64,000 bases of DNA, from positions 1-64,000 of the forward strand of contig JAETRQ010000011.1 in assembly GCA_021770095.1 (NCBI GenBank), written 5' to 3'. The translations under genes and the position numbers were made by a program. Shown here piece by piece: positions 1 through 64,000 of the stretch (its first letter is position 1; each line of letters opens with the position of its first letter). The DNA is from Eubacteriaceae bacterium (lineage in GTDB: Bacteria; Bacillota; Clostridia; Oscillospirales; Acutalibacteraceae). Under the pieces are notes generated by a model that did not search any database, had not been told where the DNA came from, and worked only from the letters and a program-made list of their open reading frames with translations.

Positions 1-476
1 ATGACAGCGGAAGGGTTGAAATCGGTACATATTCCATCAAAGTAACATTCAAAGGGAATTACAGCGGAACCAAGACCTTTACATTCAAAATAATAGAAAA
101 ACCTGTAAACAAATGGATAAAGAGCGGCAACCGCTGGTGGTACAGGCACGCAGACGGAAGTTATACAAAGAATAACTGGGAAAAGATAAACGGCAAATGG
201 TATCATTTTGACAGTGCAGGTTGGATGCAGACAGGCTGGCTTAAAGTAAGCGGAAAGTGGTATTACCTCAATGCAAACGGAGATATGGCAACAGGCTGGA
301 AGAAAGTCAGCAACAAGTGGTATTATCTCAACAGCAGCGGTGCTATGCAGACCGGTTGGCTTAAATTAAGCGGCAAATGGTACTATCTCAACAGCAGTGG
401 TGCAATGGTAACAGGCAGACAAAAAATCGGTGGCAAATGGTACAACTTTAACAGCAGTGGCGTCTGGATTCAATAA
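1..476 (+). CDS. C-terminal part of a secreted surface protein with cell-wall-binding repeats (5' end outside window)
   Basis: The frame is open from base 3 to the TAA at 474-476, so the gene starts before the window. The first ~30 visible residues (GTYSIKVTFKGNYSGT) look like the end of a bacterial Ig-like beta-sandwich. They are followed by about five tandem ~20-residue repeats of the GW-x-K-x-x-x-KWYYLN-x-x-G type, which is the choline/cell-wall-binding repeat family (PF01473-like). Such repeats anchor exported enzymes or adhesins to teichoic acids by aromatic-lined pockets. The enzymatic part, if any, is not visible. A strong terminator follows directly. The family call is secure; ligand and function are not. 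Confidence 0.85.
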   Translation, partial: DSGRVEIGTYSIKVTFKGNYSGTKTFTFKIIEKPVNKWIKSGNRWWYRHADGSYTKNNWEKINGKWYHFDSAGWMQTGWLKVSGKWYYLNANGDMATGWKKVSNKWYYLNSSGAMQTGWLKLSGKWYYLNSSGAMVTGRQKIGGKWYNFNSSGVWIQ

Positions 477-482
477 AATAAC

Positions 483-517
483 AAAAAAGACAAGGATTTT
501 ATTTCCTTGTCTTTTTT
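483..517. terminator. Bidirectional intrinsic terminator
   Basis: A perfect 14-bp inverted repeat (AAAAAAGACAAGGA and its complement) with a 7-nt loop, A-tract on one side and T-tract on the other. It lies between two convergent genes (the surface protein and the MFS gene) and can serve both strands. Confidence 0.9.
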
Positions 518-540
518 GATTGAGGTTATTTCTGCATTAT

Positions 541-1728
541 TTAAAGACTTTTGCGTTGTTGTTTTTTATTGGCAAGCAGGGCAAGTATAATTAGAATTGG
601 GAACAGGATAGAGAAAATTAATCCTTTTTTCAATTCTCCGCCGAATGCGTCTGAAATCCATCCGATTACAGTCGGACCTGTTGTGCATCCGATGTCACCT
701 GCAACGGCAAGCAGTGCAAAAACAGTGGTAGATGCATTCGGCATGGCTTTTGTGGTAATACTGATAGTGCCCGGCCACAATGCAGATACTGAAAGTCCGC
801 ACATTGCACATCCTATTAATGAAACAACAGCATTTGGTGACAGGCATGCAATCAAGTATGATAGTATGCACAAAACGGATGATAAAAACAAATAATTTTC
901 TATTTTAAATTTTGAACTGAGTTTGCTGAATATAATTCTGCCTGTTCCCATCAAAACCGCAAATGCCATAGGACCTGCAAGATCACCGATTGTTTTGGAT
1001 ACATTGAGTCCTGTTTCGGCAAAAGCGGATGCCCATTGGCTCATTGCAAGTTCTGCCGCACCTGAACATACCATAAGCACAATGGCAATAAGGAAGAATT
1101 TTTGTTTGAATATTGTTGAAATTTTTTGATTTTTACTTTCTTCTTTTGGTTCGATAATCGGCACAAAGATAAAGAAAATACCATTGAGCAGTGAATAAAC
1201 TGCCCATGCAAGTGCAAGATAACGCCAGTTATCTCTGCCTGCAAATGCAAAATATAATGTAGAAATCAAAATGGTTCCAACTGTTCCCCAACAGTAGAAA
1301 GAGTGAAGAAGACTCATATATCCTGCTTTGTTATCTGTCGGACAGGATTCCACAACAGGGGACACCAAAACTTCAAGCAGTCCGCTGCCGATTGAATAAA
1401 TGGTTATAGGTATCAGCAGTGCCAAAAAAGAATTGTTCATTACATACGGCAAAATTGCAAGCAATGCAAACCCGATACTTGAACTGATGTGTGCAATAAC
1501 AAGGCATTTTTTATAACCGATTTTATCAGCAAATTTTGCACTTGCAAGGTCAATAACAATTTGTGTGAAGAATGTTATTGTAATAAGTGTTGTTAACTGA
1601 CCCATGGATATATTGAATTCATTTTCCCATCCTACAAAAAGCAGCGGTGCAAAGTTGCAGACAATTGCCTGAACGGTATAGCCAATGAAACAGGCAAGTA
1701 TAGTATGCTTAAAATTGAATTTTTTCAT
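541..1728 (-). CDS. Major facilitator superfamily transporter
   Basis: A 395-residue polytopic protein with about 12 hydrophobic segments. The GYKKCLVIAHISSSIGFALL region and the preceding loop (FADKIGYKK) match the MFS loop 2-3 signature (G-x-x-x-D-x-x-G-x-[RK]). The reading frame extends upstream to 1800, but the Met at 1728 is preceded by AAGGA at good spacing and the sigma-A-like promoter lies at 1770-1797, so 1728 is the start. The substrate cannot be deduced; the gene is monocistronic, with no metabolic neighbour on its strand. The family is clear, the role open. Confidence 0.85.
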   Translation of the reverse strand: MKKFNFKHTILACFIGYTVQAIVCNFAPLLFVGWENEFNISMGQLTTLITITFFTQIVIDLASAKFADKIGYKKCLVIAHISSSIGFALLAILPYVMNNSFLALLIPITIYSIGSGLLEVLVSPVVESCPTDNKAGYMSLLHSFYCWGTVGTILISTLYFAFAGRDNWRYLALAWAVYSLLNGIFFIFVPIIEPKEESKNQKISTIFKQKFFLIAIVLMVCSGAAELAMSQWASAFAETGLNVSKTIGDLAGPMAFAVLMGTGRIIFSKLSSKFKIENYLFLSSVLCILSYLIACLSPNAVVSLIGCAMCGLSVSALWPGTISITTKAMPNASTTVFALLAVAGDIGCTTGPTVIGWISDAFGGELKKGLIFSILFPILIILALLANKKQQRKSL

Positions 1729-1769
1729 AATAATATATTTCCTTATAAGTATCTCATACATTATTATAA

Positions 1770-1797
1770 ATAATATCAAAATAAATATTTTTGTCAA
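1770..1797 (-). promoter_or_regulatory. Sigma-A-type promoter of the MFS gene
   Basis: On the minus strand TTGACA (1792-1797) is followed after 16 nt by TATTAT (1770-1775). Transcription would begin near 1763, about 35 nt before the chosen start codon. Confidence 0.65.
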
Positions 1798-1809
1798 CAT
1801 AAACTTGTT

Positions 1810-1839
1810 GCATAAAATGAATGTTTTACGGCAATAATG
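1810..1839 (+). promoter_or_regulatory. Candidate sigma-F/sigma-G promoter of the SpoIIQ-like gene
   Basis: GCATA at 1810-1814 and GGCAATAATG at 1830-1839, 15 nt apart, fit the forespore sigma-F pattern (-35 GYATA, -10 GGNRAYAMTR) at every -10 position. No sigma-A promoter is visible in the same interval. B. subtilis spoIIQ is transcribed by sigma-F, so the match supports the gene call. Confidence 0.6.
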
Positions 1840-1856
1840 CTTGTGAGGTGTTATTT

Positions 1857-2573
1857 ATGGCAACAAAAGACAAACCAAATAATAAAAATCTGAGAGCACT
1901 GTTTTCTGTTATCTGCCTTTGTATTATTGCATTAGGACTTATTGTTTATTTTTCAACCCAAAGCACGTCGAATACACAGGTTAATGAGGCAACAACTGTG
2001 AAGCAGACGCAAACTACGGAAGTACAAAAACGTGTGACAATCAAAGAAACCACGACGGCTGAAACTTCTGCTGCAAATGAGCAGACATCATCAGAAAATA
2101 CAACCGCAAAAGTCACCACGACTGAAAAAGCTACTATGCAGCAAAATGATACGAATGTTCCGTACAAATCATTTTACAAATATCCTTGTGAAGAGACTGT
2201 TATAATCGGTTACAGCGAAGAACTTGTTAAAAATGATACGATGAACGATTATCGTGCACATACTGCGGTGGACTTCAAATGTGAAAAAGGAGCAAAAGTT
2301 GTTGCAATCAACGACGGACTTGTTCTTTCGGTTAAAACGGATAGTCTGCTTGGTAAAGTGGTTGAAGTGGATCATGGCGGAAAACTGGTTGCTTGCTACT
2401 GCGGATTGGATACAATCAATGTGGCAGAAGGTGATTATATAACCATTGGGCAGGCACTCGGCACATTGGGCTCAGTTCCGTTTGAAGCAGAGGGGGACAG
2501 CCATCTTCACTTCGAAACAAGACTTGACGGTAAGCCGGTTAATCCGCTTGATGTAATGGGTAAAAGTGAATAA
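1857..2573 (+). CDS. SpoIIQ-like LytM/M23 metallopeptidase-fold protein (sporulation)
   Basis: 238 residues, starting at ATG 1857 after GTGAGGTG. It has one N-terminal membrane segment (about residues 17-35), a Thr-rich linker (about 40-100), then an M23/LytM domain. The zinc-site motifs are both present: H-x3-D in YRAHTAVDF and H-x-H in SHLHFE. The stretch preceding the domain and MNDYRAHTAVDFKCEKG resemble SpoIIQ, the forespore protein that pairs with SpoIIIAH in the engulfment channel. B. subtilis SpoIIQ lacks the full metal site, whereas clostridial ones can retain it, as here. A sigma-F-like promoter upstream agrees. Alternative: a generic M23 endopeptidase. Confidence 0.75.
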   Translation: MATKDKPNNKNLRALFSVICLCIIALGLIVYFSTQSTSNTQVNEATTVKQTQTTEVQKRVTIKETTTAETSAANEQTSSENTTAKVTTTEKATMQQNDTNVPYKSFYKYPCEETVIIGYSEELVKNDTMNDYRAHTAVDFKCEKGAKVVAINDGLVLSVKTDSLLGKVVEVDHGGKLVACYCGLDTINVAEGDYITIGQALGTLGSVPFEAEGDSHLHFETRLDGKPVNPLDVMGKSE

Positions 2574-2655
2574 ATGAAAAGCACACAGGTTTAAAGCTGA
2601 GGTTCGGTATCGAAGTGTTGCTTAAAATCATTATCTTTTCAGCTATAATTGCGTT

Positions 2656-2692
2656 AAAAAATACCATAAGGCGTCAGCCTTATGGTATTTTT
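2656..2692. terminator. Bidirectional intrinsic terminator
   Basis: AAAATACCATAAGG and its complement (2657-2671 with 2678-2692), 6-nt loop, A-tract before and T-tract after. It sits between the convergent SpoIIQ-like gene and the 199-residue membrane protein gene. Confidence 0.9.
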
Positions 2693-2723
2693 ATGCCTTA
2701 TTCTAACTAAAAATCTAACAATT

Positions 2724-3323
2724 TTAAGTGCTTCGCAGTTTTGTAGAATAATGTTCAATCACTATATCAATTTTTTGATTATTTTCATCAATATATTCAA
2801 TTTCAGCATTCTCAGTATATTCAGCAGGAAGGTAGTACAGATAGAAACTGTAATTCTTCCCATCAATGGTTGCCGTCTGTGCTATTAATTGTGCTTCAAC
2901 ACCGTCGAAAGATAAAGTCCTGCAACTGATAGGTACAGTGCCGACAAAGCATCCGTATTGGTCGCCGTTATTAAAAACTTCCGTAACATCAGAAATGTGG
3001 CTGTCTGCTTTATCAATTTCAGCCATTGCATCATTATAATATGTATATGCAGTTTCGGTTTGATATTGATTGTTGAACCATCCGTCAGTTGTATTTACAA
3101 TAGTAATGCTGTAATAGTCACTGTTCTCTTCGCTGCCGATACTTGTGATGATTTTTCCGGTATCATTATCAAAACGGATTTCATCGGATTCAAATAATAT
3201 TTTTTCATCTGAAAAATCATTCTGAATATAATCTTCATAAGATACAGGGGAAACATTTGCAATGATAACCCAAACGATAATTATAACAATTACTGAACCT
3301 ATGATATATAAAAATTTTTTCAT
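2724..3323 (-). CDS. Membrane-anchored protein of unknown function
   Basis: 199 residues. One hydrophobic segment at residues 4-23 anchors a ~175-residue acidic, beta-rich domain expected outside the cell. No lipobox and no catalytic motif is recognisable. The start has AGGA 7 nt upstream, which overlaps the stop region of the zinc-ribbon gene just before it (4-nt gap), so the two are co-transcribed and probably translationally coupled. The pair may form a small envelope unit; this is inference from spacing only. Confidence 0.6.
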   Translation of the reverse strand: MKKFLYIIGSVIVIIIVWVIIANVSPVSYEDYIQNDFSDEKILFESDEIRFDNDTGKIITSIGSEENSDYYSITIVNTTDGWFNNQYQTETAYTYYNDAMAEIDKADSHISDVTEVFNNGDQYGCFVGTVPISCRTLSFDGVEAQLIAQTATIDGKNYSFYLYYLPAEYTENAEIEYIDENNQKIDIVIEHYSTKLRST

Positions 3324-3327
3324 ATGA

Positions 3328-3798
3328 CTATCCTGCTACAGCACCGACCATGGCAAATACAAAGATGAAATAAAAGATAATCAAAATAATTCTCAAAACA
3401 GTCGGAAGGATGATTCCGATTAAATTGAGTTTTCTTGTTTTCTCTTTCTGCATTTCAATCTCAGGAATATAGGTATTAAATGTTTGGATACTGTTGAGTT
3501 TGCTGATGCCGACTATACCAAGGCATATACCGACAAGTGCAGAACAAATCAGACCGAGCACAATAGCGAGGATGCCCATTGTTCTGGCATCTTCAATTTT
3601 TGATTGGATGGAACTCATCGCTGCAGGATTAATATTATTTGTATATTGCTGCTGTGAATATCCTGACTGATAAGTCTGTTGGGTATTATTATTCATATTG
3701 AATGGCTGCTGGGTATAGGGTTTGTTAACTTCATGTCCGCAAGCTTGACAATAATATGATTTATCGTCAAGCAGTGCACCGCATTTGCTGCAAAACAT
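3328..3798 (-). CDS. Zinc-ribbon membrane protein
   Basis: 156 residues. The N-terminus MFCSKCG...YYCQACG holds two CxxC pairs, a short zinc ribbon as in the zinc_ribbon_2 family. A Gln/Asn/Tyr-rich linker follows (about residues 30-65), then two hydrophobic segments (about 75-100 and 125-150). Such proteins are common and mostly uncharacterised in Firmicutes; no enzymatic role is implied. First gene of a two-gene minus-strand operon with its own promoter (3829-3857). Confidence 0.7.
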   Translation of the reverse strand: MFCSKCGALLDDKSYYCQACGHEVNKPYTQQPFNMNNNTQQTYQSGYSQQQYTNNINPAAMSSIQSKIEDARTMGILAIVLGLICSALVGICLGIVGISKLNSIQTFNTYIPEIEMQKEKTRKLNLIGIILPTVLRIILIIFYFIFVFAMVGAVAG

Positions 3799-3828
3799 AG
3801 TATCACTCTTTTCATTAAATATATAAAT

Positions 3829-3857
3829 ATTTTACCAAACAAATGGTAACTAGTCAA
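3829..3857 (-). promoter_or_regulatory. Sigma-A-type promoter of the zinc-ribbon operon with an inverted repeat in its spacer
   Basis: On the minus strand TTGACT (3852-3857), a 17-nt spacer, then TAAAAT (3829-3834). The spacer carries the inverted repeat TTACCA (3832-3837) / TGGTAA (3844-3849), which touches the -10 box, as expected for an operator. A third TTACCA lies near 3884. Confidence 0.6.
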
Positions 3858-3912
3858 TATAGTATTATTTATGCATAAAGTTACCAAATTAATTTTATTT
3901 TGCTTAAATCGG

Positions 3913-3951
3913 GGCAGATTATAGTGTTTTGATGCTATAATCTGCCTTTTT
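3913..3951 (+). terminator. Terminator-like hairpin upstream of the phage-derived operon
   Basis: Perfect 12-bp stem GGCAGATTATAG / CTATAATCTGCC, 10-nt loop, then five T. It reads in the plus direction, yet no plus-strand gene lies upstream before 2573, where another terminator already stands. It is therefore either a leader terminator of the phage operon or a relic of lost upstream phage genes. Confidence 0.75.
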
Positions 3952-3996
3952 CGCGCCATTAGTGTAAGGACTTTTATGAAAGGATGTGAATTACAT

Positions 3997-4329
3997 ATGT
4001 CACGAAAAAAGAAAGTTACTCAAAATGAAGTGATTGAAGGTTTAAGGCACTTAGCCTTTGGAGATATACAGGATGCAGTTACACTTCTTTTTGAAACGGA
4101 TGAAAATATACTGAACGCACTGCCAAAACTTGATTTGTTCAATATAAGCGAGATTAAAACAGGCAAAGGCGGAGGTATGGAAATCAAATTTTTTGACAGG
4201 ATCAAGGCAATGGAAAAACTCAGAGATTTTATAAATGATGCTGAAGGCAAAACCGCAGTGTCGTTTTATGATGCACTGGAAAAGAGTGCAAGCAGTCTCA
4301 AAAATAACGGAGAGAACGGATATGACTAA
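3997..4329 (+). CDS. Phage terminase small subunit-like protein
   Basis: 110 residues from ATG 3997 (AGGATGTG 8 nt upstream; an in-frame ATG at 3976 with TAAGGA is the alternative). The stretch GGMEIKFFDRIKAMEKLRDF matches the C-terminal signature of many clostridial terminase small subunits (K-[IL]-x-D-[KR]-[LI]-K-A-[LM]). The small subunit recognises DNA for packaging. It is shorter than usual and a classical N-terminal helix-turn-helix is not obvious. It overlaps the large-subunit gene by 8 nt, the expected neighbour, which is the main support. Confidence 0.65.
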   Translation: MSRKKKVTQNEVIEGLRHLAFGDIQDAVTLLFETDENILNALPKLDLFNISEIKTGKGGGMEIKFFDRIKAMEKLRDFINDAEGKTAVSFYDALEKSASSLKNNGENGYD

Positions 4330-5581
4330 GTTTGTTCCGTTTTCTGCAAAACAACTTTCGGTTCTGACCTGGTGGTGTAAAAACAGCAGTCACCACAGCA
4401 AAAACGGAATTATCTGTGACGGCGCGGTCAGAAGCGGGAAAACATTGTGTATGAGTTTATCTTTTGTCTGCTGGGCGTTTTACAATTTCAGCAATACATC
4501 TTTTGCTGTGTGCGGAAAGACAATTGCTTCACTGAGACGGAATGTAATAACACCGCTGCTTCCTGTACTCAAAGATTTGGGATTTGTTTGTGACTTTAAA
4601 ATCAGCAGAAATTATCTGGAAATCAAAAAGGACAAAACAGTCAATCGTTTTTTCCTTTTCGGCGGCAAAGATGAATCCTCTGCGTCATTGATTCAGGGAA
4701 TGACTCTCGGCGGAGTTATGTTTGATGAAGCGGCACTTATGCCGCGTTCTTTTGTTGAACAGGCTCTTGCAAGATGCTCACTTGAGAATTCCAAATATTT
4801 TTTCAACTGTAATCCGGAACATCCTTATCACTGGTTTTATATTGAGTGGATACAAAAATGTGCAGAGAAAAATATCCTTTATCTTCATTTTACAATGGAG
4901 GATAATCCCGCTCTGTCACAGTCAGTGAAAAACAGATATAAAAGTCTTTACTCAGGTGCATTTTATGAGCGCTTTGTACAGGGCAGATGGGTTACGGCTG
5001 ACGGATTGGTTTATCCGATGTTTGCACACAAACGGCATATAAAAAAATATGACGGCAAGTTCAGTCAGTACTATTTGTCCTGTGATTACGGAACGGTCAA
5101 TCCATTTTCTCTTGGTTTATGGGGAAAGGGGAAAGACGGCTGGTATAGAATAGATGAATATTATCATTCAAGCCGTGATAAAGGTGTTCAGTTAACAGAT
5201 GAGGAATATTATAACGCCCTGGAAAAGTTGGCACAGGGAAAAAATATTCAGGCATTAATCATTGACCCGTCTGCAGCATCCTTTATTCAGACCGTAAAGA
5301 GACATGGGAAATACAGGGTAATCAAGGCAGACAATGACGTGTCAAAAGGAATTAACAGAGTTTGTCAGGCTTTGAAGAACGACGAGATATTCATTTATCC
5401 AAACTGCGCTGATATTATCCGTGAATTTTCAATTTACCGCTGGGATAACAGTATCAGAAAAGATGCACCGAAAAAAGAAAATGACCATGCAATGGATGAT
5501 ATGAGATATTTTGTGTCAACCGTTCTGAATAAGAACGAAAAGAATAATCCGTTTGTGTCCATTGCGATAGAAAGGAATTGA
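4322..5581 (+). CDS. Phage terminase large subunit (packaging ATPase/nuclease)
   Basis: 419 residues from ATG 4322 (GGAGAG upstream). Walker A is GAVRSGKT at residues 34-41, and Walker B with the catalytic Glu is VMFDEA (Asp135, Glu136). C-terminal acidic residues of the RNase H-like nuclease appear in SCDYGTVNP, ALIIDPSAA and DHAMDDMRY. Length and motifs are those of an intact PBSX/XtmB-type or Terminase_3/6-type large subunit, which pumps DNA into the prohead and cuts it. Starts 8 nt inside the small-subunit gene and is followed after 4 nt by the portal gene. No sign of decay. Confidence 0.95.
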   Translation: MTKFVPFSAKQLSVLTWWCKNSSHHSKNGIICDGAVRSGKTLCMSLSFVCWAFYNFSNTSFAVCGKTIASLRRNVITPLLPVLKDLGFVCDFKISRNYLEIKKDKTVNRFFLFGGKDESSASLIQGMTLGGVMFDEAALMPRSFVEQALARCSLENSKYFFNCNPEHPYHWFYIEWIQKCAEKNILYLHFTMEDNPALSQSVKNRYKSLYSGAFYERFVQGRWVTADGLVYPMFAHKRHIKKYDGKFSQYYLSCDYGTVNPFSLGLWGKGKDGWYRIDEYYHSSRDKGVQLTDEEYYNALEKLAQGKNIQALIIDPSAASFIQTVKRHGKYRVIKADNDVSKGINRVCQALKNDEIFIYPNCADIIREFSIYRWDNSIRKDAPKKENDHAMDDMRYFVSTVLNKNEKNNPFVSIAIERN

Positions 5582-5585
5582 GGCT

Positions 5586-6725
5586 TTGGGCTTATTTAAT
5601 TCAAGAAAAAAGAAAGGCAATACTGTATCTGCATCAGCGGTACAAACTTCATCAAGTGCAAAGCATCCTTATTATCAGTTATCATCATATATGCCTATGA
5701 ATAATCAGTCAAAGGTGTATGCCCATCTCAGGAGTGCGGTGCCGATTATTGATGCTGCAATTAATAAGATTGTCAGGCTGACCGAGGGGTTTCATTTTGA
5801 AACAGGGAATGAAAGCACAGACAAAATGATGAATGATTATTTTGAAAATATAAATGTCGGTGGTAATCAGAAGGGATTGTCTGCATTTATATCAAATTAT
5901 CTGAATCAGCTGCTGACTTTTGGTACGGCAATTGGTGAAATTGTTATGAGTGAAAGCGGGATATATGCACTGTATAACAGTGAACTTGCTGAAATTGAAC
6001 TGAAGAGGGCTGATAACGGAATTGATATTGAGTATTTTATTTCAGGTGAAAGGATAGGAAATCCGTCGCTGATATTATATTCGGTGTTAAATCCAAAACC
6101 GCGTGATTTGTGTGGTACAAGTATTCTGGAAGGATTGCCGTTTATAAGTGATATATTGATGAAGATATACAACACAATCGGCAACAACTGGGAACATGCG
6201 GGGAATGTGAGATATTCGGTTGTCTGCAAACCGTGTGATGAGGATACGGCTGATGATGCCCAGAACAGAGCACAGACAGTTGCACAGGCATGGAAAGACG
6301 CAATGGATAGTTCAGCAGTCAAAGATTTTGTTGCAGTGGGGGATGTCAGTGTTTCTGTTATCGGGGCAGATAACGTTTGTCTTAACAGTGAAATTCCTGT
6401 TAAACAATTGCTTGAGCAGATTGTTGCAAAAATGGGAATTCCTCCGTTTATGCTCGGGCTGAGTTGGTCATCGACAGAAAGGATGAGTACACAGCAATCA
6501 GATATACTTACTACCGAACTTGAAAGTTACAGAAGAATTCTGACTCCCGTAATATCAAAAATCGGAAATTTGTATCTTGCTTTAAAAGGATACGATACGG
6601 GTGTTTGTGTGGTATGGGATGATATTACACTGCAGGATGAATGTGACAGTGCAAAAGCGCGGCTTTATACGGCTCAGGCAGAAAAAATAGAAAAGGAGAA
6701 TGAACTTGACGCAAGGATATATTGA
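5586..6725 (+). CDS. Phage portal protein
   Basis: 379 residues, starting at TTG 5586 with AAGGA about 9 nt upstream. The pattern (SAVPIIDAAINKIVRLTEGF, a central NNWEHAGNVRYSVV, and IPPFMLGLSWSSTERMSTQQSDI near residue 290) is that of portal proteins of siphovirus/myovirus prophages. The portal dodecamer forms the DNA gate of the capsid and docks the terminase. Its position between terminase and protease is canonical. Slightly shorter than many portals (about 400-480), but the core elements are present. Confidence 0.88.
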   Translation: MGLFNSRKKKGNTVSASAVQTSSSAKHPYYQLSSYMPMNNQSKVYAHLRSAVPIIDAAINKIVRLTEGFHFETGNESTDKMMNDYFENINVGGNQKGLSAFISNYLNQLLTFGTAIGEIVMSESGIYALYNSELAEIELKRADNGIDIEYFISGERIGNPSLILYSVLNPKPRDLCGTSILEGLPFISDILMKIYNTIGNNWEHAGNVRYSVVCKPCDEDTADDAQNRAQTVAQAWKDAMDSSAVKDFVAVGDVSVSVIGADNVCLNSEIPVKQLLEQIVAKMGIPPFMLGLSWSSTERMSTQQSDILTTELESYRRILTPVISKIGNLYLALKGYDTGVCVVWDDITLQDECDSAKARLYTAQAEKIEKENELDARIY

Positions 6726-7671
6726 AAAAAGTTTTCAGCCAAACGAGGTTGATTTGCAGAAAATAAATCAATACACAAGAACGGCCTTTTCTGCTGACAG
6801 ACTTTATGTTTTCAGTGTGGTGCTGTGTGATAACGATATTGACAGGGATTATGAAAAATTTTCTGTTTCGGCACTCAATGAATTAAAAGAAAAGTTTGTC
6901 GGCAAAACAGGGATATTTGATCATTCAATGAAAGCACAGGACCAAAAGGCGAGAATATTTGATACTTGGGTGGAACATATTGAATCAAGGAAAACTGCTG
7001 ACGGTGAGGATTATTATTGTTTGAAAGCAAAAGCATATATGCTTAGAAATGAAGAAAACCAATTGCTTATTTCTGAGATTGATGCAGGGATAAAAAAGGA
7101 AGTTTCTGTATCATGTCAGGCACGCAAAAGCATTTGTTCCATTTGCAGCAATGATAAGCGCAGCGGATACTGTGAACACTTTAACGGAAAAGAATATAAC
7201 GGCAAAACTGCTTTTTCTGTTTTATCAGACATCAGTGATGCTTATGAGTTCAGTTTCGTTGCAGTTCCTGCGCAAAGAAATGCAGGTGTTACAAAATCAT
7301 TTGATTTGACAAAAGAGGATAAAAACAAAATGACAGAAATTATTGAAACATTAAAAAATTGCGACGGCAATATAACACTTACAAAGTCGCAGGCAATGCA
7401 TATCGCTGACAAGATGCAGTCCCTTGATGAGGATGCAAAACTCGGAAGAGAGTATAAAAAGAAGCTGACTGAAGAAGTCGTTTCTCTCTGTGCCATTGCA
7501 ATGCCGGATATGGATTTAAAAGTCTTTTCAGGTGTAACGCAGGTTATGACGACCAAGGAACTTATGGCGTTCAAAGATAGTTTTAAAAAAATGAATTTTT
7601 CAGCTGAACCCACATTGCAGCTTGCATCGGGTAAAGCAGAAAAACACCAAAACAATCAATTCAAATTATGA
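6706..7671 (+). CDS. Prohead protease/scaffold-like protein (XkdF-like)
   Basis: 321 residues if started at TTG 6706 (AGGAG 7 nt upstream; ATG 6700 has only 1 nt spacing). The first ~200 residues (VVLCDNDIDRDYEKFS, GIFDHSMKA, ISDAYEFSFVAVPAQRNAGV) resemble capsid maturation proteases fused to scaffold, as in PBSX XkdF. His in FDHS and Ser in EVSVSCQ are candidate catalytic residues. A zinc-knuckle-like C-x2-C-x8-C-x-H occurs near residue 150. The C-terminal third looks like a helical scaffold. Overlaps portal by 20 nt. Confidence 0.7.
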   Translation: MTQGYIEKSFQPNEVDLQKINQYTRTAFSADRLYVFSVVLCDNDIDRDYEKFSVSALNELKEKFVGKTGIFDHSMKAQDQKARIFDTWVEHIESRKTADGEDYYCLKAKAYMLRNEENQLLISEIDAGIKKEVSVSCQARKSICSICSNDKRSGYCEHFNGKEYNGKTAFSVLSDISDAYEFSFVAVPAQRNAGVTKSFDLTKEDKNKMTEIIETLKNCDGNITLTKSQAMHIADKMQSLDEDAKLGREYKKKLTEEVVSLCAIAMPDMDLKVFSGVTQVMTTKELMAFKDSFKKMNFSAEPTLQLASGKAEKHQNNQFKL

Positions 7672-7695
7672 TAATTAAATTTAGGAGGATGAATT

Positions 7696-8691
7696 ATGGC
7701 ATTTGATAATATTAAATTAGAAAAAGGACTTTATTCAACAGGAAAAACTTTTACACAGGCACTTGAGGAAATTGACCCGTCAGAAAATTACAGAGGCACT
7801 TCACTTGAAGGTCTTGATGCATACGAAAGACAGCTTAAAAGATTTGATATTAAGGTTTCGGGTTCGAATTCAGACCCGGTATCAAAATTCTTTGCTACAA
7901 CAGATTCAGCAGCACTTTTCCCCGAATATGTTTCAAGAGCAGTAAAACTCGGCATTACAGATTCAAACAAGGTGGATTCAATTGTTGCAACGACTACAGA
8001 AATTGACAGTATGGACTACCGTTCCATTTCTACATCAAACAATGTTGACGATTTTAATTTGGCAAATGTTAATGAAGGTGCTGCATTGCCTGAACTCAAT
8101 CTCAAACTAAAAAATAAACTTACAAAGTTGCAGAAACACGGCAAAATGCTTGTTGCATCATATGAGGCTATCAAGTTTCAAAAACTTGATTTGTTTACTA
8201 TCACACTCAAACAAATTGGTGAACATATTGCGAACAGTGAGTTCAATCAGGCTGTAAAATCAATTTTGGATAACAATGGTTCACTTATTTTTACGTCAAG
8301 TGCAAACCAATATACATATGACGATTTGGTTGAGGCGTGGACAGAGTTCTTCCCTCACAATATGACAACATTTATTACCGGCCGTATGGCTGTCAAAAAT
8401 CTTCTTACCATTCCTGAATTTATTGATGCGGCAGCAGGTATGAATTTCCATTCAACAGGTAATATTGGTACTCCGTTTGGTGCAGAAGTTTATCTGACCG
8501 ATGAGATTACGAATAATGATATTGTTGTTATGGATAAGAATTATGCAATTGAAAAAGTACAGGCAGGCGGTGTAATAACCGAATTTGACAAACTGATTGA
8601 CCGCCAGCTGGAAAGAGCAACGATTTCAACCATTACAGGATTTTCGCCGATTTATGACGATGCGGCAATGATTATTCAGTCAGCTAATTAA
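7696..8691 (+). CDS. Phage major capsid protein
   Basis: 331 residues after the strong ribosome-binding site TAGGAGGATG, the best in the operon, fitting a highly made protein. The sequence (SKFFATTDSAALFPEYVSRAVKLG, then SMDYRSIS, and HNMTTFITGRMAVKNLLTIPEF) has the layout of HK97-fold coat proteins of PBSX-like prophages, with an N-terminal arm, a P-domain helix and late beta-rich A-domain. Full length, no frameshift. It directly follows the protease/scaffold gene, as usual. Confidence 0.85.
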   Translation: MAFDNIKLEKGLYSTGKTFTQALEEIDPSENYRGTSLEGLDAYERQLKRFDIKVSGSNSDPVSKFFATTDSAALFPEYVSRAVKLGITDSNKVDSIVATTTEIDSMDYRSISTSNNVDDFNLANVNEGAALPELNLKLKNKLTKLQKHGKMLVASYEAIKFQKLDLFTITLKQIGEHIANSEFNQAVKSILDNNGSLIFTSSANQYTYDDLVEAWTEFFPHNMTTFITGRMAVKNLLTIPEFIDAAAGMNFHSTGNIGTPFGAEVYLTDEITNNDIVVMDKNYAIEKVQAGGVITEFDKLIDRQLERATISTITGFSPIYDDAAMIIQSAN

Positions 8692-8710
8692 GAAGGCAGT
8701 GTGAATTCCT

Positions 8711-9067
8711 ATGACAGATTTTGATTTGGTAAAGGAAGAAGTTATTAAAATTTCATCTCTCAGTGAAAATCAGATAGATAAGTATGACAATTTTATTTTG
8801 AGTTGTGTGTCTTGTATAGAACCGTTGCTTAAGGATAAAGAAAATGAAAATGATGCCCGTATTGTCCATTTTTGTGCTGTTAAAGTTTATTATCAAATCA
8901 TGCTGACGGAACAGAACAATGACGGGATAACATCATTTCAGGCAGGAGATGTTTCTTATACTGTGGACGCATCTGCTGCTGACAAAGTGAAGGTTTTGCT
9001 TGATATTGCAAGAGATGATTGCAAAGACTTGCTGCAAAACAGCGGTTTTGCATTTAAGGCGGTGTGA
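8711..9067 (+). CDS. Head-tail connector-like protein (gp6/YqbG type)
   Basis: 118 residues, mostly alpha-helical by composition, located just after the capsid gene. Size, position and the pattern DNFILSCVSCIEPLLKDKENENDARIVHFCAVKVYYQIML are like the small adaptor proteins that bind under the portal (HK97 gp6/SPP1 gp15 group, XkdH/YqbG position). Adaptors normally link head to tail, which is notable because the tail-tube genes are absent here. The assignment rests largely on gene order. Confidence 0.6.
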   Translation: MTDFDLVKEEVIKISSLSENQIDKYDNFILSCVSCIEPLLKDKENENDARIVHFCAVKVYYQIMLTEQNNDGITSFQAGDVSYTVDASAADKVKVLLDIARDDCKDLLQNSGFAFKAV

Positions 9068-9068
9068 T

Positions 9069-9428
9069 ATGAATAAAGCACACTTAATAAAAAAAGAACT
9101 GGAAAGGTCAGGCAGTTATCTGATACTTAAAGACGGAGATTGGCAGTCCGTTCCGTTTCGTGCATGTTTAACCCATTTATGGAGAAGAAAGACATATGCT
9201 TTTGAGGCAAAATTCACTGAAATAGGAAGATCTTTTCATGAGTATTATTTGTATGTCGGACCGTATGACCATAATATAAAATCATTGTCAGATAATGCAC
9301 TTGTTGTTATAGACGGAGAAGATTATGAATTCAAGTATACAGATGAAGTTCGGTATGCGGGAGAAGTAATTTATTATACAGGTGTACTCAGGAAAATAAA
9401 AGGTGATGAGAATTATGAAAATGGATGA
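9069..9428 (+). CDS. Phage minor structural protein, head-completion/connector position (XkdI-like position)
   Basis: 119 residues starting at ATG 9069, one base after the previous stop, with GGCGGTG upstream. Beta-rich sequence (TYAFEAKFTEIGRSFHEYYLYVGPYDHNIK). The place in the operon corresponds to the stopper/minor capsid gene of PBSX-like phages. Family membership cannot be proven by eye. Its last 14 nt overlap the following gene. Confidence 0.5.
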   Translation: MNKAHLIKKELERSGSYLILKDGDWQSVPFRACLTHLWRRKTYAFEAKFTEIGRSFHEYYLYVGPYDHNIKSLSDNALVVIDGEDYEFKYTDEVRYAGEVIYYTGVLRKIKGDENYENG

Positions 9429-9825
9429 TATTACGCTGAATATTAAAAAATTAATTAAAAGTGATGCATTTTTTGAAAATATAAATGTTATAAGTGCGTT
9501 TCCGGATAAAATGAAAAGTACACGCCTTAAACAGCCTGTTATTGCAATCGGTATTGATAATATTGAAATGGCTTCAGATCGCATTGATGAAAGCAGCAGG
9601 AGAGGGGACATTTGCGTTTTTGCAGATGTCTTTCTCCCCACACAATTTGATATTGGTATGATGGAAAAAATATTCTCAAAACTGTGCACCTGCTTTGATT
9701 CTTTCAATATTCTTTCAATAAAAACAGGCAGGAGCAGATTTGACAGTTATGCACAGGCGTATGTACTGGATACTGTATTTACATTTAATGACAATATCGA
9801 ATTTGGGAGTGAAAACGATGAATAA
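9415..9825 (+). CDS. Phage tail-completion-like protein (XkdJ-like position)
   Basis: 136 residues from ATG 9415 (AAAAGGTGATGA upstream). An alpha/beta pattern (NIKKLIKSDAFFENINVISAFP, then QPVIAIGIDNIEMASDRIDESSRRGDICVFADVFLP) is like the tail-terminator/tail-completion family that caps a tail tube. In related phages this gene stands immediately before the tail sheath gene. Here the next genes are a 29-codon frame and the LysM hub gene, so the cap protein persists although its tube is missing. Confidence 0.5.
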   Translation: MKMDDITLNIKKLIKSDAFFENINVISAFPDKMKSTRLKQPVIAIGIDNIEMASDRIDESSRRGDICVFADVFLPTQFDIGMMEKIFSKLCTCFDSFNILSIKTGRSRFDSYAQAYVLDTVFTFNDNIEFGSENDE

Positions 9826-9907
9826 TGATTTTGAAACGACAGAACAGATGAGTGAAATTATCAGGCTTGATCAAAAAAGATATGATAAGACCGCAGGGGA
9901 TGCGTAA
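9818..9907 (+). CDS. 29-residue small protein at the junction of head and baseplate modules
   Basis: ATG 9818 with GGGAGTG six bases upstream opens a 29-codon frame ending at TAA 9905-9907, one base before the next ATG at 9909. It overlaps the previous gene by 8 nt. The product is charged, soluble and resembles nothing known to me. It occupies exactly the place where sheath, tube, chaperone and tape-measure genes stand in related phages, so it is either a deletion-joint remnant or a coupling cistron. Good ribosome-binding site and perfect operon spacing argue that it is translated. Confidence 0.5.
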   Translation: MNNDFETTEQMSEIIRLDQKRYDKTAGDA

Positions 9908-9908
9908 A

Positions 9909-10415
9909 ATGAAAATGAAATTCGGTACTTTTGAATTCCCTGTTAATCCGAAAAACCTGAAAGTTTCATCATCAACCAATTGCAGAGAAAAAGCAATTTT
10001 CGGCAAAAATACAGTGGTTGAAAATGTGTCGGTTAATCCGACTGTTATCAGCGGAAAAGGGGAATTGGCAGATAAAAACGGAGAAGGTACCTGCTCGTAT
10101 CTGATGCATATTCTCAAAACAAAAAAATCATATTGGCTGTTTGCACCGGATATGGTGCCGATTAAAGCATATCTGACGGATTTTGCTTATGAACAGAGCA
10201 GTTTGAGGAATTCATATTTGTATACATTCAAATTTGTTGAGGATTGCACGGATAAGTCCGAGATAATTAAAATACCTTATACAATTGCCCGAAACGGTGA
10301 AAATGCTTTTGACATTGCATACCGCTGCGGCGTCAGCGTTGATGATATTATGATGAAAAATGATATTGCAACACCGTTTGATATTCGTGAAGAGGACAAG
10401 GTGATGCTTGAATGA
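9909..10415 (+). CDS. LysM-containing baseplate/tail hub protein (XkdP-like)
   Basis: 168 residues from ATG 9909 (GGGG 9 nt upstream). The C-terminal ~45 residues (NAFDIAYRCGVSVDDIMMKNDI...DIREEDKVMLE) form a LysM-like domain as in XkdP of PBSX, and the N-terminal part (MKMKFGTFEFPVNPKNLKVS) matches the beta-barrel of such proteins. In contractile phages this protein binds the bottom of the tube or tape measure. Its stop overlaps the ATG of the next gene (ATGA). Confidence 0.75.
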   Translation: MKMKFGTFEFPVNPKNLKVSSSTNCREKAIFGKNTVVENVSVNPTVISGKGELADKNGEGTCSYLMHILKTKKSYWLFAPDMVPIKAYLTDFAYEQSSLRNSYLYTFKFVEDCTDKSEIIKIPYTIARNGENAFDIAYRCGVSVDDIMMKNDIATPFDIREEDKVMLE

Positions 10416-11359
10416 TTATAAAAGTGATTACAATTTTGGGTGAAGAAATACAACTGAATCATATTTTTGAATTCTGTTTTACACAAACAGTAGGTGTTGC
10501 GTGTGATTCTCTTTCCGTATACTTCAAAAATGAATTTCCGATTGATGAAATTGCTTTTGTTAAAGCATATGAAAAAGACAGAATCATTTTTAACGGTTTT
10601 TGTGACAATCAGAGGACGACTGAAAATCAAGATGGGTTTGAAATGTTTATTTATGCCCGCTCTTCTGCCTGCCTTTTGGTTGACAATGAGGCACAGCCAT
10701 TTACATATAATTGCCCGAGTGCAAATCAACTGTATTTTAATTATGCAAAAGATTTTGGCTTTGAATCTGCATTGCCTGAAATATATAGCAATGATAAATA
10801 TGAGGTGTTAAAAGGAACGACTTGTTACGGTGCAATTCATCAGTTTGTTTATCTCAAAAGCGGAAAATATGTTTATGTTACACCTGACAATAAACTCAGT
10901 GTATATGAAAAAAGCAGCAATATAAGAGACTTTCATAAATATAATATCATCTCATTTTCATCAGTTGTAAACAGGAGTGAACCAATATCGCAGATAAATT
11001 TCAAGCGTTCTGTCGGAGAAAGCGGTTACCGCCTTCATACAAAATCACAAATCAGCGATGAAATCGGTATAAAGCGGAATCAATATGTAAATTTATCTGC
11101 ACTTGCGCAATGGCAAAGGGAATATGTTATCTTGCAGAAATTGAAATCTTCTTATGAAGATTATAAAGTGTTGGAAATACTGGTTGCAGGATATGTAGAT
11201 GAGGAGTTATTCAGGTCATTTGATTTTGTTCACCGCGGAGTAAGGTATGATGATTATGTTCTTATGGAAAAGAAGTATACTTTTGATGAAAGAGGAGAGA
11301 GAACAAAACTTGTGATGAAAAAATCAGTTGAAGTAAAGGAGATTACGTATGTGGATTAG
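10412..11359 (+). CDS. Baseplate hub protein (XkdQ/gpD-like)
   Basis: 315 residues, ATG in an ATGA overlap with the LysM gene. The alternating beta pattern, the stretch YEVLKGTTCYGAIHQFVYLKSGKYVYVTPDNKLSVYE and the C-terminal YDDYVLMEKKYTFDERGERTKLVM are typical of gp27/gpD-type tail hub proteins of PBSX-like elements, which form the trimeric socket for the spike. Full length. The overlapping next gene encodes the spike, as expected. Confidence 0.72.
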   Translation: MIIKVITILGEEIQLNHIFEFCFTQTVGVACDSLSVYFKNEFPIDEIAFVKAYEKDRIIFNGFCDNQRTTENQDGFEMFIYARSSACLLVDNEAQPFTYNCPSANQLYFNYAKDFGFESALPEIYSNDKYEVLKGTTCYGAIHQFVYLKSGKYVYVTPDNKLSVYEKSSNIRDFHKYNIISFSSVVNRSEPISQINFKRSVGESGYRLHTKSQISDEIGIKRNQYVNLSALAQWQREYVILQKLKSSYEDYKVLEILVAGYVDEELFRSFDFVHRGVRYDDYVLMEKKYTFDERGERTKLVMKKSVEVKEITYVD

Positions 11360-11714
11360 CAAACAAACAGTGAAATCAACTGAATTGCCGTTAATCCAGA
11401 CAGGTAAGGTTACGATGTCAGGTCAAAACGGAGTGGAAGCCGTATCGACCAGTCCGCAGAGAAATATAGAGATGTATTCACCGTATGGTTATTACTATTC
11501 AATGCCGACAGGGAATAATATGCTGATTGCAAGGTGTGACGGTAATTCGGTTTCAATGGGCGTTCTGATGGAAGATGAAAGCCTGAAAACTGGAGAGATT
11601 AAGATTGTCTCACAGTCAGGCGGGTATATTTATCTGAAAAATGACGGCAGTGTTGTAATCAACGGATTGATTATTGACAGCAAAGGAGCAGTGAGAAATG
11701 GCAGTAAAGAATGA
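11349..11714 (+). CDS. Baseplate spike protein (gpV/XkdR-like)
   Basis: 121 residues, ATG 11349 overlapping the hub gene by 11 nt, with AAAGGAG upstream. An OB-like N-terminal half is followed by the C-terminal QSGGYIYLKNDGSVVINGLIIDSKG, a short beta-helix pattern as in phage P2 gpV and related membrane-piercing spikes. Compact but complete-looking. Overlaps the next gene by 17 nt. Confidence 0.7.
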   Translation: MWISKQTVKSTELPLIQTGKVTMSGQNGVEAVSTSPQRNIEMYSPYGYYYSMPTGNNMLIARCDGNSVSMGVLMEDESLKTGEIKIVSQSGGYIYLKNDGSVVINGLIIDSKGAVRNGSKE

Positions 11715-11970
11715 ATTTATTGAGTCGATTCTTTGTGACTGTGTAACAGAATTGAATTGTCCTCTGGGTGCATTTTATCCTGACAAGAATTACGGCAGTA
11801 AAATAAAGAATTCAATTATGCTCAATAACGAAAAACTTCTTGCCTATGCAAGACAGGCTGTTGCCATGGTTGACGGAGTATATATCAAATCAGTTGAAAC
11901 AAACACAAAAAATGCTTTGTTTGAAATTATGATTAATGATGAAAAAAGGCAGGTGTGTATTAAGATATGA
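11698..11970 (+). CDS. Baseplate wedge protein (gp25/gpW-like, XkdS)
   Basis: 90 residues, placed between spike and gpJ as in P2 and PBSX. It shares the size and general pattern of the gp25-like family (a helix, then LLAYARQAVAMVDGVYIKSVET, then beta strands), although the EPR signature of gp25 sheath-initiating proteins is not seen. In contractile machines gp25 starts sheath assembly; no sheath gene exists here. Confidence 0.6.
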   Translation: MAVKNEFIESILCDCVTELNCPLGAFYPDKNYGSKIKNSIMLNNEKLLAYARQAVAMVDGVYIKSVETNTKNALFEIMINDEKRQVCIKI

Positions 11971-13040
11971 ATAAAACCTATGATGATATTTTAATTGAAA
12001 TGAAAAAAGAATATTTTGAAGTCAGCGGACAGGTGCTTGATGATTCATCCAATGTATTTAAACGCCTTCAGGCAGTGGCGAGTGAACTTTTTGCCCTTTC
12101 AACATATGGGGATTACATATTTAAACAAGCATTTGTTCAAACGGCAACAGGTCAATACCTTGACAGACACGGTCAGATAAGAGGATGTACACGAAAAACG
12201 CCTTCAGAATCAACAGGTATACTCGAATTCACGGTTGCCGAACCTGTTGCAGATGATATTATTATTCCTAAGGGGACGGTGTGTTCTGTAAACGGTAAGC
12301 CTTTTTTGCAGTATGCAACAGACGGTGAAGCAGTTATAAAGGCCGGTTCGCTCAGTGTTTCCGTCAGTGCCACGTCACTCGGATATGGCGAAAAATATAA
12401 TGTTTTGCCCAATGAAATAACAGTTATGGTTAATGCGCCTGTCGGGATAAGCAGTGTGACAAATACGAATGCATTTATCAGCGGATGCGATGAAGAAAGT
12501 GATTTGGCATACCGAAACAGGATTATATGCGTTTATTCTTCTGCGCCGAATGGTGTTGGAACCAAAGCCATTGAAAATGTTGTTATGGGATATGATTGTG
12601 TTAAGGACTGCCATGTTTCATACTCGGGTGAACACGAGGGAATTGAGATTGTTGCAATTGCCAAGACAGGCTCATTTTCAAAAGAACAGGAAAAAATGAT
12701 TGTTGAATCTATTGCACTGCGTGAACTCTTGGGTGTGGATATTATATTCAGTCAGGCGATGCCGCAAAACTATTCTATTGTTGCAGAGATAAAAGTACGG
12801 GGCGGTTTTGATAAAAAAGAGGTTGAGGCTGAAGTTAAAGATAAAATCAAAACGATCTCGTCTGCACTTCGTATCGGTGAAGAATTGCAGCTGAACAGAA
12901 TTTCAAAACAACTGATGAATATGGATGCATTGAGTGAATATAACCTTTATTCAAAAGAAGCATATGCAGAGGTTATTGTGTGTGACAGTAACAAGTATCT
13001 TCATCTCAATGATTTGGTGGTGAACTGTTTTGAAGAATAG
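11967..13040 (+). CDS. Baseplate J-like protein (XkdT)
   Basis: 357 residues overlapping gp25 by 4 nt. N-terminal QAFVQTATGQYLDRHGQIRGCTRK and the central NAFISGCDEESDLAYRNRIICVYSSAPNGVG are hallmark sequences of the baseplate J family (PF04865), which builds the baseplate wedges. Length is normal and the frame is intact. The next gene is gpI, the usual partner. Confidence 0.92.
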   Translation: MNKTYDDILIEMKKEYFEVSGQVLDDSSNVFKRLQAVASELFALSTYGDYIFKQAFVQTATGQYLDRHGQIRGCTRKTPSESTGILEFTVAEPVADDIIIPKGTVCSVNGKPFLQYATDGEAVIKAGSLSVSVSATSLGYGEKYNVLPNEITVMVNAPVGISSVTNTNAFISGCDEESDLAYRNRIICVYSSAPNGVGTKAIENVVMGYDCVKDCHVSYSGEHEGIEIVAIAKTGSFSKEQEKMIVESIALRELLGVDIIFSQAMPQNYSIVAEIKVRGGFDKKEVEAEVKDKIKTISSALRIGEELQLNRISKQLMNMDALSEYNLYSKEAYAEVIVCDSNKYLHLNDLVVNCFEE

Positions 13041-13590
13041 TTATATCAGGTTGTCACAATTGTGGAATCATTTGAGTTTGCCACCTGAAGATAATCTGCC
13101 GGACAAAGCAGAAATAATGGCATATTGCAAAGGCATTAAAATAGTAAGGGAATTTTTTGATGAAATTTTTTTGCAGGCTTTTGTTGAAACTTCAAGCGGT
13201 GCAGCACTGTCATATTATTGTCAAATGCTGGGGATTGACGGCAATCTTGCACCTGATGAAAAGAAGAGACTGATTAAAGCGAAACTTAACCGTAAATTCG
13301 GTGATTATGAAAGTTCGGAGTTTGAAAAGGTTGTTTCGGATATTGATCCGGATTTGTCTGTGGTCATTAATGATTTTGTTGGATTTACTACTATTTACGG
13401 CACCTGCAGGGGTAAGTACGATATATTTCCGCGGTTGACAGATGCGATTGATAATTATATTCCGCCGTGTTCCGATATTTCTTTTTCAGGGGATGGTTTT
13501 GATTTTGATTATTGGGACAATACGCCGTATTTGTTTGAAAATTTTGATAATTTAAAATTATCGTTCGATTTTATTGAAACACTAAATTAA
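13030..13590 (+). CDS. Tail protein I-like (XkdU, DUF2313)
   Basis: 186 residues starting at TTG 13030, 11 nt inside gpJ, with GGTGGTG upstream. The sequence (LPPEDNLPDKAEIMAYCKGIKIVREFFDEIFLQAFVETSSG, DEKKRLIKAKLNRKFG) fits the XkdU/DUF2313 family that follows gpJ in PBSX-like baseplates. C-terminus is rich in Asp, Phe and Tyr. Confidence 0.75.
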   Translation: MKNSYIRLSQLWNHLSLPPEDNLPDKAEIMAYCKGIKIVREFFDEIFLQAFVETSSGAALSYYCQMLGIDGNLAPDEKKRLIKAKLNRKFGDYESSEFEKVVSDIDPDLSVVINDFVGFTTIYGTCRGKYDIFPRLTDAIDNYIPPCSDISFSGDGFDFDYWDNTPYLFENFDNLKLSFDFIETLN

Positions 13591-13600
13591 AGGAGAAATT

Positions 13601-14080
13601 ATGAGCAGTACAAATAAAACTACGCATTTGAAGCTGAACAGCTGGATTGGTTCAGACAAACCGAAAAGGGTGGATTTTAATTATGATAACGAAGTGATTG
13701 ATAAAACAATCCATGACCATATTACGGATACGGTTGTTCATATTAATGACAGTGAAAGAGATAAATGGAATAATTATATGTATGTCGGAATGTATTTTGG
13801 TACAGGGGATTCTTCAAGAGTTATTAAAACAGATTGCCCGTTCGATGTGAATATGGGTATTGTGTTTGCGGTCAATAAACCTATATCGGTGATGGATTTT
13901 TCTGAAAACCATAAAACAAATTATTGTGCCTTTTTGGGGACGTATGGAGAAAGTTCAGGTGTGAAACTTCTTGATGATTTAAGGTCTTTCAGAGTGAATC
14001 AGAATTATGCAATACTCGGCAGAGAATATATAAATCTGAATGAAATCGGTGTTTCTTACATATATATGATGTTCAGATAA
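13601..14080 (+). CDS. Tail-fibre or appendage protein
   Basis: 159 residues after AAAGGAGAAATT. The N-terminus (KTTHLKLNSWIGSDKPKRVDFNYDNEVIDKTIHDHI) is a typical start of clostridial phage tail-fibre proteins that dock on gpI; the C-terminal ~90 residues are an uncharacterised, probably beta-rich tip. Very short for a receptor-binding fibre and without chaperone gene. Last gene of the operon; a terminator follows. Confidence 0.65.
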   Translation: MSSTNKTTHLKLNSWIGSDKPKRVDFNYDNEVIDKTIHDHITDTVVHINDSERDKWNNYMYVGMYFGTGDSSRVIKTDCPFDVNMGIVFAVNKPISVMDFSENHKTNYCAFLGTYGESSGVKLLDDLRSFRVNQNYAILGREYINLNEIGVSYIYMMFR

Positions 14081-14088
14081 CGTAGTAC

Positions 14089-14125
14089 AGCGGAGAATTC
14101 GGCTTTGCCCGATCTCCGCTTTTTC
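14089..14125 (+). terminator. Intrinsic terminator ending the phage-derived operon
   Basis: AGCGGAGA / TCTCCGCT stem with an inner TCGG/CCGA pairing and five T at 14120-14124. Begins 9 nt after the fibre gene stop. Confidence 0.85.
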
Positions 14126-14148
14126 GTTTGTTATGGGTGATTTTATTC

Positions 14149-14177
14149 TTTACATTAATGTATAATTATAATATAAT
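14149..14177 (+). promoter_or_regulatory. Sigma-A promoter of coaX
   Basis: TTTACA (14149-14154), 17-nt spacer, TATAAT (14172-14177). Transcription would start near 14184, giving a ~75-nt leader. Confidence 0.8.
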
Positions 14178-14259
14178 ATGAACATTGGACAGTACATCCG
14201 TCAGATTCATGCTTTGATTAAGCAATAAATAGCAGATTTAACAGGAGAGGAATGTTAAA

Positions 14260-15024
14260 ATGATTGTTGCAGTTGATGTGGGTAATATGAATATTATTAT
14301 CGGCTTTTTTGATGGAGAGAATCTTGTCAACAAATGCCGTCTTTCTACTGCAGTTAATGATTCTGCAGAGGAATATGCAATCAAATTCAATAGTATATTT
14401 GAAATATGCAAAATTAATACCGCTGATATTGACGGCAGTGTACTCTCTTCTGTTGTACCTCCGCTCAACAGAACGATATCGAAAGCACTTATGCTTATTA
14501 CAGGAAAGATGCCAATTGTTGTCGGTCCCGGTGTGAAAACAGGGCTCAATATCAAAATCAATAATCCTGCAGAACTTGGTGCTGATATGGTTGTCGGCGC
14601 AGTAGCCGGTATCGCAAAGTATCCCTGTCCGCAGATTATCTTTGATTTAGGTACAGCAACAACAGCATCAGTCATTGATAAAAACGGATGTTTTGTCGGC
14701 TGTGCGATTTTATGCGGTGTAAAAACAGCACTCAATGCCCTTGCATCTTCAACAGCACAACTTCCTCAGATTGAGATTGCAGCCCCTGAAAATGCAATCG
14801 GTACGAATACGATTGATTCCATGCGAAGCGGTACCGTTTTCGGCACGGCGGCGATGATTGATGGGTTAATAAAGAGATTTGAATCCGAACTCGGTGAAAA
14901 GGCAACCGTAATTGTTACAGGCGGACTTGGAAGAGTTATTGCTGATAATTGCGAGAGTGATATTATTGTTGACAGACATTTGCTCATTGATGGGCTTCGT
15001 ATTATATATGAAAAGAATAATTGA
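14260..15024 (+). CDS. coaX: Type III pantothenate kinase
   Basis: 254 residues, ATP-dependent phosphorylation of pantothenate, first step of coenzyme A synthesis. The N-terminal phosphate-binding motif is AVDVGNMNI, with Asn-Met-Asn where many relatives have Asn-Thr-Asn. IFDLGTATT carries the second phosphate motif, and LGADMVVGAVAG and VTGGLG complete the ASKHA-fold signatures. The ATG has GGAGAGGAATG upstream. First gene of a transcript with the DUF1015 gene 18 nt further on. Confidence 0.95.
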   Translation: MIVAVDVGNMNIIIGFFDGENLVNKCRLSTAVNDSAEEYAIKFNSIFEICKINTADIDGSVLSSVVPPLNRTISKALMLITGKMPIVVGPGVKTGLNIKINNPAELGADMVVGAVAGIAKYPCPQIIFDLGTATTASVIDKNGCFVGCAILCGVKTALNALASSTAQLPQIEIAAPENAIGTNTIDSMRSGTVFGTAAMIDGLIKRFESELGEKATVIVTGGLGRVIADNCESDIIVDRHLLIDGLRIIYEKNN

Positions 15025-15042
15025 TGAAAGGTTATATTAATT

Positions 15043-16281
15043 ATGGCAGTATTTCGCGGTTTTAAGGCATTCCGACCATCACAGGACAAGCAGAGTTTAA
15101 TCCCTGCACTCCCTTATGATGTTATGAACAGTGATGAAGCGAGAGAAATGGTAAAAGGCAATCCGTATTCTTTCCTTCATGTGGATAAGGCAGAGATTGA
15201 TTTGCCTGTTGATACAAATTTATATGCAGATTGTGTATATGAAAAAGCAAAAGAAAATTTAGATAATCTAAAAAATACAGGCGCATTGGTTCAGGATAGC
15301 AAACCGTGTTTCTATATTTATCGTCAGATTATGAACGCAAGAGTGCAGACGGGTATTGTCGGCTGTGCTTCAATTGATGATTATTTAAATGATGTTATTA
15401 AAAAGCACGAACATACTTTGGCAAAAAAAGAACTTGACCGTATTCGCCATGTTGATACCTGCAATGCCAATACAGGACCCATTTTCCTTACTTACAGGAA
15501 GAATGACAGCATCAGTGATATTGTTAACAACTGGATTGACAGTCATGATTGTACATATGATTTTGTTGCAGACGGAGTGTCACAGACAGTTTGGATTGTT
15601 GATGATGAGAGCATTGTAAACAGGATTTCATCTTTATTTGCAACAGTTCCTGCAATGTATATTGCCGATGGTCATCACAGATGTGCATCGGCAGTCAAAG
15701 TCGGTCAGAAAAGAAGAGAAGAATATCCTGCTTTTACGGGTGAAGAAGAATTCAATTTCTTTCTTGCAGTGGCGTTTGCGGATGAAGATTTAGAAATAAT
15801 GGATTATAACCGTGTAGTTAAAGACTTGAACGGTTATGACAAAGAGGCTTTTATCAGCAGAATTGAAAATGAATTTGCAGTCACAAAGCGTGATGCCCAG
15901 TTCAAACCTGACAGAAAGCATACTTTTGGAATGTTTCTTGACGGACAGTGGTATTGTCTTGAAGCAAAAAAAGATATAATTGATGAATCAAATCCTGTTG
16001 AAAGACTGGATGTATCCATCCTTCAGAATTATCTCCTTGCACCTGTGCTGAACATTATTGACCCTAAGAATGATGACAGAATCGATTTCATTGGCGGTAT
16101 ACGCGGACTGGATGAACTTGAAAGACGTGCCAATACAGATATGCAGCTTGCTTTTGCTATGTATCCGACCACAGTGGATGACCTGATGGCGATAGCGGAT
16201 GAAGGGCTGATTATGCCGCCGAAATCAACTTGGTTTGAGCCGAAACTACTTTCCGGCTTGTTTATTCACAGTTTAGATTAA
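15043..16281 (+). CDS. DUF1015 family protein
   Basis: 412 residues. MAVFRGFKAFRP and PALPYDVMNSDEAR at the start, and AMYIADGHHRCASAVKVG in the middle, are hallmark DUF1015 sequences. The ADGHHR motif resembles ParB/sulfiredoxin-like nucleotide-binding motifs, so a kinase-like activity is conceivable but unproven. In Clostridia the family often lies by serine biosynthesis genes; here it follows coaX, 18 nt downstream, on the same transcript. No terminator is seen after it. Confidence 0.9.
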   Translation: MAVFRGFKAFRPSQDKQSLIPALPYDVMNSDEAREMVKGNPYSFLHVDKAEIDLPVDTNLYADCVYEKAKENLDNLKNTGALVQDSKPCFYIYRQIMNARVQTGIVGCASIDDYLNDVIKKHEHTLAKKELDRIRHVDTCNANTGPIFLTYRKNDSISDIVNNWIDSHDCTYDFVADGVSQTVWIVDDESIVNRISSLFATVPAMYIADGHHRCASAVKVGQKRREEYPAFTGEEEFNFFLAVAFADEDLEIMDYNRVVKDLNGYDKEAFISRIENEFAVTKRDAQFKPDRKHTFGMFLDGQWYCLEAKKDIIDESNPVERLDVSILQNYLLAPVLNIIDPKNDDRIDFIGGIRGLDELERRANTDMQLAFAMYPTTVDDLMAIADEGLIMPPKSTWFEPKLLSGLFIHSLD

Positions 16282-16290
16282 TGCAAAAAC

Positions 16291-16319
16291 TTGAATTTTG
16301 TATAAGCGTGTGTTAGAAT
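16291..16319 (+). promoter_or_regulatory. Sigma-A promoter of the first M28 peptidase gene
   Basis: TTGAAT (16291-16296), 17-nt spacer, TAGAAT (16314-16319). The start codon follows about 25 nt after the predicted transcription start. Confidence 0.7.
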
Positions 16320-16350
16320 ACTCAGTATATTTTATTTAGGAGGTTTGGCA

Positions 16351-17688
16351 GTGAAAGAGGAAAACAGAAAATATGCTCAAGAGGCATATGACCTTACCAG
16401 TTATGCAGCCAAAGAAATAGGCTCAAGACTTCCGGGGTCGGATGGTGAAAAAAAGTATGCCGATTATATGGGTAATAAACTTCGTGAAATCGGTATTGAA
16501 CCAAAGCAGGAGGAGTTTGCAGTTTCTCCGAGATCGTCAATCGGTGGATTGTCATATGCAGGATGGTCAGGTGTCATCCTCAGTGTTCTTGCTTTTTTTG
16601 CTCTTAAAATTTCATCCTTATGGTTTGGAATGGCAGGTCTTGCAGTTGTTACCATTATTTGGCTTGTTTTCAGCTGCTTTTTCTACAAAACTTGGTTTGA
16701 TATGTTCTTCCCGCAGGAAATTTCACAAAACACTTACGGAGAACTTGTACCCGAGGACGGTAAGTATGATTACACAATAATTCTTTCAGGTCATACGGAT
16801 ACCAGTTGGTGCTGGCGCCATTCGGAACATGCTTATAAATATAAGGACAAACCAATTATTGGTATGCTTGCTACATATGGCAAAGTCGGCTTTGGTGCCA
16901 TTTGCTTTTTCTTTATTGCAATTGTTTCTGTATTTATGACGGTTGTATATACAGGTGTGTATACGGGTGCAGAATGGGCAAATGCCTTGCTTTATACAGA
17001 AAGCTTTAATAAATTCTTGATTGCAATGCACTTTTTGCCTATTATAACAGCAATTGGTTCTTTCTTTGTTGTTATGTGGGGTGATCCTAACCCAAGAAAT
17101 GCATCACGCGGTGCTATGGATAATGCAACAGGCTGTGCACTCAGTTATGAAGTAATCAAATATTTCAAAGAAAATCCTGATAAAATGCCTAAGAACTGCC
17201 GAATTGTTGACTGCAATATCGGTGCAGAGGAAGCAGGACTCAGAGGTTCCATGTTCTTTGCTCAGGAGCATAAGAATGATGATCTGACTCAGAATGCATG
17301 GAATATTAACATCGATTCAGTAGCAGATGAGGGATATTTTGAAGTCGTTATCAAAGATGATTGGCAAGGTGTCAGATTTGATACGGATATGGAAAAAATG
17401 TTTAAAGATACATTTAAAGAACTTGGTATTGAAAGCAAAACAAACGGCTGTATACATAATCCTGTCGGCGGATGTGATTCAACTCCTATGACAAGGGCGG
17501 GTATTAAATCCGTTACATTTGCTGCCCAGAATCCTGTTCTTACATATTATTATCATACATGGAGAGATATGCCTGAGCGTTTCAGCGTTGATACAGTTGG
17601 TGACGGTTTTGACGTTATACTCAATGTAATTGATAAAATTTCAAAATTCCAAGAAGAAAACGGTTATAACGGACCGCAGAAAAAATAA
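16351..17688 (+). CDS. Membrane-embedded M28-family metallopeptidase, copy 1
   Basis: 445 residues from GTG 16351 (TTAGGAGG 7 nt upstream; TTG 16345 is too close). M28 zinc-ligand motifs are in order: His148 in LSGHTD, Asp257 in GAMDNATG, Glu293-Glu294 in GAEEAGLRGS, Asp in NINIDSV, and a late His in YYYHTWRD. Unusually, hydrophobic segments split the domain: about 73-110 before the first ligand, then about 178-203 and 224-243 between His148 and Asp257. Even numbers of segments would keep all ligands on one side of the membrane. Known M28 enzymes are aminopeptidases or carboxypeptidases. A paralogue follows. Confidence 0.85.
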   Translation: MKEENRKYAQEAYDLTSYAAKEIGSRLPGSDGEKKYADYMGNKLREIGIEPKQEEFAVSPRSSIGGLSYAGWSGVILSVLAFFALKISSLWFGMAGLAVVTIIWLVFSCFFYKTWFDMFFPQEISQNTYGELVPEDGKYDYTIILSGHTDTSWCWRHSEHAYKYKDKPIIGMLATYGKVGFGAICFFFIAIVSVFMTVVYTGVYTGAEWANALLYTESFNKFLIAMHFLPIITAIGSFFVVMWGDPNPRNASRGAMDNATGCALSYEVIKYFKENPDKMPKNCRIVDCNIGAEEAGLRGSMFFAQEHKNDDLTQNAWNINIDSVADEGYFEVVIKDDWQGVRFDTDMEKMFKDTFKELGIESKTNGCIHNPVGGCDSTPMTRAGIKSVTFAAQNPVLTYYYHTWRDMPERFSVDTVGDGFDVILNVIDKISKFQEENGYNGPQKK

Positions 17689-17709
17689 AAAATATATTTA
17701 ATTATTTTA

Positions 17710-17750
17710 CAGAGAAGGTACTTCGCCTGCGATGCCTTCTCTGCTTTTTT
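17710..17750 (+). terminator. Intrinsic terminator between the M28 genes
   Basis: CAGAGAAGG (17710-17718) pairs with CCTTCTCTG (17735-17743), followed by six T. The two paralogues are therefore separate transcripts. Confidence 0.88.
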
Positions 17751-17755
17751 ATTTG

Positions 17756-17784
17756 TTGAAATTATATATTTTGTATGATATTAT
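17756..17784 (+). promoter_or_regulatory. Sigma-A promoter of the second M28 gene
   Basis: TTGAAA (17756-17761), 17-nt spacer, TATTAT (17779-17784), with the start codon at 17817 after ACAGGAGA. Confidence 0.7.
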
Positions 17785-17816
17785 ATAAATATAATATTAA
17801 AGACAGGAGAAAGTTT

Positions 17817-19076
17817 ATGAAAATTGCTAAAGAGTATTCCGAAAATATTGATATTCAGAGAAATACTGAATATGCAGTAAAAGGAATTACAAAGATTTGT
17901 AAAAAAATCGGTCCGAGAAAGCCGGGTTCACCTGAAGAACTCCGTGCCCAGCAGTGGATGGAAAGGGACATGAAAAACTATTGTGATAAGACTGAAATTG
18001 AGTCTTTCACATTGCACAGACAAGGTTTTATGGGATTTATTCCGTTCACGGTTGCCTGCGGTGTAGCTTCAGTTTTTGTTAACTGGTTTGCATCCCCTAT
18101 TGCAGCACTGGTGCTTTGTGTGCTTGCTTTCATTCCTCTTGTTTTTGAGTTCCTTATGTATAAACAATTTGATGATTTCCTTTTCCCGAAACAGACTTCA
18201 CACAATATGATTGCAACAAGAAGTCCAAAGGGTGAAGTTAAGCAGAGAATTATCCTTGTCGGTCATTCAGACAGCCAGTTTGAATGGACTCTTAACTATC
18301 TTATGGGTGGTCTTCAGGCAAAACTTTTTGTTGAAATTCCTGCTGTTGTAGGACTTATTGTTCAGACAGTGTATGCAGTTGTATGCCTCATTGTCGGTAA
18401 AGGTCAGCTTGCTGCGATGGATATTGAAAAAGCAAAATGGTTTTTCATCCTTTTCTTTGTTGTATCTTGTGTGTTCATTCCTTTTGAGATTGCGTTCCTT
18501 TTCTTCCAGAGTTGGACTAAGTCTGTACCCGGTGCATCAGATAACCTTTCAGGTTGTTATGCAGGTATGGCAGCAATCAAGGCATTGGATGAAGCAGGTA
18601 TTGAATTTGAAAATACTGAGGTTACAATGATTTGCTCAGGTTCTGAAGAAGCAGGTCTTCGTGGTGCAAAGGCTTATGCAAAAGCACACGAAAAGGAACT
18701 TAAAGACCTTCCCACTGCTGTTATCGCTATTGATACATTCCGTGACCTTGAAGATATGGCGGTTTATGACCGCGATCTTTCAGGCACACTTCAGCATGAT
18801 TACGGTGTAAAACATCTTGTTAAGAATGCTGCTGCAAATTGTGGCTTTGACCTTAAATTTGAATCCATTTATATTGGCGGAAGTGATGCTGCTGCATTTA
18901 CCCAGCGCGGTATCAAAGCAACAGGATTTGCTGCTATGAATCCTGATCCTCCAAGATATTATCATACTCGTCTTGACACACCTGAAAACCTCAGACCTGA
19001 GGCAATTTCAGCAGGTATTGAAATCCTTTGCGAGACACTTTGCATGTATGATAAAGAGGGACTTCCTACAAAATAA
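17817..19076 (+). CDS. Membrane-embedded M28-family metallopeptidase, copy 2
   Basis: 419 residues from ATG 17817. Ligand motifs: His150 in LVGHSDS, Asp242 in GASDNLSG, the Glu pair in GSEEAGLRGA, Asp in AIDTFRD, and His in YYHTRLDTPENL. As in copy 1, hydrophobic segments lie before the first ligand (about 72-114) and between His150 and Asp242 (about 172-194 and 207-230). The two copies are diverged paralogues with the same architecture but separate promoters. Membrane segments inside the catalytic core are not usual in M28. Substrate unknown; peptide or amino-acid conjugate hydrolysis at the membrane is inferred. Confidence 0.85.
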   Translation: MKIAKEYSENIDIQRNTEYAVKGITKICKKIGPRKPGSPEELRAQQWMERDMKNYCDKTEIESFTLHRQGFMGFIPFTVACGVASVFVNWFASPIAALVLCVLAFIPLVFEFLMYKQFDDFLFPKQTSHNMIATRSPKGEVKQRIILVGHSDSQFEWTLNYLMGGLQAKLFVEIPAVVGLIVQTVYAVVCLIVGKGQLAAMDIEKAKWFFILFFVVSCVFIPFEIAFLFFQSWTKSVPGASDNLSGCYAGMAAIKALDEAGIEFENTEVTMICSGSEEAGLRGAKAYAKAHEKELKDLPTAVIAIDTFRDLEDMAVYDRDLSGTLQHDYGVKHLVKNAAANCGFDLKFESIYIGGSDAAAFTQRGIKATGFAAMNPDPPRYYHTRLDTPENLRPEAISAGIEILCETLCMYDKEGLPTK

Positions 19077-19106
19077 TTTATTTCATTATTTTTAAAAAAT
19101 GTATAA

Positions 19107-19146
19107 ATCACCTGTAATTACTAAAAATAATTGCAGGTGATTTTTT
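19107..19146 (+). terminator. Terminator hairpin whose 3' arm contains the spoVAE ribosome-binding site
   Basis: A 14-bp stem with one G-U pair (19107-19120 with 19128-19141), 7-nt loop, then six T (19141-19146) running straight into the ATG at 19147. AGGTGA (19135-19140), the only ribosome-binding site of spoVAE, lies in the 3' arm. Confidence 0.8.
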
Positions 19147-19500
19147 ATGATGTTTTTAAAAGCGTTCGTGGTTGGCGGTCTGATTTGTGTTATCGGTCAG
19201 CTGCTTATTGATTTAACAAAACTTACTCCTGCTAAAATTCTTGTGTTATTTGTTTGTGCCGGTGTGCTTTTGGGTGGTCTGGGTTTATATCAGCCGATTA
19301 TTGATTTTGCCGGGGCAGGTGCTACTGTTCCGCTTACAGGCTTTGGTGCGGCTTTGGCAAAAGGGGTAAAAGAAGCCATTCAGAGAGACGGGTTTATTGG
19401 TATAATTACAGGCGGTTTTCAGGCTTGTGCGGCAGGTGTAACCGTAGCAATGCTGAGCGGATTGGTGGTCGCAATGATTTGCAAACCAAAAGATAAGTAG
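19147..19500 (+). CDS. spoVAE: Stage V sporulation protein AE (SpoVAEb)
   Basis: 117 residues with four hydrophobic segments. FVVGGLICVIGQLLIDLTKLTPAK, GLYQPIIDFAGAGATVP and GFIGIITGGFQ are the diagnostic SpoVAEb sequences; the family forms part of the channel that moves dipicolinic acid into and out of spores. In many Firmicutes it follows spoVAC and spoVAD; here it stands alone between an M28 gene and an SCP2 gene. Translation may be controlled by the hairpin covering its ribosome-binding site. Its presence marks the organism as a spore former. Confidence 0.93.
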   Translation: MMFLKAFVVGGLICVIGQLLIDLTKLTPAKILVLFVCAGVLLGGLGLYQPIIDFAGAGATVPLTGFGAALAKGVKEAIQRDGFIGIITGGFQACAAGVTVAMLSGLVVAMICKPKDK

Positions 19501-19521
19501 CCTTTTGTCGAATAAATACTC

Positions 19522-19550
19522 TTGATAACTATTTTGCCATATGTTATAAT
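19522..19550 (+). promoter_or_regulatory. Sigma-A promoter of the SCP2 gene
   Basis: TTGATA (19522-19527), 17-nt spacer, TATAAT (19545-19550). Confidence 0.8.
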
Positions 19551-19592
19551 TGTTAAAAATAGGAATTATAATCGTTTATGGAGGTAATTCAA

Positions 19593-19919
19593 ATGGCTAT
19601 GACATATGAATCAGTGGTTCAAACTGCAAGAAAAAAGTTTTTAGATACAGATGTTTCTTCTGTGCAGGGTACAATTGCTTTTCAGATTAATCTTATCGGT
19701 AAGGTTGAAGGCATTTTCTATATCGAAATAAAAGACGGCAGAGTTAATGTTGAACCATATGAGTATTATGACAGAAATGCGATTCTCACTATGAATGCAA
19801 CAAACTTTATCAAACTTATTAACGGTAAACTTGATCCTGTTGTGGCATTTACTACCGGCAAACTTAAGGTTGACGGCGATATTAATGCAGCTCTTGAACT
19901 TATAAAGTTCATCAAATAA
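19593..19919 (+). CDS. SCP2 sterol-carrier domain protein
   Basis: 108 residues from ATG 19593 (GGAGGT 7 nt upstream). The whole protein is one SCP2-like domain: GTIAFQINLIGKVEGIFYIEIKDGRV, then ILTMNATNFIKLINGKLDPVVAFTTGKLKVDGDINAALEL, a pattern typical of stand-alone bacterial SCP2 proteins that bind lipids in a hydrophobic tunnel. Own promoter and terminator, so monocistronic. The ligand is unknown. Confidence 0.88.
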   Translation: MAMTYESVVQTARKKFLDTDVSSVQGTIAFQINLIGKVEGIFYIEIKDGRVNVEPYEYYDRNAILTMNATNFIKLINGKLDPVVAFTTGKLKVDGDINAALELIKFIK

Positions 19920-19939
19920 TTTAACGGATAAAGATATTT

Positions 19940-19970
19940 AAAGGATAGTGAGTTCACTGTCCTTTATTTT
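19940..19970 (+). terminator. Intrinsic terminator after the SCP2 gene
   Basis: AAAGGATAGTGA pairs with TCACTGTCCTTT (one G-U pair), followed by an A-interrupted T tract. Confidence 0.7.
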
Positions 19971-19998
19971 GATTTTATACATATAGGGGGATATTATT

Positions 19999-20505
19999 AT
20001 GTTTAATCAGGTTGAATTTACAGATGTAAAAAATAATGTTGTGGATTTGTTGAAAAATCGTTGGGGTCTGGTTACTGCAGGTGATGAAAATTCCTTTAAC
20101 ACGATGACTGTTTCATGGGGCGCAATCGGCGAATTGTGGGGAAAAGATATGGCAACTGTCTATATCCGTCCTCAGAGATATACTGAAGAGTTTCTGAACT
20201 CTAACGAATATTTTACGCTCAGTTTTTATCCGGAAGATATGAAAAAGAGCATTCACGGCATTTGCGGCTCAAAGAGCGGAAGAGAGGTTGACAAGGTGAA
20301 AGAAACCGGCCTCGTTCCTTGTTTTGATGAAAATGCACCGTATTTTGAACAGGCAGAAATTGTTCTTGTTTGCAGAAAAGTTGCCAAGGCAAACTTTGAG
20401 CCATCTCAGTTTATTGACAGTGAAATGATTGAAAAATGGTATGAAGCAAAAGATTATCATTACATTTATTATGGCGAAATTGAAAAAGTCTTGATTTCTG
20501 AATGA
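19999..20505 (+). CDS. Flavin reductase-like FMN-binding protein
   Basis: 168 residues after TAGGGGGATA. The split-barrel flavin reductase/flavoredoxin pattern is clear: WGLVTAGDENSFNTMTVSWGAIGELW, then MATVYIRPQRYTEEFLNSNEYFTLSFYPED and a late FDENAPYFEQAEIVLVCRK. Members bind FMN and reduce flavins or take part in anaerobic electron transfer. Its last codons overlap the promoter of the SRP RNA gene. Confidence 0.85.
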   Translation: MFNQVEFTDVKNNVVDLLKNRWGLVTAGDENSFNTMTVSWGAIGELWGKDMATVYIRPQRYTEEFLNSNEYFTLSFYPEDMKKSIHGICGSKSGREVDKVKETGLVPCFDENAPYFEQAEIVLVCRKVAKANFEPSQFIDSEMIEKWYEAKDYHYIYYGEIEKVLISE

Positions 20506-20519
20506 TAGTATAGTATAAT
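20491..20519 (+). promoter_or_regulatory. Sigma-A promoter of the SRP RNA gene
   Basis: TTGATT (20491-20496), 17-nt spacer, TATAAT (20514-20519). The -35 box lies inside the end of the flavin reductase-like gene. Predicted start about 20527. Confidence 0.75.
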
Positions 20520-20530
20520 AAACTGACGAA

Positions 20531-20695
20531 AAGGTAGGGGTGTGCCCTTATTTCATAATGTAGCGTATGGGCCCTGTGCGACAGAGTGCTACGAACCTTG
20601 TCAGGCGGGGAACCGAGCAGCAATAAGTGGATTATTCTGTGCGCCGCAGACAAGTCTGTGCGTTACATTATGAAATAAGCAACTTCTGCCTTTTG
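20531..20695 (+). ncRNA. ffs: Signal recognition particle RNA (large, Alu-domain type)
   Basis: About 165 nt. The domain IV hairpin that binds Ffh is recognisable in GAACCTTGTCAGG and GAGCAGCAATAAG. The 5' segment TTATTTCATAATGTA pairs with TACATTATGAAATAA near the 3' end, and GGTAG at 20533 pairs with CTGCC at 20686-20690, closing the long rod. Length implies the Firmicutes form with Alu domain. A T run follows at 20691. The position directly upstream of dnaX matches Bacillus (scr-dnaX). Confidence 0.93.
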
Positions 20696-20732
20696 TTTAT
20701 ATTGATTTTATGGCAATGAATGGGGGATAATT

Positions 20733-22415
20733 ATGTATCAGGCCTTATACCGAAAATATCGTCCGAAGAATTTTTCTGATGTCTATGGTCAGGATCATGT
20801 TATCTCTACGTTGAAAAATGAAATCAGTGAAAACCGAATTTCACACGCATATCTTTTTACGGGTTCGCGCGGTACAGGTAAAACAACTTGTGCAAAAATA
20901 CTGGCAAAGGCTGTTAACTGTGAACATCCGGTTCATTCCGAACCCTGTAATGAATGTGAAGTTTGCCGCGGACTTGACAGCGGTACTATTTATGATGTTG
21001 TTGAAATTGATGCGGCATCAAACAACGGTGTTGATAATATCCGTGATCTTCGTGAAGAGGCAAACTATACCCCTTCACGCGGTAAGTACAGAGTTTATAT
21101 TATTGACGAAGTTCATATGCTCTCAACAGGGGCGTTCAATGCATTGCTCAAAACGCTTGAAGAACCGCCGGCTCATGTTATTTTTATTCTTGCAACAACT
21201 GAAGTTCACAAACTCCCTTCAACTATTCTTTCCCGCTGTCAGCGGTTTGATTTCAAACGTATTCAGCCTGAGACTATGGCACTCAGACTGAAAGAAGTCG
21301 CAGGAATGGAGAACATAAGCCTGACGGATGACGCCGCAGTACTTATTGCAAGAATTGCTGATGGTGCTTTGCGTGACGGTTTATCCATACTTGACCAATG
21401 TGCAGGCAGACAAAAGGATGTTGATGCAAATCTCGTCGCTCAGGTAGCAGGCCTTGCAGGCAGGGAAGTGTTGCACAGATTTGCCGGCTGCATAAGTTCA
21501 GATGACAGTGCAATGGCAATGGAACTTATTGCCGAACTTTATCAGAACAGTTATGATATGGAACGCCTGTGTGTTGAAATGATTAATCATTTCAGAAATT
21601 TTCTTGTAATAAAAACTGTTAAAAACAGCAGAGAATTGATTGTCTGTACAGATGATGAATATAATTCCACTGTTGAAAGTTCAAAGTGGTTTACACTTGA
21701 AAAAATAATTTATGCCCTTGATTTGTTCCAAGATACATTGACCAAAATTAAATCAGGTGCAAATTCAAGAATAGAGATGGAAATGTCTTTCGTCAGACTT
21801 TGCCAGCCGAAACTGGATGCATCCTATGATGCTCTGCTTGACAGAATATCCAAGTTGGAGAGAGCAGTCAAAACAGGTGTTCAGGTTGTATCATCTGTGA
21901 GCGAAAAACAGATTCCCGTAGCGGAAAAATCTGTTTCCACACCAACAGAAACACCGCCGGCAGCTGAAGAACATCCGAATCTTAAAAGTGAAATGCAGAA
22001 TGATTCTGCTGATACGGATGCGGTTCCGGTTTATCATGAACAACCGCCGGTTCAGCCGTCTGTTCAACCTGTTCAGAGTGAACCAATTGCAATGGGAAGA
22101 AGTGAATTTGATCAGTGGCCTGAATTCCTTGACATCATCCACAAAACGGACATTGCTTTATTTGGTGTGCTCAGTGGTGCAGGTGCTCATCTTGACAGCG
22201 GCAGATTTGTTATAGACAGTACAAATCCTACCATTAAAGAATTCATTAAAATACCAACCCATCTCAAAGCAATCAAACAGGCTGTATTTGAATTAACAGG
22301 TCAGAATTATAAACTTGCTGTAAGCAAACAGAATGCACAAACAAATCAAAAACGTGATCTGCTTGAGGATTTAATCAATCAGGCGCAAAATAATATAGAA
22401 ATTAATTTTGAATAA
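20733..22415 (+). CDS. dnaX: DNA polymerase III subunit gamma/tau
   Basis: 560 residues after GGGGGATAATT. Clamp-loader ATPase: Walker A GSRGTGKTT (about residues 44-52), the four-Cys zinc module CEHPVHSEPCNECEVC, Walker B IIDEVHML, and sensor 1/SRC motif ILSRCQRFDF. A Pro/Glu-rich linker (about residues 395-450) leads to a tau-like C-terminal domain. First of the dnaX-ybaB-recR cluster; ybaB follows after 17 nt. No frameshift signal for a short gamma form was noticed. Confidence 0.97.
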   Translation: MYQALYRKYRPKNFSDVYGQDHVISTLKNEISENRISHAYLFTGSRGTGKTTCAKILAKAVNCEHPVHSEPCNECEVCRGLDSGTIYDVVEIDAASNNGVDNIRDLREEANYTPSRGKYRVYIIDEVHMLSTGAFNALLKTLEEPPAHVIFILATTEVHKLPSTILSRCQRFDFKRIQPETMALRLKEVAGMENISLTDDAAVLIARIADGALRDGLSILDQCAGRQKDVDANLVAQVAGLAGREVLHRFAGCISSDDSAMAMELIAELYQNSYDMERLCVEMINHFRNFLVIKTVKNSRELIVCTDDEYNSTVESSKWFTLEKIIYALDLFQDTLTKIKSGANSRIEMEMSFVRLCQPKLDASYDALLDRISKLERAVKTGVQVVSSVSEKQIPVAEKSVSTPTETPPAAEEHPNLKSEMQNDSADTDAVPVYHEQPPVQPSVQPVQSEPIAMGRSEFDQWPEFLDIIHKTDIALFGVLSGAGAHLDSGRFVIDSTNPTIKEFIKIPTHLKAIKQAVFELTGQNYKLAVSKQNAQTNQKRDLLEDLINQAQNNIEINFE

Positions 22416-22432
22416 AATATAGGAGAATCATT

Positions 22433-22777
22433 ATGAAAGCAAGACTTCCAAAGGGAATGGGCGGCGGACCGCAGAATATGCAGAATATGCTCCGTCAGGC
22501 TCAGAAAATGCAGGAAAATATTGAAGCTAAAAAGGCTGAACTTGAAGAAAAAGAATATATTGTAACTTCAGGCGGCGGTATGGTTGAGATTACGGTTAAA
22601 GGTAATCATGAAATCAAATCAATCGGTCTCAATCCTGAGGTTGTTGACCCTGATGATGTTGAAATGCTTGAAGATATGCTCGTTGCTGCATTTAACGAAG
22701 CGATGCGTCAGATTGATGAGGAATCTGAAAGAGAGTTGGAAAAAGTAACCGGCGGGCTCAATATTCCGGGTCTCTAA
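22433..22777 (+). CDS. ybaB: Nucleoid-associated protein YbaB/EbfC family
   Basis: 114 residues after AGGAGAATC. Starts with a Gly/Met/Gln-rich helix (GMGGGPQNMQNMLRQAQKMQENI) and continues with YIVTSGGGMVEITVKGNHEIKSIGLNPEVVDPDDVEMLEDMLVAAFNEA, the family signature. Forms DNA-binding dimers. Part of the conserved dnaX-ybaB-recR order. Confidence 0.96.
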   Translation: MKARLPKGMGGGPQNMQNMLRQAQKMQENIEAKKAELEEKEYIVTSGGGMVEITVKGNHEIKSIGLNPEVVDPDDVEMLEDMLVAAFNEAMRQIDEESERELEKVTGGLNIPGL

Positions 22778-22792
22778 AATTTATTCATTTGT

Positions 22793-22820
22793 TTGAATAA
22801 AAAAACACAGACTGTATAGT
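22793..22820 (+). promoter_or_regulatory. Possible sigma-A promoter of recR
   Basis: TTGAAT (22793-22798), 16-nt spacer, TATAGT (22815-22820) in the 88-nt gap before recR. Suboptimal, so recR may rely mostly on the dnaX transcript. Confidence 0.45.
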
Positions 22821-22865
22821 TTTCTATAAAGGAAAATAATTGTTTTATAATTTTAAGAGGTAATT

Positions 22866-23465
22866 ATGGCGTTTAATCTTGCTCCGCTTCAAAATTTAAT
22901 AGACCAGTTTGAACGTATGCAGGGAATCGGTCATAAAACTGCTCAGCGCATGGCATTTTATGTTCTCGGTCTTTCCGATACGCAAGCAAGAGAATTTGCA
23001 CAGGCAATTATTGATGCGCATACAAAGATAAAACAATGTAAGGTATGCTGCGACCTTGCAGATGGTGACCTGTGCCCGATTTGCAAGAGTGATGCAAGGG
23101 ATAAAAGCGTCATCTGTGTTGTGGAGGACCCAAGGGATGTTGCCGCGATTGAGCGTACGCATGAGTATAAGGGTACATACCATGTTCTTCATGGTGCAAT
23201 TTCACCTATGGATAATATCGGACCTGACCAGATAAGGATTAAAGAACTTGTAGCCAGGCTGAATGATGATACGGTTGAAGAAGTTATTATGGCTACCAAT
23301 CCGACTGTTGAGGGTGAGGCAACTGCTATGTATATCAGCCGTCTGCTGAAACCTATGGGCATCACTGTAAGCAGGCTTGCATATGGTGTTCCTGTGGGAG
23401 CCGATCTTGAATATGCCGATGAGGTAACCCTTTCAAGGGCGCTTGAGGGCAGGAGTTTAATATAG
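22866..23465 (+). CDS. recR: Recombination protein RecR
   Basis: 199 residues after AGAGGTAATT. N-terminal helix-hairpin-helix ([20 protein letters not shown]), the four-Cys zinc finger [16 protein letters not shown], then the Toprim domain with [12 protein letters not shown] and the C-terminal [20 protein letters not shown]. RecR forms the clamp with RecO/RecF that loads RecA at gaps. The stop codon TAG (23463-23465) lies exactly at the left edge of the inverted-repeat element described next. Confidence 0.97.
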
Positions 23466-23624
23466 CCAAACAAGAGCCGAACTCAATAGCCTAAAACAAT
23501 CAGTTGTCCGCACCTAACGCCATTTTTTGACTTGATATACGCCAGTATATCTGCGTCAAAGAAATGACGCTATGCACAAAAAATTTATTGATTTAAACCT
23601 TATTTTGTTCGACTCTTGTTTGGC
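23465..23624. repeat. MITE-like element with 18-bp terminal inverted repeats
   Basis: Left end 23465-23482 and right end 23607-23624 are inverted copies matching at 17 of 18 positions (GCCAAACAAGAG...). Both ends are bordered by TA (23463-23464 and 23625-23626), as for Tc1/mariner-IS630-type insertions. The interior holds further foldbacks (GATATAC/GTATATC around 23537-23552, and GCGTCA/TGACGC) but no gene. It fills the whole recR-smpB gap. Alternative: a structured smpB leader RNA; no T run follows, so it is not a terminator. Confidence 0.5.
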
Positions 23625-23646
23625 TAAGGTTAAAGGAGTGATAGAC

Positions 23647-24108
23647 TTGAATAAAAATGAAAAGCAAGTAATTGCAAATAATAAAAAAGCCTATCATGAC
23701 TATTTTGTTCTTGAGACTTATGAGGCAGGTATAGAACTCTTCGGTACAGAGATTAAATCTATCCGAAATGGTCGAGTTAATCTTAAGGATAGCTTCTGCA
23801 GTGTTGATGATGGTGAAATGTATGCAATCGGTATGCATATTTCTCCTTATGAGATGGGTAATCGTTTTAATCGGGATCCGATGCGTAAGAAACGTTTGCT
23901 TCTCCATAAAAAAGAGATTATGAAACTTTTTGGTCAGTCACAGCAGCAGGGACTTTCTATTATTCCGCTCAGCCTTTATATCTCTAAGGGCCGAGCAAAA
24001 CTTGAAATAGGATTATGTAAAGGTAAAAAACTTTACGACAAACGTGCTGTTGAGGCAAAAAAGTCTGCTGCCAGAACGATTGAACGTGAATTTAAAGAAA
24101 GATATTGA
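23647..24108 (+). CDS. smpB: SsrA-binding protein
   Basis: 153 residues from TTG 23647 with AAAGGAGTG upstream; the frame is open further to 23572 but that lies in the inverted-repeat element and would add an unrelated tail. Family signatures: NKKAYHDYFVLETYEAGIELFGTEIKSIRNGRVNLKDSF and the C-terminal KGKKLYDKRAVEAKKSAARTIEREFK tail that enters the ribosome. Binds tmRNA for trans-translation. The tmRNA gene begins 26 nt downstream. Confidence 0.97.
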   Translation: MNKNEKQVIANNKKAYHDYFVLETYEAGIELFGTEIKSIRNGRVNLKDSFCSVDDGEMYAIGMHISPYEMGNRFNRDPMRKKRLLLHKKEIMKLFGQSQQQGLSIIPLSLYISKGRAKLEIGLCKGKKLYDKRAVEAKKSAARTIEREFKERY

Positions 24109-24134
24109 TAAATTCGATAATTAAAATTGAATAT

Positions 24135-24486
24135 GGGGATGAAAGGATTTCGACAGGGTTGTTGAACCTTGGTCAGCGAGTAGTGGAGTTGCACCACTTT
24201 AAAAGTAACAACTTAAAATTAACTGACAAAAATAATTCAGTTGCTCTTGCTGCGTAATTAGCAGCTTGCGTTCTCCCGCAGATTGCCGCGCCTGCGGACA
24301 GAGCGTCGACTTAGCGGCGAACATGAATGATTGATTTTCTCGGCTTTCATCAGGTAATAGAGAATACCGTAACTTACAGGCTGTTTGCCGCCGGTAAGTG
24401 AAGGGAATTTTAAAAGACAAACTACACTCGTAGAACCCTTGGCAAGATGATTTTGGACGCGAGTTCGACTCTCGCCATCTCCACCA
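24135..24486 (+). ncRNA. ssrA: Transfer-messenger RNA
   Basis: About 352 nt. The 5' end GGGGATGAAAGGATTTCGAC and the 3' end GAGTTCGACTCTCGCCATCTCCACCA-type T arm/acceptor close a seven-pair acceptor stem (GGGGATG with CATCTCC, one G-U). CCA is encoded. The tag reading frame ends ...NNSVALAA at the TAA 24255-24257, the usual ALAA degron. It lies directly after smpB, the common Clostridia arrangement. Confidence 0.96.
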
Positions 24487-24492
24487 AAAGAT

Positions 24493-24536
24493 AAAAATCC
24501 GAAACTCACCATTATCGGTGACACTTTCGGATTTTT
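24493..24536 (+). terminator. Intrinsic terminator after tmRNA
   Basis: AAAAATCCGAAA (24493-24504) pairs with TTTCGGATTTTT (24525-24536), with an inner CACC/GGTG pairing. Confidence 0.88.
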
Positions 24537-24561
24537 ACTGTTTTTGGTAAATTTATAGTTA

Positions 24562-25329
24562 TTAATTAGCACATTTTTGACAAGGTGTCAGTCCTTGGCT
24601 TTTTGCACTCTCAATCGAAACTGCATAACTGTTTTTTCCGCCGCAGGAAGAACTGAAATGATACCTTTTTCCTGTTGGAGTTATGTATACAGTTCGGCTG
24701 TATTCTTGCACTTCTTGAACAGTTGTAGTTATTTTTGTAGTTGATTGTGTGGCTTTTTCTGTTGTGCTTGTAGTTGTTGTGGTTGTTGTTTCTTTTTCTT
24801 TAACAACAACCTTTATTTTTTCAGATGTAGTTGCTTTATCTTTTGTTTGGACATAAATATAGGTTTCTCCAACCCCTACGGCATCAATATTGAAGTATAC
24901 ATATTTATCATATTCTGTCCTGTCATATGTAAATGCTGCAATATCCGGATTTTCGGATATGAATTCAATAGCATTGACTGAAAATTCTCTGTTAGATGTT
25001 ACTTTGAAATATGAATTTTCATTGTCGTTATTTTCATCGTTTAAAGTCAGTTCAATTGTGTCATCCAAAACAAATTCTAAATTTGAAATATTGGATGTTT
25101 TTGTTGTTTCCTGTGCTGCTGTATTTATAGTAGATTGAGTATTATTTTCTTTTTCGGTATTTCCGCTCTGTGCAAGACCCAATATAAAACATATTGCCAA
25201 AAATGCAGATACAGCGATTTTGATATGCTTATTCCAATTGGTCTTTGCCCACATAAGATATAGTCCGACAGGGAAGAAAAAGATAAGTAAAAGTATAGTC
25301 GCAATATTTTTAAACTTGTTCTGATTCAT
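24562..25329 (-). CDS. Membrane-anchored protein with Thr-rich linker and Ada-like metal-binding tail
   Basis: 255 residues, start at 25329 behind AAGGGGA. Two N-terminal hydrophobic segments (about 9-26 and 35-52), then an Ig-like beta domain (about 80-165), a Thr-rich linker, and a C-terminal module TPTGKRYHFSSSCGG...SAKSQGLTPCQKC. That module (H-x4-C ... CxxC) matches the Ada-type metal-binding tail found on secreted nucleases and other exported proteins. No nuclease domain is present. Second gene of an operon with the 235-residue membrane protein, 13 nt apart. Function unknown. Confidence 0.6.
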   Translation of the reverse strand: MNQNKFKNIATILLLIFFFPVGLYLMWAKTNWNKHIKIAVSAFLAICFILGLAQSGNTEKENNTQSTINTAAQETTKTSNISNLEFVLDDTIELTLNDENNDNENSYFKVTSNREFSVNAIEFISENPDIAAFTYDRTEYDKYVYFNIDAVGVGETYIYVQTKDKATTSEKIKVVVKEKETTTTTTTSTTEKATQSTTKITTTVQEVQEYSRTVYITPTGKRYHFSSSCGGKNSYAVSIESAKSQGLTPCQKCAN

Positions 25330-25342
25330 AAAAGTATCCCCT

Positions 25343-26050
25343 TTAAATTTTATTATTGTTTTTATTGGCTTTTAGTTGATTGTATATTGTTTTTAATAAT
25401 TCTGAATTGCGCTGTTGGTTTGAAATGAACTGGGGATCATTATAGTTTGAGATGAAATAGTCATGTGATATTTTTGATGTTTTTCCATTTGTAAAAGTAT
25501 CTATTGCAAAAATTGTTGCAAATACGATAAAAACGATTAAATAAAGAATTATTAAAACCAAATAAAATGCTTTATCTAAATTATCGGATATATCAAATTG
25601 AAACATTTTTATAAAACTCAGGACAACTAGTGCACCTGCAATCAAAAAGAACATTATTCCGGCACTGTCATTGGTTAAAAAATATGGTATTCTGTATATT
25701 TGTATATACCTGCCATTCCATTGAAAAAGATTTTTCCCTAATTGAGCATTAATCACTTCTTCAATTCCTGATAAATATCCTTTAAGAATAGCCTCTATTT
25801 TGTTGTTTTGGGCATTGTAGAAAAATACAATCAAAATGATTGCAGGAATTACAAATACTGAATAATTGAAAAAACTTTCGCTTTCAATTGTGCAAGTGAG
25901 AATTAGTGCTGCACCGGCAATTAAAGAACTTAAATTAAGTGTGTTAAAGTTGCGGTTGGTAGTATTGAATGCCATAGTGTTTAATTGTTCCCATAAGAAA
26001 GTATAGTGACTTATTTCAATTTGTTCTTCTTTTTCGGTAATATCTGTCAT
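25343..26050 (-). CDS. Four-segment membrane protein of unknown function
   Basis: 235 residues behind AAAGGGGATC. Hydrophobic segments at about 42-55, 63-78, 130-148 and 160-185, with a soluble loop around residue 100 (YLSGIEEVINAQLGKNLFQWN) and a basic, Asn-rich C-terminus. I do not recognise a family. First gene of a two-gene minus-strand operon; both genes have nearly the same ribosome-binding context. The 110 nt upstream hold its promoter region, but no clear -35/-10 pair. Confidence 0.5.
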   Translation of the reverse strand: MTDITEKEEQIEISHYTFLWEQLNTMAFNTTNRNFNTLNLSSLIAGAALILTCTIESESFFNYSVFVIPAIILIVFFYNAQNNKIEAILKGYLSGIEEVINAQLGKNLFQWNGRYIQIYRIPYFLTNDSAGIMFFLIAGALVVLSFIKMFQFDISDNLDKAFYLVLIILYLIVFIVFATIFAIDTFTNGKTSKISHDYFISNYNDPQFISNQQRNSELLKTIYNQLKANKNNNKI

Positions 26051-26171
26051 ATTATGATCCCCTTTACTTTTTATATATTATAAATAAAATTTAAATAACG
26101 TTTTGTCAACAGAATTTACAAAAAGGTATAAAATAATGCAAAAAACGACACTTTTTGAAGAGAAACATAAA

Positions 26172-26203
26172 AAATAACCATAGGAATTATCCTATGGTTA
26201 TTT
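26172..26203 (-). terminator. Intrinsic terminator after the PI-PLC gene
   Basis: AAATAACCATAGGA pairs with TCCTATGGTTATTT with a 4-nt loop, followed on the minus strand by further T. It separates the PI-PLC gene from the membrane-protein operon. Confidence 0.85.
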
Positions 26204-26225
26204 CTGAATGGAATATATTGAATTG

Positions 26226-29200
26226 TTATACGGAATAGATTGGTGTGATTATCATGTTTGATTGGATATTCATATTGTCGGACAATGTTTCATTACCGAT
26301 AGTGAAAGATGCAATATTGTAGAAAACATAATTTCTTGCATGGAGAGTATATGCATTATTGCTATTATCTTTTAGTGTTATTTTGTTTTCATTTATTGTC
26401 ACATCATAAACACCGTTTTTAAGGTATATAACATCTGAAATTTTGCCGTCTTTATCCAGTACGGTTATCATGGATGTTGTATCACTTACTTCGTTTTTAT
26501 CGGTTGAGATGTATGCAATATATTCAACATCTTTTTCAATCACTGCTGTTACACCGGCAGAGGTTGTATGAAGATTGTTTGTAATACCATTTTGCAAATC
26601 TTCCACGGTCCACTTTTCAATTGTGTTATTACTATAAGCATCGGAAGGCAGTTGCAGTTCAACGGTATCGCCGTAACGATATGCTTTTGTATAACTGCTG
26701 ACAACCTTTGAATTATCATCATCCGTTATGTAATAGAACGATAAGTTATATTGTCTGAGTTCAAGCATTGATATTGCAGTTTGTAAATCAAAAACAATTG
26801 CGTCAACTTTTGCTTGTGTATCTGCCTCTGTAAGAGATGACTGTGCAGCAATATATACATCTCTGAGGTTCTGCAATGACTCTTCTGTATATTTATCGGT
26901 CATCTGCATTTCGCTTTGAGCAGTTATAACAATGGCATTATATGCGGATAAGTCAAGAGCATAATCGCAAATAATACATTTGTGTGTTGCAAGGTTGATT
27001 ATGCAGTTTTCGGTTTCAATGTGATTGGAATCATTTGAACATACTCTGGAGTGTGTTCCGTCGGCGTTTGATTTCCATTCACCGTAATTATGCCCTGTTG
27101 CATCGGCAATTTTTTCGTTATAGACATAACCGCAAAGGCATGTGTGTTTGATATATCCGTCTTCCGTGCAGGTTGCAGGGATTGTCTCACTTGGATAAAT
27201 AAATGTGTTAAAGGTATGCATACTTGTAGCACTGCTCTCTTTATAAACAGCGTTTTTTGTAACATCTTTTATTGTCGGCCATTTATAAATTGTATGCATG
27301 GACTGTGTTGTGAGCACTTTTGTATTATCGGGAATATCAATGTTTTCAACAGGGGTTCCTGATTTATAAGTCAGTTTTTTTGTTGTGCCGTCATTGAATA
27401 TGAATGTTAATGTATAATATTCAACACCGGTGCCTGCACTGAATGCATCAATTGCGTCCGTAAGTTCTTTGACTGCTCCGTCAATTCTTACCTGAAGGAT
27501 GGATGACTGATCTTCGTTTTCAATTGCCTGTACTTTTGCAACGGTTTGTTCAAGAGCATCAATAAATTCTTGATTATAACTGCTGTAGTCCGGATCGTTT
27601 TTAATTCCGTCGATTACATTGAGTGCATCGTAATAGCTGCTCCAGTCAGTGCTGTCGTATACTCTCAAATCAACAATTTCTTCATTGCAGACAGAACAGA
27701 AATATGGAGTGTATCCATTGCCGTTTTCATCTGCGTTAACATGTTCACCGCAATAAACACTGTCATAATTATGACCTGTTGCTTTCAGTATTTCCTGTGA
27801 TTCAATATGACCGCATATTTTGCAGCATAACCTGTTATATCCGTCCTGTGTACAGGTTGGTTCCTTGGATTCCGTAACAAGGGTATGTCCTGTTGCCGGT
27901 GTCGGTACAGTCCATGCATAGCCGCAGGAACAGTAATTCGTATTATATCCGTCCTGTGTGCAGGTCGGTTTTACGGATACAACTGTTCTGTTGACTAAAT
28001 GTTGATTTTGGTTATATGTTGCTGTGTAAGTATTATTTTCGGATGAAAGAGCTGCATTTGAAGACCAACCGTTAAAGGTATAGTGATAATTCTCATTAGG
28101 TGTTTTTGTTGGAGTAACGCCTGTATAAACAGGGATTTTACCTGCATAATCACTCCCAGTTTCAAGTACAGTTCCATCATCATTGACAAATGCGTAATTG
28201 ATTTTGTTTGTATTTATCGTTATTTGTTTTCCCGGAGTTGAAATATGGCTTTTGCTGTCGTTATATTGTGCATAAAGATAAAATGATGTATTGTTCGGTA
28301 AGTCATTTGCCTTTTGTGTAATATTTATTGTATTGCCAGAAAGTGAAATACTGCTGTATGTCGCACTTAAAGTATATGATGTAGGAGGACTGTACCATTT
28401 AACTCCGTATTGATCGTAAATTTTACATTCATTCGGATATGAATTCACAGCTGGTGAACCGATTTGCGGTGCCTGGATTGTCATATTGCCGGAGTTTGTA
28501 AATGCGATTGTGTTTGCATATGGATAAATTGAGGCATCGGTATAGTATGATTCCACTTTCGTTGCCGAAGCACTGACAAAGTCGTTTTTACAGCACAAGG
28601 TCATATTGTCAGACGGTTTTGCGCTTACATAAAGTCTTTGGTTGATTGCCAGTTGATCAGAGCCTTTATCCCAACTGCAATAAAAAACCAATTTGGTCGG
28701 GAATCCGTTAATATATCCTGAGAAGTCGTAGTTTCCTGTGCTGCACACAAATTGGTATCCGTCAGTTGCTTCTCCGTTTTCAAAAATCAAGATAGAACGT
28801 TCAGTCCCCGTGCCATTGTTTTCTTTGTAATATAATCGCAGAGAAACGCCGTTCCAACCGGATGGTACATTATCGGTTGTATTGAAATTGATTCTGTAAT
28901 AATATTGACCTGATTCTGAATCGGGCTGGTCTTTTGCAACAAGGTCGTTGCACTGATAAACTCTTCTTGCCAGATTTTCGTTAACGCCGTCAAAAACAAC
29001 TATACCATAGCATTTATTGTTTTTCATCTCATAACCTGTGAAATTGGCGTTCATTTCAGACGCATGTTGAAGCGGGTTAGGTATCAACTGACCATGTGTT
29101 GTTGAAAGAAAGTTGATGAACCATTTTCCTGCCGGTTTCGTTTTGTCAAGCATTGGTTTAACGGCATTATTCCATTTTGCCGAAATGCCCATGTTGTATC

Positions 29201-29909
29201 TGTCTTGTGCCTCAAGATTCTTACCCGGCTGGTCAACGCTGCCTCCGTCAGATCCCTGATCTCCCCATGACAGATTTAAACCGTAACTGAGTTCGCTGAT
29301 TCTTTTTGCAAAAACAATTTTGCCCCTTGTACTTCCGAGGGCAGGAGTGTTGGAATTTCCCGTATAAAAATAGTTTGAATTGAAAAGAACCTTGTTGTTC
29401 AGCAGGGAAACGAGCTGGGGAATATTGCTTCCGTCATCTTCTTTTACGCTCATAATAATGGTTTCCGAAGGATTATTTTTTAAAAAATCAAAACAAGTAT
29501 TAAAAACAGTATCTAAAGCCAAAACACCGCTGCCATTATCATTCAGACAGTCCACTGTGCTGTGTACAACCTTAATTCCGCCTGTAACATTTGCGTCATA
29601 TTCTAATCTCATATCAAGATAGCGTACACCGTAGGCGAGCTGCTGTGCAATGGTGGAATTCTGACATCTGGCAATGCTTTCAACCGAAGAAACTCTATTT
29701 GAACCGGAATCGTGAGTACCGGGTATACTGATATCACTAAGCAGTGTATCATCTTTGATAGAACGCATCCAGTTTGATCCGCTGATACCGTCGTTTAAAA
29801 GTGCACTTGTGCAAAATGCAGATGCAGGAATAACAGATGTAATCATAATTATCACTGCTGTCAATATTGCTGTTAATTTTGCTGATGTTTTTGCTTTATA
29901 ATTTCCCAT
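26226..29909 (-). CDS. Secreted phosphatidylinositol-specific phospholipase C-like protein with Cys-rich repeats
   Basis: 1227 residues with a signal peptide (hydrophobic stretch about 12-30, cleavage near VIPASAFC). The PI-PLC X domain covers about 45-320: His66 in SIPGTHDSGS and His116 in IKVVHSTVD are 50 residues apart, the same spacing as the catalytic His32/His82 of Bacillus cereus PI-PLC. Further on are beta-sandwich regions, repeats of the type PTCTQDGYNxxYCxCG...GH (about 655-790), FIVAR-like helical segments and InlB/Flg_new-like strands. No LPXTG or other anchor seen. The enzyme would cleave PI or GPI lipids outside the cell. Confidence 0.8.
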   Translation of the reverse strand: MGNYKAKTSAKLTAILTAVIIMITSVIPASAFCTSALLNDGISGSNWMRSIKDDTLLSDISIPGTHDSGSNRVSSVESIARCQNSTIAQQLAYGVRYLDMRLEYDANVTGGIKVVHSTVDCLNDNGSGVLALDTVFNTCFDFLKNNPSETIIMSVKEDDGSNIPQLVSLLNNKVLFNSNYFYTGNSNTPALGSTRGKIVFAKRISELSYGLNLSWGDQGSDGGSVDQPGKNLEAQDRYNMGISAKWNNAVKPMLDKTKPAGKWFINFLSTTHGQLIPNPLQHASEMNANFTGYEMKNNKCYGIVVFDGVNENLARRVYQCNDLVAKDQPDSESGQYYYRINFNTTDNVPSGWNGVSLRLYYKENNGTGTERSILIFENGEATDGYQFVCSTGNYDFSGYINGFPTKLVFYCSWDKGSDQLAINQRLYVSAKPSDNMTLCCKNDFVSASATKVESYYTDASIYPYANTIAFTNSGNMTIQAPQIGSPAVNSYPNECKIYDQYGVKWYSPPTSYTLSATYSSISLSGNTINITQKANDLPNNTSFYLYAQYNDSKSHISTPGKQITINTNKINYAFVNDDGTVLETGSDYAGKIPVYTGVTPTKTPNENYHYTFNGWSSNAALSSENNTYTATYNQNQHLVNRTVVSVKPTCTQDGYNTNYCSCGYAWTVPTPATGHTLVTESKEPTCTQDGYNRLCCKICGHIESQEILKATGHNYDSVYCGEHVNADENGNGYTPYFCSVCNEEIVDLRVYDSTDWSSYYDALNVIDGIKNDPDYSSYNQEFIDALEQTVAKVQAIENEDQSSILQVRIDGAVKELTDAIDAFSAGTGVEYYTLTFIFNDGTTKKLTYKSGTPVENIDIPDNTKVLTTQSMHTIYKWPTIKDVTKNAVYKESSATSMHTFNTFIYPSETIPATCTEDGYIKHTCLCGYVYNEKIADATGHNYGEWKSNADGTHSRVCSNDSNHIETENCIINLATHKCIICDYALDLSAYNAIVITAQSEMQMTDKYTEESLQNLRDVYIAAQSSLTEADTQAKVDAIVFDLQTAISMLELRQYNLSFYYITDDDNSKVVSSYTKAYRYGDTVELQLPSDAYSNNTIEKWTVEDLQNGITNNLHTTSAGVTAVIEKDVEYIAYISTDKNEVSDTTSMITVLDKDGKISDVIYLKNGVYDVTINENKITLKDNSNNAYTLHARNYVFYNIASFTIGNETLSDNMNIQSNMIITPIYSV

Positions 29910-29953
29910 TTTGTCACCCTCATATAAAAAGGACTAATACCATTATCTATAAT

Positions 29954-29982
29954 ATTATAAATAATATATTTTTTTATTTCAA
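29954..29982 (-). promoter_or_regulatory. Sigma-A promoter of the PI-PLC gene
   Basis: On the minus strand TTGAAA (29977-29982), 17-nt spacer, TATAAT (29954-29959). Confidence 0.78.
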
Positions 29983-30036
29983 TTGACATTGTAACCAAAA
30001 TCTGTCTATTAAATTTAGCAATATAGTCAATTGAAA
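29977..30036. promoter_or_regulatory. Paired 11-bp inverted repeat spanning the -35 boxes of two divergent promoters
   Basis: TTTCAATTGAC at 29977-29987 and its exact complement GTCAATTGAAA at 30026-30036. Each copy contains the -35 hexamer of one of the two divergent promoters and a CAATTG palindrome. The arrangement suits co-regulation by one DNA-binding protein. Confidence 0.5.
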
Positions 30037-30059
30037 ATAATATTAATAAGTCTTATAAT
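30031..30059 (+). promoter_or_regulatory. Sigma-A promoter of the lectin-like surface protein gene
   Basis: TTGAAA (30031-30036), 17-nt spacer, TATAAT (30054-30059); mirror image of the PI-PLC promoter in the same 212-nt gap. Confidence 0.8.
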
Positions 30060-30121
30060 ATTTTTAAATAAAATGGTTTAATGTTGCTTTCAAACGGCAA
30101 ATGGAGTTAAGGAGAATAACG

Positions 30122-33100
30122 ATGTTAGTTAGAACAGTCAAAAAAACGCTTTCTTTACTGTTGTCTTTGCTGATGATACTCAGCAGTTTTTTTGTATGCG
30201 ATTTTTCTGCAATGGCAAAGACATCTATTGAAACGGTTACTGCAAAATTTGATTTTGCAAATAGTTTCAATGATGGTGCTCCGCCGATAACGAATACTGT
30301 CGGGTCAGGAAATGTTAGTTTTATTCAGTACAGAAACAGCGGATATGAATCTTACAGCGGCAGCAGTGTATATCATGACAGAAACAGCGGTACATATTCC
30401 AAATTCTATTCTGAACCGATTTCCGGCTGCTTTGAAGAAGACGGTATTGTATTTATTGATGATTTAAGTAATTACATTCAAGATAATAGGGATTTTGAGA
30501 TATCCTGGAGATATTGTCATTATAACAAAGGATTTGATGATAATAACAGCGGATATTTTTCTTTAGGAACTGCATTTAATCCTGCAAACAAAGGTGCCTC
30601 CGGTTATAACCTCAGTGAAAATGACGTTTTGTCCGTAAATTATTCAGGTCAAATCAGGCAGGCAAATAATGTATTAAATGACGCTTTTCCGCGTCCGTTG
30701 GCAGGAATAAAAAATTGTTCCATATATTACAGTGCTGAAAATCAAACTTTTAAAATCACGATTGACGATGTTACACGAACAGTCAGTACATCATATCGTC
30801 CAAGTCAGATTAATTATTTCGGTATCGGTTCCTCAACCCGTACTTCTTACGGAAAATTTATCATTAAGAATATTACGATTAAGGTGATTGAGCAGAGACT
30901 GAGCGATGACGAGTGTAAACAACTTGTTGGTGATGCTATGGCTGCTTATGAGGCAAAAATATCAACAGGGACTGTATATAAAAATATGAGTGCAGCATAC
31001 CGTGCATATGTGAATTGTCAGAAAGCATATGATGCATATGTTTACGGAGGTGCTACATCTGTCAACCTCAATTCATATGTGACAGAGCTGAATAATGCTG
31101 TTGCAAATTTGACTCCGTGGACTGCGCCGAAAGGAAATGCCGTTCCGATCTTTTCAACGGATGATACATCCAATTCGGATAATGCTGCGAATTGCCTGTG
31201 GGCAGAAACGAACGATGATCCTCTCGCCTACAGTGCAACCAATCAAAATGTGGACAGCAATTTTTATTATCATACATCTGTTTATATGTATGACGGAGAT
31301 GTCAGAATTCCGTTTATGGTGGGAATGTACAGGCACAGTTGGTGGTGGTCTCCTCGTTATCCGAGAGTATGGTATGCTCAACTGACAGGAAGCAGCGGAG
31401 GTTTATCTGTCAGAAACAGCAGTTACAGAGGCGGCGAAGGCAACAGGAATTTCAAAGATATTTTGAATATGGATTACTATATCAGTTCATCTCAGACACT
31501 TGGGAATTCGATAATCCTGTCAACTGATCCTATACGTTATATGGCGAATTATTTTACTGTCAGTGATTCTTCGTTTGGCAATTCCGACTATTATATTAAG
31601 GCTTATCCTACGAGTTTTAAAATGGGATATGGCGACAGGGATGCTGCATCGCAGCATGAACAGTATGATGTAACACTTGGCGGCAATAAGGTATTCTATA
31701 TAATTAATTACAAATCCTTAGCAGACAAAATGGACTCAAATAAGAGTTATTTGAGAAATATATCAAAATATAAAGAAGGCGGACTTGAAAAATTAATGGC
31801 AGCATATGATGTTGCAACAGCAGTGAATCCTACTTCTTATGATTATTCAACAAACACCGAAACACAGGTGTCATCTTGTGCGAATGTAATCAGCAATGCT
31901 GTTAATCAATTTAACAACGTTGGAGCGATTAATCAGGATTCAACTTATTATGCTGCATTGAGAACAAAACTTGAGGAAGCAAAATCTTTTGGCGATACAA
32001 ATCCGATAATCACAAACGGTCAAACCCAGACCACAAGATATACCTCCAACAGTTGGAATGCATATACAAGTGCTGTATCAACTGCAAAAGCGGCAATGGC
32101 AAATGTTATTACTTCAAGCGGTTACAGTTCTTCTTATGCCTCTGTATCCATCAGTAATATTGCCAATGGAATCACAAATGCTGTTTCTAATCTGAAATAT
32201 AACTATATTGTTGATTATGTAAATAATGCAGGGGAATCCATGGGCTGTATTGTTGGGGCGGAAAATACGGAAATTCAGACTGATTTAGTGAAGAATACAG
32301 ATATAACGCCCGGAACGCAGGAACATCATTCTCACAGCATTTACAGTTGGCCGAAGAAAGTACTCAGCAGAGCTGAATATGCGAACACGGAAGTTGTTAC
32401 GATTAATGAAACAGTGACAGAAAAAGAGTGTAATCTGCAGGAAGTAAGAACCGTATCTGACGGCGATTGTACTTCACCTTCAGTCAAGGTGTTTGCTTGT
32501 ACTGTCTGTGACGGAGAATATGAGATTACGGGTGAATCATTGGGTCATACCTATGAAAGTACGGTTGTTGCACCAACTTGTACAGAGCGTGGATATACCC
32601 ATTATGTTTGCACAAGATGCGGCGATTCATATGATGATAATTATACGGATATGATTGAGCATTCTTATGTGTCTACAGTCATTGCTCCGACTTGTACAGA
32701 AAAAGGATATACAGCCAATAAATGTGTCAACTGCGGTTATGAAGTGGTCTATGAAGATTCATATGTTGACGCACTGGGTCATCAGTACACGCATGAAACT
32801 GTGTCTGAGCCAAACTGTATCTTTGCAGGAGCAGAAGAGTATACCTGCCATGTCTGCGGTGATACATATATTACGGAATTACCGATTGACAGTAATGTTC
32901 ATGCCGAATTGGTTTATTCCAGAACAGTTGCACCGACAGCGACAGAACAGGGTTATGATATTTATTATTGTTCTAATCTTTGCGGTTATTGGGAAAAGAA
33001 AAATATTACCTCTCCAATCGGCGGAGATTCAAATTTAGCGGACTATATTGAATCATATAATGCAGCAGTTGCCAGTGTGGTAACAGATTTTGCCGCATAT

Positions 33101-33721
33101 ACGCAATCTTCCGTTGATGAATACCAACAGATAATTTCACAGGCACAATCAGACGGTGAAGCAGCAATCAGCAATGCTTCAATATCTGATATTGAACTTG
33201 CAACAAAAACTTTGATAGAAGCATCTGCTGTACTCAGAATAAAAACGCTTGATGTTAAAATTTATATCAATTGCAGTGACGGGGAAATAAGGGAAATTGT
33301 CTATTCTGCCGAAGGTATTGATTATGGTGAAACACTCAGCCTTGATGTCAGTGATGAACTCAATCAAAGCAAGGTTGAAAAGTGGACTGTTGAACAGAAT
33401 GGTGTAACAAAAAAGGTTGCCATGTCATCCTCAATTTATGATATGGTTGTTACAGATGATGCAATAGTCAATGTATATTTAACAGATGAAGAGCCTGACA
33501 GCACGGGATATTCCAAAGTTACTCTGTTGAATCATGATAATAAAGTTATAGGAACATCCTATGTCCGTGACGGTTATGTTATTGACTTGGCTGATGAAAC
33601 CCAGTTTGGTGTTACTGCACCTAAAGTTCCGTTCTATCAGTTTGCCGGATGGCGTGTTGTTGATGGTGATATGACCGTTCACGGCGATACGGTTATACAA
33701 GCAACATACATTGTTATTTGA
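30122..33721 (+). CDS. Large secreted protein with lectin-like domain, FIVAR-like helices and Cys-rich repeats
   Basis: 1199 residues from ATG 30122 (AAGGAG upstream). Signal peptide at 1-35 (LLSLLMILSSFFVCDFSAMA). Residues ~40-260 form a concanavalin/LamG-like beta domain (FEISWRYCHYNKGF, YFGIGSSTRTSYGKFIIKNITIKVI). A second large Trp/Tyr-rich region (about 340-520), helical FIVAR-like repeats, then three copies of the APTCTExGYTxYxCxxCG repeat (about 815-970) and C-terminal beta repeats. No catalytic motif is recognised. Co-transcribed with the leucine-rich protein gene 17 nt downstream. Probably glycan or surface binding. Confidence 0.65.
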   Translation: MLVRTVKKTLSLLLSLLMILSSFFVCDFSAMAKTSIETVTAKFDFANSFNDGAPPITNTVGSGNVSFIQYRNSGYESYSGSSVYHDRNSGTYSKFYSEPISGCFEEDGIVFIDDLSNYIQDNRDFEISWRYCHYNKGFDDNNSGYFSLGTAFNPANKGASGYNLSENDVLSVNYSGQIRQANNVLNDAFPRPLAGIKNCSIYYSAENQTFKITIDDVTRTVSTSYRPSQINYFGIGSSTRTSYGKFIIKNITIKVIEQRLSDDECKQLVGDAMAAYEAKISTGTVYKNMSAAYRAYVNCQKAYDAYVYGGATSVNLNSYVTELNNAVANLTPWTAPKGNAVPIFSTDDTSNSDNAANCLWAETNDDPLAYSATNQNVDSNFYYHTSVYMYDGDVRIPFMVGMYRHSWWWSPRYPRVWYAQLTGSSGGLSVRNSSYRGGEGNRNFKDILNMDYYISSSQTLGNSIILSTDPIRYMANYFTVSDSSFGNSDYYIKAYPTSFKMGYGDRDAASQHEQYDVTLGGNKVFYIINYKSLADKMDSNKSYLRNISKYKEGGLEKLMAAYDVATAVNPTSYDYSTNTETQVSSCANVISNAVNQFNNVGAINQDSTYYAALRTKLEEAKSFGDTNPIITNGQTQTTRYTSNSWNAYTSAVSTAKAAMANVITSSGYSSSYASVSISNIANGITNAVSNLKYNYIVDYVNNAGESMGCIVGAENTEIQTDLVKNTDITPGTQEHHSHSIYSWPKKVLSRAEYANTEVVTINETVTEKECNLQEVRTVSDGDCTSPSVKVFACTVCDGEYEITGESLGHTYESTVVAPTCTERGYTHYVCTRCGDSYDDNYTDMIEHSYVSTVIAPTCTEKGYTANKCVNCGYEVVYEDSYVDALGHQYTHETVSEPNCIFAGAEEYTCHVCGDTYITELPIDSNVHAELVYSRTVAPTATEQGYDIYYCSNLCGYWEKKNITSPIGGDSNLADYIESYNAAVASVVTDFAAYTQSSVDEYQQIISQAQSDGEAAISNASISDIELATKTLIEASAVLRIKTLDVKIYINCSDGEIREIVYSAEGIDYGETLSLDVSDELNQSKVEKWTVEQNGVTKKVAMSSSIYDMVVTDDAIVNVYLTDEEPDSTGYSKVTLLNHDNKVIGTSYVRDGYVIDLADETQFGVTAPKVPFYQFAGWRVVDGDMTVHGDTVIQATYIVI

Positions 33722-33738
33722 TGAAGGGGGTAGTTGAA

Positions 33739-34893
33739 ATGAATTTAAAAAAGAAAATTGCCCTTTTGCTTTCAATTGTTTTGGTTATAACATCTGTTTT
33801 TTGTGTTTGTTTTCATGTTTTTGCAAACGATGAGATTCATTTTACGTTTGATGAAAATACAAAGACGTTGACGCTGACCGGTTCAGGCAGAATGGATGAT
33901 TATTCACAGGATACTTTTAATCAGGTTGAATGGTCGGCTCATAAAAATAATATTGTCAATATTGTTATAGATGAGGGCATTACGCATATTGGAGATTACA
34001 CTTTCTGCCGTGAAACTTCACTTGAAAATGTAACGCTGCCGTCTTCACTCAAATCTATCGGTGCAGCAGCTTTTGCAGGCAATGATAAACTTATGGATAT
34101 AACTGTACCGGACAGCGTTAATGAAATCGGTGATTACGCTTTTGGTTACAATTATGATATGACGCTCAATAAGGATTTTGTTGCCTACTGTGCTTTTAAC
34201 AGTACAGCACAGCAGTATTGCATAAAGAATTATATTGCATTTGATACTCCGTTTGCTGAAACAAAAAGTGATACGGCAGTCATACTTGGGAAAAATTGGC
34301 AGAGCATGTGGTCATTTGTGCCTCAGACAGACGGTATTCTGACTTTCTGGTCAACCGGAACATCGGATACTTTCGGCTTAATTTATGATGCGGATAATTA
34401 TGTGTACAATTCATCATTTAATATTATGAAAAAATCTGCACTTGCATTTGATGATGATTCTTTTGATGACAACGTAAATTTCAAAGTTTCATATGCAGTT
34501 CAGGCCGGCCACAGATATTATCTTGCAGCCAAATACCGTTCTGAGATGGAGGACAAAGGTTCATTTGATGTTCATATCACATTTGAATGTACCAAGCATT
34601 TGTATGAGCAGACAATTATAACACAGCCGACATGTATCAATGACGGAGAAATAGAATATACCTGTTCTGTATGCGGTTATACATACAAAGAAAAATTATA
34701 TGCATTCGGTCATTCCTATGTGTTGTCATCTTTCAGCAATGGTATAGCAGGTGTGCAGTGTGAATCGTGCGATGCGCATTATGAAATTCCGTTTATTGAT
34801 TATGTCAACAAAAGTAATCCTATACTTGATGTAGTTGACGATAATGTAATTAATGCTAAAGATTACTCAAGATTAATAAAAATGTTCAAATAA
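33739..34893 (+). CDS. Secreted leucine-rich-repeat protein with a dockerin-like C-terminus
   Basis: 384 residues from ATG 33739 (AAGGGGG upstream). Signal peptide about 1-30. BspA/LRR_5-type repeats at about 75-150 (HIGDYTFCRETSLENVTLPSSLKSIGAAAFAGNDKL). A beta domain follows (about 180-290), then one Cys-rich repeat (QPTCINDGEIEYTCSVCGYTY). The end, DVVDDNVINAKDYSRLIKMF, resembles a single EF-hand-like half of a type I dockerin; the usual partner half is not evident. Second gene of the operon with the lectin-like protein. Likely cell-surface adhesion. Confidence 0.7.
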   Translation: MNLKKKIALLLSIVLVITSVFCVCFHVFANDEIHFTFDENTKTLTLTGSGRMDDYSQDTFNQVEWSAHKNNIVNIVIDEGITHIGDYTFCRETSLENVTLPSSLKSIGAAAFAGNDKLMDITVPDSVNEIGDYAFGYNYDMTLNKDFVAYCAFNSTAQQYCIKNYIAFDTPFAETKSDTAVILGKNWQSMWSFVPQTDGILTFWSTGTSDTFGLIYDADNYVYNSSFNIMKKSALAFDDDSFDDNVNFKVSYAVQAGHRYYLAAKYRSEMEDKGSFDVHITFECTKHLYEQTIITQPTCINDGEIEYTCSVCGYTYKEKLYAFGHSYVLSSFSNGIAGVQCESCDAHYEIPFIDYVNKSNPILDVVDDNVINAKDYSRLIKMFK

Positions 34894-34901
34894 ATCTTTA
34901 T

Positions 34902-34940
34902 AAAAATGCTGTTGATGTTTTACCATTCGACAGCATTTTT
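34902..34940 (+). terminator. Intrinsic terminator after the leucine-rich protein gene
   Basis: AAAAATGCTGTTGA pairs with TCGACAGCATTTTT (one G-U pair), ending in a run of T. Confidence 0.88.
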
Positions 34941-34942
34941 TG

Positions 34943-34972
34943 TTGACAAGTTTTATTTTTTGTGGTTATATT
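34943..34972 (+). promoter_or_regulatory. Sigma-A promoter of the metallophosphoesterase gene
   Basis: TTGACA (34943-34948), 18-nt spacer, TATATT (34967-34972), placed two bases after the terminator. Confidence 0.6.
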
Positions 34973-35065
34973 AAATTAGGGGTTATTTTAGTTAATTTAC
35001 TTGCTTTTTACATAAATAAAATATAGTCTGAATAAATCTGTCTTATGATAGAAAAGGTGATATAA

Positions 35066-36187
35066 ATGAGATTTAATGAAAACGGGAAATTCAAGATTAT
35101 GCAAATTACGGATATGCAGGAAGTTTGTGCTGTATCTCCGGATACCGTAAAACTGCTTGAGAGTGCAATTGCTGCTGAAAATCCCGATTTGGTAGTATAT
35201 ACAGGTGACCAGATTAAAGGTTATGGTATTACATATAAAGGACTTGGGGATGAGTTGATTCATAATGTTTCAATGACGATTGAAAAGTTACTGAAACCGG
35301 TTGTTGACAGAAATATTCCGTTCGCAGTTACATTCGGCAATCATGACAGACAGGTTGGTATAAGCAACAAAGACCAGTTTGAAAAGATTTATAAAAAATT
35401 CCCATCCTGTGTTGGTGTACAGGCAGAGGGGATTGAGGGCGGAGGAACATATAATATTCCGATTGAGTCACATGACGGCAGCCGTGATTTGTTCAACATC
35501 TATCTTTTTGACAGTGGTACGGATGCCAAGGGCGGAGGATATGAACCGTTTGATCCAAAGATAATAGACTGGTATAAAAAAACGAGAGAAAAATTGAAAG
35601 AAAAGAATGGCGATTATGTTCCTTCTCTTGTTTTTCAGCATATTCCTTTGTTTGAGCATTATAATGTTCTGAAACGTGTCAAGAAAAGTGAAAAAGGTGC
35701 GATTCCTGCTTTCCGTATTCATAAAGGGGAATATTATAAGATTGATGAGGACAAGTGTGTTGAAGGTTCTGTTCTTCTTGAACCGCCGTCTATTCCGGAT
35801 GTAAACACAGGTGAATTTGATGCCTTAAAAGAAAAAGGAGAAATCATGGGCGTTTATGTCGGCCATGATCATAAAAATTCTTATGTAGGCAAGGTTGACG
35901 GTATTGATCTTGGATTTACGCAATCAAGCGGGTTTAATGTTTATGGCAATGGTAAAGAACGCGGAGTTCGTTGCTTTATCCTTGATGAAAACAAGCCGGG
36001 CTGTTATGAAACATATACCAAAACTTACAGACAGTTATGTGATGGTAAACTGCATAAGCCGATTCTTGATGAAATTTTCAGACTTGCACCAACCACTATG
36101 GATATGGCAAAACCGCTTATTGCCAAAGTTGTTGCAGGCTTAGTCGGTATTATTGCATTAATCGTGATTTTAACCCAATTATTATAG
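35066..36187 (+). CDS. Calcineurin-like metallophosphoesterase with C-terminal membrane anchor
   Basis: 373 residues after AAAAGGTGATA. Metal-site motifs: ITDMQE (the usual D-x-H has Gln in place of His), YTGDQ, FGNHDRQ, VFQHIPLFE and GHDHKN. Similar Gln/variant forms occur in the Icc/YkuE/purple-acid-phosphatase-like family. A single hydrophobic segment closes the protein (about 350-371), so the catalytic domain is membrane-tethered. The absence of a signal peptide suggests it faces the cytoplasm. The gtrA-like gene starts 9 nt after, on the same transcript. Substrate unknown. Confidence 0.8.
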   Translation: MRFNENGKFKIMQITDMQEVCAVSPDTVKLLESAIAAENPDLVVYTGDQIKGYGITYKGLGDELIHNVSMTIEKLLKPVVDRNIPFAVTFGNHDRQVGISNKDQFEKIYKKFPSCVGVQAEGIEGGGTYNIPIESHDGSRDLFNIYLFDSGTDAKGGGYEPFDPKIIDWYKKTREKLKEKNGDYVPSLVFQHIPLFEHYNVLKRVKKSEKGAIPAFRIHKGEYYKIDEDKCVEGSVLLEPPSIPDVNTGEFDALKEKGEIMGVYVGHDHKNSYVGKVDGIDLGFTQSSGFNVYGNGKERGVRCFILDENKPGCYETYTKTYRQLCDGKLHKPILDEIFRLAPTTMDMAKPLIAKVVAGLVGIIALIVILTQLL

Positions 36188-36196
36188 GAGAAAAAT

Positions 36197-36715
36197 ATGG
36201 AAGATAAAAAGAAAAATCCATTTGTTAAATGGACTGAAAATCATGCTGAATTCTGGAAATTTATCAAATTTATGATTGCCGGCGGCGGCTCATCCGTGGT
36301 TGAACTTATTGTTCATATGATACTGATAAGTGCGGTGTTCAAATCACTTTGCTCAGTTGCGATTACCAATCCGACATTGAATATGATTGGTATTGAATCA
36401 AAGGGCTATCTTTACGCTTATTTAATTTCAACAACTGTAGGTTATCTTATTGCTTTTATTCTCAACAGAAAAATCACTTTTAAAGCTGATTCAAATCCGA
36501 CAGTATCAATGATTCTTTATTTTATTATGGTTGTGTTTACTATTTTTGCCAACGGCTGGATTGGTTCTGCAATGACAACTTTCGCAGCACAGCATAATTT
36601 TACAGGCGCTTTTGCTGATTTGGTTATCAAAGTGATCGGTATGGCAATACCTACTCTTTGGACTTATCCGTGCAACCGATTCATCATCCACAGAAAGAAA
36701 AAGACAGATAAATAA
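36197..36715 (+). CDS. GtrA-like membrane protein
   Basis: 172 residues, four hydrophobic segments. The opening FIKFMIAGGGSSVVELIVHMIL and the middle YLIAFILNRKITFK are GtrA family hallmarks. GtrA-type proteins flip polyprenyl-linked sugars or help glycosylate teichoic acids. No glycosyltransferase lies beside it here; the partner is the phosphoesterase gene upstream. Confidence 0.9.
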   Translation: MEDKKKNPFVKWTENHAEFWKFIKFMIAGGGSSVVELIVHMILISAVFKSLCSVAITNPTLNMIGIESKGYLYAYLISTTVGYLIAFILNRKITFKADSNPTVSMILYFIMVVFTIFANGWIGSAMTTFAAQHNFTGAFADLVIKVIGMAIPTLWTYPCNRFIIHRKKKTDK

Positions 36716-36723
36716 TATATGAG

Positions 36724-36766
36724 CCGACAGGTGCATTTGATACTGCATCTGTCGGTTGTTATTTTT
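36724..36766 (+). terminator. Intrinsic terminator after the gtrA-like gene
   Basis: CCGACAG-g-TGCA pairs with TGCA-t-CTGTCGG, followed by a mixed T-rich tail. Confidence 0.75.
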
Positions 36767-36862
36767 ATATTTTTTATGAATAATAATATTATTTTATAGA
36801 AATTTTTGATTATATATAGTATAATAGATTTGGCTTATTATAAATAATAAAGGAGAAATCAA

Positions 36863-37573
36863 ATGAGCAATATTAACGAACAAAAAGAATTAATATGCGA
36901 TATATGCCATAAAATGTGGCAACTTGGCTGGGTTGCAGCAAATGATGGTAATGTCAGTGCAAAGCTGGATGACGGAACTATTCTTGCAACACCGACAGGT
37001 ATGAGCAAATCTTTTATCACGCCGGAAAAACTGATTCGTATTGACAGTGAGGGAAATGTGATTGAAGCCGCAGAAGGACTTCGCCCCTCAAGTGAAATAA
37101 AAATGCATCTTCGCTGCTATGACAAACGTGATGATGTAATGAGTGTTATTCATGCTCATCCACCGGGTGCAACAGGATTTGCCGTTGCTCACAAGTCAAT
37201 GGATATGTACAATATGATTGAAGATGTTGCGGTTATCGGTGCTGTTCCTCTTACTCCTTATGGTACACCATCCACAATTGAAGTTCCCAATGCAATTGAA
37301 CCTTATCTTGAAGAGCATGATGTAATGCTGCTTGAAAATCATGGTGCTCTTGCAGTGGGCAGTGATGTTGTTACTGCATTTTACAGAATGGAAAGTCTTG
37401 AATTATGGGCAAAAATAACAATTAATGCAGTAATACTGGGAGGCAGTCACGACATCAGCCGCGAAAATATCCAGAAACTTATTGACCTTCGTGGTTATTA
37501 TCAGGTAACAGGTCGTCATCCGGGATATAAAACTTTTAATCCTGATGACCCTCTTCTTCACGCGAAAGACTGA
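36863..37573 (+). CDS. fucA: L-fuculose-1-phosphate aldolase (class II)
   Basis: 236 residues after AAAGGAGAAATC. Splits L-fuculose 1-phosphate into DHAP and L-lactaldehyde. Zinc and catalytic motifs are present: Glu in RPSSEIKMHL, the His pair in VIHAHPPGA, and the third His in LLENHGALA; NDGNVSAK and TPTGMSK bind phosphate. First gene of fucA-fucU-kinase-fucI. A weak promoter (TAGAAA-17-TATAAT, 36797-36825) lies upstream. The related family members RhaD and AraD are excluded mainly by context. Confidence 0.88.
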   Translation: MSNINEQKELICDICHKMWQLGWVAANDGNVSAKLDDGTILATPTGMSKSFITPEKLIRIDSEGNVIEAAEGLRPSSEIKMHLRCYDKRDDVMSVIHAHPPGATGFAVAHKSMDMYNMIEDVAVIGAVPLTPYGTPSTIEVPNAIEPYLEEHDVMLLENHGALAVGSDVVTAFYRMESLELWAKITINAVILGGSHDISRENIQKLIDLRGYYQVTGRHPGYKTFNPDDPLLHAKD

Positions 37574-37591
37574 ATACAGGAGGGCTGAATT

Positions 37592-38032
37592 ATGTTAAAA
37601 GGTATTTCGCCATTACTTTCACCCGAATTGCTCAAGGCTCTTTGTGAAATGGGTCACGGTGATGAACTTATCATTGCTGATGGTAATTTTCCGTGTGAAA
37701 GTATCGGAAAAAATGCTGTTGTAATCCGTGCAGACGGTCATGGTGCAGATGCTATTCTTGATGCTGTATTGGATTTAATTCCGCTTGACAGATATGTTGA
37801 AAAACCTGCAGCATTAATGCAAGTGGTTGAAGGTGATACTTGCGGCACTCCGCAAATATGGAATAATTATAAAGATATATTGAGTAAGCATGAACCAGAT
37901 CATCATGATATTGAGATGATAGAGCGTTTTGATTTTTATGAGCGTGCAAAGAATGCGTATCTTATTATTGCAACAGGTGAAACTGCCATTTATGCCAATG
38001 TGCTGCTTAAGAAGGGAGTTGTTACCATTTGA
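37592..38032 (+). CDS. fucU: L-fucose mutarotase
   Basis: 146 residues after AGGAGGGCTG. RbsD/FucU-fold signature: LKGISPLLSPELLKALCEMGHGDELIIADGNFP with the catalytic His, and the C-terminal ATGETAIYANVLLKKGV. Interconverts fucose anomers so that isomerase receives the alpha form. Overlaps the kinase gene by 4 nt. Confidence 0.92.
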   Translation: MLKGISPLLSPELLKALCEMGHGDELIIADGNFPCESIGKNAVVIRADGHGADAILDAVLDLIPLDRYVEKPAALMQVVEGDTCGTPQIWNNYKDILSKHEPDHHDIEMIERFDFYERAKNAYLIIATGETAIYANVLLKKGVVTI

Positions 38033-39441
38033 GTACGGTTCTCGCTTTTGATTTCGGTGCATCAACAGGCAGAGCAATAAAAGCAGAATTTGACGGCAAA
38101 ACGATTCAGTATAATGAAGTACATAGATTTGAAAACAAACCTGTATATGACGCCGACCGCCTTTGCTGGGATTTTCCGTATCTTCTCGGTGAAGTAAAAA
38201 AGGCGATTGAAATGTGTACAGATGTTGATTCGCTTGCATTTGATACTTGGGGCGTTGATTATGGTCTTCTTGATGAAAATGATAAGTTGATTGCTTTGCC
38301 GACAAATTATCGTGATACAAGAACCAATGGTGTACCGCAAAAAATATTTGAAAAAATATCTCCCACTGCACTTTACACTGCAACAGGCAATCAGATCATG
38401 CCGATTAATACATTGTTTCAGCTCACTGCCGAGCAGGAAAAAAATGCAAAAACGCTGCTTTTCATGCCTGATTTGTTTGCGTTTGCTCTTTCAGGGAATA
38501 AATCAGCAGAGCGTACGATTGCCTCAACTTCCCAGATGTATAATTTTGCATCAAATGATTGGGATATGGCGGTTGCATCATTGTCAGGCAAAGATACTGC
38601 TTTGCTCCAAAATATTATTGACAGCAGCACAATTGTCGGTGCGTATAAAGGAATAAAAGTGGTTAAAGTTGCAGGGCATGATACCCAATGTGCAATTGCG
38701 GCTATGCCTGTAACACCGGGCTCTATACCTGCTTTTTTATCATGTGGGACATGGTCACTGATTGGTTGTGAATGTGAAAATGCTGTTCTTACAGAGAAAA
38801 GTATGGCAGATGAACTTTCAAATGAGATGGGTGCAAACGGACTTGTAAATTATCTTAAAAATATCAGCGGTCTGTGGCTGATTCAGGAAATACGCAGGAA
38901 CTTCAAATCAATGGGCAAAGCGTATTCATTCAATGATATGGAGCAACTTGCGAGACAGGAAAATGCATTCGTATCTTTTATTGACCCTGATGCACCGGAG
39001 TTTGCATTGCCCGGTAATGTGCCTGAAAAAATTCAGGAATTTTGTAAAAAAACAAATCAACCTGTTCCTCAAAGTGATGGTGCGATGGTAAGAATCATTT
39101 ATGAAAGTCTTGCCATGAAGTATAAATTTGCAATTTCACAGATTACCGAGAATACAAAAAAGAATTTTGATGTGCTTCATCTTTTGGGTGGGGGAACAAA
39201 AGATTCGTTCCTTTGCCAGATGACAGCAAACAGTCTTGGTATTCCGGTTGCGGCGGGACCGACAGAAGCAACGGCACTCGGCAATATCCTGCTTCAGCTT
39301 ATTGCTCTTGGTGACATCAAAGATATTGCACAGGGCAGAGAGATTATAAGAAATCAAGAAAATGTAAAAACCTATATGCCTGCAGATACCGACGCTTGGA
39401 ATGAGGCATATATAAAATTCTGCAATGCAGTAATAAAATAA
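38029..39441 (+). CDS. FGGY carbohydrate kinase, RhaB-like, probable L-fuculokinase
   Basis: 470 residues starting at TTG 38029 in a TTGA overlap with fucU (GAAGGGAG upstream). FGGY motifs: [14 protein letters not shown] (phosphate 1), [21 protein letters not shown] and [22 protein letters not shown]. The sequence type is closer to rhamnulokinase (RhaB) than to E. coli FucK, but the operon has fucose enzymes only, so L-fuculose is the likely substrate. Adenine-binding and catalytic Asp (in DYG region) are present. Confidence 0.85.
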
Positions 39442-39454
39442 TAAGGAGAAAATT

Positions 39455-41239
39455 ATGAATTATCCAAAAATAGGAATTCGCCCCATTATTGACGGTCGTT
39501 GGGGCGGAGTAAGAGAAAGCCTTGAAAATCAGACAATGGGTATGGCAAAAGCCGCAAAAGAATTGATTGAATCAAATCTTCGCTATCCTGACGGAACACC
39601 TGTGCAGTGTGTAATAAGCAATACTACAATCGGCGGCGGTGAAGAGGCAGCTAAATGTGCAGACCAGTTTTCTAAAGAAAATATTGTCGCAACTTTGTCT
39701 GTTACACCTTGCTGGTGCTATGGTTCTGAAACTTTTGATATGGACCCGAAAACAATCAAAGCAGTTTGGGGATTTAACGGTACAGAGCGTCCCGGTGCTG
39801 TTTATCTTGCAGCAGTTATGGCAGCTTATGCGCAAAGAGGACTTCCTGCATTTTCTATCTATGGCAGAGATGTTAAGGATATTACGGATACGGAAATTCC
39901 TGAAGATGTTGCGCAAAAAATTCTTCGTTTTGCAAAATCATCTGTTGCAGTCGGTTGGATGAACAATAAGTCATATGTTAATCTTGGCGGTGTTGCAATG
40001 GGTATTGCAGGCAGTTACTGTAATGCAGATGTTTTCCAAAAGTATTTCGGTATCCGTGCAGAATGGGTTGATATGACAGAAATTGTCAGAAGAATAACAC
40101 TTGAAATATATGACCATGATGAGTATGAAAAGGCACTTGCATGGGTTAAGGCAAATTGTAAGGAAGGTTTTGACCTTAACGAAGGCAAAGCATTACCTGA
40201 AATTATTACCAAGTCAAAGGTTGTTCCTGCTGATAAGGATTGGGAATTTGTAACCAAAATGACTATGGTTATGCGTGATATTCTTTATGGCAACAAAAAA
40301 CTTGACGAAATGGGTTGGCATGAAGAAGCACTTGGTAAAAACGCTGTTGCAGGCGGTTTTCAGGGACAGAGAAACTGGACCGACTGGTTGCCTAATGCAG
40401 ACTTTACTGAGGCAATTATGGCATCTACATTTGACTGGAACGGTGCAAAAATGCCGACTCCTTTTGCTACTGAAAATGATACACTTAACGGTGTGTCAAT
40501 GATGCTCGGTACGCTTGTTTCCAATTCTGCTCCGTGTTTCCATGATGTCAGAACATATTGGAGTCCTGATGCCTGTGAGCGTGTAACAGGTGTAAGACCG
40601 GACGGTTTGGCAAAAGACGGTTTCATCCACCTTATCAATTCCGGTGCAACTGCTCTTGACGGCAGCGGTGCTGCTAAGAATGATAAAGGCGAAGGCTGTA
40701 TGAAACCATTCTGGGAAATGACACAGGAGGATATTAAGGCTTGTCTTGACGCAACAGATTGGTGCAGAGCAAACTACGAATATTTCCGCGGTGGTGGATT
40801 CTCAAGCCATTTCCGCTGCAGTGCACAAATGCCTGTAACCATGCTCAGAGTTAATATTATTGATGGCATTGGTCCTGTCATTCAGATTGCAGAAGGTTAT
40901 ACGGTTGACCTTCCTGATGAAATTCACAATACAATTGATAAGAGAACAGATCCATCATGGCCAACCACATGGTTTGTTCCAAGACTTACAGGCAAGGGTG
41001 CTTTTAGGGATGTTTACAGTGTTATGGCAAACTGGGGTGCAAATCACGGTGTTACGGTTTACGGCCATGTCGGTGCAGATTTGATTACACTCGCATCTAT
41101 GTTGAGAATTCCTGTTAATATGCATAATGTGGATGAAGAAAATATTTTCCGTCCGCATTCATGGTCCTCATTCGGAACAGATGATTCTCAGGCAGCAGAT
41201 TTCAGTGCCTGCAAGAACTACGGACCACTTTATAAATAA
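39455..41239 (+). CDS. fucI: L-fucose isomerase
   Basis: 594 residues, standard length, after ATAAGGAG. Begins with [26 protein letters not shown] and contains [18 protein letters not shown], and the metal/substrate regions [31 protein letters not shown] and HDVRTYWSP, all typical of FucI. Converts L-fucose to L-fuculose with Mn2+. Last gene of the operon; no transporter, regulator or fucosidase is adjacent. Confidence 0.96.
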
Positions 41240-41261
41240 TTTAATATTATTGCAAAAAAAT

Positions 41262-41298
41262 TGCACAGAACAGTTTTTTACTGCTCTGTGCATTTTTT
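41262..41298. terminator. Bidirectional intrinsic terminator after fucI
   Basis: TGCACAGAACAGT pairs with ACTGCTCTGTGCA (one mismatch), preceded by an A run and followed by six T. It lies between fucI and the convergent HAAS-type gene. Confidence 0.88.
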
Positions 41299-41309
41299 GT
41301 ATTATTTTA

Positions 41310-42407
41310 TTATTTCGATATGGTTCTTTCTAACGGTTCAATCAGTTCATATTCTTTTTCCTTCGGATCGGTTAAACGCTTTTGCAGAATAAAGGAAAGG
41401 GAATAGTTTGTCGCATCAATACTGATATGAATTTTGTGCCCTTCATTGATTGTGGAACTGAGCCCTGTTTCCACACTAACATACCAATAAACACAACTGT
41501 TTTCATTTATCGTTAATAAATAAAAGTTATATGTACTGCTTTCACATTCTATGTCCAGTTCCTCAAGTATATCTTCAATTGTTTTGTCGGTATTGTTATA
41601 TTCATTTTGGATTTTTTCAGACATTTCGCAGGCATATTGATAGTCTGCGTATCTTTGCTCTTTTGCCTCATCCAAAGCAACAACAAATTTGAATATACCT
41701 GTTATGGATAGGATAAGTAAAATTGCAGTAACAATGCCTGTAATCCATTCCAGTATTTTTTTACATTTTAAATCTTTTCTGCCGTTTTTCAGCCGCTTTG
41801 CCCGAATATTGTAAATCATTACAAAAATACAGTTAATCAAAACAGGGGAGAAAAGTGCAATTAAAAATGGATATGCGGTCATGTTATTAAAATCATCCCA
41901 CACAAAGGCCCTGTATGGAAGGTTAAGATAGTGTGCAGCACTTTCCATAAAATCAAACCCAATGGGGTATGTACATATTGCCAGAAACAGTAGTGTTATG
42001 ATACTGTACCAAATATCTTTTTTCTTCACTGCAAAGAATGAGAATACATAGAATATCAGCATAAAGGATATAAAAACAATACCCGTAAAAAGATAAAATA
42101 CTTCAGGTGCATTTATGGACGAAAGGGATAGGACATAGCAAAGTATAAAAAGTATACCTGCAAACAGAATACGTTTGCCTATTTTATTTTTCTTATTATA
42201 CATATGTGCAAACTGGTCGGCAACGCTTTCGCTGTCACCCATGCATTCAACTGCTTTTTCCTGTGCATTATCCTCAGGATAGCCGATTTCTTCATAAAAA
42301 TTCTGATTGGTTAGGATATGGTCGCTGAGTTCTGCTTCAATCATTTTCTTCCTGATTTTATTATTGAGTGGTTTCAGCACACGGCTGATATAATCATTTG
42401 CTTTCAT
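41310..42407 (-). CDS. HAAS-domain membrane protein, partner of PadR
   Basis: 365 residues when started at ATG 42407, two bases after the padR stop; there is no good ribosome-binding site, so translational coupling is likely. The N-terminal ~70 residues (YISRVLKPLNNKIRKKMIEAELSDHI...NAQEKAVECMGDSESVADQF) match the HAAS/DUF1700-type domain that accompanies PadR repressors. About five hydrophobic segments follow (80-245), then a C-terminal ~110-residue extracytoplasmic domain. Such pairs sense envelope conditions; the signal is unknown. Confidence 0.7.
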   Translation of the reverse strand: MKANDYISRVLKPLNNKIRKKMIEAELSDHILTNQNFYEEIGYPEDNAQEKAVECMGDSESVADQFAHMYNKKNKIGKRILFAGILFILCYVLSLSSINAPEVFYLFTGIVFISFMLIFYVFSFFAVKKKDIWYSIITLLFLAICTYPIGFDFMESAAHYLNLPYRAFVWDDFNNMTAYPFLIALFSPVLINCIFVMIYNIRAKRLKNGRKDLKCKKILEWITGIVTAILLILSITGIFKFVVALDEAKEQRYADYQYACEMSEKIQNEYNNTDKTIEDILEELDIECESSTYNFYLLTINENSCVYWYVSVETGLSSTINEGHKIHISIDATNYSLSFILQKRLTDPKEKEYELIEPLERTISK

Positions 42408-42409
42408 AA

Positions 42410-42736
42410 TTATGCGAAATTCAAAACCTTGTTCACGGATTTTGAATATTCCTTCCATTCCATTTTCTTTTCTTTCAAGACTTTGAGCCCTTTTCTGGTA
42501 ATACGGTAATATTTTCTGTTTCTGTTTTCAAAAATTTCCCAATAACTTTCAACATATTCATTTTCTTCAAGCGAGTGTAAAATCGGGTAAAGTGTGCCTT
42601 CTTTGAGCGTGAAAGCACCGTCACTTCTTTTATCAATTTCTTTAACAATTCTATATCCATACATATCTTCTTTTTCAAGCACAGACAGAACTAATGTTGC
42701 TGTGCTTCCTTTTAATAACTCTTTGCTGAATTTCAT
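42410..42736 (-). CDS. PadR-family transcriptional regulator
   Basis: 108 residues from ATG 42736 with AGGAGG upstream; the frame runs further upstream but through the promoter. Winged-helix PadR signature: LLKGSTATLVLSVLEKEDMYGYRIVKEID, then EGTLYPILHSLEENEYVESYWEI and YYRITRKGLKVLKEK. Represses its own operon in known cases. An inverted repeat overlies its promoter. Confidence 0.92.
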   Translation of the reverse strand: MKFSKELLKGSTATLVLSVLEKEDMYGYRIVKEIDKRSDGAFTLKEGTLYPILHSLEENEYVESYWEIFENRNRKYYRITRKGLKVLKEKKMEWKEYSKSVNKVLNFA

Positions 42737-42763
42737 AGCAATTCCTCCTATACATATTAATTC

Positions 42764-42799
42764 TATATACATAGTATTACAAGGTATATAAAAAGTCAA
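42764..42799 (-). promoter_or_regulatory. padR promoter with overlapping inverted repeat (probable PadR operator)
   Basis: On the minus strand TTGACT (42794-42799), 17-nt spacer, TACTAT (42771-42776). The inverted repeat TATATAC (42764-42770) / GTATATA (42784-42790) covers the -10 box and the spacer, an arrangement expected for autorepression. Confidence 0.6.
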
Positions 42800-42826
42800 G
42801 TGTTTTTCTGAAATTAATTTACAAAC

Positions 42827-42855
42827 TTGATAAAATCTGTTTATTGTGATATGAT
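42827..42855 (+). promoter_or_regulatory. Sigma-A promoter of the PHP gene, giving a leaderless transcript
   Basis: TTGATA (42827-42832), 17-nt spacer, TATGAT (42850-42855). The first ATG follows 7 nt after the -10 box, so transcription should begin at or next to the start codon. Confidence 0.65.
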
Positions 42856-42862
42856 TTGTTCT

Positions 42863-43522
42863 ATGGAATATAAATATGAACTTCATTGTCACACGGGATG
42901 TGTTTCACGCTGTGGCAGAGTAGAACCGGAAGAAATTGTAAAACTTTATAAAGAAAAAGGTTATAACGGTATTGTTGCAACTGACCATTACAGCCCAATG
43001 ACATTTGAACCGAATTGGGCGCCGCAAAGACAGATTGATTTTTACCTTGAGGGATACAGGAGGATGAAAGCGGCAGCAGGTGATGATTTTACTGTTTTGC
43101 TTGGTATGGAATTGCGTCATTACTGGACTGCAAATGATTATCTCATTTATGGTATTGATGAGGAATTTTTGTATAATGCAGGTAATCTTATGCTCCCGTG
43201 GGAAGAAAAGATTTATAAAATAGCTAAGCAAAAAGGCTATCTTGTTTATCAGGCGCATCCATTTCGTATCGGTATGAGGAGATGCAATCCTGATTTTATT
43301 GACGGGGTTGAGGTTTATAATGGTAAAACCGATAAAAAGTGCAATGACAGGGCCTTGGAATGGGCAAAGGAGAATGGAAAGTTAATGGTGTCAGGTTCCG
43401 ATTTCCATGTTGTTAAAAATCTTGCACGCGGTGGAATCATTACGACTGAACCGATAAAATCGAATGCGGATTTGCTGAAAGTTTTGAAATCCCAAAAATT
43501 TGAAATGATAAAGGAATATTAG
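42863..43522 (+). CDS. PHP-domain phosphoesterase
   Basis: 219 residues from ATG 42863, which has no ribosome-binding site and sits at the predicted transcription start. PHP motifs: YELHCHTGC, VATDHYSP, GMELRHYW, YQAHPFR and SGSDFHV, all four metal-binding motifs intact. Such stand-alone PHP proteins hydrolyse phosphomonoesters (histidinol phosphate, nucleotides, PAP) or phosphotyrosine; the substrate cannot be chosen here. Divergent from padR with a shared control region. Confidence 0.85.
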   Translation: MEYKYELHCHTGCVSRCGRVEPEEIVKLYKEKGYNGIVATDHYSPMTFEPNWAPQRQIDFYLEGYRRMKAAAGDDFTVLLGMELRHYWTANDYLIYGIDEEFLYNAGNLMLPWEEKIYKIAKQKGYLVYQAHPFRIGMRRCNPDFIDGVEVYNGKTDKKCNDRALEWAKENGKLMVSGSDFHVVKNLARGGIITTEPIKSNADLLKVLKSQKFEMIKEY

Positions 43523-43683
43523 TGTGAAAAATCACACTAAATAAATTTTATTGCCCTCAAAATTTGCCGGTGGCATAATTTTGAGATGGCTAAATTCCCA
43601 TTATACGCCTTGTCCGGCTACAACAAAGTGTATTAATGATATTTAATTAACGATTTGTAGCCGGAAAGGCTATGGGAATTGAT
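43521..43683 (+). promoter_or_regulatory. Structured leader upstream of the YeiH-family gene
   Basis: Three foldbacks in series: AGTGTGA/TCACACT (43521-43538); a 13-bp stem from CTCAAAATT/AATTTTGAG with TGCC/GGCA inside (43556-43585); and a long arm pairing 43593-43623 with 43655-43680 (AATTCCCAT/ATGGGAATT, GCCTT/AAGGC, CCGGCTACAA/TTGTAGCCGG). The last covers the ribosome-binding site of the next gene. I do not recognise a known riboswitch class. Confidence 0.55.
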
Positions 43684-44760
43684 ATGAATTTTTTAAAGAA
43701 AAACAGTATCGGAATTTTGGTCTGTATAATCATTGCAGGGATTTCAACATTCCTTGCATCACTCCATATCGGTACTTTTTCGTTTGAAGTTATTGGTGCA
43801 CCGGTATTTGCTATTGTTATCGGTATGGTAATTACAGCCATATTCACCAAATTTGCGTCAAATCCCAATGTGAAATCAGGTATCACTTTTACTTCAAAAA
43901 AGATTTTGCAATGGGCTGTTGTTATTCTTGGTTTTACGCTGAATATTAAGACGGTACTTGCAGTAGGCGGTAAAAGTCTGCCGGTAATCATATCAACAAT
44001 TGCCGTGTCTTTGTTGGTGGCATTTGTGATGTGCAAACTGCTTAAAGTAGATAAAAAAGTGTCTATCCTTGTTGGTGTCGGCTCATCCATCTGCGGTGGT
44101 TCTGCAATTGCAGCAACTGCTCCTGTTATTGATGCAGATGATGAAGAAATTGCACAATCCATATCTGTAATATTTTTATTCAATGTGATTGCAGCATTGA
44201 TTTTTCCCACCTTAGGCAATGCAATCGGTCTTACGAATGATGGTTTTGCTCTGTTTGCAGGTACGGCAGTTAATGATACTTCGTCAGTTACTGCTGCGGC
44301 ATCTGCGTGGGACAGTATGAAAGCAACAAACGGTCTTGTTCTTGCACAGGCAACAACCGTTAAACTTACACGAACACTTGCTATTATTCCGATTACGCTT
44401 GTTCTTGCACTTGTACGCACCAAACAAGCAAAGAAGGACGGTAAGGAAGGTACAAAAGTTTCATTAAAAAAAATCTTCCCTTGGTTTATTCTGTATTTTG
44501 TAATTGCATCTTTAATCACAACAATTGTTGCAATTTTGCCTGAAAGCGGTTTCACGCTTGCGTATAATGATTATTTTGTTAAAGGTGCAAAATGGCTGGC
44601 AAAGTTCTTTATCGCAATGGCGATGTGTGCTATCGGATTAAATACCAATATTGTTAATTTGATAAAAAAAGGCGGCAAACCGATTCTGATGGGTTTTGCC
44701 TGCTGGGTTTGCATTGCAGGTGTCAGTCTGGTGATGCAGCACGTTTTAGGTTATTGGTAA
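43684..44760 (+). CDS. yeiH: YeiH/UPF0324 family membrane protein (putative anion exporter)
   Basis: 358 residues from ATG 43684 (GGGAA upstream; ATG 43672 in frame is possible). About ten hydrophobic segments. Diagnostic sequences: LQWAVVILGFTLNIKTVL, VGVGSSICGGSAIAATAPVIDADDEEIAQSISVIFLFN and GTAVNDTSSVTAAA. Members are called putative sulfate or thiosulfate exporters, with little direct evidence. Monocistronic, with an unusual folded leader that would hide the ribosome-binding site. Confidence 0.9.
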   Translation: MNFLKKNSIGILVCIIIAGISTFLASLHIGTFSFEVIGAPVFAIVIGMVITAIFTKFASNPNVKSGITFTSKKILQWAVVILGFTLNIKTVLAVGGKSLPVIISTIAVSLLVAFVMCKLLKVDKKVSILVGVGSSICGGSAIAATAPVIDADDEEIAQSISVIFLFNVIAALIFPTLGNAIGLTNDGFALFAGTAVNDTSSVTAAASAWDSMKATNGLVLAQATTVKLTRTLAIIPITLVLALVRTKQAKKDGKEGTKVSLKKIFPWFILYFVIASLITTIVAILPESGFTLAYNDYFVKGAKWLAKFFIAMAMCAIGLNTNIVNLIKKGGKPILMGFACWVCIAGVSLVMQHVLGYW

Positions 44761-44786
44761 AACTCAAATCAAATCGAATAAAAATA

Positions 44787-44823
44787 AAATGCTCAGAACT
44801 ATTGCTGTTTCTGAGCATTTTTT
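44787..44823. terminator. Bidirectional terminator overlapping the vanZ-like stop
   Basis: AAAATGCTCAGAA pairs with TTCTGAGCATTTT with T runs on both strands. The last four codons of the vanZ-like gene lie in this hairpin. Confidence 0.85.
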
Positions 44824-45383
44824 GTTATCAGATTAAATAGGAATGCACCGATTATACCACCGAGCGTGTTATAGGTGAGGTCGGAAATCTGGAACATTCC
44901 GATATGGAATATTGCCTGACTGATTTCAATAAACAAAGACATTCCGAAAGATATTGCAGTTGATAGAATGATTATCTTTTTTGCGGACAGTGATTTTTCT
45001 TTAAATTTTAATATAAACCAATTAACAGTTAAAGTTAATGGAATGAACATGATTATGTTTTGAATGGAAGTCAAATCGAAACTGAAGTCCTGTTTGAACG
45101 GCAGCCATCCTTCCCATATTTCAGAAAAACTGTCTACAGTATTATGGATAGTAAAACGCCTTAAAATTGTCAGCTGTGCAATCATTGTATAAATAAAAGT
45201 CATCAGTGACAGGGGCAGAATTTTATCTGTAAGCATTCTTCTATCAAATTTTTTCTTGTATTTGAGTTTAATAAATAATACGTAGATTATGCCTATTGCA
45301 ATTGAAATCCATACGGGGAATGCAACTGCATTGCTGATAAACTCTTTTGTGTTAACGGATATTGTCCAGAAAAAATATTTCAT
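44799..45383 (-). CDS. VanZ-like membrane protein
   Basis: 194 residues, five hydrophobic segments. The VanZ pattern is seen in NIIMFIPLTLTVNWF, then AISFGMSLFIEISQ and SDLTYNTLGGIIGAFLF. VanZ-family proteins are often last in polysaccharide operons and give slight resistance to glycopeptides in some hosts; a role in envelope assembly is plausible. Starts 3 nt after the preceding glycosyltransferase gene; end of the exopolysaccharide operon. Confidence 0.88.
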   Translation of the reverse strand: MKYFFWTISVNTKEFISNAVAFPVWISIAIGIIYVLFIKLKYKKKFDRRMLTDKILPLSLMTFIYTMIAQLTILRRFTIHNTVDSFSEIWEGWLPFKQDFSFDLTSIQNIIMFIPLTLTVNWFILKFKEKSLSAKKIIILSTAISFGMSLFIEISQAIFHIGMFQISDLTYNTLGGIIGAFLFNLITKNAQKQQ

Positions 45384-45386
45384 ATC

Positions 45387-46421
45387 TTAACTTTTCCTGC
45401 TTTGTAAATAGGATAAAACAAAAGTCAATCGCCACCATTTGTTTTTTAAGCATATACAGGATATTTTCTGCTTTTTCGGAAGATTAGAATAATTGTACTC
45501 TTTCAGTACTTTTTGCAGAAAAGAATCGTTTACTATCGTTTTCATTCTGTTTTTTATGAATTTGAGACTTTTCGTCTGAATGCCGTGTACTGCTTCCTGT
45601 TTCAGCATGGCACGCAGATTGCCCAGAAAAGTGCTGTAAATTCTGATTTTGCATATTTCGGCTACAGGACTTTCTTTTAATATATCCATTTCATATTGGC
45701 AAAGTTTTTTGAATTGTTCAAACCTGTCAGGTTTATAACTTTGACTGAGGGATGCACCGTTATAACAGTAATAATATCCTCCGCTGTCAATGAATGAGAC
45801 ACGCTGCGCTGCCTGATAAATAGCTATGTCAAAAATAGCATCTTCGGAAATATACTCTCTTTCTGATACAAAACGGATGTTGTTGTCGTTAATCAGACTG
45901 CGTTTGAATATGCCGATACAGGTTGACATACTGCTGTAACCCATACCGTTTTCATCACTACCCAGAGTGCTGGGCAAAAGTTTACATAATATCTGTGTTT
46001 TATCAAAAACTTTACCTGCAAATATATGTCTGCCGTCATAATGGCGGTCATCTTTAATATAGGTTATTGCACCAAGGCAAATATCAGATTCGTTTTCCTT
46101 CGCGTTATTATATAATTTTTCGTAAAAATCAAGTGCAATATAGTCATCACTGTCAACAAACGCAATGTATTCTCCGGTTGCCGCGTCCATTCCGCTGTTT
46201 CTTGCGAAACCGAGTCCGCCGTTTATTTTGTGTACTACTTTTATTCTGCTGTCCTGTTCGGCATAATGATCGCACATAGCAGGGCAGTTGTCAGGTGAAC
46301 CATCATCAACGAGAATAATTTCAATATCTTTTAATGTTTGATGTATTAATGAATGGATACATCTGTCAAGATATTGTTCAACATTATATATTGGCACAAT
46401 AACACTTACTTTTGGTTCCAA
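45387..46421 (-). CDS. Family 2 glycosyltransferase
   Basis: 344 residues from TTG 46421 (AAGGAGA 7 nt upstream); the open frame extends to 46460 but inside the previous gene. GT-A fold: VSVIVPIYNVEQYLDRCI, LVDDGSPDN and the metal-binding FVDSDDY. No membrane segments. It transfers a nucleotide-activated sugar to the lipid-linked repeat unit or a modification. C-terminal ~100 residues are helical and basic. Confidence 0.9.
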   Translation of the reverse strand: MEPKVSVIVPIYNVEQYLDRCIHSLIHQTLKDIEIILVDDGSPDNCPAMCDHYAEQDSRIKVVHKINGGLGFARNSGMDAATGEYIAFVDSDDYIALDFYEKLYNNAKENESDICLGAITYIKDDRHYDGRHIFAGKVFDKTQILCKLLPSTLGSDENGMGYSSMSTCIGIFKRSLINDNNIRFVSEREYISEDAIFDIAIYQAAQRVSFIDSGGYYYCYNGASLSQSYKPDRFEQFKKLCQYEMDILKESPVAEICKIRIYSTFLGNLRAMLKQEAVHGIQTKSLKFIKNRMKTIVNDSFLQKVLKEYNYSNLPKKQKISCICLKNKWWRLTFVLSYLQSRKS

Positions 46422-46437
46422 AACAAATCTCCTTAAT

Positions 46438-47655
46438 TTATAACCCGAAAAATTCAACAATTCGTTTGGCAGAATTGTTATCAGGATAGTTATAGAAAGT
46501 TTTTATTGTTTCATTTCGTTCTTTTTTATATTTGTCTTTGCCTGCTTTTATATCAAGCAGAGCCTTTTCCAAATCTGTAACCTTATATATATGATCACCG
46601 CGCAGATATTGTTTTGTGTTTTCCATTTTAAATCCACGGCTTTTTTCATATTCATCATAATCATCAAGTGTATACATTATTGGTTTATCCAGCAATAAAT
46701 AGGATACGAATATGGATGAATAGTCAGTGATAAGTGCATCAGTCAGCGGAATAAACTGATAAAGCTGTGTACCGAGTTTGTTCAAATCACTGTCTTTCAG
46801 GATCAGAAGATTGCTGAACTTTTGTGCAAAAACAGGCAGATTAGCCTGCAAATGATGAAGTTTAAGAATTAAAAGTATGTTTTCTTTTTTTAAAAACTGA
46901 TCAAATTGATTTAAATCTTCAAGTGTATTAAACAGCGGAAGACCTGTGTTATTTTTTATATAGTCCTCTGACAATTGTTTTGAAATACACTGTCTGAATG
47001 TCGGCATCCATAAAATCACTTTGCTGTAGTTTGAGAAGTGATATTCTGTTTCGAATTTGTTTTTGATAGCATCATTTTTTTCAAAAAGATAATCATTCCT
47101 CGGATAGCCGAGTTCAGCCATTTTATCATGATTGACCTTATAATACATCATCATCATTTCGGTTGACAGATTACCGTGCGTTACTATATATGAAAAATTA
47201 TTTTTTACATTTGGTGTTCCTTTATTTGCCTTAAATCCAATACCATGGCTGAGATAAATTACGGTCTGTTCGTCACGTTTTTTCGCTATCAGGCAGTTGT
47301 GGTCACATATATAATATTTGCTGACTGCAATCATTGCATATGTTCTGATTGCCAGATTTCCCCATCCTTTTTGCAGATAAAGTACGGATTTGGTATTTTT
47401 GTAGTTTTTTGGATTATTAACAAGCCAGATTGTTTTATATTTTTTGAGTATCCCGTTTTTATCCATATAATCATAAAGTGCATATGCATTGTCACTGAGG
47501 TCGGGGGAACTTTCAAAAACAATATAATTATCCTTGATAGGAAAATGCTGTGCAATATTAAAAACAGATTTGTTGATTTTTTCGGATAATACCTGAGCTG
47601 CAAATTTTATTGCAGGCATCAAACCATCCTTTTTGATTTTATTGATGATTTCCAT
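46438..47655 (-). CDS. CDP-glycerol:polyglycerophosphate glycerophosphotransferase family protein
   Basis: 405 residues if started at ATG 47655 (AGGAGG 14 nt upstream; start uncertain, ATG 47667 is also possible). TagB/TagF-type sequences: YLSHGIGFKANKGTP, GYPRNDYLFE, ILWMPTFR, LLILKLHHLQ and ALITDYSSIFVSYLLLDKPIMYTLDD. The family transfers glycerol phosphate or similar units in teichoic acid synthesis. Within this operon it probably adds a phosphodiester-linked glycerol or ribitol to the polymer. Overlaps the flippase gene by 17 nt. Confidence 0.85.
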   Translation of the reverse strand: MEIINKIKKDGLMPAIKFAAQVLSEKINKSVFNIAQHFPIKDNYIVFESSPDLSDNAYALYDYMDKNGILKKYKTIWLVNNPKNYKNTKSVLYLQKGWGNLAIRTYAMIAVSKYYICDHNCLIAKKRDEQTVIYLSHGIGFKANKGTPNVKNNFSYIVTHGNLSTEMMMMYYKVNHDKMAELGYPRNDYLFEKNDAIKNKFETEYHFSNYSKVILWMPTFRQCISKQLSEDYIKNNTGLPLFNTLEDLNQFDQFLKKENILLILKLHHLQANLPVFAQKFSNLLILKDSDLNKLGTQLYQFIPLTDALITDYSSIFVSYLLLDKPIMYTLDDYDEYEKSRGFKMENTKQYLRGDHIYKVTDLEKALLDIKAGKDKYKKERNETIKTFYNYPDNNSAKRIVEFFGL

Positions 47656-49078
47656 TTTGTGCTGCATGACCTCCTGTGCGGTTAAATATCTTTTGCACAA
47701 TTAATTTTATTTCATAATTATATGTTGCGGCAATTATGAAAAGAAGTGCAAATTCACATATATAAAGTACAATATTATTTGATATTATAAATAAGAGAGC
47801 AGACTGCACAATCAGCAGGATATAATTGAAAATATCTTTTTTCAGATTCAGGCGGAGTTTGATATATTTTTTGGCATATATAATTCTCATTGACCAAACG
47901 ATGATATAGGATACCATTGTGGCAATGGCAGCACCGATAGTGCCTAAAAAATGTATGAATATTAAATTAAGAATAATGTTTGCTGCTGCACCGACAATTG
48001 TAGTACGTGAAAAAGATTTGCTGTCCTTAACCGCAGAAAAGATTCCGCCGAGATGACCGGATACTGCACCAAAGATAATGGATATTGTCAGGAAAGGTAC
48101 ATACTTCCAAGCCTCGTAAAAATCATTGGCATACAGGAATTTTGCAAGAACTTTTGTCAATATAATTATCAGTGAACATACAACTACCAAGAGACAATTA
48201 TATGCTTTATATGTTTTCGCAAAAAATCCGTCTTTATCTTCCGGGTCAAATTCCTTGACTGAAGACAATATCCATGCCTGATTAAAAATGCTCTGGAGAA
48301 TATTCAGTATGGACGGTATTTTGTATCCGACTGAATAAATTCCGTTTTCAGCCATTCCGCAAAGTGCAATAACAATATATCTGTCAGATGAATTATTAAT
48401 CCACCAACTGATAGAATTAATCATAAGCGGAGCACTGTATGCAACCATTTCTTTTTTTAAAAGTATATTTTTGCTTTTGAAAGAAATGTATTTCCATATT
48501 TTTGTATCAATTATAAGAAAAAGAGATGAAACACTGAGTCCGCTAATATATGCAATAAAATAGCCTTCAAGACCAAGTTTGAACTTTAACAGCAAAAGAA
48601 GATTGAGACTGAGCATAACGATTGTGTTCAGTACACCTGCAATGGATACGCTTTTGACTTTATCAATTCCTCTTGCAATGTTGAACATAAATTGATTTAT
48701 CCCTATACTCAGATACATGAATATAAAAAATACAAGGTATGTATTAAATACTTCAAATATATTGAAAATGGAATTAATAATGATAAGAACGGAGAACGGG
48801 ATGAGACCGATAAGAATCATTTTTAAACTAATTGAAACGACTTCTTTTGTATCTTTTGATTTATCAAGACAGAACCGAATAACGGATTCAACCAGGTTAA
48901 TTGATAAAATCGGTATGAGTAAATAACTGGTGGTATAGAATAAATCGTAAGTTCCGTATTCATCTGTAGACAGTACAGATGTATAAAGAGGCACTAAAAA
49001 GAAACTCAGTAACTTGGTAGCAAAATTACTGAGTGTAAGTAATCCGATATTCTTAAGCAGATATGCGTACTTTTTCAT
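47639..49078 (-). CDS. Polysaccharide flippase (Wzx-like, MOP superfamily)
   Basis: 479 residues with 12-14 hydrophobic segments. N-terminal NIGLLTLSNFATKLLSFFLVPLYTSVLSTDEYGTYDL is the typical polysaccharide synthesis start. Moves lipid-linked repeat units across the membrane before polymerisation. AAGGATATTAA precedes the start. Lies between GT32 and the TagB-like gene. Confidence 0.92.
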   Translation of the reverse strand: MKKYAYLLKNIGLLTLSNFATKLLSFFLVPLYTSVLSTDEYGTYDLFYTTSYLLIPILSINLVESVIRFCLDKSKDTKEVVSISLKMILIGLIPFSVLIIINSIFNIFEVFNTYLVFFIFMYLSIGINQFMFNIARGIDKVKSVSIAGVLNTIVMLSLNLLLLLKFKLGLEGYFIAYISGLSVSSLFLIIDTKIWKYISFKSKNILLKKEMVAYSAPLMINSISWWINNSSDRYIVIALCGMAENGIYSVGYKIPSILNILQSIFNQAWILSSVKEFDPEDKDGFFAKTYKAYNCLLVVVCSLIIILTKVLAKFLYANDFYEAWKYVPFLTISIIFGAVSGHLGGIFSAVKDSKSFSRTTIVGAAANIILNLIFIHFLGTIGAAIATMVSYIIVWSMRIIYAKKYIKLRLNLKKDIFNYILLIVQSALLFIISNNIVLYICEFALLFIIAATYNYEIKLIVQKIFNRTGGHAAQNGNHQ

Positions 49079-49087
49079 TTAATATCC

Positions 49088-49885
49088 TTAATGACATTTT
49101 ATTTTATCAAAAATAAAATGAATTGTATTTTTGATTCCTAAATTCTTGAATTTTTTGTTGATTCTGAAAGGGAAGTCGAGTATTCGTATCATTTTATGAG
49201 CAGTGTTATTGCCAAATGGTTTTGACAATTTCTGTTCAAGCAGTCTGAACCTCTTTTCTGTTTCAGGCAGCCATGACATACTGTACCAGTGGATGCTGTA
49301 TGTATTGTCTGTTATTTTCATTTCACCTGACGTACTGTGGAGCGGACAAAAATATTCGGTAGGATAGAGCGTAATACCGTCAACAATTTGCAGTTGGTCA
49401 TTCATAACGGCTCCCCGACTGATCAGATATTTGCTGTTGAGAGCAGGACAGTTGAGGTTTTCTTTGCTGTTCGTATCAAATTCAATATCGTTATATGTAT
49501 CACGCAGTGCTTTGATACCGGGATGATTTTTAATCGCACCAAATCCAAGACCGGTTGCAATAACCCTGCCTTTTTCAAATCCCATAAAAGCATCATTTTC
49601 AAGCAGACTGTCAAGGCTTTTAATGATTTCAACATCGGTATCCAGATAAATCCCGCCATTGTTATATATAATATCAAGCCGTGCATAGTCGGTTACAAAT
49701 GCCCATTTTTTTTCATCATAGGCTTTTGATATAAACCGGTTTTTGTGTACATCATAGTTGTTTTCATTCCACAAAACAATTTCGTAGTCCGGGCAGAATT
49801 TTTTCCAGCTGTCCAAACATTTGCGTTCTTTTTCGCTCATTTGTCCGTTTCCGAACCAACAGTAGTGAATTATTTTTGGAATCAT
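49088..49885 (-). CDS. Family 32-type glycosyltransferase (capsular polysaccharide synthesis)
   Basis: 265 residues. MIPKIIHYCWFGNGQMS, FVTDYARLDIIYNNGGIYLDTDVEI with the DxD motif in YLDTDVE, and the C-terminal SIHWYSMSWL are the Gly_transf_sug/OCH1-like signatures. Cytoplasmic, no membrane segment. Typically transfers mannose, galactose or similar to lipid-linked glycans. 15-nt gap from the AP-superfamily gene. Confidence 0.9.
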   Translation of the reverse strand: MIPKIIHYCWFGNGQMSEKERKCLDSWKKFCPDYEIVLWNENNYDVHKNRFISKAYDEKKWAFVTDYARLDIIYNNGGIYLDTDVEIIKSLDSLLENDAFMGFEKGRVIATGLGFGAIKNHPGIKALRDTYNDIEFDTNSKENLNCPALNSKYLISRGAVMNDQLQIVDGITLYPTEYFCPLHSTSGEMKITDNTYSIHWYSMSWLPETEKRFRLLEQKLSKPFGNNTAHKMIRILDFPFRINKKFKNLGIKNTIHFIFDKIKCH

Positions 49886-49900
49886 ATGTGATTTTCTCCG

Positions 49901-51088
49901 TTATTCTTTGACTTGCTTTTTTGCGAGGAGATAGCGTTTGAACTGTGTATAGTCGTTTCTGAGTCTGAACTCAAGTTCCTCGCGTTTTGTTCCGACTTTC
50001 CATATTTCATCTTTTTTGCTTTTTAAGAATTCATATGCCTGTGGAATCTGATCCCGATAAGGATAATAATATAATTCGCTGACTCTTCTGAGGATTTTTT
50101 TATCACGGTCAAATCTTTCTTCTTCAAGCAGATTAAAACGTTCTTCACGGTCCCACAGAATGTCATATAACTCTTCAATACCGGTTCGTTTGTTATATAT
50201 GTATTTGTAACGCTCAGATATTACTGCAAGTTTTCTGTCCGGTTGTGCATAATATTGTGAGTCAACATATACATAATCACGTTTAACAATCTTATTTTCA
50301 AGCAGAAGAGATAATAAGTCAACATGGCTTGTTATATGGTCAACGGTTTTCAGCCCGTCTATTCTTGGCGTAATCAGCGGGACACGACAAGTAAGTTCAT
50401 ATACATGAAAGCCATATGCAGGTACATTTTTATGGAAATTCATATGCCCGTGGTCAGCGGTAATATATATATTGTCGTCACCGTATTTTTTTCTTATAAA
50501 TCCGAGTATTTCATCAAATGCGTCAATATCGTCACCATAACTCATTCTGCCTTTGAGTACATGGGGCAAATGGAGCCAGATAAATTGTTTTTCGGCAGGT
50601 TCAATACTGTCAAGCTCATTGAATATATTCTGAAGTGTTTGCTCAAGGAGCTTGTCATCACGTTTGAGATGAACATTTTTAGGTCTGTGAATACCGACAG
50701 GCTGGTGCATATCTACGATATGTATTTTTGTTTTTTCTTCATCGCCGAATTCTCTTACATAAGGCCATGCTCCTGACATATAGTCAATCGACCAAAGGAT
50801 ATGGCAGTCATATCCCTGTTTTTGCAAAATTGAAAAAATACTTTCTTTCTCATTTGGTTCAACATAAGTATATCGTTTTCTTTTTTCAAATTCATGTGTA
50901 TATTTGCCGGTCAGCATACTGCTGAACACCATTGATGTTGATGCAGCAGATGTATAATGTCTGTTGAATACAGTGCCTTTTGCGGCAAGTTCATCAAGGT
51001 TAGGTGTGTTCCAGTATTTGTAACCGTAAATGCCTAAATTTTCTATACTGAAGGCATCTTTTGACAGCAGAAAACAAATATTTTTCAA
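49901..51088 (-). CDS. Alkaline-phosphatase-superfamily enzyme (sulfatase-like, Thr nucleophile)
   Basis: 395 residues from TTG 51088 (AAGGAG upstream). Sulfatase-fold landmarks: NTPNLDELAAKGTVFNRHY, ITADHGHMNFH and RVPLITPRI. The nucleophile region is TSMVFSSMLTG: the Cys/Ser-x-Pro-x-Arg code needed for formylglycine is absent and Thr lies in the nucleophile position, as in phosphoglycerol and phosphoethanolamine transferases. Yet there is no signal peptide or membrane segment, so it should act in the cytoplasm. A phosphotransferase or phosphodiesterase role on the polymer precursor is inferred. Confidence 0.7.
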   Translation of the reverse strand: MKNICFLLSKDAFSIENLGIYGYKYWNTPNLDELAAKGTVFNRHYTSAASTSMVFSSMLTGKYTHEFEKRKRYTYVEPNEKESIFSILQKQGYDCHILWSIDYMSGAWPYVREFGDEEKTKIHIVDMHQPVGIHRPKNVHLKRDDKLLEQTLQNIFNELDSIEPAEKQFIWLHLPHVLKGRMSYGDDIDAFDEILGFIRKKYGDDNIYITADHGHMNFHKNVPAYGFHVYELTCRVPLITPRIDGLKTVDHITSHVDLLSLLLENKIVKRDYVYVDSQYYAQPDRKLAVISERYKYIYNKRTGIEELYDILWDREERFNLLEEERFDRDKKILRRVSELYYYPYRDQIPQAYEFLKSKKDEIWKVGTKREELEFRLRNDYTQFKRYLLAKKQVKE

Positions 51089-51107
51089 GTTTTACATCTC
51101 CTTAGTA

Positions 51108-52427
51108 TCAGGATTTCACTTTTATATCAGGACCGGTATAGTTTAAATTATGCTTTTTATTTTCCAGTTCCTTTTGTTTGTAATCATTAGCGAAGATATA
51201 AATCATTGCGAGCATAAAGTAGGACAGATATGCAATTTCAATTCTTATACCTGCGTTATACCAGAAGTTTGCAATTTGTACAATAATGAAAACTTGTGAT
51301 AAGACTACGATATAATTGTATTTTTCTTCAAATTTATCTTTGAATTTTCTTGCTTTGAACAGAATCATAACAAAGATTAATATAAAGAGAATTAAACCGA
51401 TATAACCTGTTTCAAGATAGTTTACCGAAACAGTAAGGTGTCTGTATCCTGTATCCTCATATCTGTCAGCAAAAGATGAATTTGCCCATGCAAAAGTTTT
51501 TGATGATTCTGAGAATCCGAATCCGAATCCGAGCAGTTTATAAATGATTTTATTGTTGAAGAAATAATCATTGATTTGGGAGAATGATGTCATTCTTGTG
51601 ATAACAAATCTGTCCTCATTTGCAAAGTCGTCCGAAGCGTATTCAGCCATGCTGTCAAATGAAGAAAGAATATCGATTGAACCCGCATTTACGACTGAAA
51701 GAATTCGGATACCGATGAATAACGCACCGAGTACAAATATTACAATATAAAGGTTTTTGCTTGATTTACCGCTGAGGATGAGCGATACAATCAGAATGAT
51801 ACCAAGTTCAAAGTAATAGAATTTTAACTCACTGACGGCGGCAATCGCAACATTGCTTATAACTACCATCAGCATGGTTGATATAGGTGTTTTTTTGTAG
51901 AGATAGCGTACAACGGTATATGCCGTGATAACAACCATATATACATTTAAATATACATTACAACCTTGTGCAGTACCGAACATACCGCCGAGGAAGTCAT
52001 TCTTTTTATGCATAACAAAGAATTCCAACAAAACGCAGATTACATTATATATTTGTAATTTAACAATATTGTCCAATATACGCTCGGTGTCTTTCGCATT
52101 CATGGCGATTGTGCATATGAAGAAGAAAATGATGAAAAAGAAGTTATTTCTGACTGCCCAGATAATTTGACCTGCCGGCACATTTTTAACAACAGCAATG
52201 GCGACCATTGCTATCATATATGCCGTTATGTATGAATTTATTTTTCTGAAATCTTTATCCTTAAACAAGCGCGGTAAGCTCGGCAGAGCCAGTGCAATCA
52301 TCAAAACGACATTTATATCAAGGATATATTTTGTTGCTTCGGGCAGACCGAATATGCTGATAAATGATTTGATAACCAGCATAAAATACAGCTGAAATTC
52401 GATCAAGTGCCTCAATCTTATCTTCAT
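51108..52427 (-). CDS. O-antigen polymerase/ligase-like membrane protein (probable Wzy)
   Basis: 439 residues with about eleven hydrophobic segments and a long extracytoplasmic loop near residues 250-340 (YASDDFANEDRFVITRMTSF...KLLGFGFGFSESSKTF). This layout and place in the operon suggest the repeat-unit polymerase; sequence motifs in this group are weak by nature. Preceded by AGGTG. Confidence 0.7.
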   Translation of the reverse strand: MKIRLRHLIEFQLYFMLVIKSFISIFGLPEATKYILDINVVLMIALALPSLPRLFKDKDFRKINSYITAYMIAMVAIAVVKNVPAGQIIWAVRNNFFFIIFFFICTIAMNAKDTERILDNIVKLQIYNVICVLLEFFVMHKKNDFLGGMFGTAQGCNVYLNVYMVVITAYTVVRYLYKKTPISTMLMVVISNVAIAAVSELKFYYFELGIILIVSLILSGKSSKNLYIVIFVLGALFIGIRILSVVNAGSIDILSSFDSMAEYASDDFANEDRFVITRMTSFSQINDYFFNNKIIYKLLGFGFGFSESSKTFAWANSSFADRYEDTGYRHLTVSVNYLETGYIGLILFILIFVMILFKARKFKDKFEEKYNYIVVLSQVFIIVQIANFWYNAGIRIEIAYLSYFMLAMIYIFANDYKQKELENKKHNLNYTGPDIKVKS

Positions 52428-52456
52428 ATAACAAACACCTAAAAACTTTAATTTCC

Positions 52457-53626
52457 TTATTCTTTCATTTGCATTGCAATATCTGCATTTACAATCTCTT
52501 CTCCGGTTTTATCTTTCAATTGTTCTCTTGATTTTTCAGATAATCCGTCATTAATCACTGCGTCCATATCACAGGTGGAAAGTTTATCAAGTTCCTCTTT
52601 TGTGATTTTACCGTCACGCAGGTCACAGCAAATTTGATTTTCATACATTGAATATTTTTTATCTTTAAAAAATCTGAGGAATTTATGCTTGATAACCCAT
52701 GCAGCAGGTTTTTGAATATATTTGTGCATAGCAGGGGATACCGAACCAATCATCCAGCATTGTCTGTCGCAATGTCGTACTGTGTTCCTTACCTTCTCAG
52801 CCTGAGGACTGTTCCACAATGTATCCCAATCCGATTCATTCAGGTTACCCATAACCAATTTTTCTTTTGTTCCGTTGCATGGCATAACATCGGCATAAGG
52901 ATCAATGAAAAAGGTGTCAAATGCCATATCACAGGGAAGAAGTCGTTTCTGACCATATATGTAATTAATCAAGCCGTGATTGAAATATGCACGGAACCAC
53001 TTTTTCGGTGAATTGGATTTGAGAAGTTCGTTAATCAGATTCTCAAATTCTTTTGCAACCATTGGTCTGTCTTTTATGATGTTTTTTGCCTCAACAAAAT
53101 AAAAAGAATTGTGAAGAGATGCGGTGGCAAATTCCATATTCATTTCATCACTGAGTTTGTAAAGGTCAACCAAATCTTTTGCGTTAGCATCCTGAACAGT
53201 CATACCGAATCCAATATCTTTCATGCCCATGTCAACAAGTTTTTTCAATGTGGTATAGCCTTTGTTGAAACCGTCACTGAGTCCTCGGATTTTATTGTTT
53301 GTTTCTTCAAGACCTTCAATAGATATTCTGATACCTATATTTGGGAATTCTTTGCACAAATCGATAATTCTGTCAGTAAAAAATCCATTGGTTGAGATTA
53401 CGATTCTGTCACTTTTTTTGTAAAGTTCTCTCACAATGTCCTTTAAGTCCTCACGGATAAAAGGTTCGCCGCCGGTAATGTTTGTAAAATACATAGGCGG
53501 TAATTTTTTGATTGTTTCAACCGTAATTTCTTCTTCAGGCTTGGATGGCTTTTTGTATCGGTTACACATATTGCATCTTGCATTGCAGCGGTATGTAACG
53601 ATGACTGTTCCGTTTAATTTTTTCAT
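52457..53626 (-). CDS. Radical SAM enzyme with SPASM-like tail
   Basis: 389 residues. The 4Fe-4S motif C-x3-C-x2-C is in TYRCNARCNMCNRY, followed by ITGGEPFIRED (SAM binding) and VISTNGFFTDR. Near residue 235 and beyond, MPCNGTKEKLVMGNLNESDWDTLWNS and HCDRQCW form an auxiliary cluster domain as in SPASM/twitch enzymes. Overlaps the acyltransferase gene by 4 nt, so it is a true member of the operon. Radical SAM enzymes in polysaccharide clusters can modify sugars or lipids; the substrate is unknown. Confidence 0.8.
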   Translation of the reverse strand: MKKLNGTVIVTYRCNARCNMCNRYKKPSKPEEEITVETIKKLPPMYFTNITGGEPFIREDLKDIVRELYKKSDRIVISTNGFFTDRIIDLCKEFPNIGIRISIEGLEETNNKIRGLSDGFNKGYTTLKKLVDMGMKDIGFGMTVQDANAKDLVDLYKLSDEMNMEFATASLHNSFYFVEAKNIIKDRPMVAKEFENLINELLKSNSPKKWFRAYFNHGLINYIYGQKRLLPCDMAFDTFFIDPYADVMPCNGTKEKLVMGNLNESDWDTLWNSPQAEKVRNTVRHCDRQCWMIGSVSPAMHKYIQKPAAWVIKHKFLRFFKDKKYSMYENQICCDLRDGKITKEELDKLSTCDMDAVINDGLSEKSREQLKDKTGEEIVNADIAMQMKE

Positions 53627-54645
53627 CTTTTTCTTTCCTTACGCATTTCTTCTATCGTCTTTAAAGGATAGAAGAAAAAGTTTGTAAATTTAATTTTATT
53701 ACTTATTATGGATACCAATACAGGTACATAAATACTGAACAGGATTCCGGCTATGAAGTGAATCAGATAATTGTCGATGGATAGTTTTAATAATACGATT
53801 CTGATACCTGCAGCAAAAATGGTGTGCATAACAAATATTTGGAAAGTATAATTTTTGAATGTATCCAGAATCTTTGACTTTTTTATATGTTGGAAAATCT
53901 GTACGATAATCAGTATAGCAAATATTGCAAATACAATATTGATTGCCCGTATGAAATATCCATTCATATTCTCCCTATAGTTATAATAGAGTATGCTTGC
54001 CAAAATATATAATACGGTTTCAATAATACAGATAGGCTTTTTAACTTTCCACTCTTCTTTTATAAAACATCCTATATAAAAATATATTCCGTAAGACATT
54101 ACCGAATTGATGAAATATACAGGGGTCTGTACAAAAATAAATACTATTTTTAATACAAGAAAAATTGCAAAGGTTAATATTTTATTGTTGTTGCAGAGTT
54201 TTTCTATTAAAGGAACAACAATGAATATAGAAAGAAGGGCATATAAAAACCAGTACGGTGCCATTGGATTGTTGAATATTCCGATTAATTCATCCATGCC
54301 CTTTGCTTCATTTACACTGGAGGAGAATAAAACATTCAGTCCGAGAAAAATTAAATAGAAAGTAAAGTACGGAACAGATAGATTTATTATCTTTTTGAGC
54401 TCAAATTTTCCGTAATTTTTCCAAGTGAAAGTCTGTTTGCTTTTGCAAAACAGAAATCCGCTCATACACATAAACAGCGGCATATGAAACAGATATATGA
54501 ACCAATTTATAAAATCAGTAATATTTTGATGGTTATCAATTCCGCTTTTTTGCAGGGATTGAATCAAATGACCGAGAATGACTAAAAAGCAGGCAAATGC
54601 CTTTACATAATCAACCCATTCAATTCTTTTTTTTTGGTCAGGCAT
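53623..54645 (-). CDS. Acyltransferase 3 family membrane protein
   Basis: 340 residues, about ten hydrophobic segments. RIEWVDYVKAFACFLVILGHL and FHMPLFMCMSGFLF are the AT3/OafA signatures with the conserved His. Transfers acetyl or other acyl groups to sugars on or across the membrane. AAGGAATT precedes the start. 4-nt overlap with the radical SAM gene. Confidence 0.92.
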   Translation of the reverse strand: MPDQKKRIEWVDYVKAFACFLVILGHLIQSLQKSGIDNHQNITDFINWFIYLFHMPLFMCMSGFLFCKSKQTFTWKNYGKFELKKIINLSVPYFTFYLIFLGLNVLFSSSVNEAKGMDELIGIFNNPMAPYWFLYALLSIFIVVPLIEKLCNNNKILTFAIFLVLKIVFIFVQTPVYFINSVMSYGIYFYIGCFIKEEWKVKKPICIIETVLYILASILYYNYRENMNGYFIRAINIVFAIFAILIIVQIFQHIKKSKILDTFKNYTFQIFVMHTIFAAGIRIVLLKLSIDNYLIHFIAGILFSIYVPVLVSIISNKIKFTNFFFYPLKTIEEMRKERKR

Positions 54646-54668
54646 GGTTTAATTCCTTTCAGGATACA

Positions 54669-55361
54669 TTATCTTGTACCGATAACTTTTGCCGGCACAC
54701 CGCCGACGATTGTGTAATCATCAACATCCTTATTAACAACTGCACCTGCGGCAACAACGCAGCCTTTACCGATTTCTACACCATCAAGTATAACTGCATT
54801 TGCACCAATCCAACAGTCCTCACCAATTTCGACACCTTGTCGTGATGCACCCTGAAGGTAAATCGGTGTTTCTTTATCTTTAAAAATATGATTTTCCGAA
54901 AAAACTTTTACTCCCGGACCAAAAATGGTTGAATTTCCGATTTTCACATTACCGCGTACGGATATAAATGCATTTGCGGCAATACCAACATCGTTTCCGA
55001 TTTCAAGACTTTCACCAAGTTCACGGATAACGCCGGTACATTCTATCATACTGTTTTTACCGAGTGAAAAATTATTGCCGATTTTTACTCCGCCTCGGCA
55101 AAGTGCGTTAATAAAGCAACCGTCTTCGATAGTCAAACCTGAACCGGATTCAATATGACTTTTGGATTTAATCTTTACATTTTTACCGATAAAAGTCATT
55201 TTGCCGCTTTTTTTGAATTGAATACGGCAAAAGAATCCTCTGATAAGCATAAACATACGGGTAAAAAGGATACCGATAAGGTCGGCAGATGTTATATTCT
55301 CATCAATTATGTATTCTCTGTGTTTGATTTTGCTTATGAGTTTTGAAACAAGTTTAACCAT
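54669..55361 (-). CDS. Hexapeptide-repeat acetyltransferase
   Basis: 230 residues. After ~55 residues a left-handed beta-helix of [LIV]-G-x-x-x-x repeats runs to the end (e.g. VKIGNNFSLG, LEIGNDVGIA, GEDCWIGANAVILDGVEIGKGCVVAAGAVV). Similar to WbbJ/LacA-like sugar O-acetyltransferases, with the catalytic His in FSENHIF. Two different acyltransferases in the operon suggest two acyl decorations or a combined pathway. Confidence 0.9.
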   Translation of the reverse strand: MVKLVSKLISKIKHREYIIDENITSADLIGILFTRMFMLIRGFFCRIQFKKSGKMTFIGKNVKIKSKSHIESGSGLTIEDGCFINALCRGGVKIGNNFSLGKNSMIECTGVIRELGESLEIGNDVGIAANAFISVRGNVKIGNSTIFGPGVKVFSENHIFKDKETPIYLQGASRQGVEIGEDCWIGANAVILDGVEIGKGCVVAAGAVVNKDVDDYTIVGGVPAKVIGTR

Positions 55362-55371
55362 AATTTGTCCT

Positions 55372-56571
55372 CTAAATTAAATCGCGATAGATTTTTAATA
55401 CTGTATCACAGTATTTGTTAATCGTGTATTCTTTGCTTGCTGTAATACAGTTTTGTTCCATATCTGCAAGCAGTTTGCTGTTGTTATAAAGATATTGAAT
55501 TTTCTCCTCAAGGTCATCCTTGTCATATGCTTTGAAGATTTTACCTGTAATGTCATCATCAATCAGCTCCGGCGATCCGCCTAAATCGGAGCAGATAACA
55601 GGTGTGCCGAGTGACATGGATTCCAGAATGGTCATAGGGCAGTTTTCATTGCATTCGGATGGATTGAGTGAAAACATTGCATTTCTGATAAGCGTATTGA
55701 GTTCTTCTCCGCTTTTAAAGCCGACAAGTTCTATGTTGTCTGCGCCTTTGCACAAATCTGTTAATGGACCTGTTCCTGCAAATATAAAATGTATATCCTT
55801 GAGCCTTTTGCATACTTCAACAAGACTTTTTATGCCCTTCTCAATACTGAGTCTGCCAAAATACAAAACATATTTTTTGCTTTTATCTTTAGGTGAAAGG
55901 TTGGTTTGCTCATCACAGAAATTATGGAGTACCTGAATTTTGTTTTTTTCAACACCTGCTTTTGTTATAACATCAGCCATAAACTGACTTGGACAGATGT
56001 ATTTGTCAACCAAATTATAGGTATCTTTTTTGTGATAATAATAAGATTCAAATGCAGCAATTGAACTCTTTAATAAAGATGCCTGCAGGCACTTGTTTTT
56101 TATACAATTTATATATTTGCCGTCAAAACATTCTGAACAAATTTCTTCTTTTTGCTCATTATACATTCTGTGGTTAGGACAGGCAACCTGAACATCGTGA
56201 ACGGTCTGAACAATAGGGATGCCGTGTGCTTTTATTTCATAAATTATGGAAGGGGTAAGCTGGAAGTTAATATTGTTTAGGTGGACAATATCGGGTTTGA
56301 AGTTCTCAAGAACAATCTTTATTTTCTTTCTTGCTTCGATTGAATAAATTGTTTTTAAAGAATACTTAATTTTGCTAACCGTGTTTGCAGTGTGAAAATC
56401 CATATTGTCTGTATATTGTTCAGCATTATTTCCTACACATCTGTCTTTATGTTCCATACCGAAGTATTGCACCTGATGACCTGCAGATTCAAGGAATTTA
56501 CCGAGTTTAAACGCATAAGTTTCAGAACCGCCTTTTGGATACAGGAACTTATTAACAATCAGAATTTTCAT
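55372..56571 (-). CDS. Family 4 glycosyltransferase
   Basis: 399 residues, GT-B fold. N-terminal VNKFLYPKGGSETYAFKLGKFLESAGH and C-terminal YFGRLSIEKGIKSLVEVCKRL, SLNPSECNENCPMTILESMSLGTPVICSDLGGSPE, the EX7E motif of GT4. A four-Cys insertion (ACPNHRMYNEQKEEICSECF...CIKNKC) around residues 130-160 is shared with a GT4 subgroup. 1-nt overlap with the preceding gene. Confidence 0.93.
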   Translation of the reverse strand: MKILIVNKFLYPKGGSETYAFKLGKFLESAGHQVQYFGMEHKDRCVGNNAEQYTDNMDFHTANTVSKIKYSLKTIYSIEARKKIKIVLENFKPDIVHLNNINFQLTPSIIYEIKAHGIPIVQTVHDVQVACPNHRMYNEQKEEICSECFDGKYINCIKNKCLQASLLKSSIAAFESYYYHKKDTYNLVDKYICPSQFMADVITKAGVEKNKIQVLHNFCDEQTNLSPKDKSKKYVLYFGRLSIEKGIKSLVEVCKRLKDIHFIFAGTGPLTDLCKGADNIELVGFKSGEELNTLIRNAMFSLNPSECNENCPMTILESMSLGTPVICSDLGGSPELIDDDITGKIFKAYDKDDLEEKIQYLYNNSKLLADMEQNCITASKEYTINKYCDTVLKIYRDLI

Positions 56572-57695
56572 TAAAATGAGTCTCCTTTATAAAGCACCTC
56601 TGTCCTTTTTACAATTGTGTTCCAATCATATTTGCTGCATATGTAATCGCTTGATTTCTCTTTGAATTCACTGACTTTATCAGGTGAGTTAATCAGCATT
56701 TCAAGTTTTTCTTTTAAATCATCAGCATTGCCTTTTTCAAATGTAAATGCTTTGTTTTCACACACTTCTGTACATTCCTTAATATCGGAAGTAAGGCAGC
56801 AATTGCCATAACTCATTGCTTCAAGCAAACTCAGAGGCATACCTTCCAAATCACTCGGAAGGCAGTATATATACGCGTTTGAATAAAGTTCTTCAAGAAT
56901 TTCTCCCTGCACAAAGTTCGTAAAGATAATTCTGTCATCATTGTCTGCAAGAGCCTGAACCTCTTCAAAATACGCACTTGTATGGCTTGCACCGCCTGCA
57001 ATAACAAGTTTTTTATTTGTATATATTTTCTTAAACGCATCAATCAAAAGATGAACATTTTTCTCAGGCACAATTCTGCCGAGGAATAAAATGTATTCAT
57101 CTTTTGAAATGTTATATTTTTCTTTTATGTGATAATCGTTTCTTTTTTCAGGCTTCGTGATACCGTTGGGTATGAATACGGTTTCTCTGCCATATGTATC
57201 AAGAAAATACTGTTTTGTATTTTCAGACAGAACGATAATTTCATCAGCATATTTAACTGCCATTTTTTCGCCGAATTTTAAAAAAGCAGTTGCAAATCCA
57301 CCCCATTTTGATCTTTGCCAGTCAAGTCCGTGGATAGTAACAATCACTCTTTTACCAAATAATTTTGGCAAAAAAGACATTGCGGCAGGGCCTTCAGCGT
57401 GGATGTGAATAACGTCAAATCTGCTCAGTGATGCTCTTAATGTTGCCAGAAAACTGTATACAATGGCATTTAACTTTGCATTATTAAAGGTGAAAACGGT
57501 TTTAAGTTTAATACCGTTATATTGTTTTAATTCGGCATTATCAAATTCTTTTCCTGCAACATGGCTGCCTTTACGGTTGTATGCAACAACGCAATGACCG
57601 TTTTCAACAAGACGTGTTGAAAGTTCATCGACAACGATTTCGATTCCGCCTTCACGTGAGGGTATTCGTTTGTGACCTATCATTGCAATTTTCAT
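56571..57695 (-). CDS. Family 4 glycosyltransferase (DUF1972-type, rhamnosyltransferase-like)
   Basis: 374 residues. MIGHKRIPSREGGIEIVVDELSTRLVENGH is the DUF1972 signature seen in the transferases that often act second, right after the priming enzyme. C-terminal FLGRIVPEKNVHLLIDAFKKI and CLPSDLEGMPLSLLEAMSYGNC give the EX7E motif. Donor may be dTDP-rhamnose or another hexose. TAATG overlaps on both sides with neighbours. Confidence 0.92.
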   Translation of the reverse strand: MKIAMIGHKRIPSREGGIEIVVDELSTRLVENGHCVVAYNRKGSHVAGKEFDNAELKQYNGIKLKTVFTFNNAKLNAIVYSFLATLRASLSRFDVIHIHAEGPAAMSFLPKLFGKRVIVTIHGLDWQRSKWGGFATAFLKFGEKMAVKYADEIIVLSENTKQYFLDTYGRETVFIPNGITKPEKRNDYHIKEKYNISKDEYILFLGRIVPEKNVHLLIDAFKKIYTNKKLVIAGGASHTSAYFEEVQALADNDDRIIFTNFVQGEILEELYSNAYIYCLPSDLEGMPLSLLEAMSYGNCCLTSDIKECTEVCENKAFTFEKGNADDLKEKLEMLINSPDKVSEFKEKSSDYICSKYDWNTIVKRTEVLYKGDSF

Positions 57696-59179
57696 TATTC
57701 AGCACCTTTGTGGGTTAACACAATGTCCACTGTTTTAAACAGTATTTTTATATCCATTCCGATTGACCAGTTATCAATATATTCACAGTCAAGCGCAACA
57801 ACTTCTTCAAAGTCCTGTATATCAGACCTGCCGGAAACCTGCCACATACCGGTTATACCCGGCTTGAGTGAAAGTCTTCTTTTATGATGGCTTTCATATT
57901 GTTCAAATTCATCCAATGTAGGAGGACGTGTGCCGACAAGGCTCATATCTCCTTTGAGAACATTCCAAAACTGCGGCAGTTCATCAATACTTGTTTTTCT
58001 GATGAATTTACCCACCTTAGTGATTCTTGGGTCATTGTCCATTTTGAACATAAGTCCGTCCATTTTGTTTTGTGCCATTAATGCCTGCTTGCGTTCTTCG
58101 GCATCAGGATACATTGAACGGAGCTTGTATATATTGAATATTCTGCCGTTTTTACCGACTCTCTGCTGTTTGAAGATAAGCGGACCCGGTGATTCAATAA
58201 GAAGCGGAATGGCGGTAATAAGAATAATCGGCAAAGAGATAATTGTACCGGCCAATCCGCCGATTATATCCATTATTCTTTTGATAACAAGATAACCGTT
58301 ATTATGAATGATAGGCGAAAATACAGCCATTGGATAATCTGCTTTTATTAAACAGTCCATGTTGTCAAATTTACTGTTTTTTACAATTCTTTCAAGCGAA
58401 GGAATATTTACATTAACCGTTATTCCCATATCTTCAAGTTCTTCAATTAAATGGGTTACTTCATCCATATGCCCTTCAGGAAGATTGATGAACACTTCAT
58501 CAAGAGATGCTGTACGAATCCAGCCCATAACATTTTCAAGATTCGCAACCACAGGAACCATATCAACATTATCAATTCTTTTGAAATCAGCGGATGATTT
58601 ATCATCAGATGAATAGATACCATATGATGTTCCGTCAAATTCCGTATCAATAAGTGCAATGGCTTTTACATTTTTGGTCCAGTCCATTTTGAGCTCTTTT
58701 ACAAAATTTTCTGCTCTGTCCGTTGTTGTTATGATTCCGGTCATGGTTGCCATACGGTTGGTGGACATTTTATAAATCATTATTTTTTTCAGTATAAAAC
58801 GCCCGACAAGCGACAATATACAAAAACCGACAAATCCGCCAATGAACATATATCTTGATTCAATAATTTCATTTTTTGTCAGTAAAAGAGAAATCGCAAA
58901 AATAGAATATGTAATGGCACAGTTTCTCAGCGTAGACCAGAATTCCATAATTCTGTTTCGTTTTAAGAGATTAATAGGTGATGAAAAACAGAAAAATGTT
59001 AGGATGAAAGAAAATGCAAGGAGAATAAAATATGCACTCCATTGCTCCTGTGCGTAATTCATTAATTTGTTCAGTATACAACCGAACACAGTAAAGCAAA
59101 AAACACTTGATATGACTAAAGAAAATATTCCTACAAGGAACTCAAATATTTTTTGTATGGTTTTTCTGTTGTTATTCAT
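57695..59179 (-). CDS. Exopolysaccharide priming glycosylphosphotransferase
   Basis: 494 residues. Four hydrophobic segments (about 13-125), a CoA-binding-like domain (about 140-270), then a fifth segment and the bacterial sugar transferase domain: FKQQRVGKNGRIFNIYKLRSM, KVGKFIRKTSIDELPQFWNVLKGDMSLVGTRPP and the C-terminal LDCEYIDNWSIGMDIKIL. Transfers a sugar phosphate from a UDP-sugar to undecaprenyl phosphate, the first committed step. Third gene of the operon. Confidence 0.95.
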   Translation of the reverse strand: MNNNRKTIQKIFEFLVGIFSLVISSVFCFTVFGCILNKLMNYAQEQWSAYFILLAFSFILTFFCFSSPINLLKRNRIMEFWSTLRNCAITYSIFAISLLLTKNEIIESRYMFIGGFVGFCILSLVGRFILKKIMIYKMSTNRMATMTGIITTTDRAENFVKELKMDWTKNVKAIALIDTEFDGTSYGIYSSDDKSSADFKRIDNVDMVPVVANLENVMGWIRTASLDEVFINLPEGHMDEVTHLIEELEDMGITVNVNIPSLERIVKNSKFDNMDCLIKADYPMAVFSPIIHNNGYLVIKRIMDIIGGLAGTIISLPIILITAIPLLIESPGPLIFKQQRVGKNGRIFNIYKLRSMYPDAEERKQALMAQNKMDGLMFKMDNDPRITKVGKFIRKTSIDELPQFWNVLKGDMSLVGTRPPTLDEFEQYESHHKRRLSLKPGITGMWQVSGRSDIQDFEEVVALDCEYIDNWSIGMDIKILFKTVDIVLTHKGAE

Positions 59180-59209
59180 TATCCATCAACCTAACTAACA
59201 CATTAAAAC

Positions 59210-60010
59210 TTACTTGCCTCTATGATAATTGCTGCGGTAATTGTTGCCGTAACTGTAATCATAATTGTAACTGTATTTTGATTTATAACCTCTTTTGTAA
59301 TAAGAGTAATAACTGTTTTTAGTTCCCTGTACATCGTTCATAATGAAACCGACGATAGGCGCATTAATCTGCTGAAGAGCGTTAACTGTTACTTTAACAT
59401 CCTGAATATCGGTTGTTTCCATTTTAACAACAAGGATATATCCTGTTGCTTTTGATGCAAAAGCCGTGGAGTCTGTAACAAGATTTATCGGCGGTGTATC
59501 AATCAGCACACAGTCGTAATGTGCCTTAATGAATTCCAGCAGTTTATCCATTCTTGCTGAAGAAAGAAGTTCAGCAGGGTTTGGAGGAATTTTACCCGCA
59601 GTAAGGATAGACAAATTTTCAATATCTGTTTTTGAAACAGTGATGTTATCTGTGAGTCCTGCAAGGATTTCCGAAAGACCGTTTTTTACAGGAATAGAGA
59701 ACATACGGTGAATTGTGGGATTTCGCATATCAGCGTCAACAAGCAGTGTCTTTTTCCCCATCTGAGCAAAAGAAATTGCCATATTAATTGTGTTGATTGA
59801 TTTACCGTTATTTGCGGTAGGGCTTGATATAACGAATATCGGGCATTTTTCACCCTGCTGTGTGAACAACAGATTTGTTCTGATTGAATTATATGCTTCT
59901 TTAACAACAAAAGGAGATTCGGCACAAAGAATTTTCTTTTGGTCTTCACGTGAGAAAGTAGCTTGTTTATTGTTGTTTTTATTCTTTTTGAATATATTTT
60001 TGATAGCCAT
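59210..60010 (-). CDS. CpsD/CapB-type bacterial tyrosine kinase
   Basis: 266 residues. Walker A is SSPTANNGKSI (Lys and Ser kept, but Ile where Ser/Thr normally follows and Asn-Asn replacing Gly-Glu), Walker A' is TLLVDADMRNP, and Walker B is CVLIDTPP. The C-terminal ~40 residues are rich in Tyr (YYSYYKRGYKSKYSYNYDYSYGNNYRSNY), the autophosphorylation cluster. Works with the Wzz-like membrane activator encoded just upstream (1-nt overlap). No CpsB/CapC-type phosphatase gene is seen in the operon. Confidence 0.93.
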   Translation of the reverse strand: MAIKNIFKKNKNNNKQATFSREDQKKILCAESPFVVKEAYNSIRTNLLFTQQGEKCPIFVISSPTANNGKSINTINMAISFAQMGKKTLLVDADMRNPTIHRMFSIPVKNGLSEILAGLTDNITVSKTDIENLSILTAGKIPPNPAELLSSARMDKLLEFIKAHYDCVLIDTPPINLVTDSTAFASKATGYILVVKMETTDIQDVKVTVNALQQINAPIVGFIMNDVQGTKNSYYSYYKRGYKSKYSYNYDYSYGNNYRSNYHRGK

Positions 60011-60807
60011 TATTCTTTATCCTCCTTATTGTTAAGTTTTGTTTCAATTGAAGGTTTTGGCGGTTCAAGAGTAGTGGTGGATGTGGTAGCACTTGATTCT
60101 TTTTTATCTGTAATTGGAAGAAGTCGCGGTATTGTACCAAGAATTGGAATATCAAATTCATTTTCCAAATCTCTTTGGTCATGAATACTTGTGTCAAACA
60201 ATTCTTTGATATAGAAAACAATGAAAGCAACAAAGAATGCAGCAACAAATCCTATAAGCAAATTCTTCTTTAAATCAGGAGAAGAAGGTGATGTTGGAAG
60301 TGTTGCATAGTCAATGACCTCAACACCGCCGACTTTAAGAATTCTTACAATTTCATCAGGGCATGTTTCCGCCACTGCATTTGCAATATCCATAGCTTGC
60401 TGCGGTGATGTGCTGGTTACATTAATCTGGAATGCAACTGTATCTTCAATCTGTGAGCAGCTAATCATACCTCTTAACTGGCTTGCAGTGATACTGTTCC
60501 CGAGTTTATCTGCAACTTTTTCGCGGAATGTGTTGCTCTTTACAACAACGAGATATGTGTTTACAAGTTTTTGTGCAGCATCATATTCGTTTGAAGTAAT
60601 AGAACTGCTTGTACCGATTCGGTTGTCACTGCTGCTGTAAACATGGAGCTGAACATATGCAGTGTATTTCGGCGTTATGAAAAAGTTAGTTATACATCCT
60701 GAAATTGCAGTGCCTATAAAAGCAATAAGCAAGATGAAAACAATTTTTTTCTTTAATGTGGAAACTATTTTACTTAAGTCTATGTATATTTCTTTATTTT
60801 CTTCCAT
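60010..60807 (-). CDS. Wzz/CapA-like chain-length and kinase-activator protein
   Basis: 265 residues after TTGGAGGAAG. Hydrophobic segments near 20-40 and 175-195 flank an extracytoplasmic domain (QLHVYSSSDNR...QIEDTVAFQINVTSTSPQQAMDIANAVAE), and the C-terminal cytoplasmic tail would activate the kinase. The proline-rich motif before the second segment (LPTSPSSPDLKK) is the Wzz signature. First gene of the exopolysaccharide operon, behind a consensus promoter. Confidence 0.94.
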   Translation of the reverse strand: MEENKEIYIDLSKIVSTLKKKIVFILLIAFIGTAISGCITNFFITPKYTAYVQLHVYSSSDNRIGTSSSITSNEYDAAQKLVNTYLVVVKSNTFREKVADKLGNSITASQLRGMISCSQIEDTVAFQINVTSTSPQQAMDIANAVAETCPDEIVRILKVGGVEVIDYATLPTSPSSPDLKKNLLIGFVAAFFVAFIVFYIKELFDTSIHDQRDLENEFDIPILGTIPRLLPITDKKESSATTSTTTLEPPKPSIETKLNNKEDKE

Positions 60808-60855
60808 AACTCAACTTCCTCCAAATGATTATAAAAATCTCATAATATTATATTA

Positions 60856-60884
60856 ATTATATCAATTTACTTATAATATGTCAA
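60856..60884 (-). promoter_or_regulatory. Full-consensus sigma-A promoter of the exopolysaccharide operon
   Basis: On the minus strand TTGACA (60879-60884), 17-nt spacer, TATAAT (60856-60861). The ~45-nt leader begins in a very AT-rich stretch. All 15 genes downstream overlap or lie within 30 nt, so this is probably the only main promoter. Confidence 0.85.
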
Positions 60885-60926
60885 TTATAATATATATATT
60901 ATATAAGGTAAATTGTTGAAAAATAA

Positions 60927-60955
60927 AAGTGCCTGTATCATTACAACAGACACTT
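60927..60955 (-). terminator. Intrinsic terminator after the Dabb gene
   Basis: AAGTGCCTG and CAGACACTT pair (one G-U), followed on the minus strand by TTTTATTTTT. Confidence 0.78.
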
Positions 60956-60968
60956 AATTGTTTTAGAC

Positions 60969-61259
60969 TTAAATATAATAGTCAACTGCAACCGAAGACT
61001 CACGAACAGAGTGAATATATTTTTTTACAACATTACAGTGATATGGGTCATTCTGATATTCTTCCAGTGCTTTTTCATCATCAAAAGTAGTTTGCAGAAT
61101 AATGTCATATGAACGCTGGGAATGCAAAAAATCAATGCCTACCTCAAGACTTCTGATTTGTGGCACATTACCAACCATAGATTTGAATATTTCTGCTGCT
61201 TTTTCACAACTTTCTTTGCTGTTGTCTTGTAATTTGAAACATACAATATGCTTAACCAT
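60969..61259 (-). CDS. Stress-responsive A/B barrel (Dabb) domain protein
   Basis: 96 residues from ATG 61259 (AGGAGGATG upstream); upstream extension of the frame enters a terminator. MVKHIVCFKL, VPQIRSLEVGIDF, SYDIILQTTFDDEKALEEYQNDPYH and VDYYI are Dabb hallmarks. Small dimeric barrel of uncertain function, widespread in gut Clostridia. Separated from rny by a terminator. Confidence 0.92.
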   Translation of the reverse strand: MVKHIVCFKLQDNSKESCEKAAEIFKSMVGNVPQIRSLEVGIDFLHSQRSYDIILQTTFDDEKALEEYQNDPYHCNVVKKYIHSVRESSVAVDYYI

Positions 61260-61284
61260 TATACAACATCCTCCTGTAAAAAAA

Positions 61285-61307
61285 TGCCGACATTTGTCGT
61301 GCCGGCA
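61285..61307 (-). terminator. Intrinsic terminator after rny
   Basis: On the minus strand TGCCGGC (61301-61307) pairs with GTCGGCA (61285-61291, one G-U), then seven T. Confidence 0.75.
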
Positions 61308-61314
61308 CTTTTTA

Positions 61315-62871
61315 TTATTTCGCAATATCACTCGCTCTTGATTCGCGGATAATATTAATTTTTATCTGACCCGGATACTGCATCTCGTTTTCAACTTTCT
61401 TTGCAATTTCACGGGCAATATACGGCATCCTGCTGTCATCAATAACATTAGGTTTAACCATAACTCTGACTTCTCGTCCTGCCTGAATCGCGTATGCTCT
61501 TTCAACACCTTCAAAACTTGTTGAAATTTCTTCAAGCTGCTGAAGTCTTTTGATATAATTTTCAATATTTTCTCTTCTTGCACCGGGTCTTGCGGCGGAA
61601 ACTGCATCAGCTGCCTGAACAAGACAGGCAACAACAGTCTTGCATTCTATTTCACCGTGATGAGCGGCAATCGCATGAATAACGCCTTCGTTTTCTTTGT
61701 ATTTTCTGGCGAATTCAACACCGAGTGCAATGTGTGAACCTTCCATTTCATGGTCAATTGCTTTACCAATATCGTGAAGAAGTCCTGCTCTTCTTGCAAG
61801 CTTTTCATCAGCACCGATTTCAGATGCCATAAGACCTGCAATGTAGGAAACTTCAAGACTGTGTTTCAGTACACTTTGACCATATGAAGTACGGTATTTT
61901 AACTTACCGAGAAGTTTAACAAGTTCAGGATGGATTTGACCGCAGTTTGCTGAAAGTACAGCCTTTTCACCTTCCTGTTTGATAATTGCATTAACTTCTT
62001 TTGTGCTTTTTTCAAAACATTCTTCAATCTTAGTAGGATGAATACGGCCATCCTGAATAAGACGTTCAAGTGTGAGTCTTGCAATCTCTCTTCTGACAGG
62101 GTCAAAAGAACTGATTGTGATTGCTTCAGGTGTATCATCAATGATAAGTTCAACACCTGTAATTGTTTCGATTGAGCGGATATTTCTTCCTTCTCTACCG
62201 ATAATTCTTCCCTTCATTTCGTCGTTGGGAAGAGCTACTACCGAAACCGTTGTTTCAGCAGTGTGATCAGCAGCACAACGCTGGATAGCAGTGCTGATAA
62301 CCTCACGTGCCAGAACATCGCTCTGGTCACGAATCATCTGCTCATATTCAAGGATACGCTTGCTCTTTTCAGTGTCAAGTTCTTCACCGAGAGAGGCGAG
62401 AAGTTGTTCTTTTGCTTCTTCTTGCGTAAGCCCTGATATGCGTTCGAGCATATCAAACTGGCTTTTCTTAATGCCGTCAATTTCGAGTAGTTTTTCATCA
62501 AGTTGTTTTTGCTTGTCACTCAATGATTCAGTTTTCTTTTCAAGAGAATCCGCACGTTTGTCAAGGTATTCTTCCCTTTGATTAAGGCGGTTTTCCTGTC
62601 TTTGTACTTCACTTCTTCTTTCACGGATGTCTTTGTCCGCTTCAGAGCGAAGTTTATGGATTTCATCTTTTGCTTCAACCAGGCGGGCTTTCTTTGTTGC
62701 CTCAGCCTCAGACAAAGCATTATTTATTATCTTTGTTGCTTCCTGTGTTGCAGAACCGATTTCTTTTTCACTTGTCCTTCTGCGGTGTTCTCCGCCAAGA
62801 ACAAAACCAACAATTCCAAAAATAATAGCGCAAACGACGCCAACAATAACAGTAACTAAAACACTACTCAT
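61315..62871 (-). CDS. rny: Ribonuclease Y
   Basis: 518 residues after AAGGAGGTG. N-terminal membrane anchor (about 4-26), long charged coiled coil (about 30-190), KH domain ([30 protein letters not shown], about 212-240) and HD domain ([21 protein letters not shown], catalytic His-Asp around 365). Endoribonuclease that starts mRNA decay at the membrane and, in Bacillus, matures riboswitch and operon transcripts. Full length. Confidence 0.98.
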
Positions 62872-62953
62872 AATAACAGCACCTCCTTCTGTTTTTAATT
62901 CTCAAAATTACCATCAGAAAAGGTACAGTTTAAATGCAAATTAAAAATGAAGA

Positions 62954-62980
62954 ATATTGTTATACACAATATAACAATAT
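62954..62980. repeat. Perfect 11-bp inverted repeat in the rny leader
   Basis: ATATTGTTATA (62954-62964) and TATAACAATAT (62970-62980) with a 5-nt gap. It lies about 10-35 nt after the predicted rny transcription start, so it would form a hairpin in the mRNA or serve as an operator. Confidence 0.6.
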
Positions 62981-62996
62981 GTAAAACTTCTATACT

Positions 62997-63025
62997 AATA
63001 TACACCTATATCTTGTATCTGTCAA
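62997..63025 (-). promoter_or_regulatory. Sigma-A promoter of rny
   Basis: On the minus strand TTGACA (63020-63025), 17-nt spacer, TATATT (62997-63002). Leader length about 115 nt. Confidence 0.75.
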
Positions 63026-63062
63026 GTCGTAATTTTATCCGCTATCCTTTTGGATTATAATG

Positions 63063-63091
63063 TTGACAATTCCTATTTTAGGCGTTATAAT
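63063..63091 (+). promoter_or_regulatory. Full-consensus sigma-A promoter of thrS
   Basis: TTGACA (63063-63068), 17-nt spacer, TATAAT (63086-63091). Transcription would begin near 63098, just before the T-box. Confidence 0.85.
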
Positions 63092-63104
63092 ACTGTAAAA
63101 CGAT

Positions 63105-63308
63105 GATGAGGATATGACTTGTTTTTGTAACTTTAAGAGAGTGTGTGGCCGGTGTGAACACATAGTAAGAAAGCAGGTTACCACCTTTGAGTGCCTTTAA
63201 TACAGGTCGGTTTGCTTCCGTTAAAGGGCAGTTGAGCGGCACAATTTTGTGCAATTCAGGTGGAACCGTGGATTTTTATTCACCCTGATTTTTCAGGGTG
63301 ATTTTTTT
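63105..63308 (+). promoter_or_regulatory. T-box riboswitch controlling thrS
   Basis: The conserved T-box sequence AGGTGGAACCGTG is at 63258-63270. The terminator stem TCACCCTGA (63280-63288) / TCAGGGTGA (63293-63301) is followed by seven T, and the T-box itself can pair with CACC at its base to make the antiterminator. Stem I lies at about 63110-63195, with ACC threonine codons at 63180-63185 as candidate specifier. Uncharged tRNA-Thr would allow read-through. Class is certain, specifier placement tentative. Confidence 0.92.
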
Positions 63309-63407
63309 ATTGCTTATCTAAATTTTGAGGCAAATCAGGTTCTTGTTTTTATGACAAACTTATCTGCTGTCATGGCAGGTTATATAATATTAATGGAGGT
63401 TATTAAT

Positions 63408-64000
63408 ATGATTAAGATTATTCTTAAAGACGGTTCGGTAAAAGAATTTGATAATCCAATTTCTGCTGCCGATGTTACAAAAGAAATCTCTATGGGTCTT
63501 TACAGAAATGCTTGTTCCTGTAAAGTGAACGGAGAGGTTAAAGACTTGAGAACTGTAATTGACAGTGACTGTGATTTTGAAGTTCTTACCTTTGATGATG
63601 AGGACGGCGAAAAGACCTTTAACCATACTGCTTCACATATTATGGCACAGGCTGTAAAAAGACTTTATCCTGACGCAAAACTTACAATCGGTCCTGCTAT
63701 TGACAGCGGATTTTATTACGATTTTGATGTTGAGACTGCATTTTCTCCTGAAGATTTGGAGAAGATTGAAAAAGAAATGAAGAAGATTGTCAAAGAAGGT
63801 CTCGATATTGAACGCTTTGAACTTCCGCCTGAAGATGCTGTCAGATTGATGGAAGAAAAAGGCGAGCCTTATAAAGTTGAACTCATCGGCGAACATGCTG
63901 AAAAGGGTGAGCCAATCAGTTTTTATAAGCAGGGTGAATTTACTGAACTTTGTGCAGGACCTCACCTTATGGATATGAAAGTTGTTAAGGCATTTAAACT
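63408..64000 (+). CDS. thrS: Threonyl-tRNA synthetase, N-terminal part (runs off the window)
   Basis: 197 codons visible from ATG 63408 (GGAGG upstream). The first ~60 residues form the TGS domain (IKIILKDGSVKEFDNPISAADVTKEI). The editing-domain motifs follow: HTASHIMAQAVKRLYPDAKLTIGPAIDSGFYYDF, and later FTELCAGPHL with the Cys and His of the SAD editing site. The catalytic core and anticodon-binding domain lie beyond base 64000. T-box control upstream agrees. Confidence 0.97.
   Translation, partial: MIKIILKDGSVKEFDNPISAADVTKEISMGLYRNACSCKVNGEVKDLRTVIDSDCDFEVLTFDDEDGEKTFNHTASHIMAQAVKRLYPDAKLTIGPAIDSGFYYDFDVETAFSPEDLEKIEKEMKKIVKEGLDIERFELPPEDAVRLMEEKGEPYKVELIGEHAEKGEPISFYKQGEFTELCAGPHLMDMKVVKAFK

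Follow-up and report, generated by a model that had tools for sequence, protein, structure and literature searches.

A phage-derived head and baseplate operon with a vestigial tape measure in a gut-type Oscillospirales bacterium, a probable domesticated particle resembling gene transfer agents

Results

The window, the whole 64,000-nucleotide stretch of DNA analysed here, comes from a Eubacteriaceae bacterium (Oscillospirales, Acutalibacteraceae) and carries on its forward strand 16 undamaged frames at positions 3976..14080, running from the terminase to a fibre gene; all of these overlapping, intact frames were located as the initial annotation had placed them. The packaging and head genes comprise TerS, the small terminase subunit, here missing the N-terminal portion that would hold the DNA-binding HTH (3976..4329, starting at 3976 or 3997), TerL, the large subunit (4235..5581, probable start 4322; phrog_2, E 2.5e-47), the portal protein (5586..6725; phrog_30703, E 5.9e-123; alignment A2), a head maturation protease (6700..7671; phrog_16951, E 3.4e-91) and the major capsid protein (7696..8691; phrog_3922, E 2.5e-72; Phage_capsid_4, E 1.8e-12). 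Three connectors follow: connector 1, a head-tail adaptor (8711..9067; phrog_541, E 3.1e-4); connector 2, which would occupy the stopper position (9000..9428, probable start 9069) and whose profile hit the protein encoded at that place in many relatives; and connector 3, the putative tail terminator (9403..9825). A 29-residue frame (9818..9907), SEIIRLDQKRYD, precedes the gene of a LysM protein (9852..10415, probable start 9900 or 9909), and the remaining genes encode a baseplate hub of the Mu gp44 type (10412..11359; phrog_177, E 1.3e-4), a spike (11349..11714; phrog_25991, E 2.3e-9), a gp25-like baseplate protein (11698..11970; phrog_16571, E 4.4e-4), a gpJ-like wedge (11967..13040; phrog_6, E 6.5e-56), a gpI-like wedge of the Mu gp48 type (13030..13590) and a short fibre protein (13601..14080; alignment A7). 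The protease, spike, gp25-like and fibre proteins were named by position and after the initial annotation, and the families matched by the first three have no assigned function. In three loci from outside the order, relatives of the protease-position protein sit two genes 5' of the capsid gene.

Library matches were weaker for TerS, connector 1 and the hub than for TerL, the portal, the capsid and the gpJ-like wedge, and connectors 2 and 3 and the LysM protein gave no library match as single sequences. In profile searches against the PDB, the hub (profile A5) matched 3d37 (E 8.3e-13) and Mu gp44 (1wru, E 1.2e-7); the capsid had no match, the sole match of the terminator was a non-phage protein (E 0.83), and the best match of the fibre reached E 0.063. 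Connector 3 is predicted to have the tail terminator fold, its AF2 model (pLDDT 88) giving Foldseek matches that include the diffocin collar and lambda gpU. The AF2 model of the LysM protein resembles hub-proximal ring proteins in the baseplates of phiCD508, a contractile injection system and diffocin, with weak fold matches to particle proteins of gene transfer agents (GTAs), and its relative in locus L115 carries LysM together with DNA_circ_N; from the model and this relative it was assigned as a putative tube-initiator ring. The gpI-like wedge was also assigned through L115, whose protein matches Phage_Mu_Gp48 at E 3.1e-5, under the cut-off of that family.

Seven of the eight genes neighbouring the operon matched ordinary families and one had no match; an M23 peptidase gene lies upstream. 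No integrase or replication gene was matched among these eight, and no phage- or integrase-like gene was seen among the 28 commonest flank gene groups, which were judged by eye rather than by profile scan. As in a GTA, the phage-derived structural and packaging frames stand without integration or replication genes. The presence of terminase, portal and capsid separates the locus from extracellular contractile injection systems, which have a tail without a head. No lysis gene was recognised in the operon, which counts against a GTA-like reading.

In TerL, the Walker A core, Walker B and nuclease acids were invariant in all 21 aligned sequences. TerS of the window matched Terminase_2 only at positions 58-128 of 141, and five full-length TerS relatives matched from positions 1-4 to 127-132. 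By sequence, the terminase motor is intact and the small subunit lacks its DNA-recognising part, and this combination points to non-specific packaging of cellular DNA. The HTH gave no match at E<0.01 in 22 rows of the window genus (one of which, L049, has little upstream DNA), and it was present in 33 of the 92 rows examined, 7 of these 33 having seeded the profile; the head-only genus g38 is among those that keep it. Non-specific packaging is therefore not claimed for the whole lineage.

The capsid gene was single-copy, intact and free of stops in 32 of the 36 same-genus genomes. Across the order, 71 of 394 genomes had it, 69 of them with one match, and in family f26 it was present in 71 of 157. 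As two of the four same-genus genomes without a capsid match reach 97% completeness, loss of the element does occur; another capsid-less genome, G020 (68% complete), still has the wedge gene. On a tree of the head genes, the six host families required five label changes, which is the minimum, against a mean of 30.0 after shuffling (as low in 0 of 200 shufflings), and all 13 genera represented by at least two rows formed single clusters. This tree was computed without L057 (on the same contig as L121), L059, L069, L070, L161 and L166-L168, and without L033, which had too few residues. In genome G028 the capsid is distant (53%) and coaX is near (79%), which suggests some exchange; apart from this one discordant genome, the pattern is that of vertical inheritance with selection, as in GTAs.

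Moreover, NG86 dN/dS was 0.02-0.42 in every estimable pair (12 pairs), with many dS values of about 1 or above, some pairs not computable and the window itself too distant from its nearest relative. These ratios are not near 1, the value that the initial annotation had named as speaking against its proposal. In the window clade, the baseplate, hub and fibre genes are present with dN/dS well below 1. On this genomic evidence, the operon is evidently kept by selection.

Capsid-forming PICIs are mobile satellites that borrow tails from helper phages, and head and packaging genes without tube or sheath would be expected of such an element as well. A satellite of this type is nevertheless a very improbable identity for the operon, which encodes a baseplate of its own, follows its hosts on the tree and shows neither the integrase and regulators nor the mobility of such elements, the flank groups having been viewed by eye and the eight flanking genes having yielded no integrase. 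In addition, a capsid match at E 1e-3 was limited to 6 phage records out of 50,697, each an entry without annotation from a human faecal sample. A scan of IMG/VR gave two loci (close relatives only).

The gap in which tail genes would be expected measures 83 nt, from the terminator stop at 9825 to the LysM ATG at 9909, exactly as first reported, and contains most of the 29-residue frame. The sheath family was found neither in G000 nor in 35 of the 36 same-genus genomes, with a profile that matches 3 of 14 controls, and the tube profile matched 0 of 60 genomes in a set that contained no positive control. Sheath, tube and tape measure together mark a PBSX/P2-like contractile prophage or tailocin, and the locus does not carry this set. 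The initial annotation had described all three as missing, which holds for the sheath, the tube and a full-length tape measure but overlooked a remnant of the last. The 29-residue frame is kept in 23 named loci of the window clade, these being the 23 of 24 that reach the gap, and its pooled pN/pS over 24 window-clade sequences was 0.29. In 58 of 75 loci, a tape-measure motif, defined post hoc after the sequences had been seen, stands immediately 5' of the LysM gene, versus 0 of 2803 random places. By these comparisons, the frame is a stub left from the C-terminus of the tape measure.

A split system, with sheath, tube or tape measure encoded elsewhere in the genome, has a parallel in the second operon of the Faecalibacterium agents (FpGTA); in one strain, about 125 kb separate the two operons (PMC12946183). 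For the present operon this arrangement is improbable, given the sheath search and the tube search above, the latter in a set with no positive control, and the stub that stands where the longer gene was. A tube hidden among the genes of the window was rejected as well, the same connector and baseplate families adjoining a separate tube gene in relatives; the structure prediction that had been proposed as a check for such a protein returned the terminator and LysM ring folds and not a tube.

The missing tail genes, typical as they are of PBSX/P2-like phages, could be those of a decaying prophage or of a tail lost through recent deletion or misassembly. Such an origin is scarcely credible here. 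The layout of the gap is shared by the 23 named window-clade loci that reach it, which come from different assemblies, so recent deletion or misassembly was rejected and the very recent deletion offered at first as an alternative falls with it; the frames of window-clade loci are intact except at contig ends and in TerL of L043, and the dN/dS range is that given above. Loci that retain all of sheath, tube and tape measure are found among the relatives, as the recent-deletion alternative had anticipated, but they belong to other genera and families, which indicates that the loss is old and occurred more than once.

Across the relatives, the tape measure is 73-289 aa in the 17 loci with sheath and tube, 28-55 aa in the 10 loci with tube only and 21-53 aa in the 31 loci without a detected tube; most relatives in family f14 retain a short tape measure along with sheath and tube, and the cultured Hydrogenoanaerobacterium saccharovorans An564 (L057/L121) has the form with sheath and tube. 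The terminator is fused to the tube in five loci, to the LysM protein in three and to the fibre in four (L055, L056, L103 and L107). On the tree the sheath changed at least five times, the tube at least eight times and the gpJ-like wedge at least six times while the head genes stayed, in state counts that omit the truncated loci L034, L112, L119, L147, L151 and L157. The tube count also omits L111 and L130, which were initially taken to lack a tube but whose terminator is joined to a sequence weakly matching it, together with L148 and L154 (unclear extensions), and it includes as tube-less L150, whose region is poorly resolved; the wedge count additionally omits L050 and L066-L068.

This turnover of tail parts over constant head genes also suits a particle kept for a role other than transfer, such as a capsid for DNA storage, protection or release, or a surface-binding or killing device that does not need a tail. 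Some lineages hold head and connectors alone, or the terminator-fibre fusion, and for the Faecalibacterium particles delivery is likewise not shown in the excerpted text of PMC12946183. Against such a role, the baseplate, hub and fibre of the window clade, at low dN/dS, fit contact with a target envelope, and the HTH-less TerS fits general DNA packaging; we regard the non-transfer role as unlikely, yet as a serious competitor. A route of delivery is hard to see for the head-only relatives, an observation that counts against the GTA-like reading.

Discussion

In the present study, the operon of the window is interpreted as probably encoding a GTA-like particle that was domesticated long ago and is passed on vertically. 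Its presence in 32 of 36 same-genus genomes, the host-following tree, the low dN/dS, the intact TerL and the HTH-less TerS support the earlier proposal of a domesticated particle under selection. In such a particle, the head would package cellular DNA without sequence preference, and the tail terminator would dock straight onto the tube-initiator (LysM) ring and hub, which would reduce the tail to zero length. The channel of the hub may be plugged by the 29-residue peptide, as it once was by the tip of the tape measure, and attachment to a cell surface would fall to the wedge and fibre proteins.

A broader account, toward which the comparisons incline us only slightly, would place these loci in one order-wide particle lineage with stepwise, repeated loss of the tail, reaching in the window genus a zero-length tail with the 29-residue plug. 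As a GTA family separate from FpGTA, this lineage would also supply the gene cluster so far missing for part of the GTA-like packaging already observed in gut Oscillospiraceae and Ruminococcaceae. If the GTA-like reading is true, the operon joins the few GTA-like elements from outside the Alphaproteobacteria, and it becomes a candidate driver of gene exchange within a large order of gut bacteria. Moreover, the relatives would then form a graded series of natural tail deletions, which starts from a contractile tail complete with sheath, tube and tape measure and ends with no tail. Such a series would allow direct tests of which of these parts are required by a DNA-packing particle, what a lone tape measure C-terminus does and how a baseplate is sealed by a terminator. 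The puzzle of the missing tail would find its explanation in an old, selected design and not in damage.

Several known systems share features with the operon. PBSX of Bacillus subtilis, diffocins and other contractile devices have a sheath, a tube and a long tape measure. The terminator and LysM protein match diffocin and related folds; in contrast to those devices, sheath, tube and long tape measure are gone here and the head genes are kept. Three prophage-like loci outside the order (L181-L183) have a related capsid and protease-position protein, but their other genes were without match, save a very weak portal match in L181, and L182 and L183 encode proteins of 1761 and 1781 residues at what is, by size and place, the tape measure position. 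RcGTA of Rhodobacter has a siphovirus-like tail, is vertically inherited and lacks integration and replication genes. The present operon resembles it as a vertically inherited, selected, phage-derived cluster without integration or replication genes, and differs from it in the siphovirus-like tail of RcGTA and in the unrelated host phylum; the LysM protein has the weak fold matches to GTA particle proteins given above.

A marker of the Faecalibacterium type was found in 0 of 157 genomes in one draw of family f26 and in 3 of 394 in the order, and neither the portal nor TerL had a match in the three genomes concerned, of genus g122, whose identity as Faecalibacterium is presumptive. The gut GTAs reported in 2026 in Nat Commun (PMC12946183), FpGTA I and II of Faecalibacterium, apparently come from another locus; the capsid and portal of FpGTA I have the accessions RCH50849.1 and RCH50851.1. 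Judged by title and the start of the abstract, that paper was the sole relevant one in the literature retrieved, which also included virome studies; it mentions alphaproteobacterial GTAs and describes FpGTA particles that measure about 40 nm, show no identifiable tail and hold about 9 kb of DNA, a precedent for the GTA-like reading. FpGTA, as described there, occurs in gut Clostridia and has a head and packaging operon that lacks replication genes and a TerS with no obvious DNA-binding domain (PMC12946183); the present operon shares these traits, known here from the genes alone. They differ in that FpGTA carries its baseplate and lysis genes in a second operon (PMC12946183), whereas here the baseplate is encoded in the same operon as the head.

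Results

All 16 frames that the initial annotation had placed at 3976-14080 on the + strand of the window were present. A library search of the window proteins gave strong profile matches for TerL, portal, capsid and wedge J and weaker ones for TerS, the first connector and the hub, the latter being of the Mu gp44 type in a profile search (PDB 3d37, E 8e-13); the names protease, spike, gp25 and fibre are based on gene position and the initial annotation. The predicted structure of the LysM protein (mean pLDDT 87) resembled baseplate proteins of phiCD508, contractile injection systems and diffocin, which we take to be hub-proximal, tube-initiating rings, and that of the third connector (pLDDT 88) resembled tail terminators, the diffocin collar and lambda gpU. 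The element is flanked upstream by genes for an MFS transporter, an M23 peptidase (1821-2573), one protein without family assignment and a zinc-ribbon protein, and downstream by coaX and genes for a DUF1015 protein and two peptidases. The M23 group was found upstream in 7 window-clade rows, the window counted in, and the window peptidase could be a mere neighbour or a cell-wall enzyme serving release. An ordinary tmRNA gene lies at 24135-24486 (tag DKNNSVALAA).

The sheath was earlier claimed to be missing, in agreement with our finding that its family, PF04984, was detected neither in the window's genome nor in 35 of the 36 same-genus genomes; the sole genome with this family, G011, carries it on contigs other than that of its element. 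The tube profile matched 0 of 60 genomes, a set that contained no positive control. In the proposed check of gene order in related genomes, the 24 named window-clade loci (L031-L053, L058) all keep an identical order as far as their contigs extend. A very recent deletion had been offered as an alternative source of the gap between connectors and LysM gene. This layout is, however, shared by all 23 window-clade loci reaching the gap (95-130 nt between the terminator and LysM profile matches), and the capsid gene is single-copy and stop-free in 32 of the 36 same-genus genomes (identity 50-68%), so the gap does not stem from recent deletion. The element's wedge J was detected in 33/36. The window-clade genes each cover at least 80% of their profile in one frame, barring contig ends (L033, L034, L038, L039) and the TerL of locus L043, whose split into two profile matches reads as a frameshift, genomic or from assembly. 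Per-gene dN/dS had also been proposed as a check, values near 1 speaking against selection; in 12 close-relative pairs of several tail types every estimable NG86 value lay at 0.02-0.42 and YN00 reached up to 0.40, with many dS near or above 1, some values not computable, and the window excluded as too distant from its nearest relative (75% identical).

The 29-residue frame (9818-9907) occupies the position of the tape measure gene in tailed relatives, and its end, SEIIRLDQKRYD, is similar to tape measure ends such as LDRLVRRDARRFDGG in locus L115. A strict motif, defined post hoc on sequences already seen, directly preceded LysM in 58 of 75 loci, and none of 2803 positions drawn at random from these loci carried it; it was missing from 17 loci that have the LysM gene. 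Predicted tape measure lengths were 73-289 residues in the 17 loci that have both sheath and tube, 28-55 in the 10 that have a tube alone and 21-53 in the 31 where no tube was detected, a group that takes in one mispicked reading and no fewer than 3 loci of uncertain tube state. Short forms thus accompany sheath loss, the tube-only and tube-less ranges overlapping. Pooled over 24 window-clade sequences, pN/pS in the motif segment was 0.29. The likeliest reading of the frame is a remnant of the tape measure protein that is still translated and under selection.

Among relatives, most loci of family f14 and some of family f26 have a sheath, a tube and a short tape measure gene, frequently together with a chaperone, in the interval from the connectors to LysM. 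A sheath was also found in f2 and f7 loci ended by contig edges; in family f1, L125 is the only sheath-bearing locus, the rest having tube alone or neither. Some loci have just head and connectors, or a terminator-fibre fusion. The head-gene tree requires at least 5 changes for the sheath (present in 20/90 rows), at least 8 for the tube (36/86) and at least 6 for wedge J (61/86), counts in which gain and loss are indistinguishable. We infer loss, given that five of the six families include sheath-bearing loci and that the genes are arranged as in contractile phages. Single-frame fusions joined terminator and tube in 5 loci (weakly in two, E 0.01 and 0.023), terminator and LysM initiator in 3 (L160 weak), and terminator and fibre in 4; the second connector was fused to the tube in 1 locus. 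With the terminator joined to a tube subunit, there would be room for only one tube ring. The window particle would need a contact between terminator and LysM protein, which the terminator-LysM fusions of relatives would represent.

For packaging, TerL was invariant at its Walker A core, its Walker B motif and its nuclease acids in 21/21 sequences across the order. Five full-length TerS relatives matched Terminase_2 from position 1-4 through 127-132, and the match in the window TerS was restricted to 58-128 of 141. The absent N-terminal part, presumably an HTH, was not detected upstream in 22/22 window-genus rows, L049 having little upstream DNA; of the 92 rows overall, 33 have it, among them 7 that seeded the profile. 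Head-only relatives (genus g38) retain the HTH, so its absence is not coupled to tail loss. Within the fetched stretch, genus g33 (L146, L152, L154) showed no TerS or TerL upstream of the portal; its packaging genes may be located elsewhere or replaced.

In a survey of 394 genomes from the order, the capsid profile matched 71 (42/168 genera), 69 of these with a single match. Among the genomes listed in this survey, 35/43 of family f1 carry the element, and in family f26 the capsid was found in 71/157. Of the f26 matches listed, only G490:C16:13670-14629 has an internal stop (one TAG), possibly a decaying copy. A class-wide draw of 391 genomes gave 11 matches, 8 within the same order; the remaining three are prophage-like loci sharing little beyond capsid and protease-position gene, in two of which the tape measure position is occupied by proteins of 1761 and 1781 residues. 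A protease-capsid gap of about 370-640 nt occurs in many relatives (e.g. L053, 9616-10001) and in several encloses a gene of about 111-132 residues that the prophage-like loci from outside the order also have; the gap was not seen in the window or its nearest relatives.

On the head-gene tree (TerL, portal, protease and capsid; 96 rows, 1442 columns, quick method, LG+G4, composition warnings on many rows), the six host families needed 5 changes, the minimum possible; shuffled labels needed a mean of 30.0 and 0/200 were as low. Furthermore, 13/13 genera with at least two rows formed single clusters. By these results the element is order-wide and vertically inherited, though perhaps not purely so. 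A purely vertical history is disfavoured because genome G028 (locus L030) combines a distant capsid (53%) with a near coaX (79%), about 65 kb apart, and because coaX adjoins the element in only part of the genus. In G028 the element was possibly replaced through within-genus exchange.

Discussion

As judged from its genes, the window element is best read, with somewhat better than even confidence, as a domesticated DNA-packing particle of GTA-like type whose tail would have zero length. The 46.7-kb record of L065 (MT835508.1, 1-40990), labelled Bacteriophage sp. from human faeces in Mexico, resembles bacterial chromosome (rpoA, secY, rnf genes) surrounding a head-only copy of the element. It may derive from the DNase-treated VLP study PMC8361208, whose passages leave the record unnamed. 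Finding chromosomal DNA among particles would be consistent with GTA packaging or else with contamination.

In PMC12946183, GTA-like packaging is described in gut Ruminococcaceae, Oscillospiraceae and Christensenellaceae, and the FpGTA I/II operons of Faecalibacterium are reported to yield 40-nm heads with about 9 kb DNA, no identifiable tails and no demonstrated delivery. A Faecalibacterium-type marker protein matched only genus g122 of family f26 (3/394 order genomes; 0/157 in another draw). The portal and TerL of the element's family were not found in the three genomes of g122, a putative Faecalibacterium, so the element, compared through these genomes, is probably distinct from FpGTA. The two systems are alike in TerS, the FpGTA protein being described without an obvious DNA-binding domain (PMC12946183), much as the window TerS is without its N-terminal part.
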